A stretch of DNA of 64,000 nucleotides. Source: Burkholderiaceae bacterium (GTDB taxonomy: Bacteria > Pseudomonadota > Gammaproteobacteria > Burkholderiales > Burkholderiaceae_C). Of this stretch, positions 1 to 64,000 are shown piece after piece (position 1 is the first letter of the stretch; each line of letters opens with the position of its first letter). The DNA lies in contig JAHCKM010000002.1 in the NCBI GenBank assembly GCA_026125795.1, positions 1,364,001-1,428,000 of the forward strand, written 5' to 3'. The translations under genes were made by a program, and so were the position numbers. The notes under the pieces were generated by a model. It did no database searches. It was not told the origin of the DNA and saw only the letters and a program-made list of their open reading frames with translations.

Positions 1-242
1 TTCATCCGTTCGAGGGCCGGGCGGTAGTGCAGGTTGCGCCCGACTCGCTCTGCGTTCACCAGGTCGGCGTGCATCAGCTCTTTCAGGTGGAAGGAAAGGG
101 TCGAGCCGGGGATGTCGAGCATCACGGACAACGCGCTCGGAGTCAGACCCTCGGGCCCGGCACCGACCAAGGCTCGGAAGGTGCGCAAGCGAGCACCCTG
201 GGCCAACGCGGCGAGCGCAACGACGGCACTTTTCTCGTTCAT
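1..242 (-). CDS. ArsR/SmtB-family transcriptional regulator (3' end outside window)
   Basis: Only the N-terminal 80 residues are in the window; the gene runs off the left edge. The visible part is a winged-helix DNA-binding domain of the ArsR type: it opens MNEKSAVVALAALAQGARL, followed by the recognition helix around STLSFHLKELMHADLV and the start of the wing (RVGRNLHYRP). Proteins of this family are cytosolic dimers that leave their operator on binding As(III), Sb(III) or another thiophilic metal. The ATG is the only in-frame start and lies directly behind a possible operator at 244-261. The gene diverges from the cation-transporter remnant and the permease at 1057, which it could control. 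The effector cannot be read because the ligand-binding part may lie outside the window. Confidence 0.85.
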   Translation of the reverse strand, partial: MNEKSAVVALAALAQGARLRTFRALVGAGPEGLTPSALSVMLDIPGSTLSFHLKELMHADLVNAERVGRNLHYRPALERM

Positions 243-243
243 A

Positions 244-261
244 ATTCTAAGTCTATGGAAT
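244..261. promoter_or_regulatory. Possible ArsR operator, ATTC-N10-GAAT
   Basis: An imperfect inverted repeat with half-sites ATTC and GAAT separated by 10 bases lies immediately upstream of the arsR-like start codon at 242, in a locally AT-rich stretch. Spacing and position fit autoregulation by an ArsR-family dimer. This is inference from symmetry only; no consensus for this particular regulator is known to me. Confidence 0.35.
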
Positions 262-510
262 CATGGAAAAATGGTCAAGCCTGCCCATCACCGGGTCGTG
301 CCTTTGCACCGGCGGCGACCGACGGGCGGCGTCGAGCCCGGGTTGACGTGGGTCAAGCGACAAGGGCGAGCGCGCTGCATCCTCCTGAAATCTCGTTCAG
401 CACGCTGCGAGGCATCCCGGACGTTGGTCTTGTGTTCAACGCGGTCCCGTAGCGGCGCTGTCTCGTGCCATGACCCAGCTTCAATCGCGCCTTCGCCCTC
501 GGCATCGGCC

Positions 511-849
511 GTGATCGGCACATGGAACCTGTTCAAACAATCGCTGCACCTGCTGTTCGACGGCGTGCCCGAGGGCGCGGACCTGCACGCCGTGCAGGCC
601 CTGCTGGAAGGGCTTCGCGGCGTGGCGCGCGTGCACGATCTGTATGTCTGGGCCATGGGCACCTCGGAAGTCGCCATGACCGCGCACCTGGTGATGCCCG
701 AGGGACATGCCGGCGACGCCTTCCTGCAGCACGCCACTGAACAACTGCACGACCGTTTCGGAATCGGGCACGCCACGCTGCAGGTGGTGCGCGTGCCGTT
801 CACCACGCCGTGTGGCGTGCCCTCTGCGTCGCACAAGCCAGGGCGGTGA
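511..849 (+). pseudogene. Remnant of a cation diffusion facilitator (CzcD-type) C-terminus
   Basis: About 112 codons match the end of a CDF transporter: the tail of the last membrane helix (WNLFKQSLHLLFDGVP), then the cytoplasmic ferredoxin-like domain with VHDLYVWAMGTSEVAMTAHLV and the final strand VVRVPF. Intact CDF proteins are about 300 residues with six membrane helices that carry the Zn2+ site. Those helices are missing, and the sequence before 511 in the same frame shows no homology. The remnant cannot transport metal. It could at most be a free regulatory domain, but it has no convincing start codon or ribosome site. I read it as the scar of a deletion next to the arsR-like gene. Confidence 0.65.
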
Positions 850-1056
850 CGCCAGGCATGTGTGAACCGTTGGCCCTGTCGAGTTGCCGGCAGGTCGTCC
901 GGCACGGCTGATGTCGCGAGTGTGCGACGAGCGCCTCAAACGGTTTGCTTGATCGTGGTCAACGTCGCGGCAGGGGACCGGGAGTCTCATCAACAGGTCG
1001 CTGCAGCGTCGTGCGAAACGACTTGGGCTGCCTGAGACTTGCCGCTTTGCGAGGAC

Positions 1057-2502
1057 ATGACCACTTTCCTGCACCTGTTGAACGGCGGAGCCGGCAACCT
1101 GGCCGCCTACCTCGCTGCCCATGTGCTGTTGTGCCTGCTGCCGGCGTTCTTCATTGCCGGTGCCATGACCGCGCTGATTCCCAAGGCGAGCATCACCCGC
1201 TGGTTGGGCCGCAACGCACCGTATCGCGTGTCTTACCCCGCCGCTGCGGCCGCGGGCTCTTTGCTGGCGGTGTGCTCGTGCACGATCGTGCCGCTGTTCG
1301 CAGGCATCTACAAGAAGGGCGCCGGTCTGGGGCCTGCGATCACCTTCTTGTTCTTCGCGCCGGCCGGCAACATCCTCGCGCTCGCGTACACCGGCAGCAT
1401 CCTCGGTGCGGAGTTCGCGTTTGCGCGATTCGTGTTGTGCCTGCTGTTCGGCATCGGCATCGGCCTGCTGATGGCGATGCTGTTCTGGCGCGACGACGCC
1501 AGCCACGACGCACAGACCGATGCCTTGTTCGCCGAGCAGGCGAGCATCGGCCGCGCGGCCACCGGCGTGTTGCTGTCGCTGATCGCGGTGCTGATCGCCG
1601 GCACGCTCAAGCTATCGCTGCTGAATGCCAGTGTCGTCTCGGTCACGCTGCCGTTGCCCTGGGCCGAGGCCTGGCAGGCCACGCTGTTTCACTGGGTGCC
1701 GTTCGACGCCGCCAAGGGCGAAGAGGGCGTGAGCGTGCAAGGCTCGCTGCTGATCGTGCTGCTGCTGCTGATCGGCCTGGCCGCGTGGAAGGGCCTGGAG
1801 AACATCATCGAGGGCGCCAATCGCTGGACCTGGATTGCATTGGGGTTGGCTGCCGCCACGCTGCTGGTGGCGGCCATGCGGCTCACGGCACGCCCCGACG
1901 GGCTGGAGCTCGCGCTCACCGGGCGGGTGTTGGCGGTCGGCGCGGCACTGGTTGCCGTGCTGCATTGCGCGCGCCGGCTCGATGGCGACGCCTGGCGGAG
2001 CTGGCTGTGGGAATCGTGGCGTTTCGTCAAGCAGATCTTCGTGCTGCTGGTGGTGGGCGTGTTCGTCGTGGGCGTCGTGCGGCAATTGATCCAGCCGGAG
2101 TGGATTCAAGGTCTCGCGGGCAGGAACGACCCGCTGGCCAACGCGGTGGCGGTGGTGTTCGGCGTGTTCATGTACTTTCCGACTCTGGTGGAAGTGCCCG
2201 TGGCGCACATGTTCCTCGACCTGGGCATGCACCGAGGGCCGCTGCTCGCCTACCTGATGGCCGACCCGGAACTGAGCCTGCAGAGCATCCTGATGGTGGC
2301 TGCCGTGATCGGTCGCCTGAAGACGTTTGCCTACGTTTCATTGGTCGCGCTGTTCAGCATCGTGGCCGGGCTGGTGTTCGGCGCGTGGGTGGATGGTGTG
2401 AGCCCGACGTGGATCGCGATCGGGCTGGCCGGCTTCGTCGGCGCGCTGGCGGTCCTGCTCACCTGGATGTTGGGACGCCGTGTCAGCGCCGTTCACGCAT
2501 GA
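1057..2502 (+). CDS. Permease of the COG0701 (UPF0718/ArsP-related) family
   Basis: A 481-residue polytopic inner-membrane protein. The family mark is the CSC cysteine pair in SLLAVCSCTIVPLF near residue 75, followed by a conserved GAGLGPAITFLFFAPAGN helix. A second, similar half occurs near the C-terminus (AVVFGVFMYFPTLVEVPV). Relatives include ArsP, which exports trivalent organoarsenicals, and putative Cu/Zn exporters, so the substrate is uncertain. I chose ATG 1057, with a GAGG ribosome site a few bases upstream, over an in-frame TTG at 1039. The gene diverges from an ArsR-type regulator, and 24 bp downstream lies a thioredoxin-like gene that commonly accompanies this permease family. That arrangement suggests a thiol-reactive metal or metalloid cargo. 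Confidence 0.8.
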   Translation: MTTFLHLLNGGAGNLAAYLAAHVLLCLLPAFFIAGAMTALIPKASITRWLGRNAPYRVSYPAAAAAGSLLAVCSCTIVPLFAGIYKKGAGLGPAITFLFFAPAGNILALAYTGSILGAEFAFARFVLCLLFGIGIGLLMAMLFWRDDASHDAQTDALFAEQASIGRAATGVLLSLIAVLIAGTLKLSLLNASVVSVTLPLPWAEAWQATLFHWVPFDAAKGEEGVSVQGSLLIVLLLLIGLAAWKGLENIIEGANRWTWIALGLAAATLLVAAMRLTARPDGLELALTGRVLAVGAALVAVLHCARRLDGDAWRSWLWESWRFVKQIFVLLVVGVFVVGVVRQLIQPEWIQGLAGRNDPLANAVAVVFGVFMYFPTLVEVPVAHMFLDLGMHRGPLLAYLMADPELSLQSILMVAAVIGRLKTFAYVSLVALFSIVAGLVFGAWVDGVSPTWIAIGLAGFVGALAVLLTWMLGRRVSAVHA

Positions 2503-2526
2503 ACGTTCACGACAAGGAGAGAAGCG

Positions 2527-2763
2527 ATGAAGACGGTGAAGATCCTCGGACCTGGATGTGCCAACTGCAAGAAGCTCGAAGCCGTCGCGCGTGAGGCCGC
2601 GGCCGGCGCCGGCATCGAGACGCAGTTCGTCAAGGTCACCGACATGAAGGCGATCATGGCCTACGACGTGATGTCGACACCGGGCCTCGTGATCGACGAG
2701 AAGCTTGTCAGCAGCGGCCGCATCCCGACGCAGGGCGAGATTCGGCAATGGATGGAAGCCTGA
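2527..2763 (+). CDS. Small thioredoxin-like redox-active disulfide protein
   Basis: A 78-residue cytosolic protein with a compact thioredoxin fold. The active site GPGCANCKKLE (CxxC at residues 11-14) sits at the first helix, and the cis-proline loop is seen in STPGLVIDEKLV. It resembles the redox-active disulfide protein 2 family, which is repeatedly encoded next to COG0701 permeases. The ribosome site AAGGAG lies just upstream of ATG 2527. Spacing of 24 bp from the permease implies one transcript. A plausible role is delivering electrons to, or carrying a thiol-bound cargo for, the permease. This is inferred from context; the family has no firm biochemical assignment known to me. Confidence 0.8.
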   Translation: MKTVKILGPGCANCKKLEAVAREAAAGAGIETQFVKVTDMKAIMAYDVMSTPGLVIDEKLVSSGRIPTQGEIRQWMEA

Positions 2764-2780
2764 TGGAGGACAACCTGGCG

Positions 2781-2804
2781 GCCGTTCGCCGCACGGCGAA
2801 CGGC
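2781..2804. terminator. Hairpin between convergent thioredoxin and flavoprotein genes
   Basis: A perfect 10-bp stem with arms GCCGTTCGCC and GGCGAACGGC and a GCAC loop fills the 54-bp gap between two convergent genes. It lacks a clear T-tract on either strand, so it may act as a weak bidirectional terminator or simply protect both transcript ends. Confidence 0.5.
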
Positions 2805-2817
2805 GCGACATCGCCAC

Positions 2818-4248
2818 TCAGTGATGTGCTGCCTGCGCAGGCACGCGCCGCGGTGCGCCGCAACCACACCCCGCCTCGCCTGACGCCTTCTTCACCTCGT
2901 CCAGCACGCAGCAAGCTGATGCGTTCGCCTGGGGCGGGCCGCCGCAGCAACCCTGCGCGGCCGGCACGCGCTCGCCGGCGGACTGGAAGCTGACCGAGCA
3001 CACACCCGTCTCCGGCAACTCGAGCCGAACCTCGTCTGCGGCGGTCAGATCGCCCGCCAGGGCCGCGGCGATCGATCGCGCCTGCTCGTAGCCGGTGGCC
3101 ATCAGGAAGTTCGGCGCGCGGCCATAACTCTTGGCGCCGATCGCGTAGAAGCCGTGCTCGGGGTGGGCGAGTTCGCGATGGCCGTGCGGCCGCACGGTAC
3201 CGCAACTGTGCTCGTTGGGGTCGATCAGCGGCGCCAGCGCGTCGGTGCTTTCGAGCCACGGGTCGTGGCGCACGCGAAGCTCGCTGGTGACCGACAGATC
3301 GGGGCGCGCTCCGGTGGACCCGATGATCTCGTCGATCCCGGAGATGCTGCGGATCGATCGATCTTCCGGCAACACCGTCAGGCCCGCGACATCCGAGACG
3401 ATCGCGCGAACCTGGAAGCCTGTGTGCACTTCGAGCCGGCCTGCGCCGACGAGTTTGCGCAGCAGGGCTCCGAGCGCACCACGAGCCGGCAATCCGTCGT
3501 TCTCGCCACCGCCGAACACCCGCGCGAGGTCCTTGCCGCGCACGGCCCAGGCGATGCGTGTCGCGCCGTCCTCATCGGCCAGCTTCGCAAGAGCGATCAG
3601 GTTGCCGGCGGCAGAGTGACCCGCACCGATCACCAGCACGCGGCGGCCGGCATAACGCGCACGCTCGGCGCCGAGCACATCGGGCATTCCGTAGCTGATC
3701 CGTTGCGCGTGTTCCGTCTCGCCCAATGCCGGCATGCCATGGGCGCCCAGCGGGTTCGGCTGCGACCAGGTCCCCGACGCGTCGAGCACGGCCTGGGCGC
3801 GGTGCTCGACGATGCCGTCTGGAGTTTCGACCCGCAAGACGAATGGCGCGTGTTCGCGGCCCCGTGTCTTCACCTTGTCGAAGCCGGCGCGCGACACGGC
3901 ACGCACGCGCGCGTTGAGGTGGAGCTGAGGCGCAATTCGAGGATGTTGGGCCAGCGGCACGAGGTAGTCGTCGACCACCTCGCCGGCCGTCGGCAAGACC
4001 GCAGGATCAGGGGCCTTCCAGCCGCTGGCCTCGAGCAGCGCGACGGCCGCACGGTCCACGTTGAACTGCCAGGGCGAAAACAGTCGCACATGCCGATACC
4101 CCTGGAGGTTGGCGGCGACCGTCGAGCCAGACTCGAAGATCACGGCCGGCAAGCCGCGCTGCGCGAGGTGCGCGGCGGCGGCCAGGCCGACCGGCCCTGC
4201 GCCGATGATCGCCACAGGAAGCTGCGCGTCTTTCATCGTGACGACCAT
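2818..4248 (-). CDS. FAD/NAD(P)-binding flavoprotein with a Cys-rich C-terminal tail, ars-linked
   Basis: A 476-residue flavoprotein of the flavin-monooxygenase / thioredoxin-reductase-like fold. The FAD-binding GAGPVG is at residues 16-21, and a second dinucleotide motif (VLVIGAGHSAAG) lies near the middle. The C-terminal 60 residues carry paired cysteines (GCCGG, ACC, GCGCG), unlike ordinary members. The start MVVTMKD at 4248 has an AAGGAG ribosome site, preferred to an upstream ATG at 4293. It lies 58 bp downstream of an arsR gene in the same direction, with a copy of that gene's presumed operator in the gap. Similar flavoproteins occur in arsenic islands (compare ArsO). Oxidation or binding of As(III) is an inference; the real substrate is unknown. 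Confidence 0.7.
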   Translation of the reverse strand: MVVTMKDAQLPVAIIGAGPVGLAAAAHLAQRGLPAVIFESGSTVAANLQGYRHVRLFSPWQFNVDRAAVALLEASGWKAPDPAVLPTAGEVVDDYLVPLAQHPRIAPQLHLNARVRAVSRAGFDKVKTRGREHAPFVLRVETPDGIVEHRAQAVLDASGTWSQPNPLGAHGMPALGETEHAQRISYGMPDVLGAERARYAGRRVLVIGAGHSAAGNLIALAKLADEDGATRIAWAVRGKDLARVFGGGENDGLPARGALGALLRKLVGAGRLEVHTGFQVRAIVSDVAGLTVLPEDRSIRSISGIDEIIGSTGARPDLSVTSELRVRHDPWLESTDALAPLIDPNEHSCGTVRPHGHRELAHPEHGFYAIGAKSYGRAPNFLMATGYEQARSIAAALAGDLTAADEVRLELPETGVCSVSFQSAGERVPAAQGCCGGPPQANASACCVLDEVKKASGEAGCGCGAPRRVPAQAAHH

Positions 4249-4266
4249 GGGACTACTCCTTCGTAG

Positions 4267-4282
4267 TTCGTAGAAGCACGAA
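4267..4282. promoter_or_regulatory. Second ArsR operator copy, TTCGT-N6-ACGAA
   Basis: A 16-bp inverted repeat with half-sites TTCGT and ACGAA and a 6-base spacer, 18 bp before the flavoprotein start. The half-sites and spacing are identical to the site at 4678-4693 upstream of the arsR gene. It suggests the flavoprotein has its own regulated promoter or a roadblock site. Binding is inferred from the repeated symmetry. Confidence 0.55.
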
Positions 4283-4306
4283 CATCTGGACAAAAAAGAG
4301 AGAGAC

Positions 4307-4666
4307 TCAGAGGCTCCCGACGAGTCGCTTCAACACCGCCAAACGCTCGGTGTTGACGCAGTAGCAGGTGCGTTGATCCTCCGGCGAGCCTTCAATCAGC
4401 CCCGCTTCCTTGAGGATGCTGACGTGCTGCGAGGTCGTCGACGGCGCCAAGCCGACGACATCCGACAGATTGCCGAAGTAGCAGTTGCCCCGGCTGGAGA
4501 GGTAGCGCAGGATTTCCACGCGCGCCGGATGGGCGAGCGCCTTCATCAGCAGCGCCAGTTCATTGGCGTCGATCGCTGCAGGCGCTGCGCCGCGCCGGGC
4601 CGGCGCGCATGCAGGCGCTGGGCTCGGACGCGTGGTCTTGCGGGCAGGGGTTTCAGCAGCGGGCAT
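4307..4666 (-). CDS. ArsR-family metalloregulator
   Basis: A 119-residue winged-helix repressor. The N-terminal 30 residues are a low-complexity Ala/Pro/Arg extension. The HTH covers about residues 36-92, with the recognition helix around STTSQHVSILKEAGL. Cysteines occur at 20, 62 (GNCYFG), 101 and 103 (RTCYCVN). Cys62, 101 and 103 lie near the DNA-binding helices and the wing and could form a thiol site for As(III)/Sb(III) or another soft metal. They do not form the classic ELCVCDL box of ArsR from E. coli. A perfect inverted repeat (4678-4693) lies just upstream of the start. The gene heads an operon with the Cys-tailed flavoprotein. Confidence 0.85.
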   Translation of the reverse strand: MPAAETPARKTTRPSPAPACAPARRGAAPAAIDANELALLMKALAHPARVEILRYLSSRGNCYFGNLSDVVGLAPSTTSQHVSILKEAGLIEGSPEDQRTCYCVNTERLAVLKRLVGSL

Positions 4667-4677
4667 GTTGATCGTAT

Positions 4678-4693
4678 TTCGTCGAATGACGAA
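4678..4693. promoter_or_regulatory. ArsR operator, TTCGT-N6-ACGAA
   Basis: An inverted repeat with arms TTCGTC and GACGAA separated by GAAT, starting 12 bp upstream of the arsR start codon at 4666. Position and symmetry are as expected for autorepression. The same 5-bp half-sites at the same spacing recur before the downstream flavoprotein (4267-4282). Confidence 0.6.
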
Positions 4694-4846
4694 TAATGTA
4701 CGGACGGCACCTCAGTCTGTCAAGGGCATGCGGCCACGAGGTGCTGAGGCATGCAGCAGCTTCAAGCCAAGGAGGCACCAAGCCTGTGGCAGCTTCCCGC
4801 AATGTGATCTCGGATGCCCTGGGATCGCTCGGGACAATCCGGATCC

Positions 4847-4884
4847 AAAAAGAGAAAGCCCCAAGGCGTTGCGTCCTCGGGGCT
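4847..4884 (-). terminator. Rho-independent terminator of tRNA-Ala
   Basis: On the minus strand a GC-rich hairpin with 6-bp arms AGCCCC and GGGGCT (plus-strand 4857-4884) is followed by a T-rich run corresponding to the A-rich plus-strand stretch 4847-4857. It lies about 45 bp after the tRNA 3' end. The 235 bp between the arsR start region and the tRNA otherwise hold nothing I recognise. Confidence 0.7.
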
Positions 4885-4929
4885 CTACTTTCAATCGGGC
4901 ACCGTGCGGAACGGCGCGGGATGATGAGT

Positions 4930-5005
<76 letters not shown>

Positions 5006-5114
5006 GAAAAGAGGCGCGAATTCTAGCAGCATCGCCTCTGTCGTCCGGGCTGGCGCGCGCGCTCGGTTAACCTTCGCACCCTGCCGGCCAAGGCGGCCCG
5101 GTAAGGAGAACCTG

Positions 5115-5966
5115 ATGTCGCTCACCGATCCCGCATGGCTCGATGTGCAGTACAACAACCGGGCCCGCATCCCGGAGCACCCGCAGATCTTCGCCCGCTG
5201 GGCCGAGTCGTCGAAGTTGGCGCGCGAAAGGCTGAAATCCACGCTCGACATCCGATATGGCGACCAGCCCGGCGAGACGCTCGACGTGTTTCCGGCCGCG
5301 CAGCCCGGCGCGCCGGTGCTGGTATTCATCCATGGTGGCTACTGGCGCTCGCTCGACAAGTCGGATCATTCGTTCCTGGCACCGTCCTTCGTCGATGCCG
5401 GAGTCACCGTGGTCGTGCCCAACTATGCGCTGTGCCCATCGGTGACCATCGAGGCCATTGCGCTGCAGATGACGCGGGCGCTGGCCTGGGTGTGGCGCAA
5501 CCCCGGCGTGCACAGCGGAGACCCCAATCGCATTGCGGTGGCCGGACACTCGGCGGGCGGCCATCTGGCGGCCATGATGCTCAGCTGCCGCTGGAAGGAC
5601 GTGGGCGAGGACCTGCCGCCCAAGCTGGTACCGGGCGCGCTGTCGATTTCGGGCCTGTACGACCTGGAACCGATCCGCAACACGCCGTTCCTGCAGCAAG
5701 ACCTGCAACTGACGCCGCAGTCGGTCAAGCGGCTGAGCCCGGCGTTCTTTCCGCGGCCGCGCGGCACGCTCTACACGGTGGCCGGCATCAACGAGAGCGA
5801 CGAGTTTCTGCGCCAGAACCAGTTGATCCGAGACCAATGGGGCCCGACCACGGTGCCGGTTTGCGAGACGATCCCCGGCCGTCACCACCTCGACGTGTTG
5901 CATGATCTGGCCGACCCGCAGGCGCGACTGCACGAGCTGGCATTGCGGCTGCTCGGGCTGCGTTGA
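5115..5966 (+). CDS. Alpha/beta hydrolase, KynB/arylformamidase-like
   Basis: A 283-residue cytosolic alpha/beta hydrolase. The HGGYW motif after the first strands forms the oxyanion hole. The nucleophile elbow is GHSAGGH near residue 146, and a terminal histidine occurs in IPGRHHLDVLHDL. HGGYW plus this layout is typical of the animal-type kynurenine formamidase family, which hydrolyses N-formylkynurenine to kynurenine in tryptophan degradation. No kynureninase or tryptophan dioxygenase is nearby, so a general carboxylesterase role is equally possible. The ATG at 5115 is preceded by AAGGAGA. The gene stands alone between the tRNA and the rubrerythrin operon. Confidence 0.7.
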   Translation: MSLTDPAWLDVQYNNRARIPEHPQIFARWAESSKLARERLKSTLDIRYGDQPGETLDVFPAAQPGAPVLVFIHGGYWRSLDKSDHSFLAPSFVDAGVTVVVPNYALCPSVTIEAIALQMTRALAWVWRNPGVHSGDPNRIAVAGHSAGGHLAAMMLSCRWKDVGEDLPPKLVPGALSISGLYDLEPIRNTPFLQQDLQLTPQSVKRLSPAFFPRPRGTLYTVAGINESDEFLRQNQLIRDQWGPTTVPVCETIPGRHHLDVLHDLADPQARLHELALRLLGLR

Positions 5967-6108
5967 CAAACCGCAAGGGGACGCATTGGTTTTCCCCATT
6001 TAGCGAATTGAGGCTTTGTATTGGCGCTGCACGCGCGGCTTTGCTAGCGTACGGCCCACACGGGCGGTCCCGCCCGGAGTACCCGCCACCACCCAAAAGG
6101 AGCGTGAC

Positions 6109-6531
6109 ATGGCAACACTGAAGGGATCGAAGACCGAGCAGCACCTGAAGGACGCTTTTGCCGGCGAGTCGCAGGCCAACCGCCGCTACCTGTACTTCGC
6201 CAACAAGGCCGATGTCGAAGGGCAGAACGACGTGGCCGCGCTGTTCCGCTCCACCGCTGAAGGCGAAACCGGCCACGCGCACGGCCACCTGGAGTTCCTC
6301 GAGCAGGTGGGTGACCCGGCCACCGGCCTGCCGATCGGCCCCACGCGCTCCAACCTGAAAGCCGCTGTCGCGGGCGAGACCCACGAGTACACCGACATGT
6401 ACCCCGGCATGGCCAAGACGGCGCGCCAGGAGGGCTTTGACGAAATCGCCGATTGGTTCGAGACGCTGGCCAAGGCCGAACGCTCGCACGCCAACCGCTA
6501 CCAGAAGGCGCTGGACCAACTGGTTGACTGA
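6109..6531 (+). CDS. Rubrerythrin-family diiron protein (no rubredoxin domain)
   Basis: A 140-residue four-helix ferritin-like protein. Diiron ligands are visible as two ExxH-type motifs, [10 protein letters not shown] and [10 protein letters not shown], plus E residues in [10 protein letters not shown] and [10 protein letters not shown]. The C-terminal rubredoxin Fe(SCys)4 domain of classical rubrerythrin is absent. Family members reduce hydrogen peroxide using an external electron donor, so the missing domain calls for a partner. The Fe-S protein 82 bp downstream is a good candidate. ATG 6109 has AAAAGGAG upstream, which fixes the start against longer in-frame options. It is first in an operon with the Fe-S protein and DUF3501. 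Confidence 0.9.
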
Positions 6532-6561
6532 CGGCGCTTTCAGTCGAGAGCGAGCGATGGT

Positions 6562-6588
6562 GAACAAGGGGCTGGCAGCCCCTTGTTC
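6562..6588 (+). terminator. Strong hairpin between rubrerythrin and Fe-S protein genes
   Basis: A perfect 12-bp stem (arms GAACAAGGGGCT and AGCCCCTTGTTC) with a 3-base loop ends 24 bp before the next start codon. There is no T-run after it. A leaky terminator or mRNA stabiliser that raises rubrerythrin above the downstream genes is likely. Confidence 0.6.
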
Positions 6589-6612
6589 GTTGATGGCACA
6601 GCCGGATTCATC

Positions 6613-7965
6613 ATGAGCAACCGCGAAGGCAACCTCGAGGCACCCACGCGACACCCGATCGACTGGAAGGGCGCCTCCTACTACGACGAAGCCGATTGCT
6701 TCAAGGAGCTCGAGCGGGTGTTCGACATCTGCCACGGCTGCCGCCGCTGCGTCACGCTGTGCCAGAGCTTCCCGACGCTGTTCGAACTGGTCGACGCCAC
6801 CGACGATGGTGAGGTGCACGGGGTGAAGAAGGAGGCCTACTGGAGCGTGGTCGACCAGTGTTATCTGTGCGACCTGTGCTACATGACCAAGTGTCCCTAC
6901 GTGCCGCCGCACCCGTGGAACCTCGATTTCCCGCACACCATGCTGCGCGCCAAGGCCATCAAGTTCAGCAAGGGTGGCGTCAAGGCGGGGGAGAAGTTCC
7001 TTGCATCGACCGACGTGCACGGCAGCTTTGCCGGCATCCCGATCGTGGTGCAGGCGGTCAATGCAGTGAACAAGACCAAGTTCGCGCGCAAGCAGATGGA
7101 CGGCCTGCTCGGCGTGCACCCCGACGCGTGGATGCCCGAGCTGGCGACGCGGCGCTTTCGGTGGAGCGCCAAGAAGACAGGCAGTGCCACCGAGGTGAAA
7201 GACGGCGAGCGCACGCCCGGCAAGGTGGCGATCTTCGCCACCTGCTACGTCAACTACAACGAGCCGGGCATCGGGCACGACCTGCTGAAGGTGCTGGAGC
7301 ACAACCGCATCCCGTACGTCATCGTCGAGAAGGAATCGTGCTGCGGCATGCCCAAGCTCGAGCTGGGTGACCTGCAATCGGTGGAGCAGCACAAGAGCGC
7401 CAACATCCCGGTGCTGGCGCGTTATGCCAAGGACGGGTACGCGATCCTCAGCGCGATCCCGAGCTGCACGCTGATGTTCAAGCAGGAGCTGCCGCTGATG
7501 TTCCCCGACGAGCCCGACGTGCTGGCCGTCAAGGAGGCGATGTGGGATCCGTTCGAGTACCTGGTGGCGCGCGGCAAGGACGGCCTGCTCAACACCGACT
7601 TCAAGCGTGACCTTGGCCGGGTCAGCTACCACATCCCGTGCCACGGCCGTGTACAGAACATCGGCCGCAAAACCGAGGAGATGTTCAAGCTGATCGGTCA
7701 GCGCGTCAACGTGCAGCTCCACACCGTGGAGCGCTGTTCCGGCCATGCCGGAACCTATGGCGTGAAGACGCCCACGCACCCGGTGGCACTGAAGATCGGC
7801 CGCCCGGTGTTCAAGGCCATGGCCAACCACGAGCCTGACGTGATCAGCAGCGACTGCGCGTTGGCCGGCCACCACATCGCGCAGGGCATGGGCCTTGCCG
7901 GCACCCCTGCAAAGGCGCTGCAACACCCGCTGAGCCTGCTGCGCCATGCCTACGGACTGGAGTGA
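6613..7965 (+). CDS. (4Fe-4S) ferredoxin / CCG-domain protein, heterodisulfide-reductase-related
   Basis: A 450-residue cytosolic redox protein. Two 4Fe-4S clusters are suggested by CHGCRRCVTLC and CYLCDLCYMTKCP in the first 100 residues. They are followed by two CCG-type domains (ESCCGMPK, and HIPCHGRVQ with RCSGHAG) like those of heterodisulfide reductase subunit B and GlpC. Such proteins pass electrons between a soluble donor and a thiol or quinone partner. The start MSNREG at 6613 is chosen because earlier codons fall inside the intergenic hairpin; its ribosome site is weak. Rubrerythrin upstream and DUF3501 downstream form a recurrent trio, suggesting this is the electron donor for peroxide reduction. 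The exact reaction is not established. Confidence 0.8.
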   Translation: MSNREGNLEAPTRHPIDWKGASYYDEADCFKELERVFDICHGCRRCVTLCQSFPTLFELVDATDDGEVHGVKKEAYWSVVDQCYLCDLCYMTKCPYVPPHPWNLDFPHTMLRAKAIKFSKGGVKAGEKFLASTDVHGSFAGIPIVVQAVNAVNKTKFARKQMDGLLGVHPDAWMPELATRRFRWSAKKTGSATEVKDGERTPGKVAIFATCYVNYNEPGIGHDLLKVLEHNRIPYVIVEKESCCGMPKLELGDLQSVEQHKSANIPVLARYAKDGYAILSAIPSCTLMFKQELPLMFPDEPDVLAVKEAMWDPFEYLVARGKDGLLNTDFKRDLGRVSYHIPCHGRVQNIGRKTEEMFKLIGQRVNVQLHTVERCSGHAGTYGVKTPTHPVALKIGRPVFKAMANHEPDVISSDCALAGHHIAQGMGLAGTPAKALQHPLSLLRHAYGLE

Positions 7966-7970
7966 ACCAG

Positions 7971-8552
7971 ATGCCCACGATCACCCGCGACAGCCTGATG
8001 ACTCTGGAGGCCTACTCCAAGGCGCGCAAGGACATCAAGGCGCAGGTCATCCCGCACCGCCGCCTGCGCAGCGTGGCGCTCGGCGAGCACATCACGGTGC
8101 AGTTCGAGGACGAGAAGACCATCCGCTACCAGATCCAGGAGATGCTGCGCGTCGAGAAGATCTTCGACGAAGACGGCATCAACCACGAGATCGAGGCCTA
8201 CGTGCCGCTGGTGCCCGACGGCACCAACTGGAAGGCGACGATGCTGATCGAGTACCCGGACCCCAACGAGCGCAAGCGCGAGCTGGCGCGGCTGATCGGC
8301 GTGGAAGACCGCATGTTCGTCGAGGTGGAGGGCCATGCGCGCGTCTACGCCATCGCCGACGAAGACCTGCCGCGCGAGAACGACGAGAAGACCTCGTCGG
8401 TGCATTTCATCCGTTTCGAGCTCCCGGCCGGCGCGCGCGCGGCGGTGATCGCCGGCGCCTCGGTGCGGCTCGGCTGCGACCACGCCAACTATCCGGCGCA
8501 CGTGACCATCGCGCCGGAAACGCTGGCCAGCCTGGCCGGCGATCTGCGCTAG
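7971..8552 (+). CDS. DUF3501 family protein
   Basis: A 193-residue soluble protein of unknown function, recognised by MPTITRDSLMTLEAYSKAR at the start and a conserved acidic middle (VEDRMFVEVEGHARVYAIAD). No cofactor motif, signal peptide or membrane helix is visible. ATG 7971 is preferred to a GTG at 7962 that overlaps the stop of the preceding gene; a GGAG sits just upstream of both. The family is found next to rubrerythrin and CCG-domain Fe-S proteins in Betaproteobacteria, so it probably works with them in peroxide or thiol redox handling, perhaps as an assembly or scaffold factor (inference). Confidence 0.8.
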   Translation: MPTITRDSLMTLEAYSKARKDIKAQVIPHRRLRSVALGEHITVQFEDEKTIRYQIQEMLRVEKIFDEDGINHEIEAYVPLVPDGTNWKATMLIEYPDPNERKRELARLIGVEDRMFVEVEGHARVYAIADEDLPRENDEKTSSVHFIRFELPAGARAAVIAGASVRLGCDHANYPAHVTIAPETLASLAGDLR

Positions 8553-8588
8553 CGCCGCGCCGCCGAAGCCGGCGAGGGCTGCTCCGAT

Positions 8589-10067
8589 TCAGTGTCCGCC
8601 GAGCCCGAGCGCGCGCGTCCACGTGAGCTCCAGCACGGGGCTGCGCAGTTCTCCGCCGCGCAATGACCTGACGGCGCCCGCGCCGAATCGCAGCTCTGAA
8701 TCTCGACTCACGGGCCAGCCGACCCAGCCCAGGGCCTGGGCGATCGCTCCACCACCGGAGGCCACGCCCCCGCCGCCGGCGGCGCCCACCAGCAGTTCGG
8801 ATCCCAGGCGCAGCCCGGCGGTGGGACGTGTGGCGGCACCGGCGCCGATGAGTCCGATCGAGTGGGCCCCGGCGCCGCCGGCGAACGCGCTGTGTGCTTG
8901 TGCGCTGAGGTAGATGTGGTCGGTGACGTACCGGTTGAGCTTCATGCCGATCGTGTCGAGCGCGCGCGTGGGGCCGCTGTGGCGCTGCGTGCGCGTCTGG
9001 CGCTGCACGGTCACCGACCACTCGTTGCGGCTGATGGTTGCGCCGCCCGATGCCGGGTGCGGCTCGAGATCCATTGCCAGCCAGAGCTGGGCCGTGCGGG
9101 CGCGCAGCGGCGAGCCCAGGCCGCGCAGCACGCCGGCTTCGAGTCCGCTGCGCCACCCGTGGCCCCAATCGAAACTCAGGCCCGCCAACAGCTTGCCGAT
9201 GCCGCCGCCCTCGGTGGGCACGCCCCCGCCGCCGCCCAAGCCGATCGAGGCGCGTCCCTCCAGCGCGAGTTGCGGCAGCGCGGCCCACGGCGTCACGCGC
9301 CATCCGGCGGTGCCCAGAATCTCCATGTAGCCCGCGGCACCGCCCGAGGCGGCCGCTGCAGCCTCAATGCCGGTGAAGCCACCGTGCGATGCCGCGGCCC
9401 ATTCGGCCCGACCGCCCACGGTGCCGATGTGTCGCGTGTCGGAGCCGCGCAGCGCATAACGGCCCACGGTGCCCACGATGCGACGAAAGCCCAGCCCCGT
9501 GGCGTTGCCCGCCGGCTGGTGCTGCCCGGCCGCGTCAACGTCAAAGTATCTGAAGGGACGCTGCCACGACAACAGCACGCCCCATTGCGAGCTCCCGATA
9601 TCGCCGCTCGGAAACCGCACGTGCGACCACGTGAGGCCGGCGCGCATGGGGCCCAGGTCACGCGACAAGCTGAGCGCCCCGCGCAGCATCAAGCCGCCGC
9701 CCACCGGCGCCGCCGCGCCGCCGCCGCCACCGGCGTACAGACCGGTGCCGAACTCGAATCCCCATGGCAACGTCCACTCGCGAAGGAGCTCCACACCGCC
9801 GACGAACAAGCCGCCGCGCTGCCCGGTGGCCGCTCCATAGACGCCGAGCCCGGCCCACCAGCGATCGGCGACGGGAAACAGCACCGAACCGCCGACCAGG
9901 CCAAGGCCTTCATCGCCCGGCAGCCTGATGCGCTCGTAGCCGAGATGCGCGCGCACGGGTGACTCGCGCGCCGCTGGCTCGTTGGCGCCCGCCTGCACGG
10001 ATGCCAGCGCGACCCACGTGGCACAAAGTCCGGCCTTCGTGCGGCGTCTGCATCGAATGGATGGCAT
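8589..10067 (-). CDS. Unknown exported protein, probable outer-membrane beta-barrel
   Basis: About 492 residues with a signal peptide (Arg-rich start, then hydrophobic core to about VQAGA-N). The mature part alternates short amphipathic strands, typical of a beta-barrel, and ends in a strand rich in aromatic and aliphatic residues. Three internal copies of a glycine motif occur: GGGGGAAAPVGGG, GGGGGVPTEGGG and GGGGVASGGG, each followed by an aliphatic strand. I recognise no named family. ATG 10067 (MPSIRCRRR) gives a clean signal peptide; an upstream ATG at 10109 would put 14 extra residues before it. It is convergent with DUF3501 and divergent from a small membrane protein. Confidence 0.6.
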   Translation of the reverse strand: MPSIRCRRRTKAGLCATWVALASVQAGANEPAARESPVRAHLGYERIRLPGDEGLGLVGGSVLFPVADRWWAGLGVYGAATGQRGGLFVGGVELLREWTLPWGFEFGTGLYAGGGGGAAAPVGGGLMLRGALSLSRDLGPMRAGLTWSHVRFPSGDIGSSQWGVLLSWQRPFRYFDVDAAGQHQPAGNATGLGFRRIVGTVGRYALRGSDTRHIGTVGGRAEWAAASHGGFTGIEAAAAASGGAAGYMEILGTAGWRVTPWAALPQLALEGRASIGLGGGGGVPTEGGGIGKLLAGLSFDWGHGWRSGLEAGVLRGLGSPLRARTAQLWLAMDLEPHPASGGATISRNEWSVTVQRQTRTQRHSGPTRALDTIGMKLNRYVTDHIYLSAQAHSAFAGGAGAHSIGLIGAGAATRPTAGLRLGSELLVGAAGGGGVASGGGAIAQALGWVGWPVSRDSELRFGAGAVRSLRGGELRSPVLELTWTRALGLGGH

Positions 10068-10198
10068 GAATCGTCGTTCCATCGGGATGGTTCGCAGCAG
10101 AACCGTCACGCACTGTCACCAACAATCGGGTATTTCCCCTGCCTGGGGGACTGACGCTGTCGATGCAGGACCCACAATGGCGGCGAGGAAACTCCACC

Positions 10199-10741
10199 AT
10201 GCAGCAAACCTACAACGTTGGTTCGCGATCGCTGTTTGTCAGCGTGACAGCCTGGGTGTTCATCCTGTTCGGCATCGCTGCCATCACGCTGTCGGTGATC
10301 CAGGGCGCGGCCACCGCATCGCTGCTGCCTGGACTGAGCCTGCATCTGGCGGTCAAGCCGCTGCAGGGCCTGGTGCAGGTGCTCGCCGCGCATCTGCCGT
10401 GGGTGGCGGGCGTGGCGTTGGCCCTGTCGATCGGCACGCTGGTCGCCGCGATCGGTCTGCTGCTGCGCCTCGAGTGGGCGCGCCTTGCTTTCATCGCGGT
10501 GGTGGCGCTGGCCATCGTTGCCAACCTGGCCGGGCTGTGGCTGCAGCAAGAGCTGCTGCAGGCGCTGATCGATCACACGCTGAGCCGGGCGCCGCTGCCG
10601 CTGGAGGCGGCGGGTGTGTTCGGCGGCTTTGCCACCGCTGCACGCGCCGCGGCCGTGGTGCTGAGCGTGGCCACCTGCCTGTTGCTGGCCTGGATCATCG
10701 CGCGCCTGAGCACGCAGGCGGTGCGTCAGGAATTTGCCTGA
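10199..10741 (+). CDS. Unknown four-helix inner-membrane protein
   Basis: 180 residues with four predicted membrane helices: about residues 15-35 (AWVFILFGIAAITLSVI), a second and third in the middle (VAGVALALSIGTLVAAIGLLL and LAFIAVVALAIVANLAGLWL), and one near the C-terminus (AAAVVLSVATCLLLAWII). No catalytic or binding motif is evident. ATG 10199 follows GGCGAGGAAA, a good ribosome site, so I prefer it to an in-frame start at 10163. It is divergent from the beta-barrel gene and convergent with the MarR-GNAT gene. Function unknown. Confidence 0.6.
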   Translation: MQQTYNVGSRSLFVSVTAWVFILFGIAAITLSVIQGAATASLLPGLSLHLAVKPLQGLVQVLAAHLPWVAGVALALSIGTLVAAIGLLLRLEWARLAFIAVVALAIVANLAGLWLQQELLQALIDHTLSRAPLPLEAAGVFGGFATAARAAAVVLSVATCLLLAWIIARLSTQAVRQEFA

Positions 10742-10772
10742 GCGCTTGTCGTGAGCGCGGCCCACGCGGCCG

Positions 10773-11729
10773 CTACAGCGCCAGCTCCCACATCTCACCC
10801 ACCAGATCGGCGCCGAAGCTCTGGTGCGGCTCGCTGCTGACGAGCCGGTAGCCCGCCTTGGCATAGATTGCACGCGCCGCCGTCAGCATGGACTGCGTCC
10901 ACAGCTTGATGCGCTTGTAGCCGGCGTTGCGCGCGAAGCGTTCGCATTCGGCGACGAGGCGCGCGCCGATGCCCAGGCCGCGAGCGCCCGGCTCGACGAT
11001 CAGCAGGCGCAGTTGCGCCACGCCGCGCTCGGGTTTGCCGGTCTTCTCGTCGCGCGCCTGCACCAGAAACACGCAGCCCACGTTCTGCCCGTCGCGCTCG
11101 GCGATCCAGCAGGCTTCTCGCTTGGCGTCGAAGTGCTCGATGTAGTGGCCGACGATCTGCGCCACCAGGCCCTCGAACGTGATGTCCCAGCCGTACTCCT
11201 GCGCATAGATCGCGCCGTGCCGCGCGACCACCCAGCCCATGTCGCCCGGCTGCGGCGGACGCAGCAGGTACGGCGGGCGGTCGGTGCGCGGCGCGCCGAG
11301 CAGGCTCTCGATCGTGCCGGTGGCTTGCAGCAGCCGGCGCCGAGCGGGCTCGTCGAGCGCAGACAGCAGCGCCGCGGTCTGCGCCTGCGAATGTGCGTTC
11401 ATCGGCTCGAACGCGCGCCGGCCGGCGGCCGTGAGCGACAGGATTGATTGCCGCGCATCGGCCAGCGAACGCTGCGCGCGCACCAGGCGGCGCGACTTCA
11501 GCGTTGCAAGCAGCCGGCTCAGGTAGCCGGCATCGAGTTCGAGCAGGCGCGCCAGCTCGCTGGCGGTGATCCCGTCGTGGTGCGCCAGCTCCCACAGCAC
11601 GCGCGTCTGCGGCAGCGTGAACGGCGTGCCGTACAGGCGCTCGTCGAGCACGCCGATGCGTCGCGTGTAGAAGCGGTTGAAGGCGCGCAGGGCGGCCACC
11701 TGGTCGGCTTGCATGATCGGCTGATCCAT
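10773..11729 (-). CDS. MarR-family regulator fused to a GNAT acetyltransferase
   Basis: A 318-residue two-domain protein. Residues 1-150 form a MarR winged helix (ITASELARLLELDAGYLSRLL, then the wing SLADARQSILSLT). Residues 160-318 form a GCN5-related N-acetyltransferase domain with the acetyl-CoA-binding RGLGIGARLV and the closing YAKAGYRLV. This fusion architecture recurs in Proteobacteria. The acyl acceptor is unknown; a drug or small amine is typical of GNATs. The start at 11729 (MDQPIMQ) is favoured, but 11738 is possible. A perfect 13-bp palindrome lies between it and the divergent esterase gene, so it probably represses itself and that gene. Confidence 0.85.
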   Translation of the reverse strand: MDQPIMQADQVAALRAFNRFYTRRIGVLDERLYGTPFTLPQTRVLWELAHHDGITASELARLLELDAGYLSRLLATLKSRRLVRAQRSLADARQSILSLTAAGRRAFEPMNAHSQAQTAALLSALDEPARRRLLQATGTIESLLGAPRTDRPPYLLRPPQPGDMGWVVARHGAIYAQEYGWDITFEGLVAQIVGHYIEHFDAKREACWIAERDGQNVGCVFLVQARDEKTGKPERGVAQLRLLIVEPGARGLGIGARLVAECERFARNAGYKRIKLWTQSMLTAARAIYAKAGYRLVSSEPHQSFGADLVGEMWELAL

Positions 11730-11752
11730 GGATGGCATTGTCAACTGAATAC

Positions 11753-11765
11753 TTGCCAATGGCAA
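11753..11765. promoter_or_regulatory. MarR-type palindrome TTGCCA-A-TGGCAA
   Basis: A perfect 6-1-6 palindrome centred between the divergent MarR-GNAT and esterase genes. A second, degenerate relative (reading TTGACAATGCCA on the minus strand, about 11735-11746) overlaps the MarR-GNAT start region. TTGC/GCAA half-sites are common in MarR operators. Which promoter it governs is inferred from location. Confidence 0.55.
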
Positions 11766-11837
11766 TCATCGGGGCAGCGGCTGCGGCGCGGCAGCCGCCT
11801 ACACTGAAGGTTTCCGTTTCAGGCGCAGGAGACTCCG

Positions 11838-12779
11838 ATGCTCGACCCGCAAGCCCGCGCGTTGCTCGACCTGATGATCGAACGCGGCGTGCCGCCGACG
11901 CACACGCTGCAGCCGGTTGAAGCACGCAAGCTCTACCGCGAACGGCGCAGCTTCACGCAACCGGCGGCACTCACGATGGCCGACGTGCGCGACCTGAGTG
12001 CCGAGGGTCCGGGCGGACCGATCGGCCTGCGCCTGTACCGGCCGAGCACGGCCGCGGCGGTGGCGCCCGGATTGGTGTACTACCACGGCGGCGGCTGGGT
12101 CATCGGCGACCTCGACACGCACGACGTGCTGTGCCGCGAGCTGGCACATCGTTCGGGTTGTGTGGTGGTGGCGGTGGACTACCGGCTCGGGCCGGAGCAC
12201 CCATTCCCGGCGGCTGTCGACGATTGCCTGGCGGCGACACGATGGGTGCATGCAAACGCCGGGACGCTCGGCATCGATGCGTCGCGCATCGCTCTCGGTG
12301 GCGACAGCGCCGGTGGCAACCTCGCGACGGTCACCTCGATCGGGCTGCGCGACGGCGGCAGTTTCAAGCCGAGTTTTCAGCTGCTGATCTATCCCGGCAC
12401 CGACATGCGCGCGGTGGCGCCATCGCACACGAGCAACGGTCAGGGCTACATGCTGACCGCCGACACGATCGCGTACTTCCGCGGCAAGTACGTCCCCAAC
12501 GAACGCGATTGGTCCGATTGGCGCGCCTCACCGCTGCTGCACGGGGATCTGTCCAAGCTGCCGCCGGCCTTGGTGCTCACCGCCGGATTCGACCCGTTGC
12601 GCGACGAAGGCCGGCAATACGCCGATGCGCTGTCCAAAGCCGGCGTGCCCACGCAATACGTGTGCTTCGAGCGCCAGATCCACGGCTTCATCACGATGGG
12701 GCGAATGATCGACGAGGCGAACACGGCGGTGGCGTTGTGTGCGGCGGTGTTGCAGCGGGCTCTCGGTGCGGCGCCATGA
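11838..12779 (+). CDS. Alpha/beta hydrolase, hormone-sensitive-lipase-type esterase
   Basis: A 313-residue cytosolic esterase of the HSL (bacterial family IV) type. The oxyanion-hole motif HGGGWVIGD is near residue 82, and the nucleophile motif GDSAGGN is near residue 155. The acidic residue is likely in GFDPLRDEG and the histidine in QIHGFITMG. It hydrolyses short-chain esters, and no lid or signal peptide is seen. ATG 11838 has CAGGAGA upstream. The gene diverges from the MarR-GNAT regulator across a palindromic site, so its natural substrate or product may be that regulator's ligand (inference). Confidence 0.85.
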   Translation: MLDPQARALLDLMIERGVPPTHTLQPVEARKLYRERRSFTQPAALTMADVRDLSAEGPGGPIGLRLYRPSTAAAVAPGLVYYHGGGWVIGDLDTHDVLCRELAHRSGCVVVAVDYRLGPEHPFPAAVDDCLAATRWVHANAGTLGIDASRIALGGDSAGGNLATVTSIGLRDGGSFKPSFQLLIYPGTDMRAVAPSHTSNGQGYMLTADTIAYFRGKYVPNERDWSDWRASPLLHGDLSKLPPALVLTAGFDPLRDEGRQYADALSKAGVPTQYVCFERQIHGFITMGRMIDEANTAVALCAAVLQRALGAAP

Positions 12780-12854
12780 GGACGATCACGCGTTGAGTCG
12801 TCGCGAGGGTGCGCTTTGAATCAGCGGCTGGAGTGCCGCTCGGCTTGCGATGAA

Positions 12855-12874
12855 TACTGTATGAATGTACAGTA
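12855..12874. promoter_or_regulatory. LexA box of imuA-imuB
   Basis: TACTGT-N8-ACAGTA, a perfect CTGT-N8-ACAG SOS box with extended symmetry, upstream of and partly overlapping the first possible imuA start. The imuAB mutagenesis genes are known LexA targets, and lexA itself lies 11 kb downstream in this window. Confidence 0.92.
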
Positions 12875-13752
12875 TCTTCGTGGACCTGTCACCCCTCTTG
12901 GCCGAGCGATCTGCTACTGCGCTGCTGGCTCGCACGCTGGCGCGGGCAAGAGCAGCGTTTGTTCCGGATTCCCGTGCATCGCAAGCCTTGCCGGAGACCT
13001 TGCATGGCGACCTGTGGCACACGCATCGGCTGAGCCGGCACTGCGGCTCCATCACATCCACCGGTTTTTCCGCGCTCGATGCCGAGCTGCCTGGCAGCGG
13101 TTGGCCGCATCGCGTGCTCACCGAACTGCTGTTGCCGCATCCCGGTCTCGGCGAGTTGCGGCTGCTGGTGCCGGCGCTGTCGCGCATCGCCGGCGCCACT
13201 GAAGCCAGCGCGTCGATCGGCCGCTGCGTGATGCTGTTCGATCCGCCGGCCGCGTTGTGCGGCTGGGCGTTGGCGCAGCTGGGCGTCAATGCGCAGCAGC
13301 TGCTCGTGGTCTATGGCCGCGAGGGCGCGCGCGGCGCGGCGCATTTGCGCCGCATGCTGCCCAGTGCCGATCTGTTGTGGGCGCTCGAGCAGGCATTGAA
13401 AAGCGGCCACGTCGGGGCGGTGCTGGCGTGGTTGCCGCAACGACTCAAGGCCGATGCGTTGCGTCGCCTGCAGCTTGCCGCGCAGGCACACGATGGTCCG
13501 GTGTTCCTGTTCCGCGAGATCGACGCACGCATCAAACCCAGTGCCGCGCCCTTGCGCCTGATGCTGCAGGGCGCCGGCATCGATCGGCTTGCGGTGCGCG
13601 TGCTCAAGCGGCGCGGCCCGCCGCTGGACCAGCCCGTGGTGCTGGCGCTGCCGCCCGTGCTCAGCGAGCGGCTGCGCTTGCGCGGCGAGTCGCGCGCCGT
13701 TGCTGCTGCTGCGCCCGTGTCTCGACGGCAGGGCGTGGAGTCGTCGCTGTGA
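12865..13752 (+). CDS. imuA: Translesion synthesis-associated protein ImuA
   Basis: About 295 residues related to the RecA/SulA-like core. Recognisable parts are LHGDLWHTHRL, the Walker-A-like region replaced by TGFSALDAELPGSGWP, and VLTELLLPHPGLGELRLLVPAL. ImuA supports the ImuB/DnaE2 mutasome in SOS mutagenesis. The gene lies directly behind a LexA box, 19 bp ahead of imuB. The start is uncertain: the ATG at 12865 lies inside the LexA box, which would leave very little leader, and GTG 12880 or a later TTG near residue 42 are alternatives. No dnaE2 gene follows, although imuA-imuB-dnaE2 is the usual order. Confidence 0.85.
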   Translation: MYSIFVDLSPLLAERSATALLARTLARARAAFVPDSRASQALPETLHGDLWHTHRLSRHCGSITSTGFSALDAELPGSGWPHRVLTELLLPHPGLGELRLLVPALSRIAGATEASASIGRCVMLFDPPAALCGWALAQLGVNAQQLLVVYGREGARGAAHLRRMLPSADLLWALEQALKSGHVGAVLAWLPQRLKADALRRLQLAAQAHDGPVFLFREIDARIKPSAAPLRLMLQGAGIDRLAVRVLKRRGPPLDQPVVLALPPVLSERLRLRGESRAVAAAAPVSRRQGVESSL

Positions 13753-13771
13753 CGCTGCAGGAGCGTGCTGC

Positions 13772-15301
13772 ATGTTGTGGATTGCCGTGCATCTGCCGCA
13801 GCTGTCGATGGAGTCGTTCGCCGCCACGGTGAGTCCGGCCTGGCGCGAGCGGCCGCTGGCGCTGATCGAGGCACACCGCATCACGCACGTTGACGCGCGT
13901 GCAGCCGCGCTGGGCGTGCAGCCCGGTGCCAAGCGATCCACCGCGCTGGCGCTGGCAGGGGATCTCGTGCTCGGCCAGGCCGATCCGCTGCGCGATGCGC
14001 AGGCCTTGCAGGCAGCGGGTTATGCCGCGCTCGCTTTTACGCCGATGGTGTGTACGACAACCACCGACAGTGCCGGCACGCCCGCCCCGGTGGTGCTGCT
14101 CGAGGTGCAATCGAGCCTGCGCTGTTTCGGCGGTTTGCGCCGGCTGCTCGCGCAGTTGCAGCATGCGCTGCAGCCGCTCGGCCACGAGCTGCAGATTGCC
14201 AGCGCGCCCACCGCGCTCGGTGCCACCGTGCTCGCGCGCTGGCGCGACGATCTGGCCAGCGGTCCTCACAGCGTCGACCTCGTCGCACTGCAGCGGCTGC
14301 TCGACGATGCGCCGGTGTGGCTGTTGGGCCCGGGACGCGAACATTGGGAGGCGCTGCAGGGCATGGGGCTGCGGCGGTTGTCCGACCTGCGCCACCTGCC
14401 GCGCTCGGGCCTGTCGCGCCGCTTTGGCACCGCGCTGCTGGCCGATCTCGACCGCGCTCGCGGTGACGCGCCCGATCCGCGTGAACCCATCGTCTGCCCG
14501 CCGGTGTTCGAGCAGCGCATCGAGCTGTTCACGCGCGCCGACACCGCCGAGCAGATGATGGCCGGCGCGCGCGTGCTGATCACGCGCCTTGTCGCCTGGG
14601 CGCGCGTGCGCCATTCGCGCGTGGCTCGTTTCACGCTGCGCATGCATCACGAGGCGCATCGGTCGCGTGATGCGCAAAGCAGCGAGCTCACCATCGGCCT
14701 GGCCGAGCCATCGGCCGATGCCACGCACCTGGCCTTATTGCTGGCCGAGCGCCTGGCGCGCACACCGCTTTCCGGGCCGGCGTTGGAGATGAGCCTGCAC
14801 TGCGATGCGCTGGTGCAGTCACCGGCACCCAACGCCGAGCTGTTTCCCAATCGCAGCGCCGAAGCCGAGGGCCTCACGCGGCTGATCGAGCGCCTGCAAG
14901 CGCGTCTGGGTCCCCAAGGCGTGCAGCGGCTTGCGCGGGTGGACGATCACCGGCCGGAGCGTGCCGCTGCATGGACGCCGGCGCAGTCTGGTACGGTGCC
15001 GGGCGCGTCGACCACGCTGTCAAACGCGCCCGACCGCGGTCCGGTGCGTCCGCTGTGGCTGCTGCCTGAGGCGCTGCCGTTGCAGGAGCACGCGTCGCGC
15101 CCATGGTTCGACGGCACGCCGCTTCAGTTGCTGGCCGGGCCTGAGCGCATCGAGTCGGGCTGGTGGGATGGTGATCTGGCGGCGCGCGACTATTTCATCG
15201 CCCGTGCGCGCGACGGTGCTTTGGTGTGGGTGTACCGCACGCGGTTGCCATTGTCGTCGCTCAAGGGCACCGGGTGGTTCCTGCAGGGCCGCTTCGCTTG
15301 A
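13772..15301 (+). CDS. imuB: Y-family DNA polymerase-like protein ImuB
   Basis: 509 residues related to DinB/Y-family polymerases. It opens MLWIAVHLPQLSMESFA and has the little-finger-like region after residue 250. In the palm the usual catalytic DE pair is not visible where an active polymerase has it, consistent with ImuB acting as a non-catalytic hub that binds the beta clamp, ImuA and DnaE2. The C-terminus ends in the conserved LSSLKGTGWFLQGRFA block. A ribosome site CAGGAG precedes ATG 13772. It shares the LexA-controlled transcript with imuA and is convergent with the LysE gene 7 bp away. Confidence 0.9.
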   Translation: MLWIAVHLPQLSMESFAATVSPAWRERPLALIEAHRITHVDARAAALGVQPGAKRSTALALAGDLVLGQADPLRDAQALQAAGYAALAFTPMVCTTTTDSAGTPAPVVLLEVQSSLRCFGGLRRLLAQLQHALQPLGHELQIASAPTALGATVLARWRDDLASGPHSVDLVALQRLLDDAPVWLLGPGREHWEALQGMGLRRLSDLRHLPRSGLSRRFGTALLADLDRARGDAPDPREPIVCPPVFEQRIELFTRADTAEQMMAGARVLITRLVAWARVRHSRVARFTLRMHHEAHRSRDAQSSELTIGLAEPSADATHLALLLAERLARTPLSGPALEMSLHCDALVQSPAPNAELFPNRSAEAEGLTRLIERLQARLGPQGVQRLARVDDHRPERAAAWTPAQSGTVPGASTTLSNAPDRGPVRPLWLLPEALPLQEHASRPWFDGTPLQLLAGPERIESGWWDGDLAARDYFIARARDGALVWVYRTRLPLSSLKGTGWFLQGRFA

Positions 15302-15308
15302 ACCCAGG

Positions 15309-15950
15309 TCAAGCACCGCGCCCTTCGAAGAACGCCAGCCGCACACCCAACGCCACGAACAGCGCCCCGACGCCGCGCGACACCCAACGCCCGATCGAAC
15401 CGGGGCCGCTGACGGCGCGGCGCATCTGCGCCACCAGCGCGGCAAACGCCACGTTGACGATCGTGCCGTTGAACGCGAACACCGTGCCGAGCGCGACGAA
15501 GGCCCAGCCCTTGTGCGGCGCATTGGCATCGATGAACTGCGGCAGGAACGCGAGAAAGAACAGCGCCACCTTGGGGTTCAGCGCATTCGTCAGGAAACCC
15601 TGCATGAACGAGCGCCACGCGGTCATCGCAGGCGAGGGAGCTGACGCATCCGCGGCAGCACCGCCGCCGCGCAGCAGACCGATGCCGAGCCACACCAAAT
15701 AGGCCGCACCCAGCCAGCGCAGTACGGTGAACGCGGTGGCCGAGCTGGCGATCAACGCCGACAAGCCGAGCGCTGCGGCCGTCACGTGCACGAAACAGCC
15801 CGCACCGACGCCCAGCGCCGCCGCCGCACCGCTGCGAAAGCCATGGCCCGCGCTGCGCGCGCCGATCAGCGCCAGATCGGCGCCCGGCGTGATGTTCAGC
15901 AACAGTCCGGCCGCGATGAACAGCGGCAGGTCGTGCACGCCGGGGATCAT
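15309..15950 (-). CDS. LysE/RhtB-family amino-acid exporter
   Basis: 213 residues with about six membrane helices. The family signature NITPGADLALIGARSAGHGFRSG occurs at residues 19-41, followed by GVGAGCFVHV and the conserved FLTNALNPKVALFFLAFLPQF in the middle. LysE/RhtB proteins export lysine, threonine, homoserine or related metabolites from the inner membrane. The substrate cannot be read from sequence. It lies about 108 bp after the half-size chromate transporter in the same direction, the gap being filled by a repeat element, so co-transcription is uncertain. Confidence 0.88.
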   Translation of the reverse strand: MIPGVHDLPLFIAAGLLLNITPGADLALIGARSAGHGFRSGAAAALGVGAGCFVHVTAAALGLSALIASSATAFTVLRWLGAAYLVWLGIGLLRGGGAAADASAPSPAMTAWRSFMQGFLTNALNPKVALFFLAFLPQFIDANAPHKGWAFVALGTVFAFNGTIVNVAFAALVAQMRRAVSGPGSIGRWVSRGVGALFVALGVRLAFFEGRGA

Positions 15951-15956
15951 GTCAGC

Positions 15957-16058
15957 GCCGCTCGGCCGCCCGAAGGCGCTGACGCGCCCCAGGAGCCACG
16001 AAGGGGCTCCTTCGCGCAGCCGTGGGGGCAGCGAGCGAATTGAGCGTGGAGGCCTGCA
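15957..16058. repeat. Intergenic repeat, family 1 copy A
   Basis: The gap between the LysE start and the upstream gene's stop is GC-rich repeat sequence. It shares GGCCGCCCGAAGG, GCTGACGC and the end block GAGCGTGGAGGCC with the copies at 29921-30066 and 30940-31006. A hairpin around GGAGCC/GGCTCC occurs inside. As in the other copies, the block ends next to the stop codon of the minus-strand gene (16059). Confidence 0.6.
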
Positions 16059-16616
16059 TCAAGCACCTCCCAATGCACCCACCACGGCGCCGATGGCAAT
16101 CATCCACAACGGGCTGCGCGAGGTCTTGAGCATGAACACGATGGTAGCCGGCACCAGCAGCAGCGCCAGCGGGTGGTCGAGCGACGGCAGCGTCAGCACC
16201 CAGCCGGTGGCGATCAACAAGCCGATGGTCAACGGCGCCAGTCCCACGCTGAAGGCGCGCACCGGCAGCGCGTCTTGCCGTGCGTGACGCAGCCGGCCGA
16301 CCACGAACGTGAGCGCGCTCGACGGCACCATGATGCCCAGCATTGTCGCCAGCATGCCCAGCGGCCCGGCCACGCTCCAGCCGAGCAGCGCCACGAACAG
16401 GATGTTCGGCCCCGGCGCGGCCTGCGCAATCGCGATCGACGCGTTGAACTGCAGCGGGTCGATCCAGCCGCGTTCCACCACGAGGTAACGCTGCATGTCC
16501 GAGGCCGACGTGATTGCGCCGCCGACCGCCAGCAGCGACAGCAGCGCGAAGTGGCCGGTGAGCTGCAGCAGGTCGGCCCAACCGAGCCCATGCAGGCCGA
16601 AGAACGCGGCGTTCAT
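16059..16616 (-). CDS. Chromate transporter family, half-size protein 2
   Basis: 185 residues with five or six membrane helices, a single CHR domain. The motif AQAAPGPNILFVALLGW corresponds to the conserved QxxPGP region of ChrA, and FALLSLLAVGGA to the first-helix GG. Full-length ChrA has two such domains. Here two half-size genes lie in tandem and presumably form a heterodimer that exports chromate or, more generally, an oxyanion. Its ATG overlaps the stop of the upstream half by 4 bp, so the two are translationally coupled in equal amounts. Confidence 0.85.
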   Translation of the reverse strand: MNAAFFGLHGLGWADLLQLTGHFALLSLLAVGGAITSASDMQRYLVVERGWIDPLQFNASIAIAQAAPGPNILFVALLGWSVAGPLGMLATMLGIMVPSSALTFVVGRLRHARQDALPVRAFSVGLAPLTIGLLIATGWVLTLPSLDHPLALLLVPATIVFMLKTSRSPLWMIAIGAVVGALGGA

Positions 16617-17215
16617 CGTGTCAGGCTCGTCTCGCGCGACAGGCGATACCAGGCCCACGCATAACCCGCCGCGCCGAGCCCCAGCACCACCCACGCCAGC
16701 GGCCAGCGCAGCCAGCCGATCGCCAGCGCGCTGGCGATCGCGATCGCCACACAGGGCCACAGTCCCATCGCGTTGCGGCGCAAGGTTGGGGCGAGCTTCA
16801 GCGCGGTGGCCAGGACGAGCCCGGCGGCCACCGCGCCCATCCCACGCAGCGCACCAGCGACCTGCGGCACCGAGCTGAAGTGCGCATACAGCGCCGCCAG
16901 CACCAACACGATCACCAGCGGCGCGGCCAGCAAGCCGCCCACTGCCACGGCCGCGCCGCGCCAACCGAAGTGGCGGTCGCCGAACATCAGCGCCAGGTTG
17001 ATGATGTTGGGCCCGGGCAGCACCTGCGACAGCGACAGCAGCTCGACGAACTGCTCCTTGTTCAGCCAGCGCAGGCGTTCCACGAGTTCGCGCTGCGCCA
17101 CCGCCAGCACGCCGCCAAAACCCTGCAGCGCCAACCAGGTGAAGGCGGTGAAGAGTTCGGTCTTGTGGCGCGGGTGGCGCAGCTCGGACGGTACGCCCGT
17201 CGCGACTGCGCTCAT
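16613..17215 (-). CDS. Chromate transporter family, half-size protein 1
   Basis: 200 residues, a single CHR domain. Marks are FTWLALQGFGGVLAVAQRELVERLRWL in the first helix and loop and SLSQVLPGPNIINLALMFGDR, the signature QVLPGP. It pairs with the half-size gene it overlaps at 16613-16616. Its own start overlaps the stop of the MFS gene by 4 bp. In characterised bacteria such pairs confer chromate resistance, but an operon with a dehydrogenase and an MFS carrier suggests the natural substrate may be something else. Confidence 0.88.
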   Translation of the reverse strand: MSAVATGVPSELRHPRHKTELFTAFTWLALQGFGGVLAVAQRELVERLRWLNKEQFVELLSLSQVLPGPNIINLALMFGDRHFGWRGAAVAVGGLLAAPLVIVLVLAALYAHFSSVPQVAGALRGMGAVAAGLVLATALKLAPTLRRNAMGLWPCVAIAIASALAIGWLRWPLAWVVLGLGAAGYAWAWYRLSRETSLTR

Positions 17216-18414
17216 GCCGCGGCCTGCGCGTCGGCGCGGGCGCCGCCGGGCTGGCGCGCCGCAGCCCATTGGCTCAGCACGATCGCCAGCACCATCCACA
17301 CGAGCGCTGCCCAGCTCAGCAGCGAAAAGCCGGCCACCGCCAGCATCGCACCTCCGGTCACGGCGCCGATCGCCTGGCCGACGTAGATGGCGGCCGAGTT
17401 GAGCGCCATCGAGGCCGGCGCGAGGGCCGGCGCCATCGAGGTCAATCGAGCGTGCTGCACCGACTGTGCCGCAAAGCAGCCGATCGACCACGGCACGATG
17501 GCCAGCGCCAGGACCGCCACGCTGCCCGCCCACGGCCACAGCGCGAACGACACCGCCATCAGCGTCAGCAGCAGGGCCATCATGCGCGCGGTGCCAAAAC
17601 GATCGATCACGCGCGAGATGACCACGCTGGCCACGAGACCCACGACACCGAATACCGCGAACACTGCGGCGATCTGCGCCGCCGTGCTGCCCAGCACCTG
17701 CCGCAGGTACGGCGCCATGTAGGAGAACAGCGTGAACTGCGCGGCCCCGGCCATTGCAGTGACCAGCACCACGGCCATCAGCACACGATCGGTGAACACG
17801 CTGCGCCACTGCGCGCCGGACAGCGCGGCTGGCCGCACGCCGTTGGGCAGCACCAGCCACACCCAAGCTGCGGCGAGCGCCGACATGCCGGCCACGATGC
17901 CCAGCGCGACGCGCCAGCCCAACGTCTCGGCGACGTAGGCGTGCATCGGCAGGCCGAGCACCGAGGCCACGGCCCAGCCGAGAAAGACGAACGTGATCGC
18001 ATGGCCGCGCGCCTCGGGCCGTGCCATCACCGCGATCGCGGCGCCGGCCTGCGGCGTGAACACCGCGGCGCCGAGCAGCGTGACCGTGCGCACGATGGCC
18101 AGCGTGGTGAAGTCGGGCGCGAGCGCGGCCAGCGCATGGCCGGCGGCATACCACAGCAGCCACAGCGACAGCAGGCGGCGCCGGTCGCTGCCAGCCACGC
18201 GCGCGGCCAGCAGCGGCGCACCGAGCGCCAGCACGATGGCGCCGACCGTGATGAGCTGGCCGGCCACCGCCGCGGTGACGTGCAGCGAATCGACCAGATC
18301 GTTCATCACGCCGGAGGGCGCCATCACGCCGCAAGCGATCGCAAAGTTGCCGCCCAGCAGCGCCCACCGCGATTGCGTGACCGTGCGCTCGTCGTGTGCG
18401 CCGGTGGGACTCAC
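17212..18414 (-). CDS. MFS transporter, 12 helices
   Basis: 400 residues with the layout of an MFS efflux carrier of the sugar/drug-efflux type (AraJ/YdhP-like): an N-terminal ALLGGNFAIACGVMAPSGVM, a loop-2/3 motif with RVAGSDRRR, and a second half beginning at about residue 205. I place the start at GTG 18414, which overlaps the TGA of the upstream dehydrogenase (GTGA). This gives a normal N-terminus, whereas the longer frame adds about 46 unrelated residues. The 4-bp overlaps on both sides tie it to the dehydrogenase and the chromate-family genes. Substrate unknown. Confidence 0.85.
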   Translation of the reverse strand: MSPTGAHDERTVTQSRWALLGGNFAIACGVMAPSGVMNDLVDSLHVTAAVAGQLITVGAIVLALGAPLLAARVAGSDRRRLLSLWLLWYAAGHALAALAPDFTTLAIVRTVTLLGAAVFTPQAGAAIAVMARPEARGHAITFVFLGWAVASVLGLPMHAYVAETLGWRVALGIVAGMSALAAAWVWLVLPNGVRPAALSGAQWRSVFTDRVLMAVVLVTAMAGAAQFTLFSYMAPYLRQVLGSTAAQIAAVFAVFGVVGLVASVVISRVIDRFGTARMMALLLTLMAVSFALWPWAGSVAVLALAIVPWSIGCFAAQSVQHARLTSMAPALAPASMALNSAAIYVGQAIGAVTGGAMLAVAGFSLLSWAALVWMVLAIVLSQWAAARQPGGARADAQAAA

Positions 18415-19421
18415 CCGCGCATCACCTTCAGCGCTTCGGGATTGACGATGTTGGTGGGCTGCTGCTTGATGAAGTTGACCACGTTGTCGAACGCGGTACC
18501 AAAGTACTGCTCGTAGCTGTCGAGCTCCACGTAGCCGATGTGCGGCGTGCACACCGCGTTTTCCAGGCGCAGCAGCGGGTGGCCCTGCAGGATCGGCTCG
18601 CTTTCGAACACGTCGACCGCCGCCATGCCGGGGCGGCCGCGGTTCAGTCCCATGACCAGCGCGCCTTCTTCCACCAGCTCGGCGCGCGATGTGTTGACGA
18701 ACAGAGAGGTCGGTTTCATGCGCGCCAGATCGGCGCTGCTGACGATGCCGCGCGTTTCGGGTGTCAGCCGCAGATGCATCGACAGCACGTCGCTGGTCTC
18801 GAACAGGTGCTCACGGCTGTCGGCGGCTTCGCAACCGGCCGCCACCGCCTTCTGGCGCGACGCCTCGCTGCCCCACACGATCACGCGCATGCCGAACGCG
18901 CGCCCATAACCCGCCACGATCTGGCCGATCTTGCCGTAGCCCCAGATGCCGAGCGTGCGGCCTTTCAGCACCATCCCCAGGCAGAAGTTGGGTGGCATCG
19001 ACGCCGCCTTCAAGCCTGACTGCTGCCAGCCGCCGTGCTTGAGCGTGCCGATGTACTGCGGCAGGCGCCGCATCGCCGCCAGGACCAGCGCCCAGGTGAG
19101 CTCGGCCGCCGCCACCGGCGATCCGGCGCCTTCGGCCACCGCGATGCCCAGCCGGGTGCAGGTCTCCACGTCGATGTGCGGCCCGACGCGGCCGGTCTGC
19201 GAGATCAGCTTGAGCTTGGGAAGCTTCTCGAGCAGCTGCCGCGGAAAGTGCGTGCGCTCGCGGATGGTCACCAGGATGTCGGCGTCGCGCAGTCGAACCG
19301 AGAGCTGGCCGATGCCTTTGACCGTGTTGGTGTGGACCTTGGCGTTGTACGCTTCCAGTTTCGGCGCGCAGCGCAGCTTGCGCACGGCGTCCTGGTAGTC
19401 GTCGAGAATGATGATGTTCAT
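18411..19421 (-). CDS. D-2-hydroxyacid dehydrogenase family protein
   Basis: 336 residues of the D-isomer-specific 2-hydroxyacid dehydrogenase family. The NAD-binding motif is GIWGYGKIGQIVAGYGRAFGM. The catalytic residues are visible as Arg in VNTSRAELV, Glu in DVFESEP and His in CTPHIGY. It interconverts a 2-keto acid and a D-2-hydroxy acid; the closest named relatives are phosphoglycerate- and glyoxylate-dehydrogenase-like, but the substrate is not determined. It is first in an overlapping four-gene operon with MFS and two CHR genes and diverges from DUF1993. A pathway making and exporting an organic acid is a possibility (inference). Confidence 0.85.
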   Translation of the reverse strand: MNIIILDDYQDAVRKLRCAPKLEAYNAKVHTNTVKGIGQLSVRLRDADILVTIRERTHFPRQLLEKLPKLKLISQTGRVGPHIDVETCTRLGIAVAEGAGSPVAAAELTWALVLAAMRRLPQYIGTLKHGGWQQSGLKAASMPPNFCLGMVLKGRTLGIWGYGKIGQIVAGYGRAFGMRVIVWGSEASRQKAVAAGCEAADSREHLFETSDVLSMHLRLTPETRGIVSSADLARMKPTSLFVNTSRAELVEEGALVMGLNRGRPGMAAVDVFESEPILQGHPLLRLENAVCTPHIGYVELDSYEQYFGTAFDNVVNFIKQQPTNIVNPEALKVMRG

Positions 19422-19521
19422 GGCCGCGGCAGCGGATTGTGCCCGCTCCTGCGCCCTCGGCGCTCCCACGCTAGCATCCAGTTTCATCGTCGATTCACAC
19501 GAACCCGAGGAGACCCGCGAC

Positions 19522-20034
19522 ATGCCGATTTCAATGTACACGGCCAGTGTGCCCGTTTTCATCAAGACGCTCGGCAACATGGCCAAGTGGCTCGACAAGG
19601 CCGAGGCGCACGCCGAGGCCAAGAAGTTCGATCCCGCCGTGTACATGACGCTGCGGCTGGCGCCCGACATGCTGCCGCTGCCGTCGCAGGTGCGCATCGC
19701 CAGCGATGCGGCCAAGGGTGCGGCGGCGCGCCTGGCCGGTATGGAGATCCCGGTGTTCGAGGACAACGAGACCAGCATCGCCGAGCTGCGCGAGCGCATC
19801 CGCAAGACGCTGGCGTTCCTCGAGAGCGTGCCGGCCCAGGCCATCGAAGGCAGCGAGGAGCGCGAGATCGTAATCCCGGCGCGCAACCGCGAGCCGCGCC
19901 GCATGAAGGGCGAGTTCTATCTGAAGCATTGGGCGCTGGCCAACTTCTTCTTCCATGCCACCACGCTGTACGCGCTGCTGCGCCACAACGGCGTCGAACT
20001 CGGCAAGGCCGACTTCCTCGGCGCCATCGACTGA
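19522..20034 (+). CDS. DUF1993 family protein
   Basis: 170 residues, soluble and helical, recognised by MPISMYTASVPVFIKTLGNM and the C-terminal FFFHATTLYALLRHNGVELGK. The fold is predicted to be a DinB-like four-helix bundle, with conserved histidines in KHWALANFFFHATT that could bind metal; this is an inference. ATG 19522 follows CGAGGAGA, and earlier in-frame ATGs lack a ribosome site. It diverges from the dehydrogenase operon across about 100 bp that hold the promoters of both. Function unknown. Confidence 0.8.
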   Translation: MPISMYTASVPVFIKTLGNMAKWLDKAEAHAEAKKFDPAVYMTLRLAPDMLPLPSQVRIASDAAKGAAARLAGMEIPVFEDNETSIAELRERIRKTLAFLESVPAQAIEGSEEREIVIPARNREPRRMKGEFYLKHWALANFFFHATTLYALLRHNGVELGKADFLGAID

Positions 20035-20179
20035 CCCGCGCGACGGGCTCCTGGCGTTTCGTCGCATGGCCAATGCGCGCCGTTGCCGTTAGGCTTGCGT
20101 CAATGATGCCCTCACGCTTTGTGCGCTCGCTGCCGCCCCACCGGGCGCATCGGGGCTTCGGGCACGGGGCGCCGCTGAC

Positions 20180-22624
20180 ATGAGGTGGCTGAAGCTGACG
20201 CTGTGGGCGCTGGCGGGCCTGGCTCTGTTGCTGGCGCTGACCGCCGCGCTGTACACCACTCGCGCGATGCCGGTGATCGACGGCGAGCTGCGCGTGGCCG
20301 GTTTGCAGCAAGCGGTGCGCATCGAGCGCGACCCCCACGGCATTCCCACCATCAAGGCACAGAACCAGCACGACTTGATGTTCGCGCTCGGCTTCGTGCA
20401 CGCGCAGGATCGCCTGTGGCAGCTCGAGACCCACCGTCGCATCGGCGCAGGCCGTCTGGCCGAGGCGTTTGGCGAAGGCGCGCTCGAGTCCGACAAATTT
20501 CTGCGCGCGCTCGGCGTGCGCCGCGCCGCCGCGGCGCAATGGGCGCGCGCGGGCCCTGAAGCGCGCGCCACCGTGCAGGCCTACACCGACGGCATCAATG
20601 CGGTGATCGCGCAGCACGTGCGCGCGCGTCCGCCGGAGATGCTGATCCTCGGCGTTGCGCTGCAGCCGTGGGATCCGGTGGACTCCCTGGCCTGGTCGAT
20701 CATGATGGCCTACGACCTTGGCGCGAACTGGAGTGCCGAGTTGTTGCGCCTGCGCATGGCGCTGAAGCTGCCGGCGCAGCGCATCATCCAGATGATGCCG
20801 CCGTACCCCGGCGAGAAGCCGCTGGTGACGGCCGACTACGCCGCCCTGTACCGCGCGCTCAAGCTCGACGCCAGCACGGCGACCGCATCGCTCGACCGGC
20901 AGCTCGATCGTCTGATGGCGGCTGCGCCGCCGGCGGGCATCGAAGGCTTGGGTTCCAACAACTGGGTGGTCGCCGGCAGTCACACCTCCACCGGCACGCC
21001 GCTGCTGGCCAACGATCCGCACCTCAAGCTCACCGTGCCGGCGCTCTGGCACTTTGTGCGGCTGGAGGCACCGGGCATCCGGGTCGCCGGCGCCACGATG
21101 CCCGGCCTGCCGCTGGTCGTGCTGGGGCAGAACGAGCACATCGCATGGGGCTTCACCAACACCGGCCCCGACGTGCAGGACATCTACATCGAGCGCGTGC
21201 ACCCGGCCGACGCCAATCTCGTTCAGACGCCCGACGGCTGGGCGCCGCTCAAGAGCTTCACCGAGGTGATCAAGGTGCGCGGCAAGCCCGACGTGACGAT
21301 CACCGTGCGCGAATCGCGCCACGGTCCGGTGATCTCCGACGCCGGCGTGCACGACGACCTGCTCGGCAACAAGAGTCGCACCGCCTACGTGTTGGCGATG
21401 CGCTGGACGGCGCTCGACGCCGACGTCGACACCGTCGGGGTGGCGCTGGCGATGAACCGTGCCACCGACGTGGCGACGTTCATCGAAGCGGCCAAGGGCT
21501 GGGTGGCGCCGATGCAGAACATGGTGGTGGCCGACAAGTCGGGCCGCATCGGCTGGGTGGCGCCGGGCCGCATTCCGTTGCGCAAGCCCGAGAACGACCT
21601 CAAGGGCTACGTGCCCGCGCCGGGCTGGGACGCGCGCTACGACTGGGTGGGCTGGCTCGGCAGCGATGCGTTGCCGCAGCTGCGCGATCCGCCGCGCGGC
21701 TGGATCGCAACGGCGAACCAGCGTGTGGTCGAGGCCGACTATCCGCACTATCTCACCAGCGAATGGGAGCCGCCGTACCGGCAGCAGCGCATCGAACAAC
21801 TGCTCGGGGCCAAGGCCAAGCACTCGATCGACGACCTCGCCAGGATGCAGGCCGACGTGAAGTCGCTCGCCGCGGTGGAGATCCTGCCGTGGCTGCAACG
21901 CGCCCGGTCCGACCACCCGCTCGCTGCCGCCGCCCACAAGGCGCTCGAAGGCTTCGACGGCACGATGGCGGCCGATCGTGCAGCGCCATTGATCCTGTGG
22001 GCCTGGCAACGCCAGCTGACGCAGCGCGTGTTCGCCGACGAGCTGGGCGCCGCGCTGTTCGAGCGCGCGATCGGCGCGCGCACGTTCCGTACCGGCTTGT
22101 TCGAGGTGCTGCAGGCCGACGATGCGTGGTGGTGCGACGACAAGTCCACCGCGGACGCCGCCGAGACTTGCGCGCAGCTCAACGATGCCGCCTTCGGCGC
22201 TGCGCTCGACGAGATCCGCTCCATGCAGGGCGACGACGTGTCGGGCTGGCAGTGGGGTCGCGCGCACCAGGCACGCTCCGAACACCGGCCGTTCTCGCGC
22301 GTGAAGCTGCTGGCACGTTGGTTCGAGCTGCGCACGCCGGTGGGCGGCGACAGCTTCACGGTGAACGTGTCGCGTGTGCTCTACCGGCCCGACGCCAGCA
22401 CGGGCGAGCTGTACCTCGACGACCATGGGCCTTCGTTGCGCGCGCTGTACGACGTGGCCGACCCCAAGAACTCGCGCTTCATGCACAGCACCGGCCAGAG
22501 CGGCCTGCCGTGGTCAAAGTGGTATTCGACCTTCGTGCACGACTGGGTCAACGTGGAATACGTGCCGCTGTGGGGCAGTGACCCGCCGATGGCCACGCTG
22601 GAGATGTTGCCCGCGGCCAACTGA
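20180..22624 (+). CDS. Penicillin acylase family Ntn-hydrolase
   Basis: An 814-residue precursor with an N-terminal signal or anchor helix (residues 5-25), so the enzyme acts in the periplasm. The alpha chain follows, then the autoprocessing site GLGSNNWVVAGSHTSTG, where Ser259 becomes the N-terminal nucleophile of the beta chain. Conserved NDPHLKL and the oxyanion Asn region follow. The family cleaves amides such as beta-lactam side chains and N-acyl-homoserine lactones, and the natural substrate could be a quorum signal. ATG 20180 starts the signal. It is monocistronic, and the 145 bp upstream hold only GC-rich sequence. Confidence 0.88.
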   Translation: MRWLKLTLWALAGLALLLALTAALYTTRAMPVIDGELRVAGLQQAVRIERDPHGIPTIKAQNQHDLMFALGFVHAQDRLWQLETHRRIGAGRLAEAFGEGALESDKFLRALGVRRAAAAQWARAGPEARATVQAYTDGINAVIAQHVRARPPEMLILGVALQPWDPVDSLAWSIMMAYDLGANWSAELLRLRMALKLPAQRIIQMMPPYPGEKPLVTADYAALYRALKLDASTATASLDRQLDRLMAAAPPAGIEGLGSNNWVVAGSHTSTGTPLLANDPHLKLTVPALWHFVRLEAPGIRVAGATMPGLPLVVLGQNEHIAWGFTNTGPDVQDIYIERVHPADANLVQTPDGWAPLKSFTEVIKVRGKPDVTITVRESRHGPVISDAGVHDDLLGNKSRTAYVLAMRWTALDADVDTVGVALAMNRATDVATFIEAAKGWVAPMQNMVVADKSGRIGWVAPGRIPLRKPENDLKGYVPAPGWDARYDWVGWLGSDALPQLRDPPRGWIATANQRVVEADYPHYLTSEWEPPYRQQRIEQLLGAKAKHSIDDLARMQADVKSLAAVEILPWLQRARSDHPLAAAAHKALEGFDGTMAADRAAPLILWAWQRQLTQRVFADELGAALFERAIGARTFRTGLFEVLQADDAWWCDDKSTADAAETCAQLNDAAFGAALDEIRSMQGDDVSGWQWGRAHQARSEHRPFSRVKLLARWFELRTPVGGDSFTVNVSRVLYRPDASTGELYLDDHGPSLRALYDVADPKNSRFMHSTGQSGLPWSKWYSTFVHDWVNVEYVPLWGSDPPMATLEMLPAAN

Positions 22625-22649
22625 GCGCGCACGACACACGGCCCCTTGT

Positions 22650-23273
22650 TCAGGGCAAGCCGTTGCGACCGTGCTGCATGAACGCAGGCCGTTCGCTGAG
22701 GCGCTCGTAGTAGGCCTGCACCGCAGGCAGGTCGGGGCGTGTCATCGGCGTGCTGGTCCAGCGGTGCGTGGCCAGGCCGAGCACGATGTCGGCCAGCGTG
22801 AACACGTCGCCGACGGCAAAGGCGCCGGTTTGCTGAAGGTGGGCATCGAGCGTTGCCATGTGGCGGTTCCACGCGTCGATGCTGGAGTCAATCTCGCGGC
22901 GGTCGGAGTAGCCGGGCGCCTTGCGCACCAGCGCCAGAAACGCATAGCGCCATGCCGTGTTCAGCTCGGTGGCCATCCAGTCCATCCACTGTTCGACCCG
23001 CGCACGGGCCAGCGGCTCCAGCGGCAGCAGATCGGTGCGGCCGTGCTTGCCGGCAAGGTAGCGGCAGATGGTGTTGGACTCCCACAGCACGACGTCGCCG
23101 TCTTGAATCACGGGCACCAGTGCGTTGGGGTTCAACGCAAGGAACTCAGGGGTCTGCGTGGGCTTGAAGCCACTGCCCCACAGCTCTTGCTCGTACGGCA
23201 AGCGCAGCTCGTCGCACAGCCAGAGCACCTTGCGCACATTGATGGAGTTGGAGCGCCCCAGGATCCGCAGCAT
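22650..23273 (-). CDS. Glutathione S-transferase
   Basis: 207 residues of normal GST length. The N-terminal thioredoxin-like domain opens MLRILGRSNSINVRKVLWLCDEL, with Ser8-Ser10 as likely glutathione-activating residues, the cis-Pro segment NALVPVIQDG and the glutathione-binding WESNTICRYLA. A helical C-terminal domain follows, with DVFTLADIVLG. It is a soluble detoxification or isomerase enzyme; the electrophile is unknown. It is convergent with the acylase gene 25 bp away, and its 5' side is a 190-bp multi-hairpin repeat region. Confidence 0.9.
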   Translation of the reverse strand: MLRILGRSNSINVRKVLWLCDELRLPYEQELWGSGFKPTQTPEFLALNPNALVPVIQDGDVVLWESNTICRYLAGKHGRTDLLPLEPLARARVEQWMDWMATELNTAWRYAFLALVRKAPGYSDRREIDSSIDAWNRHMATLDAHLQQTGAFAVGDVFTLADIVLGLATHRWTSTPMTRPDLPAVQAYYERLSERPAFMQHGRNGLP

Positions 23274-23313
23274 GGCTGCATTCTGGCAGCGCTCGCCCTC
23301 TTGGCTTCGGCCG

Positions 23314-23457
23314 GGCGGCGTTGCCGCCTTTACATCGCTATGCGATGTGAGCCTGCGTCAGCAGCGCTGGCGCGCTGTCAGACCTGCGGTCCGCGCCGGC
23401 GCTTTGCATGCGCCGGCCTCTTCGTAGGCGTAGCCCGGCACGCAGGTGCCGGGCTAC
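23314..23457. repeat. Multi-hairpin repeat, family 2 copy A, plus REP-like palindrome
   Basis: Five successive hairpins fill the gap between the GST start and the next gene's stop. HP0 is GGCGGC/GCCGCC (23314-23328). HP1 is ACATCGC/GCGATGT (23332-23348), followed by the spacer GAGCCTGCG. HP2 is CAGCGC/GCGCTG with a TGGC loop (23362-23377). Then come GCCGGCGC/GCGCCGGC (23395-23417) and GTAGCCCGGCAC with its exact complement around a 4-base loop (23430-23457). The first three recur at 32277-32342 with different but compensating stem bases. Confidence 0.75.
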
Positions 23458-23464
23458 GTCCGAC

Positions 23465-23827
23465 TCAGACGTTGCCGTACAGCACCTTGCGCTGCGCGGT
23501 GTAGCGCCACCAGGGCGCAGGCGCGGCGCCGCGCATGAAATCGGTGATGGCCATGAAGGTGTCGAGCACGCACGGATCCTGGCGCCGGCCGGTGTGGGCG
23601 CACAGTGCCTGGTACAGCACAAACGGGTCGCGATGCGCCAGCTCGCGCGGGTGTTGCAGGCCGAGCGCGCGCAGGTCGCCGGCCATGGCCGGGCCGACGT
23701 TGGGCAACTGCTCGAAGCTTTCGCACTCATGGTGATGCGCTGCCTTGCGCGGCCGGATGCGCGGCCCGAAGTTGAGCGCAGCAGGCATCGCGGTCTCGTT
23801 GTTCCAGGGGCCAACGGCGTCGCTCAT
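23465..23827 (-). CDS. Small helix-hairpin-helix protein, Cdd1/pathogenicity-locus type
   Basis: 120 residues. The centre contains a helix-hairpin-helix-like stretch (FEQLPNVGPAMAGDLRALG), followed by HPRELAHRDPFVLYQALC and DPCVLDTFMAITDF. This matches small proteins annotated as pathogenicity locus (Cdd1) or mitomycin-resistance-like. HhH motifs bind DNA backbone non-specifically, so a DNA-related role is plausible but unproven. It lies 10 bp downstream of lexA in the same direction, so it probably belongs to the lexA transcript and would be SOS-inducible. Confidence 0.75.
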   Translation of the reverse strand: MSDAVGPWNNETAMPAALNFGPRIRPRKAAHHHECESFEQLPNVGPAMAGDLRALGLQHPRELAHRDPFVLYQALCAHTGRRQDPCVLDTFMAITDFMRGAAPAPWWRYTAQRKVLYGNV

Positions 23828-23837
23828 GGCGGACTTG

Positions 23838-24515
23838 CTACATGAGCATGGTGTTGCGGACCAGGCCCACTGCAATGCCTTCGAGCTCGAAGTCGACATC
23901 GCCGAAAGGAACGACGATGGTCTTGAAGTCCGGGTTCTCGGGGATCAGCTCGATCGTGCTGCGCGTGCGGCGAAAGCGCTTGACCGTGACGTCATCGCCC
24001 AGGCGCGCCACCACGATCTGGCCGTTCTTCGCCTCGCGCGCCTTCTGCACCGCAAGCAGATCGCCATCGAGGATGCCGGCATCGCGCATGCTCATGCCGC
24101 GCACCTTCAACAGATAATCGGGCCGGCGGGGAAACATGCTGGCTTCGACCAGATAGGTCTGATCGATGTGCTCTTGCGCGAGGATGGGGCTGCCCGCTGC
24201 AACACGACCCACCAGCGGCAACGCCAGTTGCGCCAGGCTGGGCAGCGGCAGCGAAAACTGCTTGCCGCGCGTCTGGTTGAGCGCGCGCAGCGTCTCGGGC
24301 CGCAGGCGGATGCCGCGCGACGTGCCGCCCACGAGCTCGATCACGCCCTTTCGCGCCAGGGCCTGCAAATGCTCCTCAGCCGCGTTGGGCGAGCGGAAGC
24401 CGAGCTCGGCCGCGATCTCGGCGCGCGTGGGCGGCGCACCGCTGCGCTCGATGGTGCTTTGCACGAGATCGAGAATCTGCTGCTGTCGGGCGGTGAGCTT
24501 GGGGCTTTCTTCCAT
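23838..24515 (-). CDS. lexA: LexA repressor
   Basis: 225 residues. The N-terminal winged helix opens [19 protein letters not shown], with the recognition segment [13 protein letters not shown]. The Ala-Gly cleavage site is in [10 protein letters not shown], and the S24-peptidase dyad is Ser in RGMSMRD and Lys in DDVTVKRF. It represses SOS genes and cleaves itself when RecA filaments form. ATG 24515 gives the usual N-terminus; an in-frame ATG at 24536 would start 8 bases after the LexA box. The box at 24544-24559 provides autoregulation, and imuA-imuB in this window are its visible targets. Confidence 0.95.
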
Positions 24516-24543
24516 GGCATGTGCCTGAGGATGCATCCAGTGG

Positions 24544-24559
24544 CTGTATTTTTATCCAG
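24544..24559. promoter_or_regulatory. LexA box of lexA
   Basis: Read on the lexA strand this is CTGG-N8-ACAG with an AT-rich spacer (ATAAAAAT), one base off the CTGT-N8-ACAG consensus and typical of betaproteobacterial lexA promoters. It lies 28 bp upstream of the chosen lexA start and only 11 bp from the divergent asparaginase start, so it may touch both promoters. Confidence 0.85.
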
Positions 24560-24570
24560 ATAGGCCAAAA

Positions 24571-25521
24571 ATGCAAAACATCGTGGTGATCCTGGGGACG
24601 GGCGGGACCATCGCGGGCGTTGCGCCCGACGGAGAGACCGATCTCGCCTACGAAGCCGCCCAACTCAGCGTGGCGGCGCTGGTGCGGTCGGCGCCCGAGT
24701 TGCGCGACGTGCCGCTCGAGACCGAGCAGGTGGCGCAGGTCGACAGCAAGGACATGACGCACGCCATCTGGCAGGCGCTGACGCATCGCGTGCTGCACCA
24801 TCTGCTGCGCGAGGAGGTGCAGGGCATCGTCGTCACGCACGGCACCGACACGATGGAAGAAACCGCCTACCTCGTGCAGCGTGTGCTGGCACCGAACAAG
24901 CCGGTGGTGTTCACCGGCGCGATGCGCCCGGCCAGTTCACGCCAGGCCGACGGCCCCGACAACCTCGTCGATGCGGTGGCCGTGGCGCAGGAGCCCGGCG
25001 CACAAGGCGTGCTCGTGGTGATGGCCGGCACCGTGCACGGCGCCGTTGACGTGCGCAAGGCGCATGCGCACCGGCTCGATGCCTTCAACTCGGGCGACGT
25101 CGGCCCGCTGGCGCGCCTGGACAACGGGACGCTGCATCGCCTGCGCGCGTGGCCGTCCGGCGAGCCGATGGGCGTGGCGGTGGTCGACCCAGCGCCGGAC
25201 ACCTGGCCGGTGGTGGAGATCGTGACCAGTCACGCCGGGGCGAGCGCCGGCTTGATCGACGCGCTGGCGCGTGCCGGCACCAAAGGCATCGTGATCGCGG
25301 CCACGGGCAACGGCACCGTGCACGAGGCGATCGAGCAAGGCGTGCAGCGCGCGGCCTGGTCCGGCATGGCGGTGCTGCGCGCCACGCGCTGCGGCGACGG
25401 CGCGATCCTCGACGCGCCCGAAGACGGCGAGGGCGCGTGGCCTTCGGCCGGTGCCCTGACGCCGGCCAAGGCGAGGGTGGAGTTGATGTTGCGGTTGATG
25501 GCGGTGGCGGGGCGGCGCTGA
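24571..25521 (+). CDS. L-asparaginase, cytosolic type
   Basis: 316 residues of the bacterial type asparaginase fold. The first catalytic motif is ILGTGGTIAG (nucleophilic Thr), and the second is VVTHGTDTMEET with its Thr-Asp-Lys relay partners. AMRPASSRQADGPDNL follows. It hydrolyses asparagine to aspartate and ammonia; residual glutaminase activity cannot be excluded. No signal peptide is present, so it is the cytosolic kind. The ATG at 24571 has no clear ribosome site, suggesting a very short leader. It is divergent from lexA, with the LexA box between. Confidence 0.9.
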   Translation: MQNIVVILGTGGTIAGVAPDGETDLAYEAAQLSVAALVRSAPELRDVPLETEQVAQVDSKDMTHAIWQALTHRVLHHLLREEVQGIVVTHGTDTMEETAYLVQRVLAPNKPVVFTGAMRPASSRQADGPDNLVDAVAVAQEPGAQGVLVVMAGTVHGAVDVRKAHAHRLDAFNSGDVGPLARLDNGTLHRLRAWPSGEPMGVAVVDPAPDTWPVVEIVTSHAGASAGLIDALARAGTKGIVIAATGNGTVHEAIEQGVQRAAWSGMAVLRATRCGDGAILDAPEDGEGAWPSAGALTPAKARVELMLRLMAVAGRR

Positions 25522-25600
25522 CGCCCGCACATTCCCCTCGGGCTCGCGAGCGTGCCGCGCGTGCCCTTAAAGTAGCGACAAACGCGCGAAGGGGAAGAGG

Positions 25601-26695
25601 ATGGAAGCCGACCGGGGTCCGGCCACGGGGTGGGCGTGGGCAGCGCCGTTCGTTGTCTTGGCGGCGTGTGGGGGCGGGGGCGGAGGCGGAGGGACATCGC
25701 TCTCGTCATCCGAACCGTCGCCATCGATCTCCCCTGCGCCAGGCACTTCGGGTGCCATACCGAACCCACAGACCATCGCCGGCAAGCCTCGGGTTGGACA
25801 GATCCGCGCCAGCGCCGGCCAGGTGATCGAGAACGTGCATGTGTCCAACCCGAGCGGGCCGTGCATCGTCGTCACCGGTGTCAGCGACGTGACGATACGC
25901 GACTCCGAGATCGGCCCCTGCGGGTCGGATGGTGATCCCAACACGCAGGGAATCGACATTCACGACGCGAGCAACGTCCGGATTCTGCGCAATGTCATCC
26001 ACGACGTTTCAACGGCCGTGTATGCCGTGGGGTCGGCGCATCCGATCATCATGGACCGCAACTATGTCTACAACGTGCGCGGACCGCTGCCGCGCGGACA
26101 GATGATCCAGCTCAATGGTGTCTCCGGTGGCACGGCGGGCAGCAAAGTGACCTGCAACGTCTCGGATGCGATGCCGGGGGTACGCTACGGCGTGCTGCAC
26201 GGCGATACGGCCGCAGGGATCGAGGATCACATCAACCTGTTCAGTTCGCCCGGCCTGCCGGACGATCGCACCGAGATTGCCTACAACCGTTTGCGCGGCG
26301 GCAGCAAGGTGAGCACGAGCGGCAGCGGCATCATGATGGGCGACGGCGGAGGCGGTCACGTCGATGCGCACCACAACACGATCGTCGGCGTCGTCAATGC
26401 CGGCGCCGGCATTGCCGGTGGGTCGAACATCAGCTTCAACGACAACCGCATCCACCTCAGCCGCGATGACGTCGTGTACGTGAACGTCGGCGTTTACGTG
26501 TGGGGCCAGGCCGGCGCCGCCTGCTCAGGCCACTCGGTGCTCAACAATCGCGTGTGGACGATGAATTCGCTCGGCGCGCAGAACCCGTTCTGGGATGGGG
26601 GCAACTGCGGCGCGGTGGCCTTGAGCGGCAATGTCTTCGGTGATGCATCGCTGACGCCGTCGATCTTCGACGAGGTGCCATCGGCCTGCCGGTGA
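25601..26695 (+). CDS. Predicted lipoprotein with right-handed beta-helix domain
   Basis: 364 residues. A short hydrophobic segment ends in the lipobox LAAC (Cys23), followed by a Gly8 run and a Ser/Pro linker, so the protein is probably anchored to a membrane by lipid. From about residue 70 it shows NosD/pectate-lyase-like coils: IENVHVSNPSGPCIVVTG, VTIRDSEIG, VRILRNVIHDVSTAVYA, ISFNDNRIHLS and SVLNNRVWTM, each about 22-25 residues. Such beta-helices often bind or cut polysaccharides. No catalytic site is recognisable. It stands alone between asparaginase and ohr and has less extreme wording than its neighbours. Function unknown. Confidence 0.7.
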   Translation: MEADRGPATGWAWAAPFVVLAACGGGGGGGGTSLSSSEPSPSISPAPGTSGAIPNPQTIAGKPRVGQIRASAGQVIENVHVSNPSGPCIVVTGVSDVTIRDSEIGPCGSDGDPNTQGIDIHDASNVRILRNVIHDVSTAVYAVGSAHPIIMDRNYVYNVRGPLPRGQMIQLNGVSGGTAGSKVTCNVSDAMPGVRYGVLHGDTAAGIEDHINLFSSPGLPDDRTEIAYNRLRGGSKVSTSGSGIMMGDGGGGHVDAHHNTIVGVVNAGAGIAGGSNISFNDNRIHLSRDDVVYVNVGVYVWGQAGAACSGHSVLNNRVWTMNSLGAQNPFWDGGNCGAVALSGNVFGDASLTPSIFDEVPSACR

Positions 26696-26764
26696 GTGCG
26701 CAGCAAGCGGTGGCGCCCGCGCGAGGGCGGGCGGCCGGGTTCGTTCAGGTCTCGGGCAGCGGCG

Positions 26765-27199
26765 TCAGACCACCGTCAGCGCCACATCCACATTGCCGCG
26801 CGTTGCGTTCGAATACGGGCACACCTCGTGCGCGGTCTTCACCAGCGCCTCGGCGGCGGACTTTTCCATGCCGGGCACGTTGATGGCCATTGCCACCGCA
26901 ATGCCGAAGGCGCCGGGCTTGCCAGCCAGCGGGCCGATCGACACCTCGCTCTTGATCGACACGTTGGCCGGCAGGCTGATCTTCTGCTTCGCGGCCACGG
27001 CCTTCATCGCACCGATGAAGCACGCCGAGTAGCCGGCGGCGAAGAGTTGCTCGGGATTCGTGCCCGGGCCGTCGTCGCCGCCCAGTGCCTTGGGGGTCGA
27101 CAGGTTCAGCTCGAAGCGGCCGTCGGACGACTTGGTGGTGCCGGTGCGGCCGCCCGTCGACGTGGCTTGTGCGGTGTAAAGGGCTTTTTCGATCGCCAT
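26765..27199 (-). CDS. ohr: Organic hydroperoxide resistance protein Ohr
   Basis: 144 residues of the Ohr/OsmC family, a thiol peroxidase that reduces organic and lipid hydroperoxides using lipoylated proteins. The peroxidatic cysteine is in GYSACFIGAMK near residue 60 and the resolving cysteine in AHEVCPYSNATRGN near residue 126. NPEQLFAAG is also characteristic. The start at 27199 has a plausible ribosome site (GGAGCC on the gene strand). It lies 50 bp behind ohrR on the same strand, so both share the OhrR-controlled promoter. Confidence 0.95.
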   Translation of the reverse strand: MAIEKALYTAQATSTGGRTGTTKSSDGRFELNLSTPKALGGDDGPGTNPEQLFAAGYSACFIGAMKAVAAKQKISLPANVSIKSEVSIGPLAGKPGAFGIAVAMAINVPGMEKSAAEALVKTAHEVCPYSNATRGNVDVALTVV

Positions 27200-27249
27200 G
27201 GTGTGGCTCCTGGGGTGGGGTGGGTGAAACAGCGCGCCCGAGGTCGAAC

Positions 27250-27735
27250 TCAGGCCGCGCGTGGGGTGGAGTGGGTGATCTGGTCGCGCAGCGCCTTCAG
27301 GCGCGCGGTGAGCGCGGCGAGCTCGGCGAGCTCGCAGCCCGAGGCGCAGGCCACTTGTTCGGGCACGACCAGGGCCCTGGTCTTGAGCGCCCGACCGGCC
27401 GGGGTGAGTTGCAGCAGCACGCGCCGCTCGTCGGTGGCGTCGCGCAGTCGGCGCACGAGATGGGACGCTTCCAGCCGCTTGAGCAGCGGCGTCAGCGTGC
27501 CCGAGTCGAGTGCCACACGTTCGCCGAGCTGCGACACGGTGATGCCGTCGCCTTCCCACAGCACCAGCATCACCAGGTACTGGGGATAGGTGAGGCCGAG
27601 CGGATCGAGCAACGGTTTGTACAGTTTGGTCATCGCCAGCGACGCCGAATACAGCGCGAAGCACAATTGGCGATCCAGCAGCAGCCAATCGGCCCGCGAT
27701 GACGCGGGCTTGGCGGAGGAGCGGCGGGGCGGCAT
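27250..27735 (-). CDS. ohrR: MarR-family organic-peroxide sensor OhrR
   Basis: 161 residues. The peroxide-sensing cysteine lies in LLLDRQLCFALYSAS near residue 22, preceded by the conserved LDxQLCF and followed by a MarR winged helix (ITVSQLGERVALDSGTLTPLLKRLE, then RLRDATDERRVLL). Further cysteines near the C-terminus (QVACASGCELAEL) suggest a two-Cys mechanism. Oxidation by organic peroxide releases it from DNA. ATG 27735 is preferred; an earlier frame start at 27771 falls inside the operator. The palindrome at 27757-27776 lies 21 bp upstream. Confidence 0.95.
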   Translation of the reverse strand: MPPRRSSAKPASSRADWLLLDRQLCFALYSASLAMTKLYKPLLDPLGLTYPQYLVMLVLWEGDGITVSQLGERVALDSGTLTPLLKRLEASHLVRRLRDATDERRVLLQLTPAGRALKTRALVVPEQVACASGCELAELAALTARLKALRDQITHSTPRAA

Positions 27736-27756
27736 GACGCGAACTATAGCGATCAA

Positions 27757-27776
27757 TTTAATTGTGTGCAATTAAA
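27757..27776. promoter_or_regulatory. OhrR operator palindrome
   Basis: A perfect inverted repeat with 8-bp arms TTTAATTG and CAATTAAA around TGTG, standing out as AT-rich in a GC-rich region directly upstream of ohrR. It matches the kind of AT-rich palindrome OhrR proteins bind, and both ohrR and ohr lie downstream. Confidence 0.85.
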
Positions 27777-27815
27777 AAGCACACGATCTGAAGGCCTTTT
27801 GTGCCGTCGACCGCC

Positions 27816-29915
<2,100 letters not shown>

Positions 29916-29920
29916 GGCTG

Positions 29921-30066
29921 CCGCGCCGGGCCGCTCCCAAGCGGCTGCGCGCCCCCGCGCGGGGGTGAGCCCGCGCCGAGCGAGCGCCTGCGCGCTCGCG
30001 AGTGGCAGGCGAACGCCGTGCGGCATGCAGGCCGCACGGCAGCGAACGGAGTGAGCGTGGGGGCCG
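29921..30066. repeat. Intergenic repeat, family 1 copy B
   Basis: The whole gap between the prmB stop and the ABC-F start is repeat. It opens CCGGGCCGCTCCCAAG, carries a hairpin with GTGCGG/CCGCAC arms, and ends GGAGTGAGCGTGGGGGCC one base before the prmB stop codon, as in copy C. Confidence 0.7.
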
Positions 30067-30933
30067 TCATCCCTTCTCCAGCGCGTCGCGTGTGATCAGC
30101 AGCACCGAGTCGTCGCCCTCGCTGGTGGGAAGGCTCACGACATCGAGCGATGGAAAGGCGGCATCGAAGTGCTCGCGTTCATGGCCGATCTCGAGGACCA
30201 GCACGCCTTGCGGCTGCAGGTGCGACGCCGCCTGCTGCAGCAGCGGCCGGATGAAGTCCATGCCGTCGTCGCCGCCGGCCAACGCGAGCACCGGCTCGGC
30301 CTGGAACTCCGCCGGCAGCGCGGCCATCGACCGCGCGTTCACGTACGGCGGGTTGCAGAGGATCAGGTCGTAGCGGTCGCGCAAGGGTCCAAAGCCGTCG
30401 GCGTGGTGCAGCGTGATGCGGTCGACGAGGTCGTGGCGCTCGACGTTGGCTTGCGCGAGATGGAGCGCATCGGTCGAGATGTCGGTCGCGTCCACCGCCG
30501 CGGCCGGCCAGCGCAGCGCGGCCAGCACCGCGAGGCTGCCGCCGCCGGTGCACAGATCGAGCACGCGCGCCGGCGGCGCCTGCAGCCAGGCATCGAGTGT
30601 GCCGTCATTCAGCACCTCGGCGATCAGTGAGCGCGGCACCAGCGCGCGCTCATCGGCGCTGAACGGCACGCCCTGCAGCCACGCTTCACCGGTGAGGTAG
30701 GCCGCGGGCTTGCGCGTGTCGATGCGCTGCGCGATCAGCGCGTCGACCGCGGCTGCCTTGGCGTCGTCGACCTCCCGCTCGGCCACGTCGTCGAGCGCAT
30801 CGAGCGGCAGGCCGAGACGCCACAACACCAGCCACGCCGCCTCGTCGAAGGCATTGGTCGTGCCTTGCCCAAACGAAACGCCCGCCTGTTCGAGGCGGGC
30901 GCTGGCGCGCTCGATCAACTCGATGACCGTCAT
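30067..30933 (-). CDS. prmB: 50S ribosomal protein L3 N5-glutamine methyltransferase PrmB
   Basis: 288 residues. An N-terminal helical domain is followed by a Rossmann SAM-binding core: VLDLCTGGGSLAVLAA (motif I), VDATDISTDALHLA (motif II) and the NPPY motif in DLILCNPPYVNA that positions the target glutamine amide. It methylates Gln150 of ribosomal protein L3 before 50S assembly. PAAYLTGEAWLQGVPF is the typical PrmB/HemK segment. ATG 30933 is taken over a TTG just before it. dapE lies upstream and an ABC-F ribosome-acting ATPase downstream. Confidence 0.92.
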   Translation of the reverse strand: MTVIELIERASARLEQAGVSFGQGTTNAFDEAAWLVLWRLGLPLDALDDVAEREVDDAKAAAVDALIAQRIDTRKPAAYLTGEAWLQGVPFSADERALVPRSLIAEVLNDGTLDAWLQAPPARVLDLCTGGGSLAVLAALRWPAAAVDATDISTDALHLAQANVERHDLVDRITLHHADGFGPLRDRYDLILCNPPYVNARSMAALPAEFQAEPVLALAGGDDGMDFIRPLLQQAASHLQPQGVLVLEIGHEREHFDAAFPSLDVVSLPTSEGDDSVLLITRDALEKG

Positions 30934-30939
30934 CAACGC

Positions 30940-31006
30940 CCGCCCGGCCGCCCGAAGGGCGCTGACGCCCCCTCGGGGGGAAGGGAACGGAGTGAGCGTG
31001 GGGGCC
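30940..31006. repeat. Intergenic repeat, family 1 copy C
   Basis: The 73-bp gap between the dapE stop and the prmB start consists of GGCCGCCCGAAGGGCGCTG, a CCCCCTC/GGGGGG hairpin, and GGAGTGAGCGTGGGGGCC directly before the dapE stop codon. It is the most compact copy of the family. Confidence 0.7.
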
Positions 31007-32152
31007 TCATGTCAGCAACGTTTCCAGCGTGCGTCGGTAGATGTTCTTCAGCGGATCGATGTCGGCCACCAGGGTGTTCTCGTCGATCTTGTGAATGGTC
31101 TCGTTCACCGGACCGAACTCGACCACCTGCGGACAGATTCTCGCAATGTAGCGTCCGTCCGAGGTGCCGCCGGTGGTCGATAGCACCGGCGTGAGCCCGG
31201 TCTCGGCGCGGATCGCGGCGGTGAGCGCCTCGCTCAGCGTGCCGGGCGTCGTGAGGAACGGTTCGCCGCCCAGCGTCCAGGTCAGCTCGTACTGCAGCTC
31301 CTGGCAGTCGAGCACGGTCTGCACGCGAGCTTTCAGTGAATCCGGCGTTGATTCTGTGCTGAAGCGGAAGTTGAAATCCACCACCACCGCGCCGGGGATC
31401 ACGTTGAGCGCACCGGTGCCGGCATGGATGTTCGACACCTGAAACGTCGTGGCGGGAAAGTGCGCGTTGCCGCGATCCCACTCGGTGGCAGCCAGTTCGG
31501 CCAGCGCGGGCGCGAGCTGGTGCACCGGGTTGCGCGCCAGCTGCGGATAGGCCACGTGGCCCTGGATGCCGTGCACCGTGAGCCGGCCCGAGAGCGAACC
31601 GCGGCGGCCGTTCTTGATCATGTCGCCGAGCCTCTCCACCGACGTGGGCTCGCCGACGATGCAGCAGTCGAGCCGTTCGCCACGCGCCTGCAGCGCCTGC
31701 ACCACGCGCACCGTGCCATCGACCGACGGGCCTTCCTCGTCGCTCGTGAGCAGCAGCGCCAGCGCGCCGCGGTGCTGCGGCTGCGCACGCACGAACTCCT
31801 CGCTTGCCACCACCATTGCGGCCACCGAGGTCTTCATGTCGGCGGCACCGCGGCCATAGAGTCGACCGTCGCGGTGCGTCGGCACGAACGGATCGCTGTG
31901 CCACTGTTCGAGCGGACCCGTGGGCACGACATCGGTGTGGCCGGCCAGCACCACGGTCGGGCCGGGCCGCGTGCCGCGGTGGATCGCCCACAGGTTGCTG
32001 ACCACGGCGCCGTCAGGGCCGAAGGGCATCGGCTCGCACGCAAAGCCCAGCGGCAACAAACGTTTGGCAATCAGCGCCTGGCAGCCGCCATCGGCCGGCG
32101 TGACGGACTGGCGCGAGATCAGCGCCTCGAGCAAGTGCAGCGTGGAGCTCAT
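31007..32152 (-). CDS. dapE: Succinyl-diaminopimelate desuccinylase DapE
   Basis: 381 residues of the M20 metallopeptidase family. Zn ligands are visible in [18 protein letters not shown] and TSDEEGPS, and in GEPTSVE and the C-terminal [11 protein letters not shown]. It removes succinate from N-succinyl-LL-2,6-diaminopimelate in the succinylase branch of lysine and peptidoglycan precursor synthesis. The upstream genes dapC and dapD provide the two preceding steps, with pilU between. Its start at 32152 follows a gap full of repeats and a hairpin, so it may have its own promoter. Length is normal. Confidence 0.95.
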
Positions 32153-32169
32153 GGTCCGCGATTATGGCC

Positions 32170-32232
32170 ACGGCTCATATCGCTTTCGCGTTATGAGCCT
32201 TCGCCGAAACCTCGAGGCTTGCGGGCGCAAAC
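32170..32232. repeat. Degenerate family 2 hairpin repeat
   Basis: Upstream of dapE: an imperfect ATATCGC/GCGTTAT hairpin, then GAGCCTTCGCCG, then a weak AACCTC/GAGGCTT hairpin. The order HP1, GAGCCT, HP2 matches the better copy only 60 bp away (32277-32342), so this seems an older, decayed copy. Confidence 0.45.
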
Positions 32233-32235
32233 AAG

Positions 32236-32259
32236 AAGGGCCACCTCACGGCGGCCCTT
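32236..32259 (-). terminator. Probable terminator downstream of pilU
   Basis: Arms AAGGGCC and GGCCCTT extend to an 11-bp stem with one mismatch. It is flanked by T-rich runs on both strands (CTTGTTTG on the gene strand). It lies between pilU and dapE, both minus strand, and would reduce read-through into dapE. Confidence 0.6.
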
Positions 32260-32276
32260 TGTTCTTGGCTCCGGCC

Positions 32277-32342
32277 GGCGCTTCGCGCCTTCACTTCGCT
32301 TGCGCGAAGTGAGCCTGCGCCGCAACGGCCTGGCGGCCGTTG
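32277..32342. repeat. Multi-hairpin repeat, family 2 copy B
   Basis: HP0 GGCGC/GCGCC (32277-32289), HP1 ACTTCGC/GCGAAGT (32293-32310), spacer GAGCCTGCG, then HP2 CAACGGCC/GGCCGTTG with a TGGC loop (32323-32342). The order, spacer and HP2 loop equal those of 23314-23377 while the stem bases differ and still pair. It ends next to the pilU stop codon. Confidence 0.75.
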
Positions 32343-33527
32343 TCAGCGCCGCGTGAGCGGCGCGCTGCGCGTGGTGGGGGCCTCGGCCACCACGTCGAGC
32401 GCGATCTCGGTGAAGAACGCGGTGTCGGGGTCGTCGCTCTTGACCGGCACGCGCGCCACCGGTGTCTGGTCGTTCTGCAGGCGCCACATCAGGTTGGTGG
32501 GCGAATCGGCGTGCGCCAGGCCTTCATCGCGCGTGATCAAGCCGTCGAGGATCATGCGCGCCAGATCCTCCTCGAAGGTCTGCGAGCCTTCGGCGAGAGA
32601 CTTTTCCATCGCCTCCTTGATCGCGGTGAATTCGCCCTTCTCGATCAGCTCGGCCACCAGCTTGGTGTTGAGCATGATCTCCACCGACGGCGTGCGGCCG
32701 CCGGAGGTGGCGCGCAGCAGGCGCTGCGACACGATGGCGCGCAGGCCGGAGGACAGGTCGGACAGCAGTGCCGGGCGTGACTCGGGCGTGTAGAACGACA
32801 AGATGCGGCCCAGCGCGTGGTAGCTGTTGTTGGCGTGCAGCGTGGCCAGCACGAGGTGGCCCGACAGCGCATACGAGATCGCCGAGGTCATGGTCTCGCG
32901 GTCGCGGATTTCGCCGATCAGGATGCAGTCGGGCGCCTGGCGCAGCGCGTTCTTGAGCGCCACCTGCAGCGTCTGCGTGTCGCGTCCGACTTCGCGCTGA
33001 TTGACCAGCGAGCGTTTGTTGGAGAACGCGAACTCGATCGGGTCTTCGATCGTCAGGATGTGGCCGGCCATCTGCTGGTTGCGGTGTTCCAGCATCGACG
33101 CTAGCGTGGTGCTCTTGCCGGTGCCGGTGGCGCCCACCATCAGGATCAGGCCGCGCTTTTCCAGCACGAGGTTGGCCAATTGCATCGGCACGTTGAGACT
33201 GTCGAGCGCCGGGATGTCGCTCGGGATGTGGCGGATCACGCCGGCGATCGAGCCGCGTTGCCTGAACGCCGATAGTCGGAACGTGCCCAGATCGGGCATG
33301 CCGAAGCCGAGGTTGAGCTCGCCGGTGTCGTCGAGCTCCTCGAGCTGTTGCGGCGTGAGCAGCTCGGTGAGCAACTGGCGGGGCTGGCCCGGCGTCAGCG
33401 ATTGATCCGACAGCTGCAGCATCTGGCCGTGGATCTTGATCAGGATCGGCATGTTGGCCGAAAGGAAGACGTCGGAGGCTTTCTTCTCCGCCATCATCCG
33501 CAACACCTTTTCCATGTTGCCGCTCAT
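32343..33527 (-). CDS. pilU: PilT/PilU family type IV pilus ATPase, PilU-like
   Basis: 394 residues. An N-terminal PAS-like domain (MEKVLRMMAEKKASDVFLSANMP) precedes a RecA-like core with Walker A VGATGTGKSTT, the Asp box, and Walker B ILIGEIRDRETM with the retraction-ATPase HLVLATLHANN. A C-terminal tail after residue 350 is longer than in PilT, which fits PilU. It is a cytosolic hexamer powering pilus retraction with PilT. PilT itself is not next to it here; the gene lies between dapD and dapE. MSGNMEK at 33527 is chosen as start because the upstream frame is out of family. Confidence 0.88.
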   Translation of the reverse strand: MSGNMEKVLRMMAEKKASDVFLSANMPILIKIHGQMLQLSDQSLTPGQPRQLLTELLTPQQLEELDDTGELNLGFGMPDLGTFRLSAFRQRGSIAGVIRHIPSDIPALDSLNVPMQLANLVLEKRGLILMVGATGTGKSTTLASMLEHRNQQMAGHILTIEDPIEFAFSNKRSLVNQREVGRDTQTLQVALKNALRQAPDCILIGEIRDRETMTSAISYALSGHLVLATLHANNSYHALGRILSFYTPESRPALLSDLSSGLRAIVSQRLLRATSGGRTPSVEIMLNTKLVAELIEKGEFTAIKEAMEKSLAEGSQTFEEDLARMILDGLITRDEGLAHADSPTNLMWRLQNDQTPVARVPVKSDDPDTAFFTEIALDVVAEAPTTRSAPLTRR

Positions 33528-33574
33528 CGGCTGGGGCTCCTGCGCTTGACGCTTCAGCCCCGTAGTGTGCCGGT

Positions 33575-34399
33575 TTAGGAGCGCAACAATTCGTTGATGC
33601 TGGTCTTGGCGCGGGTCGCGGCAGTGACGCGCTTCACGATCACGGCGCAATAGAGGCTGTGGCTGCCGTCGATCGCAGGCAAGGAGCCGCTCACCACCAC
33701 GGAGCCGGCAGGCACGCGGCCGTAGTGAATTTCTCCCGTCATGCGGTCATAGATCTTGGTGCTCTGGCCGATGAACACGCCCATGCTGATCACCGAGTTC
33801 TCTTCGACGATCACGCCTTCGACCACTTCGGATCGTGCACCGATGAAGCAGTTGTCTTCGATGATGGTGGGGTTGGCCTGCAGCGGCTCTAGCACGCCGC
33901 CGATGCCCACGCCGCCCGACAGGTGCACGTTCTTGCCGATCTGCGCGCACGAGCCCACGGTGGCCCAGGTGTCGACCATGGTGCCTTCATCGACGTAGGC
34001 GCCGATGTTCACGTACGACGGCATCAGGACCACGTTCTTCCCGATGTAGCTGCCGCGCCGCGCCACCGCCGGCGGCACCACGCGCACGCCGGTGGCGCGC
34101 ATCTGTGCTTCGTCGAGGTGGGCGAACTTGGTGCCCACCTTGTCGAAGAAGCCGAGGTCGCCGGCATGCATCGGCCGGTTGTCGTTGAGGCGGAAGCTCA
34201 ACAGCACCGCCTTCTTGATCCACTGGTTAACGGTCCACTCGCCGACGCCCTTGCGATCGGCCACACGAACTCGCCCGGCGTTCAGGTCGGCGATGGTCTG
34301 CTCGACGGCTTCTCGGATCTCCGGGCCCGCGTTGGTGGGACTGAGCGCGTTGCGGCCCTCCCACGCGAGATCGATGATCGATTCGATGTCTTGGCTCAT
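33575..34399 (-). CDS. dapD: Tetrahydrodipicolinate N-succinyltransferase DapD
   Basis: 274 residues. An N-terminal helical domain is followed by a left-handed beta-helix with hexapeptide repeats ([54 protein letters not shown]). It transfers succinyl from succinyl-CoA to tetrahydrodipicolinate, the first step of the succinylase branch to diaminopimelate. The start MSQDIES at 34399 overlaps the dapC stop by 4 bp, so translation is coupled. Confidence 0.96.
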
Positions 34400-35595
34400 G
34401 TCAGTGCCTTGGTGTAGGAGACGATGCGTTCGGCGGCTTCGAGGCACTCGGCAGCTTCAGCGACCAGCGCCATCCGGATGCGGCCTCGCCCGGGGTTGCT
34501 GCCGTGCGCTTCGCGCGCGAGCAGGCTGCCTGGCAACACGGTCACATTGTATTGAGCCAGCAGGCCACGTGCGAAGGCGATGTCGTCATGGTTCGGCACG
34601 GCTGCCCACAGATAGAAAGCCGCGTCGGGCAACTGCACACCGAGCACGTCCTGCAGCAGCGGCATCACGCGCGCAAACTTCTCGCGGTACAGCGTGCGGT
34701 TGGCCAGCACGTGCGCTTCGTCGCCCCAGGCGGCCGTGCTGGCGGCCTGCACCACGGGGCTCATCGCACTGCCGTGGTAGGTGCGGTACAGCAAGAACGG
34801 CTTGATGATGCGCGCGTCGCCTGCGACGAAGCCCGATCGCATGCCCGGCACGTTGGAGCGCTTGGACAGCGACGTCAGCATGATCAGGTTGCGATAGTCG
34901 TCGCGGCCCAGTGCATGCGCCGCCTGCAGGCCGCCGAGCGGCGGCCCGCTTTCGTCGCGGAAGTAGATCTCCGAATAACACTCGTCGCTGGCGATCACGA
35001 AGCCGTGCCGGTCGGACAGCTCAAACAGCGTGCGCCACTCGGCCAGCGGCATCACGGCGCCGGTGGGGTTGCCCGGCGAGCACACGTAGAGCAGCTGGGT
35101 GCGCGCCCAGGTGTTGTCGTCGATCTGCGACCAATCGGGCGCGAAGTTGCGACCCGGGTCGCTGTTGGCAAACGCGGTGCGCGCGCCGGCCAGAAGCGCC
35201 GCGCCCTCGTAGATCTGGTAGAAGGGATTTGGGCACACCACGGTGGCGCCATCGCGCGTGGGGTCGATCACCACCTGCGCCAGCGCAAACAGCGCCTCGC
35301 GCGAGCCGTTGACCGGCAGCAGTTGCGTCGCAGGGTCCACGCGCACGCCGTAGCGCCTGCCCAGCCACGCAGCACAGGCTTCGCGCAGGCGAGGCTCGCC
35401 GATGGTGGGTGGGTAGATCGACAGGCCCTTGAGCGAGCCGGTCAACGCGTCTTCGATCAGCTGCGGCGTCGGATGGCGCGGCTCGCCCAGCCCCAGGCTG
35501 ATCGGCCGCAGGTCACCCCGGTGCTGCACACCCTGCGTCAGCTCGCGCCAGCGCTCGAACGGGTACGGATGCAGGCGCGACAGCAGCGGGTTCAT
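34396..35595 (-). CDS. dapC: Succinyldiaminopimelate transaminase DapC
   Basis: 399 residues, a fold-type I PLP aminotransferase. The PLP lysine is in [17 protein letters not shown], and [16 protein letters not shown] and DECYSEIYF mark the cofactor site. It converts N-succinyl-2-amino-6-ketopimelate to N-succinyl-LL-diaminopimelate using glutamate. The 4-bp overlap with dapD and the order dapC-dapD-(pilU)-dapE fit the pathway. The MTA-phosphorylase-type gene of the arsenosugar-like cassette lies only 36 bp upstream on the same strand, so both may share a transcript. Confidence 0.93.
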
Positions 35596-35631
35596 GCGCC
35601 GCGATTATCGGGGACGGCCGATCGGCCGATT

Positions 35632-36477
35632 TCAACGCTGCAGCACGCTCAGCCAGTCGCGCTGCTGCGGAGTCAGAGCCGATTCCGGCGTCATCAGCGC
35701 GCTGCGCAGCGCGCCGCGGATCTCGGGTTCCTCGGGCGGCAGTGGGGTGGCGAGCAGCGCGTCTAGCAGTTGCCGCGCCTTGGCGAGACTCTTGCCGTAC
35801 AGCTCGAAGATCGCGCTCACGCTCACGTGCTTGGCGGGGTCGTCCATCCAGCAGTCGTAGTCGGTCACGATGCCGACCGTCGCGTAACAGATTTGCGCCT
35901 CGCGTGCCAGAAACGCCTCGGGAATGTTGGTCATCCCCACCAGGTGGCAGCCGGCGCTGCGCATGAAGTGGCTCTCGGCCCGTGTACCCAGGCGCGGGCC
36001 TTCGACGCAGGCGTAGGTCAGGCCGGTGTGCAGCGTCATCTGAAGTTGCTTGGCCTGATCGGCCACCCAGCTCACCAGGTTGCCGCTCACCGGCATCGCG
36101 CTGGAGATGTGGGCCGCCACGCCGCCGCCGAAGAACGTGCGCTCGCGCGCACCGCGGGTCCAGTCGAAATACTGCGACGGCATCGCCAACTCGCCCGGCG
36201 CCACGTCCTCGGCCAGGCTGCCCACCGCCGAGAAGCCCAGGATCTGCGTCGCGCCGCAAGCCTTCAGCGCGAACACGTTGGCGCGGTAGTTCACCTCGTG
36301 CGGCAGCAGCCGGTGCCCCGCGCCGTGCCTGGCCAGGAACAGGATCTCGCGGTCGTGCAGGTGGCCTTGCAGCACCGGGCCCGAAGCACGGCCGAACGGC
36401 GTGTCGGCGGTGTGTTCCTTGGTGATCTGCAGGCCGGCCAGGTCGTACAGGCCGGTTCCTCCGATGATGGCGAGCAT
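35632..36477 (-). CDS. MTA/MTI-phosphorylase-family nucleoside phosphorylase
   Basis: 281 residues of the trimeric purine nucleoside phosphorylase family. It opens MLAIIGGTGLYDLAG, phosphate-binding residues are in FLARHGAGHRLLPHEVNYRAN, and the base-recognition loop is in GIVTDYDCWMD, whose two Asp residues fit a 6-aminopurine (adenine). Normal substrate is 5'-methylthioadenosine, split by phosphate into adenine and methylthioribose-1-phosphate. It starts 2 bp after the metallophosphoesterase stop, at the end of a cassette with arsS. A likely specialised role is to remove adenine from 5'-deoxy-5'-dimethylarsinoyl-adenosine (inference). Ordinary MTA salvage is the alternative. Confidence 0.82.
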   Translation of the reverse strand: MLAIIGGTGLYDLAGLQITKEHTADTPFGRASGPVLQGHLHDREILFLARHGAGHRLLPHEVNYRANVFALKACGATQILGFSAVGSLAEDVAPGELAMPSQYFDWTRGARERTFFGGGVAAHISSAMPVSGNLVSWVADQAKQLQMTLHTGLTYACVEGPRLGTRAESHFMRSAGCHLVGMTNIPEAFLAREAQICYATVGIVTDYDCWMDDPAKHVSVSAIFELYGKSLAKARQLLDALLATPLPPEEPEIRGALRSALMTPESALTPQQRDWLSVLQR

Positions 36478-36479
36478 GG

Positions 36480-37445
36480 TCACATTTCCGGGGGCGAAGG
36501 GTTCAGGCGCAGCGCGTCGGCGGGTCGATAGTCGGGGCCGTCGGCGATGCGCGCCGCATAGGACAGGTGCGCGTCGCTGCCGGCTGGCCATTGCGCGAGG
36601 AAACTGCGCTGCCACGCCGGGTGATCGTAGTCGATCGCAACGGCGTCGACGTGCAGCCCGTACCGCTGTACGCCGAAGCGCCGCTGCGGTCCATTGAACG
36701 GGTGCGTCGCGATGCGCGTGACCAGGCCCTCGCGCGCGCCGCTGAAGTTGGGCATGCCGGCCGCGCCGTTGTTCAGCAGCAGGCCGTCGCCCAGCGCTGC
36801 AAACACCGGCAGGCAGGTATGGCTGCTGGCGAACACGTCGACCTGTGCCTGCTCGAACCAGCGCGCCGCCGTGTCGCGCGCGCCCGCGTCGCGCAGCGCC
36901 TCCTGCGCGAAGCCCCAGCCCGAGAGCGACTGCGCGTCGCCGTGCACGATGGCCACGCGGCACCCTGCCACGTCGATGCGGCGCCACATCGGCAGCGCAC
37001 GCAGGGCGTCGCATGCCCCGGGCGTGGCGAGCGCCGCGCGGCGCAGCCGCGCGAGGATGCGGTTCGAGCGCTCGACCACGCCCTCATCCACCCAATCGGG
37101 GTAGGCGCAACCGCAGTCGGCGTCGGCGCCGTCGGATGCATCGGCCGCGGCCAGCTCGGTCTCGACGTTGCCGCGCGTGGCTTCGAACGCGAGAACGCCA
37201 CGCTGGATCTGCGCGAATGCGTCGGCATCGATGTCGAACCAGTGGAAGTCGCCGTTGAACACCAGGCGCTTGTCGCCGCGTTCGCGTTCGAACAGCTCGA
37301 TCAGGCGTTGCAGCGCCTGCACGTTGCCATACAGGCCGCCTGCCACATAGAGCACCTCGCAACGCTCGCTCGCCGAGACGGCAAGGTCGGCGGGGCGGTA
37401 GCGGTAGTGCAGCGGGCAGCTTCGGCCCGGCTCGTGGGTGCTCAT
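36480..37445 (-). CDS. Metallophosphoesterase-like protein
   Basis: 321 residues with the calcineurin-like metal motifs: an initial VAGGLYGNVQAL, GDFHWFD (GDxxxxxD/GNH-type), then AIVHGDAQSLSG and SSHTCLPVF. A short Cys-rich stretch (DADCGCAY) near residue 110 and a wide acidic insert are unusual. It would hydrolyse a phosphate ester in the cytosol. It sits between two glycosyltransferases and the nucleoside phosphorylase, so the phosphate on an arsenosugar intermediate (for example a dimethylarsinoyl-ribose phosphate) is a sensible substrate, but this is inference. ATG 37445 is the first start with family-like N-terminus. Confidence 0.75.
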   Translation of the reverse strand: MSTHEPGRSCPLHYRYRPADLAVSASERCEVLYVAGGLYGNVQALQRLIELFERERGDKRLVFNGDFHWFDIDADAFAQIQRGVLAFEATRGNVETELAAADASDGADADCGCAYPDWVDEGVVERSNRILARLRRAALATPGACDALRALPMWRRIDVAGCRVAIVHGDAQSLSGWGFAQEALRDAGARDTAARWFEQAQVDVFASSHTCLPVFAALGDGLLLNNGAAGMPNFSGAREGLVTRIATHPFNGPQRRFGVQRYGLHVDAVAIDYDHPAWQRSFLAQWPAGSDAHLSYAARIADGPDYRPADALRLNPSPPEM

Positions 37446-37527
37446 CGCGCCGTCGCGGCCCGCCCGCGTGATGCGCCCGCCGTCGCGCACGCGAAGGCGC
37501 CCCAAGCCGGGATCAGGCGACGCGTCC

Positions 37528-38166
37528 TCATGTGGGCTGCATCGTGAAGTCAATGCCGTGCGTTGCGAGGTGCACGAGGTCGGCCGGTTCGTCCACGTCG
37601 TGCAGCACTGGCAGCTCGGCGTGGCGCAGATTCGATTGCGCGAGACGCGCGCGTGTGTGCGCCAGCACCTGGTCATGGCTCCAGCGCAGGCCGAGAAACA
37701 ACCGGGATTGCGGTTGCTTGAGCCCCACCAGTACGTAGCCGCCGTCGGCCGCCGGGCCAAAGACGGCGTCATGCCCGTGCAACGCCTGCGCGGCAGCGCG
37801 CAGGTAGGGCGCGTCGAGCCCGGGTGCGTCCGTGCCGATCAGCAGTGCACTCGGCTGCACGCGCAGCACGCGCTCGAAGGCACGTGCCATGCGCTCGCCG
37901 AGGTCGCCGTCTCCTTGGTCGGTGAGCCGCACGCCATGTCGAGCCACCGCGTCGGCGAACGCGCGGTGCGAACGGTCCGGCGTGACGCACAGCTCCACCG
38001 CGCCGAGCTGAGCTGCAACCGCATGCGCCAGTGTCGCGTTCATCAGGCGTTCGGCCAGTTCGGCGGCGCCGCGCGGGCCGAGCGCCGGGATGAGCCGCGT
38101 CTTGGCAAAGCCTGCCACCGGTGCCTTGGCGAAAACGATGACCGTTGTGCGCGCGGCCTCGCTCAT
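37528..38166 (-). CDS. TIGR04282-type arsenosugar-associated glycosyltransferase
   Basis: 212 residues of a GT-A / nucleotidyltransferase-like fold. Marks are the N-terminal VIVFAKAPVAGFAKTRL, IGTDAPGLDAPYL (metal/nucleotide site) and GPAADGGYVLVGL. Members of this family are annotated as arsenosugar-biosynthesis glycosyltransferases because they co-occur with arsS. Its ATG overlaps the stop of the next glycosyltransferase gene by 4 bp. The donor and acceptor are unknown. It is the third gene of the arsS cassette; the 82 bp before the metallophosphoesterase contain a small repeat fragment. Confidence 0.85.
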   Translation of the reverse strand: MSEAARTTVIVFAKAPVAGFAKTRLIPALGPRGAAELAERLMNATLAHAVAAQLGAVELCVTPDRSHRAFADAVARHGVRLTDQGDGDLGERMARAFERVLRVQPSALLIGTDAPGLDAPYLRAAAQALHGHDAVFGPAADGGYVLVGLKQPQSRLFLGLRWSHDQVLAHTRARLAQSNLRHAELPVLHDVDEPADLVHLATHGIDFTMQPT

Positions 38167-38843
38167 CGATACATCCTGGCCAGCCGCTCCGCCGGCAGCC
38201 CCATCCAGTACAACGCGCGCAGCAGCCACATCAGCCCGATGGTGCGCAGCACGCCGTGCTGCTCCCAGCGCCGGCCCGACGTGACGACGCGCTGGTGCAG
38301 GCAGGCCGGGCGCGACAGCCTGCGCAGGCGCTTGCTCAGCTCGATGTCTTCCATCAGCGGCTGCTCGGGAAAGCCGCCGATGCGCTGGAACATGTCTCGG
38401 CGCACGAAGATCGCCTGGTCGCCGGTGGCGATGCGGCTCCAGCGCGAGCGCAGGTTCATCAGCGAAGCCACCACCTTGAGCAGCGGCGGCGAACCGTCGA
38501 TCTGCACGTCGAAGCGGCCCCACGACACCTGCGCGTCGGCCAGCGCCGTCTCGAGCGCGGCAAGCGCGTCCGGCGGCAGCTGCGTGTCGGCGTGCAGGAA
38601 CAGCAGCACGTCCGCCGTGGCTGCCGATGCGCCGGCGTTCATCTGTTTGGCTCGCCCGCGCGGACTCACCAGCACACGATCGGCCCACGGCCTGGCGAGC
38701 ACCACGGTGCCGTCGGTGCTGCCGCCGTCTGCCACGATCAGCTCGGCACCCTGCTTGCGGAGTGCGCGCAATCCCTGCAGGCAGGACACGATGCGCTGCG
38801 CCTCGTTGAGCGTCGGCACGACAATGCTCAGGCGTGCCGCCAT
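38163..38843 (-). CDS. TIGR04283-type arsenosugar-associated glycosyltransferase (GT2)
   Basis: 226 residues, a family 2 GT-A glycosyltransferase. It opens LSIVVPTLNEAQRI; the nucleotide-sugar site is in VADGGSTDGTV, the DxD-like metal motif in LLFLHADTQL, and the acceptor region in GDQAIFVRRDMF. A hydrophobic C-terminal segment (GLMWLLRALYWMGL) could attach it to the membrane. The family co-occurs with ArsS. It starts 16 bp after the arsS stop and overlaps the next glycosyltransferase gene by 4 bp. It may add the sugar or aglycone that turns dimethylarsinoyl-riboside into an arsenosugar (inference). Confidence 0.86.
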   Translation of the reverse strand: MAARLSIVVPTLNEAQRIVSCLQGLRALRKQGAELIVADGGSTDGTVVLARPWADRVLVSPRGRAKQMNAGASAATADVLLFLHADTQLPPDALAALETALADAQVSWGRFDVQIDGSPPLLKVVASLMNLRSRWSRIATGDQAIFVRRDMFQRIGGFPEQPLMEDIELSKRLRRLSRPACLHQRVVTSGRRWEQHGVLRTIGLMWLLRALYWMGLPAERLARMYR

Positions 38844-38859
38844 CGGAGATCCCGAACGA

Positions 38860-39828
38860 TCAAGCCGCCAACAGTTGGCCGCCGCAGCTGCTGCCGTTGC
38901 CGGCGGTGCAGCCGTAGCAGTGGTCGGCCACCCGCACCGGACCGCCGTTGACCGCTTGCTGCAGCAGGTCGCGCAAGTGCGCCCGAGGCTTGCCGCCCAA
39001 GCGCATCGGCAGGCCGAGCATCTGGTTGAAGTCGCAGTCGTACAGCGCACCGGTCCAGTCGACGCTGACGGTGTGGGTGCACATCACCGTGTCGAGGTTC
39101 TCGGCACGGTGGTTGTCCTTCAGCAGCTTCATGTAGGGCTGGAACTGCCCTTTGCTGATCAGCGTGCTGCCGAAGCGCTGGATCGGCATGTTGGCCAGCG
39201 CAAAGAGCTGGTTGAAGCGGATGCCGAACTGCCGGCCCAGCTCGCGTTCGTAGTCGGCCCGCAGCGCCTGCTGATCGGGCGGCAGCACCGGGCCTTGCGG
39301 GTTGTAGACGAGGTTCAGCGTCAGTCCGCTTCCCGGCTGGCCGTAGCCGAGCGCGTTGAGCTTCTGGAGCGCCAGGATGCTCTTGTCGAACACGCCGGCG
39401 CCGCGCTGGCGGTCGACCCGTTCGAGCGAATAACACGGCAGCGACGCGACGATGTCGACGCGCTCGGAGGCAAGGAACTCGGCCAGGTCCTGCTGCCCCG
39501 GCTCGAACAGGATCGTCAGGTTGCAGCGGTCGATCACCTGCACGCCCAGCGCACGCGCGCCGCGCGCGAGCCGACGAAAGTGCGGGTGCAGTTCCGGGGC
39601 ACCCCCGGTGATGTCGAGCGTGGCCACCCGGCGCGCCTGCAGCACCTGGAGCACGAGATCGATCATGTCTTCGGCCATCGCCTCGGTGCGATTGGGCCCG
39701 GCGTTGACGTGGCAATGCAGGCAGCTCTGGTTGCAGCGGTAGCCGACGTTGACCTGCAGCACCTGGAGGTCACGACGGCGCAGCGCCGGGAAATCGGTGT
39801 GCGCGAGCAGGGGCAAGGTGGCGTGCAT
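38860..39828 (-). CDS. arsS: Arsenosugar biosynthesis radical SAM protein ArsS
   Basis: 322 residues. The radical-SAM 4Fe-4S motif CNQSCLHCH is at residues 32-40 (Cys32, 36 and 39), then TGGAPELHPHFR. The C-terminus is the Cys-rich domain of this family: a pair in CTHTVSVDWTGALYDC and Cys304, 307 and 315 in HCYGCTAGNGSSCGG. ArsS joins a 5'-deoxyadenosyl radical to dimethylated arsenic to give 5'-deoxy-5'-dimethylarsinoyl-adenosine, the arsenosugar precursor. Some relatives are selenoproteins; here all sites are Cys with no in-frame stop. It is first in the cassette. No arsM methyltransferase is visible nearby. No clear promoter is seen in the 122 bp upstream. Confidence 0.92.
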   Translation of the reverse strand: MHATLPLLAHTDFPALRRRDLQVLQVNVGYRCNQSCLHCHVNAGPNRTEAMAEDMIDLVLQVLQARRVATLDITGGAPELHPHFRRLARGARALGVQVIDRCNLTILFEPGQQDLAEFLASERVDIVASLPCYSLERVDRQRGAGVFDKSILALQKLNALGYGQPGSGLTLNLVYNPQGPVLPPDQQALRADYERELGRQFGIRFNQLFALANMPIQRFGSTLISKGQFQPYMKLLKDNHRAENLDTVMCTHTVSVDWTGALYDCDFNQMLGLPMRLGGKPRAHLRDLLQQAVNGGPVRVADHCYGCTAGNGSSCGGQLLAA

Positions 39829-39950
39829 CGTGTCGGCGGTTTGAGGCGTTCAGACTGGGTCGGCAGGACCGGACACAACCTTACGCGCAAAGCGGATCAC
39901 GCGCGAGGCGGCCCGCCCAATACCCGGGCGCGCGCGTTCGACCGGTGCGC

Positions 39951-40376
39951 TCACAGAGCGCCGCGGCAGCCAGGTTGACCGCAGCGGCAGGGCAACCGGC
40001 CCTCATGATGCGTGTCGCCATAGTCGACCGTGATCTCCTCGCCGCGCTCGATCGCGCGCCGCGCATAGAACTCGACCCGGCCGTTGCGGATGACCAGGCG
40101 CGCATTGGGCCGGCAGCTGTGGTTGGTGTAGCGCATGGGGTCGCTGGAGCGGCTGAAGTCGATGGCTTTGCGCGGCGACACCTCGACGATCATGATGCGC
40201 GCGTGGCGCGTGGCCCGGATGCGCGCCTGCGCCACCGTGATGCTCTCGCCGCGGATCTCGCCGATCTTCAGCCGCGCCGGAATGGTCTCGGCGGCGAACG
40301 CTCCCTGGCCGTCGATGCAGCTCGGGCCCACGTCTACGGCGAACTTCTGGTACGCGGGCCGTTGAAGCACGCTCAC
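39951..40376 (-). CDS. SET-domain protein-lysine methyltransferase
   Basis: About 141 residues. A bacterial SET domain: GQGAFAAETIPARLKIGEIRGE near the N-terminus, the pseudoknot motif YTNHSCRPNARL, EEITVDYGD and a post-SET Cys cluster CRCGQPGCRG at the C-terminus that binds Zn. Such enzymes use SAM to methylate lysines, in bacteria sometimes on ribosomal proteins or host histones. The target is unknown. The start is GTG 40376 or GTG 40370; neither has a strong ribosome site. It lies between queF and arsS on one strand, separated from queF by hairpin repeats. Confidence 0.82.
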   Translation of the reverse strand: MSVLQRPAYQKFAVDVGPSCIDGQGAFAAETIPARLKIGEIRGESITVAQARIRATRHARIMIVEVSPRKAIDFSRSSDPMRYTNHSCRPNARLVIRNGRVEFYARRAIERGEEITVDYGDTHHEGRLPCRCGQPGCRGAL

Positions 40377-40388
40377 TGGTGCACCCTT

Positions 40389-40440
40389 GGCGCTTCGCGC
40401 CTGTCCCTCCGAGAGGGAATGAGCCCCTTCCGGTGGCCGG
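40389..40440. repeat. Family 2 hairpin repeat, copy C
   Basis: In the gap between queF stop and the SET gene: HP0 GGCGC/GCGCC (identical to the 32277 copy), HP1 TCCCTC/GAGGGA (40404-40418), then a GAGCC spacer, and CCGG-TGGC-CCGG-like HP2. HP1 again differs in sequence but keeps its pairing. Confidence 0.6.
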
Positions 40441-40447
40441 GCGGGTC

Positions 40448-40906
40448 TCATGGGGCGGGCGGCAGATCGATGCGCAGCGCAGGCATCCAGCCCTTCTTGC
40501 GGTGCTCGGCCGTCACGTAGGTGCGGATGCCGCCGCGCACGAACCAGTCGGCGGCCAGGCGGATGAAACGTGGCTTGATCGCTCGCGCGATGTCGTCCAC
40601 GATGGTGTTGGTCACCTTCTCGTGGAACGCACCTTCGTTGCGGAAGCTCCAGAAGTACATCTTCAGGCTCTTGAGTTCGACGCACAGCCGGTCGGGCACG
40701 TACTCGATCTGGAAGTGCGCGAAGTCGGGCTGCCCGGTGAGCGGGCACAGGCAGGTGAACTCCGGCACGTCGAAGCGGATCACGTAGTCGCGTTCGGGTG
40801 CCGGATTGGCAAAGACTTGCAGGTCCTTGCTCGGTGCGCTTGGTGGCGCGGCCGGCTTGACGCGCTCGCGCGTGGCCGGCACGGAGGGCCGCTTGGAACT
40901 GGGCAT
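40448..40906 (-). CDS. queF: NADPH-dependent 7-cyano-7-deazaguanine reductase QueF
   Basis: 152 residues, the short single-domain QueF. The catalytic Cys54 and Asp61 are in [17 protein letters not shown], and the NADPH/substrate region is in [20 protein letters not shown]. It reduces preQ0 nitrile to preQ1 amine in queuosine tRNA modification. An N-terminal Lys/Pro-rich extension of about 25 residues is disordered. ATG 40906 is the best start; the longer reading frame runs into the promoter of the divergent PLD lipoprotein gene. No other queuosine gene is in the window. Confidence 0.95.
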
Positions 40907-41021
40907 GGTGGCGTCGCGGGGCCGGTTCAAAGCACAGCGAAAGGGCGGCCCCGAGAGGGGCGCAATGCTACCATCGACGCGCCTCGACGGACCCGACCGC
41001 ACGGACGCCAAGTCTCCAACG

Positions 41022-42614
41022 ATGCAGGGGCGCTCGGTTCATTGGACCCGCTGGGCCTGCCTGTGGGCATGCCTGTGGTGGCTTGCCGGATGTGCCGGCC
41101 TGCCCGACGTCTCCGCGCGCCCCGACGAACGTTCGCTGCCGGCGGCGAGCGGCTCCTCGTTGGGCCTTACCGCCGCCGCGTCGGTGCCGAGCGGCCACCA
41201 GGTCAGCGGCGTGCGGCTGCTGGTGTCGGGCTTGGTGTCGCTCAACACGCGGCTCGAACTGATCGATCGCGCGGAGGCCTCGATCGACCTGCAGGTGTAT
41301 CGCTTCAAGGGGGATGCGACCGGGCGGCGCGTCATGCGTGCGCTGCGCGACGCAGGCACGCGCGGCGTTCGCGTGCGCGTGCTTGTCGACGACCTCTACA
41401 CCGCCGACGACGAGCTGTTGCTGCTCGGGCTGGCCGCCCATCCTGGCGTGCAGGTGCGCTTGTTCAACCCGTTCGGGTTCGGTCGCGGCAGCCAGTGGTC
41501 GCGGCTGCTGTCGGCACTGTTCGGTGCCGAGCGGCTGCACCGGCGCATGCACAACAAGCTGCAGGTGGTCGACGGCGTGATGGCGATCGCGGGCGGGCGA
41601 AACATCGGCGATGAGTACTTCGAGGCGCAGGGCGACCAGCTCTTCTACGACTTCGACGTGCTGGTGGCCGGCGCGGTCGTGCCCGACCTCTCGCTCGCCT
41701 TCGATCGTTACTGGAACAGTGCCTACAGCCACGACGTGTACGACGTGCTCGGCGAGCGCCGCGGCTCGCCGACGCTGTTGCTGGCTTTCGAACAGAGCGT
41801 CGAGCGGGTGTGCGACGCCACGCCGTGTGCCGGCCCGCCTCCGGCGCCGAGCGAGCACGAGTCGTGGAACGCGCTGGCCGCGCAGTTCCGGCGCGGCCGG
41901 CTGACGATGCATGCGGCCAACGCCCAAGCTGCAGCCGACGCACCGTCGAAGGTCGGCTCCCTGGAGGCCGACGCGGCGGACGACGTGGCGGAGGTGCGCC
42001 AGCGCGTGAGCGGCGTGCTGCGCGACGCGCGCGAGGAGGTCGTGATCGTCTCGCCGTACCTGATCCCCGGGCCGAACGCGATGACGGCGCTGCGCGCGTT
42101 CCGCGAGCGCGGCGTGCGCGTGACGCTGATGACCAACTCGCTGGCCGCCACCGACGAGCCGCTGGTGCATGTGGGGTACCGCCGCTATCGCGTGCCGCTG
42201 CTGCGCGAAGGCGTGCAACTCTACGAATGGAGCCCGGTGCGCAGCGGTCGCGTGTTTCGACAGCTGCTGCGCGGCAAGACCGTGCTGCGGCTGCATGCCA
42301 AGTGCGCGCTGATCGATGGGCACCACGTGTACCTCGGCTCGATGAACTTCGATCCGCGTTCGCGCAACTTCAACACCGAGTTCGGCCTGCTGATCCACAG
42401 CCCCGAACTGGCGGCCGAGATCGCCGGATTCGTCCACGACATGAAGCGTGCGGGCTCGTACCAGGTGCGACTGGCCGCAGACGGCGAAACGCTGCGCTGG
42501 ACGCAAGGCGACGGCGAGGGCGGTGCGGTGGACGAGTTCGAGCCCGATAGCGATCGCTGGAGCCGCTTTCTGCTCGATCTGCTATCGCCGTTCGTTCCGG
42601 AAGATCTGCTGTAG
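41022..42614 (+). CDS. Phospholipase D-family lipoprotein, cardiolipin-synthase-like
   Basis: 530 residues. A signal peptide ends in the lipobox LAGC (Cys24). Two HKD catalytic motifs, [18 protein letters not shown] and [18 protein letters not shown], mark a PLD/cardiolipin synthase (ClsC-like) that transfers phosphatidyl groups between phospholipids or hydrolyses them. Being lipid-anchored it acts at the periplasmic membrane face. The start at ATG 41022 gives a clean signal, unlike earlier in-frame starts. It diverges from queF and lies ahead of smc, but an apparent promoter separates it from smc. Confidence 0.88.
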
Positions 42615-42621
42615 ACCCGAT

Positions 42622-42630
42622 GGTATGATT
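42622..42630 (+). promoter_or_regulatory. Possible extended -10 element before smc
   Basis: TGG-TATGAT (TG-n-TATGAT) about 88 bp upstream of the smc start, followed by an AT-rich leader. A matching -35 is not obvious. It could drive smc-zipA independently of the upstream lipoprotein gene. Confidence 0.35.
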
Positions 42631-42717
42631 GCCGCTCGCGCCGGATCGAAATTTCCTTTTAAAATCAATAGGTTACGTTGGCTTTGTTGAGCCTGCGGGC
42701 CCTTGCTGCTGCCGCCC

Positions 42718-45700
42718 ATGCGCCTTCAATCGATCAAGCTCTCGGGCTTCAAGTCGTTCGCAGAACCCACCACGTTCCAACTGCCCGGCCAGCGTGTCGG
42801 CGTGGTCGGCCCCAACGGCTGCGGCAAATCCAACGTGATCGACGCCGTGCGCTGGGTGCTTGGCGAGAGCAAGGCCAGCGAGTTGCGCGGCGAGTCGATG
42901 CAAGACGTGATCTTCAACGGCTCGGGCCAGCGCAAGCCGGCCGGCCGCGCCAGCGTCGAGCTGGTGTTCAGCAACGAAGATGCGCGCGCCGGCGGACAGT
43001 GGAACAGTTTTGCCGAGATCGCGGTCAAGCGCGTGCTGACACGTGACGGCACGTCGAGCTACTACATCAACAACCAGCCGGTGCGCCGGCGCGACGTGCA
43101 GGACGTGTTCCTCGGCACCGGCCTCGGTCCGCGCGCCTACGCCATCATCGGGCAGGGCACGATCAGCCGCATCATCGAAAGCAAACCCGAGGAGCTGCGC
43201 CTGTTCCTCGAGGAGGCCGCCGGCGTCAGCAAGTACAAGGAGCGGCGCCGCGAGACCGAAAACCGGCTCAAGGACACGCGCGAGAACCTGACGCGGGTCG
43301 AAGACATCCTGCGCGAGCTCAACGCCAACCTCGAGAAGCTCGAGTCGCAGGCGCAAGTGGCCACCACGTACCGCAAGCTGCTCAACGAGCAGACGCTCAA
43401 GCAGCACCAGCTGTGGTTTCTGAAGCACCGTGACGCGGCCAAGGAAGAAGAGCGCGTCAAGCGCGCGGTCGAAGAGGCGCACAACGCCTTGCAGGCCCGG
43501 CTGGCCGAGCTGCGCCAGGTGGAGTCCGAGCTGGAGACCGTGCGCCAGGCGCACTACGGTGCAGGCGACGCCCTGCATGCCGCGCAGGGCTCGCTGGCCG
43601 ACGCGTCGCTCGAGGTGAGCCGGCTCGAAGAGCGCATCCGCTACGTGGTGGAGGGCCGGCAGCGTGTGCAGCAGCGCATGGCCGAGCTCGACGCGCAGAA
43701 CGCGCAGTGGGCGCAGCGCCGCCAGTCCGATGAGGCCGAGGTCGCGCGCCTGGCCGAGCAGATCGTCGAGGCCGAGGGCCGCGCTGCCGACCAGGCCGCG
43801 CAGGTCGCGCGCCAGGGCGAGATCCTGCCGGCCCTGGAAGACCGCGTGCGCGAGGCCGCGGCGCGCGCCGCTGCGCAGCGCCAGGCCGTCAACGCGGTGC
43901 AGCAGCAGATCCAGGTGCTGGCCGCCGACACGCGCAACCTGCACGAGCAGATCAACGCGCTGAAGTCACGTCGAGAGCGCCTGGCGGCCGAGGCGGCGGG
44001 CTTGAGCGCACCCGACGAGCAAAAGCTTGCGAGCCTGCAACAGCAGGTGCCCTCGCTGCAGCAGCGCTACCACACGGCCGAGGCACGCCTGCACGAGCTG
44101 CAGGAGCAGGTGCCGCAGCTCGACGAACGCCGTCGCGCGCAGCACGACGAGGTCAACACCCAGAGCGCCAGGCAGGCCGACCTGGCGGCGCGCGTGGCTG
44201 CGCTGCGCGCGGTGCAGGAGAAGATCCAGAAAGAGGGCAAGCTCAAGCCCTGGTTGGCCAAGCACGGGCTCGACGGCTTGCAAGGCTTGTGGACCCAGGT
44301 GCACATCGAGCCCGGATGGGAGACTGCACTGGAGTCTGCATTGCGCGAGCGCCTGAACGCGCTGCAGGTCGGCCGCATCGACAACCTGCGCGCGTTCGCG
44401 GCGGATCCGCCGCCGGCGCGCCTGGCGTTCTACACCGTGCCGCAGGCGGCCGCGCCCGACACGCACCGCACGCTGCCGCGTCTGGCCGACCTGCTGCGCC
44501 TGGGCGATGCCGGCCTGCAGGCGCTGCTCGGCGACTGGCTCGAAGGCGTGTACACCGCGGCCGGCCTCGACGAGGCGCTGGCGCAGCGCGGCAAGCTGAC
44601 GCACGGCGAGGTCATCATGACGCGCGAAGGCCATGCGGTCAGCGCGCATGCGGTGGCGTTCCACGCCCCCGATTCCGAACACGACGGCCTGCTGGCCCGC
44701 GCGCAGGAGATCGAGAACCTGCAGCGTCAGCTGCGCGCGCAGTCGCTGATCGCCGAGGAAGCCAAATCGGCGCTGGTGCGCATGGATGCCAGCTTCACCG
44801 ACGCCAGCCAGCGTCTGGTGGTGCTGCGCCGCGAGGCGATGGAGGCGCAGGCCGCCGCACATGCCGGGCAGGTGGAGCTGCTGCGCCTGACGCAGCAGGC
44901 CGAGGCCGCGGCCACACGACGTTCCCAGTTGGACGCCGAGATCGCCGACATCGATGGCCAGCTGCACACCCTGAACGAACGCCAGGGCGGCGGCGAGTCG
45001 GCCTTCGAACGGCTCGACCAGCAGCTGGCCGATGCGCAACAGCAGCATGCCGATCTCGACGAAGCCACGCGCGCCGCTGAAGCCCAGCTGGCCGATGCGC
45101 GCGAGCAACTGCGCACGCGCGAGCGCGCCGAACAGGAGGCGCAGTTCGAGGCCCGTTCGCTGACGGCGCGCCGCGCCGAGCTGCAGCGCGCGCTGGAGAC
45201 CGCGGCCGAGCAGGTGGCCAACAACCAACGCGCCGGCGAGCAGCTCACGCTGGAGCTGGGCCAGCTCGACGACAGTGCGGCGCAGGCTGGATTGCACAGC
45301 GCGCTGGCGCTCAAGCTCGACCGCGAGCAGCTGCTCGCGGCGCGCCGCAGCGAATACGACGACCTGAGCGCCAAGCTGAAAAGGCACGACGAACAGCGCC
45401 TGTCGATCGAGCACAGCCTCGACCCGCTGCGCGAGAAGATCACCAAGCTTCAGCTCGAGGAGCAGGCAGCGCAGCTCGGCGGCGCGCAGTACCTGGAGCA
45501 ACTGCAGCAGGCGCAGGTCGACCTTGAGCGCTTGAGCACGAGCATCAGCGAAGGCGGCGTCAGGCTCTCTGGCCTGCAATCGCAGATCGACGGCCTCGGC
45601 CGCGAGATCGAGGCACTCGGCGCGGTCAACCTCGCGGCGCTCGAGGAGCTGGGTACGTCGCGCGAGCGCAAGCAGTTTCTCGACGCGCAGAACGCCGACT

Positions 45701-46233
45701 TGCAGGAGGCGATCGGCACGCTGGAAGACGCGATCCGCAAGATCGACCTCGAGACGCGCCAACTGCTGCAGCAGACCTTCGACCAGGTCAACGAGCACTT
45801 CGGCCGCATGTTCCCCACGCTGTTCGGCGGCGGCACTGCGCGACTTCAGATGACCGGTGACGAGATCCTCGACGCCGGCGTGCAGGTGATGGCGCAGCCG
45901 CCCGGCAAACGCAACTCGACGATCCACCTGTTGTCCGGCGGCGAGAAGGCGCTGACCGCGATTGCGCTGGTGTTCGCGATCTTCCAGCTCAACCCCGCGC
46001 CGTTCTGCCTGCTCGATGAGGTGGACGCGCCGCTGGACGACGCCAACACCGAGCGTTACTGCAAGCTCGTGAGTGAAATGAGCGAGCAGACGCAGTTCCT
46101 CTACATCTCGCACAACAAGATCGCCATGGAGATGGCCGAGCAGTTGATCGGTGTGACGATGCAGGAGCAGGGCGTGTCGCGCATCGTCGCGGTCGACATG
46201 GACGAAGCGGTCAGCCTCGCGGAAGCGGCGTGA
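42718..46233 (+). CDS. smc: Chromosome segregation ATPase Smc
   Basis: 1171 residues. Walker A GPNGCGKSN is at residues 31-39, followed by a long coiled coil, a hinge domain around residues 500-660 (LKPWLAKHGLDGLQGLWTQV, then the VITM/GEV region), the returning coil, and at the C-terminus the ABC signature LLSGGEKALTAIAL and Walker B FCLLDEVDAPLDD. It forms a ring with ScpA/ScpB that organises chromosomal DNA near the origin. ATG 42718 is preferred over a TTG at 42703; no Shine-Dalgarno is visible. The arrangement with zipA and ligA is usual in Burkholderiales. Confidence 0.97.
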   Translation: MRLQSIKLSGFKSFAEPTTFQLPGQRVGVVGPNGCGKSNVIDAVRWVLGESKASELRGESMQDVIFNGSGQRKPAGRASVELVFSNEDARAGGQWNSFAEIAVKRVLTRDGTSSYYINNQPVRRRDVQDVFLGTGLGPRAYAIIGQGTISRIIESKPEELRLFLEEAAGVSKYKERRRETENRLKDTRENLTRVEDILRELNANLEKLESQAQVATTYRKLLNEQTLKQHQLWFLKHRDAAKEEERVKRAVEEAHNALQARLAELRQVESELETVRQAHYGAGDALHAAQGSLADASLEVSRLEERIRYVVEGRQRVQQRMAELDAQNAQWAQRRQSDEAEVARLAEQIVEAEGRAADQAAQVARQGEILPALEDRVREAAARAAAQRQAVNAVQQQIQVLAADTRNLHEQINALKSRRERLAAEAAGLSAPDEQKLASLQQQVPSLQQRYHTAEARLHELQEQVPQLDERRRAQHDEVNTQSARQADLAARVAALRAVQEKIQKEGKLKPWLAKHGLDGLQGLWTQVHIEPGWETALESALRERLNALQVGRIDNLRAFAADPPPARLAFYTVPQAAAPDTHRTLPRLADLLRLGDAGLQALLGDWLEGVYTAAGLDEALAQRGKLTHGEVIMTREGHAVSAHAVAFHAPDSEHDGLLARAQEIENLQRQLRAQSLIAEEAKSALVRMDASFTDASQRLVVLRREAMEAQAAAHAGQVELLRLTQQAEAAATRRSQLDAEIADIDGQLHTLNERQGGGESAFERLDQQLADAQQQHADLDEATRAAEAQLADAREQLRTRERAEQEAQFEARSLTARRAELQRALETAAEQVANNQRAGEQLTLELGQLDDSAAQAGLHSALALKLDREQLLAARRSEYDDLSAKLKRHDEQRLSIEHSLDPLREKITKLQLEEQAAQLGGAQYLEQLQQAQVDLERLSTSISEGGVRLSGLQSQIDGLGREIEALGAVNLAALEELGTSRERKQFLDAQNADLQEAIGTLEDAIRKIDLETRQLLQQTFDQVNEHFGRMFPTLFGGGTARLQMTGDEILDAGVQVMAQPPGKRNSTIHLLSGGEKALTAIALVFAIFQLNPAPFCLLDEVDAPLDDANTERYCKLVSEMSEQTQFLYISHNKIAMEMAEQLIGVTMQEQGVSRIVAVDMDEAVSLAEAA

Positions 46234-46330
46234 GCGCTGCACGGCCGTTGCGAAAGCGCTCTCTGCCCAGGAGCCTCGCAGGGGCTCCCGTGGAGCCCTG
46301 GGGAGCGGCGCGCCGCGCCGAGGAGGCGCA
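46234..46330. repeat. Hairpin-rich gap between smc and zipA
   Basis: The gap contains CCAGGAGCC...GGGGCTCC and a GGAGCCCTGG return arm, resembling the middle of the repeat at 15957-16058 (CCAGGAGCC, GGGGCTCC). It ends with an AGGAGG ribosome site for zipA. It could be a family 1 relative and also attenuate read-through. Confidence 0.4.
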
Positions 46331-47365
46331 GTGACCCTGACCGCTGCATTGGCCATCGTGGCCGGCCTGGTGCTGGCGCTGGTGGTGGCCCACGGCGCGT
46401 GGAATGCGCGCCGCGCCAACCCGCGGCAGGCGCATCCTAATCCTCCGATCGAACGCAGCGAGCCCACGCTGGCCCACCCCGCGAGCGAGGCGCGCGAGGC
46501 CGAGGTGCTGCAAGCCGCGCCCGATGCCGCCGCGGCGCGGCGCGGTCCGCGCATCGATGCGCTGATCGATGCCATCGTGCCGCTGCGGCTGGAGGCGCCG
46601 ATCAGCGGCGAGTTCGTGCTGGCGCATGCGCCGCCGTCGCGACGCGCGGGCAGCAAGCCCTTCCTGCTCGAGGGCCTCAACGCCGAAAGCGGCGAATGGG
46701 AGCCGATCGCCGCCGGCCAGCGCTACAGCGAGCTCCAGGCGGGCGTGCAGCTGGCCAACCGCAGCGGCGCGCTCAACGAGATCGAATACTCCGAGTTCGC
46801 GCAGGCCATGCAGGCCTTTGCCGAGAATGCCGGCGCGATGGTCGAGCTGCCCGACATGCTCGAGGTCGCGGCGCGCGCCAAGGAGCTGGATACGTTTGCC
46901 AGTCAGCACGATGCGCAGCTCACCGTCACGCTGCGCGCCAACGGCGTCGCGTGGTCGCCCGGTTATCTTCAGCAGATCGCCGCCCGCCACGGCTTCGTGC
47001 CGGGCGCGGTGCCGGGGCGCCTGGTGCAACCCTCAACGGAGCCGCACGCGCCGCCGGTGCTGGTGTTGTCGTTCGACGCACGCGCCGCGCTGTCCGACGA
47101 GCCCGAGCTGGCCGCGCTGCGCGAGGCGACGCTGTCGCTCGACGTACCGCAGACGGCCGAGGGGGCCGAACCGTTCACCGCATGGCAGCAGGCGGCGCGC
47201 CACCTGTCCGACGACATGGACGCCACGCTGGTCGACGACCAAGGCCAACCGGTGACCCTGCACGCCTTTGCATCGATCGGTGGCGAGCTGAAGCAGATGT
47301 ACCGCGCGCTCGATGCGCGCGACCTGGCGGCGGGCTCGGCCTCCGCGCGGCGGCTGTTCAGCTGA
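46331..47365 (+). CDS. zipA: Cell division protein ZipA-like, FtsZ-binding
   Basis: 344 residues. One N-terminal membrane helix (residues 3-22, LTAALAIVAGLVLALVVAHG) is followed by a Pro/Ala-rich linker and a C-terminal domain of the ZipA FtsZ-binding fold (about residues 200-330, including VLVLSFDARAALSDE and FTAWQQAARHLSDDMDATLVDDQG). It tethers the Z-ring to the membrane. GTG 46331 is behind AGGAGG, 97 bp after smc. The middle region (IDALIDAIVPLRLEAPISGEFVL) also fits betaproteobacterial ZipA. Sequence identity across phyla is low, so the name rests partly on position between smc and ligA. Confidence 0.85.
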   Translation: MTLTAALAIVAGLVLALVVAHGAWNARRANPRQAHPNPPIERSEPTLAHPASEAREAEVLQAAPDAAAARRGPRIDALIDAIVPLRLEAPISGEFVLAHAPPSRRAGSKPFLLEGLNAESGEWEPIAAGQRYSELQAGVQLANRSGALNEIEYSEFAQAMQAFAENAGAMVELPDMLEVAARAKELDTFASQHDAQLTVTLRANGVAWSPGYLQQIAARHGFVPGAVPGRLVQPSTEPHAPPVLVLSFDARAALSDEPELAALREATLSLDVPQTAEGAEPFTAWQQAARHLSDDMDATLVDDQGQPVTLHAFASIGGELKQMYRALDARDLAAGSASARRLFS

Positions 47366-47395
47366 CGCGCGCTCGTCGATCTTCGCGACGGTTGT

Positions 47396-48766
47396 TCAGT
47401 TGGGCCCGGCCCGACGGGGACTGCGCAGCAGCACGAACTCCTCGGCCGCCGTCGGGTGCACCGCCATCGTCGCGTCAAACTGCGCCTTGGTGGCGCCGGC
47501 CGTCAGCGCCACCGCCAGGCTCTGCACGATCTCCGGAGCGTCGGCGCCGATCATGTGCACGCCCAGTACACGGTCCGTGGCGTCGTCGACCAGGAGCTTC
47601 ATGTAGCAGCGTTCGCTGCGACCGGTGAAGCTGTGACGCATCGGCTTGAAGTCGGCTTCGTACACACGCAGCGTCACGCCGTCATCGATCAGATCGGACT
47701 CGCACGGTCCGATGGTGCCGATCGGCGGCACTGAAAATACCGCGGTGGCGACACGGCGCAGGTCGACCTGAGCGCCGCGCGCGCCACCGAACACGCGGTC
47801 GGCGATCGCACGGCCTTCGGCGATCGCCACCGGCGTGAGGTTCTTGCGGTTGGTGACGTCGCCGATCGCCAGCACATGCGGCACCGCGCTGTGGCACATG
47901 GCATCGACGCGCACCGCCCCTGATGCATCGGTGGCCACGCCGATCGCCTCCAGGCCGAGGTTCGTGGTGTTGGGACGCCGGCCGGTGGCGTTGAGGACCC
48001 ATGGCGCGCTCAGGCTTTGGCCGTCGGGCAGCACGAGTCGCCACGCGCCCGGCCCGCCCTCGACACGCAGCGGCGCTTGACCGGGCATCAGCTCGACACC
48101 GGCATTCGCCAGTGCCGTGGCCAATCGCGTGCGCAGGTCGGCGTCGAAGCCGCGCAGCGGCAGGCTGTCGCGGTACAGCAGGCTCACCTTGACGCCGAGG
48201 CGCGCGAACATCGAGGCGAACTCCACCGCGATGTAGCCGCCGCCGATCATGGCCGCGCGTTCAGGCAGCGCGCTCAGGTCGAGCAGGTCGTCCGACGTGG
48301 CGCACCGCTGGGTGCCGGGAATCGCATCGCGCACCGGCGACGCGCCGGTGGCAACCAGTATGTGGCGCCCGGTCAGCTTGCGGTCACCGACAGCGATCGT
48401 GTGTGCATCGACGAAGCGGCCGTGGCCTTCGACGATCTCGACGCCGCTTTGCGCGAGCAGCGCGCGGTACACGCCTTCGAGCCGCGCCGTCTCGGCCGTC
48501 TTCGCGGCCTGCCAGCGCGCCATGTCGAAGGGGAGGTCGGACGGGACTTGCCAGCCATAACCCGCGGCCTCGGCGAGAGAGTCGCCGTACTGGGCGGCGT
48601 ACATCAGCAGCTTCTTGGGCACGCACCCGCGCAGCACGCAGGTGCCGCCGACGCGGCCGGCCTCGACGATCGCCACCTTGGCGCCGTGCGCGGCCGCGCG
48701 GCGCGACGCCGCAACGCCGCCGGAGCCGGCGCCCAGCGTGATGAGATCGAAGTCGAAGTCGGCCAT
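47396..48766 (-). CDS. gor: Glutathione-disulfide reductase
   Basis: 456 residues of the FAD disulfide oxidoreductase family. The active-site disulfide Cys43/Cys48 is in GGTCVLRGCVPKK, FAD binding in GAGSGGVAASRRAA, a second GxGxxG-type site in AMIGGGYIAVEFA, and the dimer-interface histidine in AVHPTAAEE. It reduces GSSG with NADPH in the cytosol. ATG 48766 (MADFDFD) is the family's normal start. It is convergent with zipA and divergent from ligA. Confidence 0.95.
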   Translation of the reverse strand: MADFDFDLITLGAGSGGVAASRRAAAHGAKVAIVEAGRVGGTCVLRGCVPKKLLMYAAQYGDSLAEAAGYGWQVPSDLPFDMARWQAAKTAETARLEGVYRALLAQSGVEIVEGHGRFVDAHTIAVGDRKLTGRHILVATGASPVRDAIPGTQRCATSDDLLDLSALPERAAMIGGGYIAVEFASMFARLGVKVSLLYRDSLPLRGFDADLRTRLATALANAGVELMPGQAPLRVEGGPGAWRLVLPDGQSLSAPWVLNATGRRPNTTNLGLEAIGVATDASGAVRVDAMCHSAVPHVLAIGDVTNRKNLTPVAIAEGRAIADRVFGGARGAQVDLRRVATAVFSVPPIGTIGPCESDLIDDGVTLRVYEADFKPMRHSFTGRSERCYMKLLVDDATDRVLGVHMIGADAPEIVQSLAVALTAGATKAQFDATMAVHPTAAEEFVLLRSPRRAGPN

Positions 48767-48804
48767 GCCCGTTCTCCACATGTCACGGCTGGCGTTGTAC
48801 GTGA

Positions 48805-50904
<2,100 letters not shown>

Positions 50905-50936
50905 ATGAACAAGGCTCAACACGAAAGGCTTGCATC

Positions 50937-51470
50937 GTGGCCGTGAGAGAGATTCTGAAGATGGGCGATCCGCGCCTGCTGCGCATCGCGCAGCCGGTGC
51001 GCCAGTTCGGCACGCCGGCGTTGCATGCGCTGATCGACGACATGTTCGAGACCATGGCTGCCGCGCGCGGCGCGGGACTGGCCGCGCCGCAGATCGGCGA
51101 AGACCTGCAGCTGGTGATCTTCGGTGTCGATCACACCGATCGGTACCCCGATGCGCCGCCGGTGCCGATGACGGTGTTGATCAATCCGACGATCACGCCG
51201 TTGTCCGATGCAATGGAGGAGGGCTGGGAGGGCTGCCTGTCGGTGCCGGGTCTGCGCGGCGTGGTGCCGCGTTACTCGCGGATCCGCTATGCCGGCTTCG
51301 ATGTCCACGGCCGGCCGATCGAGCGTGAGGCCGAGGGCTTTCACGCGCGTGTGGTGCAGCACGAATGCGACCACCTGATTGGCCGGCTCTATCCGACGCG
51401 CATGCGCGATCTGACCAAGCTCGGTTTCACCAGCGTGTTGTTCCCCGAGATGGACGACAACGACGATTGA
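50937..51470 (+). CDS. def: Peptide deformylase
   Basis: 177 residues. All three motifs are present: [10 protein letters not shown] (motif 1), [10 protein letters not shown] with Cys100 (motif 2) and [13 protein letters not shown] with His142, Glu143 and His146 (motif 3). Cys and the two His hold the Fe2+ that removes the N-formyl group from new proteins. The start is GTG 50937, 32 bp after ligA, with a weak ribosome site (GAAAGGC). A second def copy and fmt, its usual neighbour, are not here, so this may be an extra paralogue. Confidence 0.95.
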
Positions 51471-51548
51471 GCCTCGGGCGCGGCATTTGCCCGTGTAGGC
51501 GCGAAACCCGCTGGCTGCGTTGAAGCACCATCGCCACCGGAGAGCACG

Positions 51549-53489
51549 ATGATCCGCACGGCCGAGCTCAACAAAACTTTACGTTCGCGACACCATTGGC
51601 TGGCCAAGCTGCTGGCTGCGCTGTTGCTGCTGGTCGTGGCCGCCGGTGCCGCTCGCGCCGGCGACGATGATCCTCCCGGCCGCGTCGGCCGCGTGATCGA
51701 AAGCCAGGGCCAGTCGTGGCTGTACGACACCGACTCCGACGAGTGGATCGAGCTGCAGCGCAACCGGCCGATCACCACGGGCAACCGCATCGCGGTCGAC
51801 GCGAGTGCAAGACTGGAGCTGCGTGTGGGCTCCACCACGCTGCGTCTGGCTGGCGGCAGCGAGCTGGAGGTCCGCCGTCTCGACGACGAGCGCATCGATT
51901 TCTTCCTGGTGCAGGGCAGTGCCGCGCTGCGCGTGCGCTCGCAGGATGTGTCGCGCGAGATCGAAATCGCCACGCCCGAGGGCCGCTTCACCCCGCGACG
52001 CGCGGGCCACTACCGCATCGATCACCGCGACACCACGAGCGTGGCCACCGTGTGGAACGGTGATCTGCACTTCGAGAACGACTCGAATGCGCTCGACGTC
52101 GGCTCGGGACGCAGCGCGGAGTTCTGGCGCGAGGCCGACGCCACGCACTACAGCTGGGTCGAAGCGCAGACCGACGAGTTTGCCGACTGGGTGGCCCGCG
52201 CCAATCGCGAGGACGATCGCACCGGCGCCGTCACCCGCTACGTGTCGCCTGAGATGACGGGCTACGAAGACCTCGACCGCAACGGCCGCTGGGAGAGCCA
52301 TCCCGAGTACGGCGCGCTGTGGATGCCCACCACGGTCGTCACCGGTTGGGCGCCGTACCGCTACGGTCACTGGACCTGGATCAGCCCGTGGGGCTGGACC
52401 TGGGTCGACGATGCGCCGTGGGGTTTTGCGCCGTTCCACTACGGCCGCTGGGTGGTGGTGGGTGGGCGTTGGTGCTGGGCGCCAGGGCGCTACGTCGCGC
52501 GGCCGGTTTACGCGCCGGCGCTGGTGGCCTGGGTCGGCAAGCCGCGCGTCCATCCGGGGCCGCCGCTCGTCGGGTGGGTGCCGCTGGCGCCGCGTGAGGC
52601 GTACTACCCGCACTACGCGCGCAGCACGGGCTATTGGAAGTCGGTCAACTACGCGCAGCTGCATCTGCTGCCGCACAACACACCGCGCAGAACCCCGACG
52701 CAGCCGATCCGGTATGCCAACCAGGGCGCCCCCGGCGGGGTGAGCGCCGTGCCGTCGACCGAGTTGCGCTCGCGCCGGCCGATCGCCCCGGTGGTGGCGC
52801 AGATCGATTCGCAGATCGGCAACAACCTCGCCAGCCAGCCGCTGCGCCCGCACGTGCCGCCGCCCGGAGTGGCGCGGACAATCGGCGTTCCCGGCGCGGG
52901 TCACGGCGCCACGCGGCCGGCCGTGCCGCCGGGTGTGCGCCCGGCGCCGGGCATTGCGCCGCAGCCGCCGGCGGCGGTGGCGCGTGAACGTCAGCGCATC
53001 CCGCGCCCGGTGGCGCCGCCGGCCACGGTGCAGACGGCGCCTCGACAGGTGTCGCCGGCCGTGCGCTCGGAAGCGGTGCCGCAGCTGCAGACGCCGGCGC
53101 GGCCGCCAGCGGCATCTCCGGCGCCCGGCGCGCAGCCGCGCCGCATCGAGCCGCCCGGCGACCCGCAAGGCCGACGGCCGCCGATGGCTTCGCCCGGGGT
53201 GAACCGAGCACCGCCCGAGGTGCATCGCACGCCGGCACCGCTGCGACCCGAAATGCGCGAACCGCCGCGCGTGCCCCAGGCACCCCCGGCGGCGCCGGCA
53301 CCGCGCGCAGTGATGCCGACGCCGCCAACGCCTGCTCCGCGCGTGATGACGCCTGCGCCTTCGCCGCGTGCGGCGATGCCCGCGCAGCCCCCGATGCAGC
53401 GCGAAATGCAGCGGGGGCGAGAACCCGAAGCGCGCGTGCGCGCGCCGCAACAGCCGCGCGGACAACCGGGCCGCGAGCAGTCGCGCTGA
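51549..53489 (+). CDS. Exported FecR-domain protein with DUF6600 repeats and Pro-rich tail
   Basis: 646 residues. A signal peptide (hydrophobic LLAALLLLVVAAGAARA) is followed by a FecR-like domain at about residues 45-165 (RLELRVGSTTLRLAGGSELEV, FFLVQGSAALRV). Next come Trp/Tyr/Gly-rich repeats of the DUF6600 kind (HWTWISPWGWTWVDDAPWGFAPFHYGRWV), and from about residue 410 a very long Pro/Arg/Ala/Met-rich disordered tail. The protein is periplasmic or surface-exposed. The FecR domain may sense or bind something; no sigma factor is adjacent, so it is not a typical FecR anti-sigma pair. Function unknown. Confidence 0.7.
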   Translation: MIRTAELNKTLRSRHHWLAKLLAALLLLVVAAGAARAGDDDPPGRVGRVIESQGQSWLYDTDSDEWIELQRNRPITTGNRIAVDASARLELRVGSTTLRLAGGSELEVRRLDDERIDFFLVQGSAALRVRSQDVSREIEIATPEGRFTPRRAGHYRIDHRDTTSVATVWNGDLHFENDSNALDVGSGRSAEFWREADATHYSWVEAQTDEFADWVARANREDDRTGAVTRYVSPEMTGYEDLDRNGRWESHPEYGALWMPTTVVTGWAPYRYGHWTWISPWGWTWVDDAPWGFAPFHYGRWVVVGGRWCWAPGRYVARPVYAPALVAWVGKPRVHPGPPLVGWVPLAPREAYYPHYARSTGYWKSVNYAQLHLLPHNTPRRTPTQPIRYANQGAPGGVSAVPSTELRSRRPIAPVVAQIDSQIGNNLASQPLRPHVPPPGVARTIGVPGAGHGATRPAVPPGVRPAPGIAPQPPAAVARERQRIPRPVAPPATVQTAPRQVSPAVRSEAVPQLQTPARPPAASPAPGAQPRRIEPPGDPQGRRPPMASPGVNRAPPEVHRTPAPLRPEMREPPRVPQAPPAAPAPRAVMPTPPTPAPRVMTPAPSPRAAMPAQPPMQREMQRGREPEARVRAPQQPRGQPGREQSR

Positions 53490-53495
53490 GGCGGC

Positions 53496-54164
53496 TCAGG
53501 GCTTGAGCTGCGTGCGCAGCACCGGCCACACGTTGTCGACGATGATCGCGTGCGCCCGCGCATTGGGATGCATGCGGTCGTCCTGGAACAGCGAGGCGGC
53601 GTCGGGCCCGTCGGCCACGCCGGCCAGCATGAAAGGCACCAATGCGGCGCCTTCGGCCTTGGCCAGCGCCTGGAACATCGCCTCGAACTCCTGCGTGTAG
53701 CTGCGCCCGTAGTTGGGCGGCATGCGCATGCCCACCAGCAGCACCTGCGCACCGGCAGCGCGCGCGGCGCGCAGCATCGAGGCGAGGTTGTCGCGCGTCA
53801 TCGACAGCGGCAGCCCGCGCAGCGCGTCGTTGGAACCGAGCTCGACGATCACGTGCGTGGGCTTGTGCTCGGCCAGCAGCGCCGGCATGCGTGTGCGGCC
53901 GCCCGATGACGTGTCGCCGCTGATGCTGGCGTTGACCACGCTGGCGGCGGCCTGCAGCTTGCGCAGGCGCCGCTCCATCAGCGCAACCCAGCCGCTGCCG
54001 CGTGAGATGCCGTACTCGGCCGACAGGCTGTCGCCCACCACCAGCACCTTCGTGGGCCTGGCCGTCGCGCGGGCGCATGGCACAGCGCCGGCGAGGGCGG
54101 CGGCAGCCACGCTACAGTGCGCGAGCCACGCGCGCCGTGTGAGTGGCGAGACCTTCAACCCCAT
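53496..54164 (-). CDS. SGNH esterase / arylesterase (TesA-like)
   Basis: 222 residues. A signal peptide with a twin-Arg (TRRAWLAHCSVAAAALAGA) leads to the SGNH blocks: GDSLSAEYG (catalytic Ser, block I), Gly in ISGDTSSGG, Asn in ELGSNDALRG, and the DxxH pair in DDRMHPNARAH. It is a periplasmic lysophospholipase/thioesterase like E. coli TesA. The start at 54164 overlaps the start codon of the divergent ABC ATPase by two bases. The same divergent pair exists in E. coli (tesA/ybbA). Confidence 0.88.
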   Translation of the reverse strand: MGLKVSPLTRRAWLAHCSVAAAALAGAVPCARATARPTKVLVVGDSLSAEYGISRGSGWVALMERRLRKLQAAASVVNASISGDTSSGGRTRMPALLAEHKPTHVIVELGSNDALRGLPLSMTRDNLASMLRAARAAGAQVLLVGMRMPPNYGRSYTQEFEAMFQALAKAEGAALVPFMLAGVADGPDAASLFQDDRMHPNARAHAIIVDNVWPVLRTQLKP

Positions 54165-54846
54165 GTCCGATCCGATCATTGCCGTAGAACGAGTGAACAA
54201 ACAGGTCCGCGATTCCAGCGGCATGCTGACGATTCTCCACGACATCGGATTCACGCTGCGGCCGCGCGAGTCGGCTGCGATCGTCGGTGCGTCGGGATCG
54301 GGCAAGAGCACGCTGCTGGGCATCGTGGCCGGCTTGGATACGCCGAGCTCGGGGACAGTTCGCCTGGCCGGCCAGGATTTGTTCGCGCTCGACGAGGACC
54401 AGCGAGCCGCGGTGCGCGCGCGCCAGCTCGGCTTCGTGTTCCAGAGCTTTCAGCTGCTGGGCAACCTCAACGCGCTGGAGAACGTGATGCTGCCGCTGGA
54501 GCTGCTGGGCAGCAACGGCGCGCGCGAGCGCGCCACCGAGATGCTGCAGCGCGTGGGTCTCGGCGAACGGCTGACGCACTACCCGCGCACGTTGTCGGGC
54601 GGCGAGCAGCAACGCGTGGCCCTGGCGCGCGCCTTCGTCGTGCGTCCCGCGGTGCTGCTGGCCGACGAGCCCACCGGCAGCCTCGACTTCGCCACCGGCG
54701 AGCGCGTGATGGAGCTGATGTTCGAGCTCAACCGTGAAGCCGGCACCACGCTGCTGCTGGTGACGCACGACAGCACGATCGCATCGCGCTGCGACCGCCA
54801 GCTGCACATCGAAGCCGGGAGATTGACCACCCCCGAAGCGGCCTAG
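54163..54846 (+). CDS. ABC transporter ATP-binding protein, YbbA/LolD type
   Basis: 227 residues. Walker A GASGSGKST, Q-loop FVFQSFQLL, signature LSGGEQQRVALA, Walker B VLLADEPTGSLD. It is of the MacB/LolD subfamily that drives lipoprotein or lipid extraction. In E. coli ybbA is followed by the permease gene ybbP; here the next gene is convergent and unrelated, so the permease must be elsewhere. The start ATG 54163 overlaps the ATG of the divergent SGNH esterase. A hairpin at 54879-54901 ends the gene. Confidence 0.9.
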   Translation: MSDPIIAVERVNKQVRDSSGMLTILHDIGFTLRPRESAAIVGASGSGKSTLLGIVAGLDTPSSGTVRLAGQDLFALDEDQRAAVRARQLGFVFQSFQLLGNLNALENVMLPLELLGSNGARERATEMLQRVGLGERLTHYPRTLSGGEQQRVALARAFVVRPAVLLADEPTGSLDFATGERVMELMFELNREAGTTLLLVTHDSTIASRCDRQLHIEAGRLTTPEAA

Positions 54847-54878
54847 CGGCCGCCTCCCCCTCAAAGGGGGCGACACCA

Positions 54879-54901
54879 GCGGACCGGCAAAGCCGATCCG
54901 C
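54879..54901. terminator. Hairpin terminator between convergent genes
   Basis: Arms GCGGACCGGC and GCCGATCCGC around AAA (one C/A mismatch), preceded by a CCCCCTC/GGGGG hairpin (54856-54870). It fills the 87-bp gap between the ABC ATPase and the convergent PPIase gene. No T-run, so it may also be a REP-like repeat. Confidence 0.5.
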
Positions 54902-54933
54902 GGGTCTGAATTGCGTGGTTTGAGTGCGCTGCG

Positions 54934-55743
54934 CTACTGCTGCGTCGAGAACTTGAAGTCGGTCTTGGCCGACTTGCGCAGGTCTTCCTGGAACTTCTGC
55001 AGCTTGGCCTGTGCCAGGCGCTGCTCGATCTGCGGCTTGACCGCGTTGAACTCGGGAAACTGCGCCTCGCGCGTGTCATCGAGCCGGATGATGTGGTAGC
55101 CGTACTGCGTCTTGACCGGCGCATCGGTCATCTCGCCTTTCTTCAGCGCAACCATGGCCTTGCTGAACTCGGGCACGTAGGAATCGGGCTTGGCGAAGTC
55201 GAGGTCGCCGCCGTTCTCGCCGGAGCCGGTGTCCTTGGAGTTCTTCTTGGCCAGCTCCTCGAACTTGGCGCCGCCCTTGATCTGCGTGATCAGTTTCTTG
55301 GCGTCGTCTTCGCTCTCCACCAGGATGTGGCGCGCCTTGTACTCGGTGCCGGTGGACTGGGCCTTGAACTTGTCATATTCGGCCTTGGCTTCGGTCTCGG
55401 TGACCGGGTTCTTCTTCTTAAAGTCCTCGAACAGCTCGCGGATCAACACGGTTTGGCGCACCAGCTCCATCTGCGCCTTGTAGTCGGCGCTGGCGGGGAT
55501 GCCGCGCTTCTCGGCCTCCTGCGCGAAGATCTCGCGCAGCACCACCTCTTCGCGCGCGCGGGCTTCCAGCTCGGGCGACTTCTGCTGGCCGCCGCGCGCG
55601 GCCTGCGTCAGCAGCACGTCGACGCGTGACTTCGGAACCGGCTTGCCGTTGACCGTGGCGACGTTCTGGGCCAGCGCTGCCAGCGGGGCGATGGCGGCAA
55701 CGGCAATGCATGCCAGTCGCGCGATGCGGATGGATGGGGTCAT
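54934..55743 (-). CDS. Periplasmic parvulin-type peptidyl-prolyl isomerase
   Basis: 269 residues. A signal peptide (IARLACIAVAAIAPLAALA) is followed by a SurA-like N-terminal helical region with AREEVVLREIFAQEAEKRGIP, and a PpiC/rotamase domain at about residues 135-230 (YKARHILVESEDDAKKLI, GGDLDFAKPDSYVPEFSKAM, VKTQYGYHIIRL). It speeds proline isomerisation and chaperones outer-membrane proteins in the periplasm. It is downstream of bolA on the same strand. Confidence 0.92.
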   Translation of the reverse strand: MTPSIRIARLACIAVAAIAPLAALAQNVATVNGKPVPKSRVDVLLTQAARGGQQKSPELEARAREEVVLREIFAQEAEKRGIPASADYKAQMELVRQTVLIRELFEDFKKKNPVTETEAKAEYDKFKAQSTGTEYKARHILVESEDDAKKLITQIKGGAKFEELAKKNSKDTGSGENGGDLDFAKPDSYVPEFSKAMVALKKGEMTDAPVKTQYGYHIIRLDDTREAQFPEFNAVKPQIEQRLAQAKLQKFQEDLRKSAKTDFKFSTQQ

Positions 55744-55841
55744 GGGTGTTGCCTTTCGCGAGGCGGGTGGTCAAAAAGGGCTGCGAGGCCTCGGCTGCCG
55801 AGGGTCCGCTCGCATCGAGCGTTGGGACCCTGCGCTGTGAT

Positions 55842-56183
55842 CTACCCGGCGGGGCCGAGTTCACCAGGTTCGTCGGGGGAGCGTGCCTGGATCGCCAGCG
55901 CGTGGATGCCCTGAGGGATCAACCGGTGCAAGGCATCATACACGAGGCGGTGTCGCGCCACGCGGCTCAAACCAGCGAAGCGAACGCTGGTGATGCGTAG
56001 CGAAAAGTGTCGGCCTTCGCGGGCGCCCGCATGGCCGGCGTGCAGGTGGGAATCGTCGTTGACCACCAGTTCGGTCGGTTGCAGCGCTTCGCGCAACACG
56101 CGTTCGATGTCGTGCGCGCTGACCGGGGAGCCTTCAAGCTTGGCACGGCGTTGTGCGCCGCTCGGGCCACCGTGCGCGCTCAT
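55842..56183 (-). CDS. BolA family protein
   Basis: 113 residues. A class II KH-like fold with the BolA marks LQPTELVVNDDSHLHAGHAGAREGRHFSLRI and the C-terminal RHRLVYDAL. His in HAGHAG and the downstream HRL are the likely ligands for a [2Fe-2S] cluster shared with a monothiol glutaredoxin. An N-terminal extension of about 20 residues is longer than usual. It is part of the conserved yciB-bolA-ppiC order. Confidence 0.92.
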   Translation of the reverse strand: MSAHGGPSGAQRRAKLEGSPVSAHDIERVLREALQPTELVVNDDSHLHAGHAGAREGRHFSLRITSVRFAGLSRVARHRLVYDALHRLIPQGIHALAIQARSPDEPGELGPAG

Positions 56184-56202
56184 GTCGATCGCCGTGCCGC
56201 GT

Positions 56203-56841
56203 TCATGTCCGCGTGCCTTGCTGGGCGTCGTCTTCCATGTAGCGGCTCAGGTACAAACCCTGCGCGATCGTGAATGCGAGCATCAGGCCCAGCGCGCCGA
56301 ACAGCTTGAAATTCACCCACGCCGCGGTCGAGAAGCTGTAGGCCACCCACACGTTGAGCAGGCCCATCGTCGCGAAGAAGGCGATCCAGGCGAAGTTGAG
56401 CCGGTGCCACACCCTGTCGGGCAGCTTGAGTTGCGCGCCGAGCAGCGCTCGCAAGAGGTTCTTGCCGAAGACGGCCTGGCTCACCCACAGCGCGAAGCCC
56501 ATCGCCCAATAGAGCGCACTCGGTTTCCATTTGATGAAGGTCTCGCTGTGGAACCAGACCGTGAGGCCACCCAGCACCACGACCAGCGCGAGGCTGACCC
56601 ACAGCATCAGGTCGACCTTCTTGCCGCGCACCTTCAGCAATGCCACCTGCGCCAACGTGGCGACGATCACCACCACGGTGGCCAGCAGCACCGGCGCCTC
56701 GTCGGGGCCGACCACGCCTCCGGCCACGATGCCGCCCAGGTGCTGCGAGGCGAACGCCGCGGCCCAGGCCTTGTCGGCTTCGGCGTACTTGAAGGTGCCG
56801 AAGAACAGGATGATCGGCAGGAAGTCGAGCAGCAGCTTCAT
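56203..56841 (-). CDS. yciB: Inner membrane-spanning protein YciB / septation protein A
   Basis: 212 residues with five or six membrane helices. It opens MKLLLDFLPIILFFGTFKYAEADKAWAAA and contains LGGLTVWFHSETFIKWKPSALYW, both classic for YciB, followed by a variant FGKNLLRALLGAQLKLPDRVWHRLN. It is linked to septation and envelope integrity. The spacing to bolA is 19 bp on the same strand, so they are co-transcribed. Confidence 0.95.
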   Translation of the reverse strand: MKLLLDFLPIILFFGTFKYAEADKAWAAAFASQHLGGIVAGGVVGPDEAPVLLATVVVIVATLAQVALLKVRGKKVDLMLWVSLALVVVLGGLTVWFHSETFIKWKPSALYWAMGFALWVSQAVFGKNLLRALLGAQLKLPDRVWHRLNFAWIAFFATMGLLNVWVAYSFSTAAWVNFKLFGALGLMLAFTIAQGLYLSRYMEDDAQQGTRT

Positions 56842-56906
56842 CAGCGGCGCAAGTGTAGCGGCGCCGCCGCGGGGCAAGCGGCATGCCGCCGACCCCCGGC
56901 GGCCAT

Positions 56907-57326
56907 TCAGCCTTTGGGCGTGAAATCTACGGAGGCGGAGTTGATGCAATAGCGCTCGCCGGTGGGCTCGGGGCCATCGTCGAACACATGGCCCAGGTGG
57001 CTGCCGCAGTTGGCGCACCGCACCTCGACACGACGCATGCCGTGGCTGAGGTCCTCGAGTCGCTCGATGCGTCCGGGCTCCACTTCCTTCCACCAGCTCG
57101 GCCAACCGCAGCCGGCGTCGAACTTCTCGTCGCTCTTGAACAGCTCCTGGCCGCAGCCGATGCAGTGGTAGCTGCCGTCGGCCCAATGGTCCCAGTACTT
57201 GCCGGTGAACGCGCGCTCGGTGGCGCCATGGCGCGCAACCTGATACTGCGTGGGATCGAGCTGGGCGCGCCATGACGCGTCGGATTTCTGCACCGGGTAG
57301 CGTGGGTCGTCGATGTCGTGGCTCAT
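56907..57326 (-). CDS. msrB: Peptide-methionine (R)-S-oxide reductase MsrB
   Basis: 139 residues. Zn ligands are the two CxxC pairs Cys55/58 (HCIGCGQ) and Cys104/107 ([10 protein letters not shown]). The catalytic cysteine is Cys127 in ERYCINSAS, and GCGWPSW with Cys73 may resolve it. It reduces methionine-R-sulfoxide in proteins. ATG 57326 starts MSHDIDD. It lies 16 bp downstream of selO on the same strand. Confidence 0.95.
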
Positions 57327-57342
57327 GGCGTGGCTCGCGGCG

Positions 57343-58848
57343 TCAGGAAGAGCACGACACCGACAGCTGCTGCGCCCAATCGGGCGGGAAACCGGCATCG
57401 GCCTCGTGCTCGGGATGTTCGTCGAAGGGCCGCTGCAGCACCTTGGCGATGCGCGCCACCTCGGTGAAGTCGCCTTCGTTGGCACGCCGGATCGCCTGCT
57501 CGGCAAGGTGATTGCGCAACACGAACTTCGGGTTGGTGCGATCCATGCGGGCGCGCCGCTCGGCGTCGTTGCTGCCTTCGGCGCGCAGGCGTCGCGCATA
57601 ACGCTCGGCCCAGGCGTCGAATGCCGGCCGGTCGATGAAGAGATCGCGCACCCGCGTGTTGTCGGCGCCCTCGGTGCTCCTGAACTCGCCGAGCCGGCGC
57701 ATTGCGATGGTGTAGTCGGTGCGCTCCTTGGCCATCAGGCGCAACAAGTCGTCGATGAGCGCCATGTCGTCGTCCATCGCCGCGGCCAGTCCGAGCTTGG
57801 CGCGCAGCGCATGCTGGATGGCGTCGCCGAACTCCTGCTTGAAGGGCTCGATCGCGTCGGCCAGCGCCTCGGCTGCGGCCTCGTCGGGGCGGTCGAGCAG
57901 CGGCACCATCGCCTGCGCGAGCGCATGCAGGTTCCACCACGCGATGCCCGGCTGGCGCGCGTAGGCATAACGGCCCTGGTGGTCGCTGTGGTTGCAGATG
58001 TGCGCCGGATCGAAGCCGTCGAGAAAGCCGAACGGACCGTAGTCGATCGTGAGGCCGAGGATCGACAGGTTGTCGGTGTTCATCACGCCGTGGCAGAAGC
58101 CCACCGCCTGCCATTGGGCCATCAAGCGCGCGGTGCGGCGCGCCACCTCGGCCAGCCAGGCGAACAGAGGCTGCGGCGCGTCGCGGCACGCAGGGAAATA
58201 ACGCTCGATCACCGCATCCACCAACTTGCGCAGCGACTCGGCGTCGGCCGCCGTGTGTGCAAAGTGCTCGAAGTGGCCAAAGCGCAGAAAGCTCGGCGCG
58301 ACGCGCGTCACCACGGCGGCGGTCTCGACCGTCTCGCGGATCACCGGGTGCGGTGAGCCCACCACCGCCAGCGCTCGCGTGGTGGGGATGCCCAGGTGGT
58401 GCATCGCTTCGGAACAGAGGAACTCGCGGATCGACGAGCGCAGCACGGCGCGCCCATCGCCCATGCGCGAGTACGGCGTCAGTCCGCTGCCCTTGAGCTG
58501 CACCTCCTGTGGCCCGCCAGGAGAGTGGATTTCCCCCAGCAACAGTGCCCGGCCGTCGCCGAGCTGTCCGGCCCACACGCCGAACTGGTGGCCGCTGTAC
58601 ACGGTGGCCAGCGGCGGCTGGGCCTGCGCGGCGGCGTTGCCGGAGAGCACCTGCAACGCCTGCCCGCTGCGCAGCCAGTCCTCGACGCCCAGCTCGGCGG
58701 CCAGCGCGTCGCTACGTGCCACCCAATGCACGTCAGGCAGCGCCTGGGCCGGCAGTGCGGTCCAGTAGCCCGAACCGAGGCTGCGCATGAAACCCGGCTC
58801 GCGCCAAGGCGGTGCCAGCACGGCGGGATCTTCGAGCAACGCGTTCAT
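57343..58848 (-). CDS. selO: Protein adenylyltransferase SelO (YdiU)
   Basis: 501 residues of the SelO pseudokinase family, which transfers AMP from ATP to proteins. Marks are [53 protein letters not shown] (nucleotide site), [28 protein letters not shown] (metal-binding Asn/Asp) and a C-terminal SCSS. The Cys three from the end occupies the place of selenocysteine in animal SelO. It heads the selO-msrB-yciB-bolA-ppiC run. ATG 58848 (MNALLEDP) gives the normal N-terminus. Its role in redox stress (S-glutathionylation control) is from the family. Confidence 0.93.
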
Positions 58849-58970
58849 GCCACGATTGTCGTCGTTGCCGCGCCCGCTCGGGCGGAGCGGGGGATTCACC
58901 CCATGCAGCTTGGGCGCGGGCGCCGCAATACTTGCCTGGATGCGCCGCGAGGGCGGCAAGGAGTTCGTGC

Positions 58971-60602
58971 ATGTTGGGTTTGATGCAGGAGCAGCCGCTG
59001 CTGATCTCGGGGCTGATCGACTTTGCCGCCAGGCACCACCACGACGGGCAGATCGTGTCGCGCCGTGTCGAGGGCGACATCCACCGCACCACCTATGCGG
59101 CGGCAGCGCGCCGAGCCAAGCAGGTGGCGCGCGCGCTGGACCGGCTGGAGCTGCAGTTCAGCGATCGGGTCGCGACGCTGGCGTGGAACGGCTACCGCCA
59201 CTTCGAGCTGTACTTCGGCATCGCCGGCAGCGGCCGCGTGATGCACACCATCAATCCGCGGCTGGCGCCCGATCAGATCGCATGGATCGCCAACCATGCC
59301 GAAGACCAGGTGCTGTGCTTCGACATGACGTTCCTGCCGATCGTCAAGGCGGTCTGGCCGCAGTGCAAGACGGTGCGGCAATGGATCGCGCTGTGCGATG
59401 CCGACAAGCTGCCCGCCGACAGCGGCATCCGGAACCTGCGCAGCTACGAGGAATGGATCGGTTCGGAATCCGGCGACTACACCTGGCCGACGTTTGATGA
59501 GCGCAGCGCCGCTGCGCTGTGCTACACCAGCGGTACCACCGGCAACCCCAAGGGCGCCCTGTACAGCCACCGCTCGACGATCCTGCACGCGTACGGCGCG
59601 GCGTTGCCCGACGGCATCGGCATGTCGGCCAGCGACGCCATCCTGCCCGTGGTGCCGATGTTCCACGTCAACGCCTGGGGTATTCCATACAGCGCCGCAA
59701 TGACCGGCGCCAAGCTCGTGTTTCCGGGCGCCGCGCTCGACGGCGCGTCGGTCTACGAGCTGATGGAAAAGGAAAGGGTCACCTTGTCGGCCGGCGTGCC
59801 CACGGTGTGGCTGGCGCTGCTCAACCACATGAGGGAGAAGAACCTCAAGTTGTCGACGATGAAGCGCACGGTGATCGGCGGCTCGGCCTGTCCGCCGGCG
59901 ATGATCAAGGCGTTTCGCGACGACCACGGCGTGACGGTGTTGCACGCCTGGGGCATGACCGAGATGTCGCCGCTGGGCACCGTGTGCCACCTGAAGAACA
60001 AGCAGCTCGAGCTGCCGGCCGACCAGCAGCTCGCGGTGATGACCAAACAAGGCCGTGCGGTGTTCGGCGTGGAGATGCGCATCGTCGATCCGGCCGGCAA
60101 GGAACTGCCGTGGGACGGCCAGACCAGCGGCGACCTGCACGTCAAGGGTCCGTGGATCATCGCCAGCTACTTCAAGGGCGAAGGCGGCGATCCGCTGGTC
60201 GACGGGTGGTTTCCCACCGGCGACGTGGCCACCATCGACCCCGACGGTTTCCTGCAGATCACCGACCGCACCAAGGACGTGATCAAGTCCGGCGGCGAAT
60301 GGATCAGCTCGATCGACGTCGAGAACATCGCAATGGCGCATCCGGCGGTGGCGATGGCGGCATGCATCGGCGTGCCGCACCCCAAATGGGACGAGCGGCC
60401 GCTGCTGGTGGTGATCAGGAAGCCCAACGCGCAGGTTACGCGCGACGAACTGCTCGCGTTCTACGCCGGCAAGGTCGCCAAATGGCAGGTGCCCGACGAC
60501 GTGGTTTTCGTCGATGCCATCCCGCTCGGCGCGACCGGCAAGGTGCAGAAGATCAAGCTGCGCGAGCAGTTCAAGTCGCACGTGATGGCGTCCCCGACGT
60601 GA
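58971..60602 (+). CDS. Acyl-CoA ligase (medium/long-chain, AMP-forming)
   Basis: 543 residues of the ANL adenylating superfamily. The AMP-binding P-loop [16 protein letters not shown] is near residue 185, followed by AWGMTEMSP, and [34 protein letters not shown] (core motif and hinge). The C-terminal catalytic lysine is in [12 protein letters not shown]. It activates a carboxylic acid with ATP and CoA, like the FadD/DmdB group. ATG 58971 is behind AAGGAG. It is followed by a branched-chain-amino-acid-type transporter on the same strand, hinting at an imported acid as substrate (inference). Confidence 0.88.
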
Positions 60603-60691
60603 CAAGGATTCGCTGGGGTAGTCCCCGGGGTCACCGTGAGTGGTTTTTGATCAAACTGTCGGCAATGTTGTGTAGGACTGCAGGAGCTCGC

Positions 60692-61936
60692 ATGAATCGA
60701 TGGATGTCAAGGATCGCACTGGTGGCCGGTGCCGCGCTGTTGAGCGCGAGCTCGGCCTTTGCACAGGTCAAGATCGCCTACGTCGACCCGCTGTCCGGCG
60801 GCGCGGCGACGATCGGCGAGCACGGGCTGAAGCACATTCAGTACCTGATCGAGACGATCAACGCCAAGGGCGGTGTGCTCGGTGGCCAGAAGCTCGAGGT
60901 GGTGGCTTACGACAACAAGGGCAGCCCGCAGGAGAGCCTGGTGCAGGTGCAGAAGGCGATCGACGCCGGCGTGCGCTACATCACCCAGGGCAACGGCTCG
61001 GGCGCGGCGATCGCGATCTCGGAGTTCGTCACCAAATTCAACGAGCGCAATCCCGGCAAGGAGGTGCTGTACTTCAACTACGCGGCCGTCGACCCGGCGC
61101 TCACCAACGACAAGTGCAGCTACTGGCACTATCGCTGGGACGCCAACTCCGACATCAAGATGGCCGCGCTGACCAACTTCATGAAGGACAAGAAGGAGAT
61201 CAAGAAGGTCTACATCATCGGCCAGGACTATTCCTTCGGTCACGCGGTCAAGGCGGCGGCCAACGCGATGATCAAGGAGAAGCGTCCCGACATCCAGATC
61301 GTCGGCGACGAGCTGCACCCGCTGCTGAAGATCACCGACTTCGCGCCGTACATCGCCAAGATCAAGGCCTCCGGGGCCGACTCGGTCATCACCGGCAACT
61401 GGGGCAACGACATGTCGCTGCTGCTGAAGGCGGCGGCCGACGCCGGCCTGCAGGTGAACTGGTACACCTACTACGCCGGCGGCGCCGGCGGGCCCACCGC
61501 GATCAAGCAGACCGGGCTCGACCACCGCGTGTTCCAGATTAGCGAGTGGCACACCAACGTGCCGGCGCCGGAGATGGAGGCCTTTGCGGACGCCTTCCTC
61601 AAGAAGTACGGCGGCGCCAACCAGCAGGGTTGGTGGTATCTGCGCATGAAGAACCAGATGGAGATGTTCGCCGACGCACTGAACAAGGCGAAGTCGGCCG
61701 ACCCCAAGAAAGTGGCCACGGTGCTGGCCGACATGAAGTTCAAGAACGCGCTCGGCGCGGAGGTGTTCTTCCGCCCGACCGACCACTCGCTGTTCCAGGA
61801 CATGTACATCTCGTCGTTCGGCTCGGGCACCAAGCACGACGAAGAGAAGACCGGTTGGGGCTGGAAGACGGTGGGCCTGATCAAGGCCGCCGACACGGTA
61901 ATCCCCACCACCTGCAAGATGACGGTGCCCAACTGA
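60692..61936 (+). CDS. ABC transporter substrate-binding protein, branched-chain amino-acid type
   Basis: 414 residues. A signal peptide ([18 protein letters not shown]) leads to a periplasmic type I solute-binding protein: [59 protein letters not shown] and IIGQDYSFG. It is the LivJ/HAAT family, which also binds amides, urea and aromatic or aliphatic acids. The neighbouring acyl-CoA ligase suggests a carboxylic acid. A ribosome site CAGGAGC precedes ATG 60692. A hairpin follows the gene. Confidence 0.9.
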
Positions 61937-61955
61937 CGGCACGATCGGTGACTGC

Positions 61956-61981
61956 AACGGGCCGCTGCAACGCGGCCCGTT
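61956..61981 (+). terminator. Hairpin between binding-protein and permease genes
   Basis: A perfect 10-bp stem (AACGGGCCGC/GCGGCCCGTT) with a 6-base loop, 19 bp after the stop. Lacking a long T-run it probably lets part of the transcripts continue, giving more binding protein than permease, as is common in such operons. Confidence 0.6.
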
Positions 61982-62024
61982 CGTTCGCATGAATCCGCTC
62001 GAACCGCGACGGAAGCGCTGACCG

Positions 62025-62975
62025 ATGCTCGAGCTGATCGTCTTCTCGACATTGAACGGCGTGCTCTACGGCATGCTGTTGTTCCTGCTCGCGAGCGGTT
62101 TGACGCTGATCTTCAGCATGATGGGCGTGCTGAACTTCGCGCACGCCAGCTTCTACATGCTGGGCGCGTACTTCGGCTACCAGATAAGCCGCTACGTCGG
62201 CTACTGGCCCGGGCTGGTGCTGGCTCCGCTGCTGGTGGGCGTGATCGGCGCGCTGGTCGAGCGTTTCGGCCTGCGCACCGTGCACAAGCACGGCCACGTG
62301 GCCGAGCTGCTGTTCACCTTCGGGCTGGCCTTCATCATCGAAGAGCTGGTGCAGATGTTCTGGGGCAAGCTGCCGGTGGACTACCGCGTGCCCGACGCGC
62401 TGAACTTCGCGGCCTTCACGCTGTTCTCCACCAACTATCCGGCGTTCCGCATGTTTATGCTGCTGATGTCAGTGGCGGTGTTCATCGGCCTGCTGATGCT
62501 GCTGACGCGCACGCGGGTGGGCTTGGTCATCCGCGCCGCGCTGACGCACCCGTCGATGGTGGGCGCGCTCGGCCACAACGTGCCGCTGGTGTTCATGCTG
62601 GTGTTCGGCGTCGGCTGCGCGCTGGCAGCGCTGGCCGGCGTGATCGCTGGGCCGGCGCTGGTGACGCAGCCGGCGATGGCGGCGTCGCTGGGGCCGATCC
62701 TGTTCGTGGTGGTGGTGGTCGGCGGGCTCGGCTCGTTGCCCGGCGCATTCGTCGCGTCGCTGCTGATCGGATTGATCCAGACCTTCGCGGTGGCGCTCAA
62801 CGTTTCGGTGGCCGACGTGCTGGCCAAGTTCGGCATCACGCTGACGCGCGAGTCGTTCGGCGGCGACCTCTGGATGGCCACGGTGGCGCAGGTGGCGCCG
62901 ATCATTCCGTACCTGCTCCTGGTGCTGATCCTGATCTTCCGGCCCAAGGGGCTGCTCGGGGATCGCGACACATGA
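62025..62975 (+). CDS. Branched-chain amino-acid-type ABC permease, LivH
   Basis: 316 residues with about eight membrane helices. Marks are LNGVLYGMLLFLLASGLTLIFSMMGVLNFAHASFYMLGAY at the start, GLVIRAALTHPSMVGALGHNVPLVF in the cytoplasmic loop, and VVGGLGSLPGAFVASLLIGLI near the end. It makes the membrane channel with LivM. Its stop overlaps the next ATG by 4 bp. Confidence 0.93.
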   Translation: MLELIVFSTLNGVLYGMLLFLLASGLTLIFSMMGVLNFAHASFYMLGAYFGYQISRYVGYWPGLVLAPLLVGVIGALVERFGLRTVHKHGHVAELLFTFGLAFIIEELVQMFWGKLPVDYRVPDALNFAAFTLFSTNYPAFRMFMLLMSVAVFIGLLMLLTRTRVGLVIRAALTHPSMVGALGHNVPLVFMLVFGVGCALAALAGVIAGPALVTQPAMAASLGPILFVVVVVGGLGSLPGAFVASLLIGLIQTFAVALNVSVADVLAKFGITLTRESFGGDLWMATVAQVAPIIPYLLLVLILIFRPKGLLGDRDT

Positions 62976-64000
62976 ACGTGGCCGTCGGATCGACGAGCCG
63001 CGCGGCGGCGTCGCTGCGCGGCCCCTGGCTGCTGTGGGCCGCTGCAGCGCTCGTGGTCGCGCTGCTGCCGCTGGTGTTCTCCAGCGGCGCGTCGCTGACG
63101 ATGATGAGCCTGATGGGCTTTGCGATCATCTTTGCGCTGTCGTACAACATGCTGCTCGGCCAGACCGGCATGCTGTCGTTCGGCCACGCCGTCTACTACG
63201 GCCTCGGCGGCTTCATCACCGCGCATGCGCTCAACGTGGTGGGCGCCGGCAAGCTGCCGATCCCGCTGCCGGTGATGCCGATCGTCGGCGGCTTGGCGGG
63301 GTTGACCTTCGCGCTGATCTTCGGCTGGGTGTCGACCAAGCGCGCCGGCACCGCATTCGCGATGATCTCGCTGGGCATCGGCGAGCTGGTGGCGGCCTGC
63401 TCGCTGATCCTGCGTGGTTTCTTCGGCGGCGAGGGCGGCATCTCGACCAGCCGCACCAAGACGCTGGCGGTGTTCGGCCTGAACTTCGGGCCGCAGATCC
63501 AGATGTACTACCTGATCGCAGCGTGGATGCTGCTGTGCGCGGGCGCGATGTACGCCATCACGCGCACGCCGCTGGGCCGCATGTGCAACGCCGTGCGCGA
63601 CAACCCGGAGCGCGCCGAGTTCGTGGGCTACAGCACGCAGATGGTGCGCTTCATCGTGTTCTGCCTGTCGGGCTTCTTCGCCGGCGTGGCGGGCGGGCTG
63701 GCGGCGATCCACTACGAGATCGTCACGTCGAGCATGGTCGGCGCGGCGCCGTCGGGCTTCGTGCTGCTGATGGCCTACATCGGCGGCGTGGCGTTCTTCA
63801 TCGGTCCAATCATCGGCGCCGTGCTGATGACCGCGCTGCAGATCTCGCTGTCGGACTACACCGGCGCGTGGCAGCTCTACGTGGGCTTGATGTTCGTCGT
63901 CGTCGTGATGTACGCGCCGTGGGGCCTGGGCGGACTGATCCTGATGCACCAGCCGCTGCTGGCCGCCGGCACGCTGCGCCGCGTGGGGCCGGCCTATGCG
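62972..64000 (+). CDS. Branched-chain amino-acid-type ABC permease, LivM (3' end outside window)
   Basis: 343 codons are in the window; the gene continues beyond 64000. Signatures of LivM are GFAIIFALSYNMLLGQTGMLSFGHAVYYGLGGF, RTPLGRMCNAVRDNPERAEFVGY (the EAA-like loop) and FAGVAGGLAAIHYEIVTSSM. It overlaps the livH-type stop by 4 bp (ATGA), so the two permeases are made in equal amounts. ATPase genes of the LivG/LivF type are expected just outside the window. Confidence 0.93.
   Translation, partial: MNVAVGSTSRAAASLRGPWLLWAAAALVVALLPLVFSSGASLTMMSLMGFAIIFALSYNMLLGQTGMLSFGHAVYYGLGGFITAHALNVVGAGKLPIPLPVMPIVGGLAGLTFALIFGWVSTKRAGTAFAMISLGIGELVAACSLILRGFFGGEGGISTSRTKTLAVFGLNFGPQIQMYYLIAAWMLLCAGAMYAITRTPLGRMCNAVRDNPERAEFVGYSTQMVRFIVFCLSGFFAGVAGGLAAIHYEIVTSSMVGAAPSGFVLLMAYIGGVAFFIGPIIGAVLMTALQISLSDYTGAWQLYVGLMFVVVVMYAPWGLGGLILMHQPLLAAGTLRRVGPAYA

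Follow-up and report, generated by a model that had tools for sequence, protein, structure and literature searches.

A five-gene arsS cassette of a Burkholderiaceae bacterium as a possible variant of the bacterial arsenosugar pathway

The five genes at positions 35632–39828 of the analysed DNA (the window, i.e. the whole stretch of 64,000 nucleotides) may encode a modified version of the pathway by which bacteria make arsenosugars (arsenic-ribosides), a reading that we rate at about even chances. The proposed route comprises the radical SAM enzyme ArsS, an MTA-phosphorylase-type enzyme (MTAP), a CofC-type protein, a GT2-type glycosyltransferase and a divergent metallophosphoesterase-fold protein (MPE). 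To our knowledge, the steps that lead from the first arsenic nucleoside to a complete arsenosugar have yet to be established.

All five genes lie on the minus strand, as described in the first-pass annotation, with gaps of 16, −4, 82 and 2 bases between them and of 36 bases from the MTAP gene to dapC (34396–35595). The G+C content of the cassette is 0.697 against 0.683 in the window, with no sign of foreign origin. Promoter and terminator pattern scans were uninformative. Several hundred related genomes were compared, the sample of the order comprising 399 genomes. Identical compact gene order was found at three further loci (L220, L230 and L232) and at L253, where the contig end cuts the cassette; Limnohabitans is among the records with the compact order. 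The arsS gene is present in 119 of the 399 sampled genomes and the MPE family in 58, of which 57 possess arsS as well. This gene-order comparison, which had been suggested as a check on the cassette, revealed that the phosphorylase, the phosphoesterase-like protein and both transferase-type genes are linked to arsS elsewhere. Chance clustering was rejected, as cassette genes co-occur across many genomes. Being recurring partners, MPE and the MTAP-type phosphorylase are candidates for later pathway steps. Counts of arsS loci are given out of 121, after leaving out three of the 124 over-cut-off matches (in G212, G313 and G357), and absences near arsS are not firm in these counts, since many contigs end inside the ~10 kb flank. 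The MPE loci are the best 80 of 511 relatives in genome contigs; being the closest to the window, they over-represent its kind.

The identification of the first gene (38860–39828, minus strand, 322 aa) as arsS is confirmed by its score with TIGR04167 (453.4 bits, cut-off 300), by Cys32, Cys36 and Cys39 of the CxxxCxxC motif and by Cys304, Cys307 and Cys315 of the tail. As established in cyanobacteria, this family joins a 5'-deoxyadenosyl group to dimethylarsenic, and the cassette ArsS is expected to do the same. All ArsS sequences of MPE loci exceed the cut-off of the arsenosugar model. They are clustered on a quick tree (19 label changes versus a shuffled mean of 34.9), but the 19 changes led us to reject an ArsS clade of their own; 39 of the 118 inner branches of this tree are drawn open and the position of the window in it is unsupported.

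The next gene (38163–38843, minus strand) encodes a GT2-type glycosyltransferase of 226 aa, which matches TIGR04283 (292.1 bits, cut-off 182) and Pfam Glycos_transf_2. It is followed by a gene (37528–38166, minus strand) for a protein of 212 aa scoring 206.8 bits with TIGR04282 (cut-off 134). Both had been annotated as glycosyltransferases, which is also the database name for TIGR04282, and both model matches stand, but the predicted fold of the TIGR04282 protein is CofC-like: its nearest neighbours are of the CofC type and other nucleotidyltransferases, and glycosyltransferases account for one of 50 entries in one list of fold matches and 6 of 50 rows (rank 13 and below) in the other. Compared with CofC, FbiD and 3-phosphoglycerate guanylyltransferase, the protein stays below the cut-off of the CofC model TIGR03552 (55.6 versus 105 bits). 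Under a rule of one family per reading frame TIGR04282 was counted in 72 of the 121 arsS loci, and in 75 on a recount without this rule; GT2 accompanies it in 75 of these 75 cases, which would fit a pair of enzymes of which one produces an NDP-sugar and the other consumes it. A TIGR04282 gene is present in 49 of the best 80 of 511 MPE loci, and 8 of these 49 show no recognised GT2 partner, four of the 8 lying on contigs shorter than 14 kb.

The MPE gene (36480–37445, minus strand) encodes 321 aa. The protein has no NCBIfam match and scores 19.6 bits with Pfam Metallophos_2, below the cut-off of 27; this family is matched by 23 of 61 MPE members at E 0.01 or better, and a PDB sequence search with the MPE profile returned nothing at E 1. 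The predicted fold is that of calcineurin-like metallophosphoesterases. Alignment A1 covers 20 of the 42 MPE copies, and alignment A2 the window together with 60 of the 80 loci (L245 was dropped for a stop codon). Asp66, Asn93, His168 and His209 are invariant among 61 aligned sequences, in all of which the metal-1 ligands are replaced by Gly37, Tyr39 and Cys211; the ligand roles are those of the D-x-H, GD, GN, H and GHxH motifs of calcineurin-like enzymes. Cys10, Cys111, Cys113 and Cys211 are invariant too. With one metal site kept, the other lost and four invariant cysteines, MPE should be no ordinary phosphatase. The earlier designation as a metallophosphoesterase holds for the fold; the reading as a phosphatase is weakened. 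Among the closest known systems are the Ap4A hydrolase/phosphodiesterase SapH (3qfm, 3qfn), 1nnw and 2gju, from which MPE differs by G-x-Y instead of D-x-H, by Cys instead of the last His of GHxH and by the four invariant cysteines. The VIA-align list used here is a re-examination of Foldseek matches, and absence from it excludes nothing. MPE occurs also in five genomes of other orders, one of which has arsS within the examined 20 kb.

The last gene (35632–36477, minus strand, 281 aa) matches TIGR01694 with 273.3 bits, narrowly under the cut-off of 274.85, which is the reason for naming it "MTAP-type". The TDYDCW motif is kept and the Phe-Ser pair of the base pocket is changed to Leu-Gly (signature GPRLGT of the subclade to which the enzyme belongs), where we take TDYD to be on the adenine side and Phe-Ser to belong to the base pocket. 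In 71 aligned rows Leu-Gly occurs 36 times (34 distinct loci) and Phe-Ser 35 times. Each of the 34 Leu-Gly loci contains MPE or arsS, although 32 of them came from the MPE search, which biases this sample; an unbiased search of the 399 genomes gave only two members of the subclade, in the window and in G298, both beside arsS. Alignment A3 includes the window and 37 of the 44 long-type copies (the set at ≥193 bits, i.e. at least 193 bits), and the signature was sampled without the shorter (~250 aa) MTAP kind. Of 33 MPE–MTAP pairs on one strand, that of the window among them, 26 have the MTAP gene immediately behind MPE with 1–5 bases between the two. An MTAP gene near arsS was found in only 8 of the 121 loci, two of which have both genes on one strand. 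The congener G403 has arsS and MPE, with no MTAP match within the stretches examined.

Neither of two models revealed an ArsM in this genome, the best matches being 73.7 bits (cut-off 263) and 34 bits (cut-off 400), with none at E 1e-20; as the genome is 98.9% complete, an overlooked ArsM is unlikely but possible. The "complete arsenosugar route" of the first-pass annotation is weakened: with no ArsM found the route is not self-contained, and the methylated arsenic probably comes from outside. ArsM matches of at least 150 bits were found in 38 of the 119 arsS genomes versus 6 of 80 random arsS-negative ones (Fisher 4e-5, a test that ignores descent, as do all Fisher tests here), which speaks for arsenic. 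The threshold of 150 bits is our own choice; the arsS genomes gave no match between 109 and 160 bits, and the random sample one at 143. The 81 of 119 arsS genomes with no ArsM match at this threshold pose the question of the source of methylated arsenic. A rule by which MPE and ArsM would always exclude each other was considered and rejected, since it is true per locus (MPE in 42 and ArsM in 16 of the 121 arsS loci, both together in none) but false per genome (ArsM in 12 of 57 genomes with arsS and MPE, and in 26 of 62 with arsS and no MPE).

We infer every catalytic step after ArsS, as well as the substrates and their order. ArsS would join the 5'-deoxyadenosyl group to dimethylarsenic, and the MTAP-type enzyme would free adenine by phosphorolysis, giving an alpha-configured ribose 1-phosphate that carries the arsenic. 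The CofC-type enzyme could convert this product with an NTP to NDP-arsenoribose, from which GT2, acting with inversion, would transfer the arsenoribose to a three-carbon acceptor. The result would be a beta-riboside as in natural arsenosugars, a form given for one arsenosugar in the title of PMC6656958. MPE may be responsible for phosphate handling, for instance by dephosphorylating the acceptor, or may act on arsenic itself via its cysteines. The supply of methylated arsenic would probably be external. Against this route speak the failure to find ArsM here and, at 150 bits, in 81 of the 119 arsS genomes, the few arsS loci with MTAP nearby, the 22 of 44 long-type MTAP copies in genomes with no arsS, the TIGR04282 genes of MPE loci with no recognised GT2, the lack of an MTAP match in the examined stretches of G403 and, as regards ordinary phosphatase action of MPE, its replaced ligands.

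One such source could be a PhnDEC-type transporter importing methylated arsenic in place of ArsM, with PhnDEC, MPE and ArsS as the core; this is a more specific form of the arsenosugar reading and we consider it possible but doubtful. A second arsS gene, on another contig of the same genome and encoding a protein 69% identical (223/322) to the cassette ArsS, has phnD, phnE and a phnC-like gene behind it; PhnD is present in 41 of the best 80 of 511 MPE loci, and of 16 additional MPE loci that are not near arsS, 10 have phn genes next to MPE. The absence of loci with both MPE and ArsM is in line with such an importer, as is the single pocket pattern (S-T-S, His, Trp, Asp) common to all 48 aligned PhnD-like proteins. 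However, the window cassette has no phn genes, PhnD is near arsS in only 7 of the 121 loci, MPE and ArsM do coexist per genome, and the STS-His head suits ligands with three oxygens, while dimethylarsinate has two. The phnD product beside the second arsS is a relative of the phosphorus-oxyanion binding proteins HtxB and PtxB, its closest PDB match being the hypophosphite-binding HtxB (159.8 bits); the pocket mixes PtxB-like STS and His with HtxB-like Trp (residue roles according to PMC5700983). This match, together with the failure to find ArsM in 45 of the 57 genomes with arsS and MPE, could also indicate that the MPE/PhnDEC variant acts on reduced phosphorus instead of arsenic. An ArsS-like enzyme would then link carbon to phosphorus, and a phosphonate riboside would be made by the remaining genes. 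We regard this as very improbable, as the ArsS of MPE loci form no clade of their own and without exception exceed the cut-off of the arsenosugar model, and ArsM is more frequent in genomes with arsS.

By-product salvage has a better claim, though it too seems unlikely. 5'-Deoxyadenosine is released by radical SAM enzymes and methylthioadenosine by polyamine synthesis, and MTAP, with MPE as a sugar-phosphate phosphatase, might only recycle these compounds outside sugar assembly. The cassette MTAP is the sole strong match of its genome (the second has 106 bits), MTAP-like genes occur in 304 of the 399 genomes (E 1e-30), and 22 of the 44 long-type copies belong to genomes with no arsS. Against this stand the altered active-site motif of a subclade seen only in MPE or arsS loci (34, in the biased sample), the position of both members from the unbiased search beside arsS, and the near confinement of MPE to arsS genomes, which is odd for a general salvage enzyme. 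As to the adjacent lysine dap genes, the proximity noted earlier is real in the window, where the 36 bases before dapC contain no terminator pattern, but the tie is peculiar to it: dapC (at least 200 bits) was found in 1 of the 121 arsS loci, the window itself, in none of the best 80 of 511 MPE loci, and not in the stretches of G403 holding arsS and MPE. Selection for read-through into dapC was consequently rejected as scarcely credible.

The arsenosugar reading places the cassette close to the ArsM-ArsS pathway of Synechocystis, reportedly described by Xue in 2019 and cited in PMC8552651. Both have an ArsS family member above cut-off and the expected adenosyl transfer to dimethylarsenic; in the window genome, by contrast, no ArsM was found, and the MTAP subclade, MPE and CofC-type genes are added in one run. 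Those arsS clusters of the order in which ArsM is present, such as L112 and L092, share arsS, GT2 and TIGR04282 with the cassette, but besides ArsM they contain a TVP38-FAD fusion and no MPE, whereas in the cassette it is the reverse. Among the openly licensed papers searched, no title or abstract opening describes an arsS cluster that includes MTAP, MPE or phn genes, and no paper on arsenosugar enzymes acting after the first nucleoside was found. Taken furthest, and tentatively, the data would suggest an ArsM-free arsenosugar pathway: ready-made methylated arsenic would enter through a PhnDEC-type importer and be adenosylated by ArsS, and the nucleoside would be converted to an activated arsenic sugar by a CofC-type enzyme together with an MTAP subclade reserved for this purpose. 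MPE would be a novel cysteine-rich protein exclusive to this pathway, either an enzyme with one metal or a carrier of arsenic; we would not yet favour so full a version. Four proteins of the cassette are candidates for the steps after the first nucleoside, arranged in a tractable order, and two of them can be told from their ordinary relatives by their signatures.

The genome holding the window (6.57 Mb, six contigs, 98.9% complete) carries the five cassette genes on the minus strand between positions 39828 and 35632. The successive intergenic distances are 16, -4, 82 and 2 bases, with a further 36 to dapC; the coordinates confirm this run as described in the first-pass annotation. The cassette is a genuine variant of the arsenosugar gene set that turns up repeatedly; it is no new kind of system, and one of its annotations needs correction. 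The radical SAM enzyme ArsS (453.4 bits), the GT2 protein (TIGR04283, 292.1 bits) and the CofC-like TIGR04282 protein (206.8 bits) score above the curated cut-offs of their families, and the MTA-phosphorylase-type enzyme (MTAP) falls narrowly below its own (273.3 bits vs 274.85). The divergent metallophosphoesterase-fold protein (MPE) was matched by no NCBIfam model in the family search, and by Pfam only below the cut-off.

ArsS lies above the cut-off in 119 of the 399 sampled genomes of the order, and the surroundings of 121 of the 124 over-cut-off arsS copies were taken, the window among them. As had been proposed, the cassette partners are associated with arsS elsewhere: GT2 in 83 of the 121 loci, TIGR04282 in 75, MPE in 42 (on the arsS strand every time) and MTAP in 8 (on the arsS strand in 2 of the 8). 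When the MPE alignment was used to scan a collection of 84,980 species, at least 511 relatives came up; of the best 80 loci, 53 contain arsS at E 1e-8 (51 with a 150-bit threshold), 49 TIGR04282, 41 GT2 and 33 MTAP. Same-strand MTAP follows MPE in 32 of these best 80 loci as well as in the window, and the spacing, measured to the match start, is 1–5 bases in 26 of the 33 pairs. The compact order of the window recurs in L220 (Limnohabitans sp. Rim28), L230 and L232, and also in L253, where it is broken off by the contig end. Close MPE relatives, among the named records in the matches listed, belong to Rhizobacter, Rubrivivax, Hydrogenophaga, Limnohabitans and similar genera, which suggests a Burkholderiales-type host for the window. 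The loci L232 and L270 are metagenome-assembled, and their species labels (Akkermansia muciniphila, Bordetella parapertussis) look doubtful in view of how closely these loci match clusters from freshwater-type Burkholderiales. The suggested tie of the cassette to the lysine gene dapC is not conserved across the arsS and MPE loci compared.

Within this order, the partner family MPE occurs almost exclusively in genomes with arsS. Its profile matches 58 of the 399 genomes, 57 of which possess arsS; arsS occurs without an MPE match in 62 and neither gene in 279 (Fisher 3e-34, descent ignored). In the sole exception, G242, whose assembly comprises about 410 contigs, MPE lies on a 6 kb contig together with phnD, phnE and phnC. 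MPE is patchy in the genus of the window (2 of 6) and rare when sampling is widened to the phylum (7 of 398). Of these seven genomes, five lie outside the order: arsS was present within the 20 kb fetched in one, and a TVP38-FAD gene in four, the arsS-bearing one included. A VTT/TVP38-type membrane domain fused to a pyridine nucleotide-disulphide oxidoreductase was observed in 79 of the 121 arsS loci (L039-L157, at least 500 bits); no such fusion was found next to the cassette of the window. Other neighbours of arsS are DUF547 (49 of 121 loci), DUF3047 (42) and the TIGR03169 oxidoreductase (34), as exemplified by L042, L155 and L090.

The cassette MTAP, the only strong MTAP match of its genome (the second reaches 106 bits), belongs to a dedicated phosphorylase subclade. 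In the stretch which we take to touch adenine, 36 of the 71 aligned rows (34 distinct loci) have Leu-Gly and 35 have Phe-Ser; the adenine-side TDYDxW is retained. All 34 Leu-Gly loci are at least 62% identical to the window MTAP and contain MPE or arsS, though 32 of them come from the MPE scan and form a biased sample. The 399-genome search, which is free of this bias, gave only two close copies, those of the window and of G298 (67% identity; the next copy has 47%), and both adjoin arsS. Less closely related long-type MTAPs likewise tend to lie near arsS: of the 22 copies in genomes with arsS, 10 are within 15 kb of it, although genomes lacking arsS account for 22 of all 44 copies. MTAP is not an obligate member, because no MTAP match appears in the stretches fetched from the congener G403, which possesses both arsS and MPE. 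The G298 copy (L308/L055), the only other Leu-Gly-type MTAP in this sample, lies immediately upstream of arsS; its cluster has ArsM and lacks MPE, possibly a mixed form.

The arsenic methyltransferase ArsM was not found in the window's genome with two models, so the complete route proposed for this genome is not borne out by known ArsM models. Most sampled arsS genomes likewise lack an ArsM match: at 150 bits or more it occurs in 38 of 119, namely 12 of 57 with MPE vs 26 of 62 without. Among 80 random arsS-negative genomes it occurs in 6 (Fisher 4e-5 against the 38 of 119); arsenic as the element is thus supported, since ArsM accompanies arsS more than by chance. MPE and ArsM share none of the 121 arsS loci (MPE in 42, ArsM in 16). 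Neither gene is present in the 12 loci of a deep ArsS branch of the quick tree (L064, L074, L131, L135, L137, L138, L142, L149-L153); in L064 a TIGR04169 peroxidase-like gene adjoins arsS.

In larger clusters phnD, phnE and phnC, encoding a PhnDEC-type importer, sit between TIGR04282 and MPE. PhnD is found in 41 of the best 80 MPE loci (of at least 511 relatives) vs 7 of the 121 arsS loci, and phn genes are near MPE in 10 of 16 further MPE loci located over 10 kb away from arsS or on a different contig (G242, with no arsS, among them). The window cassette has no phn genes. A second arsS on contig 1 of the same genome, its product 69% identical to the cassette ArsS, runs into phnD and phnE in overlapping frames (L039:8389-12631), and a phnC-like gene also follows. 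On its other side lie divergent genes for an ECF sigma factor and for a negative regulator of the NrsF type, making stress control of the arsS-phn unit possible. In the quick tree, the second ArsS falls in a group (support 96) with two others and with that of L058, a cluster of the arsS-phnDEC-MPE type; together with its phn genes, this grouping makes it possible that the consensus cluster is split in two in this genome. Among PDB entries, the PhnD-like protein is closest to HtxB. All 48 aligned copies combine S-T-S and His, as in phosphite and phosphonate binders, with Trp and Asp of the HtxB type (residue roles as given in PMC5700983). Such a mixed pocket points to a small three-oxygen oxyanion as the ligand. 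Judged from these residues, methylarsonate would fit the pocket head and dimethylarsinate less well; phosphite is also possible. The transporter is likely a partner of the arsenosugar gene set.

We infer all of the chemistry beyond ArsS. MTAP inverts to give alpha ribose 1-phosphate, nucleotidyl transfer retains configuration and GT2 enzymes invert. The alpha ribose 1-phosphate from MTAP would therefore undergo nucleotidyl transfer with retention, and inversion by GT2 would then yield a beta-riboside. A known arsenosugar is a beta-ribofuranoside according to the title of PMC6656958, which is consistent with this order of steps but does not prove it. The ordinary option for MPE would be phosphate removal after transfer to a phosphorylated acceptor. 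The later, open steps of arsenosugar synthesis are made directly testable by the cassette.
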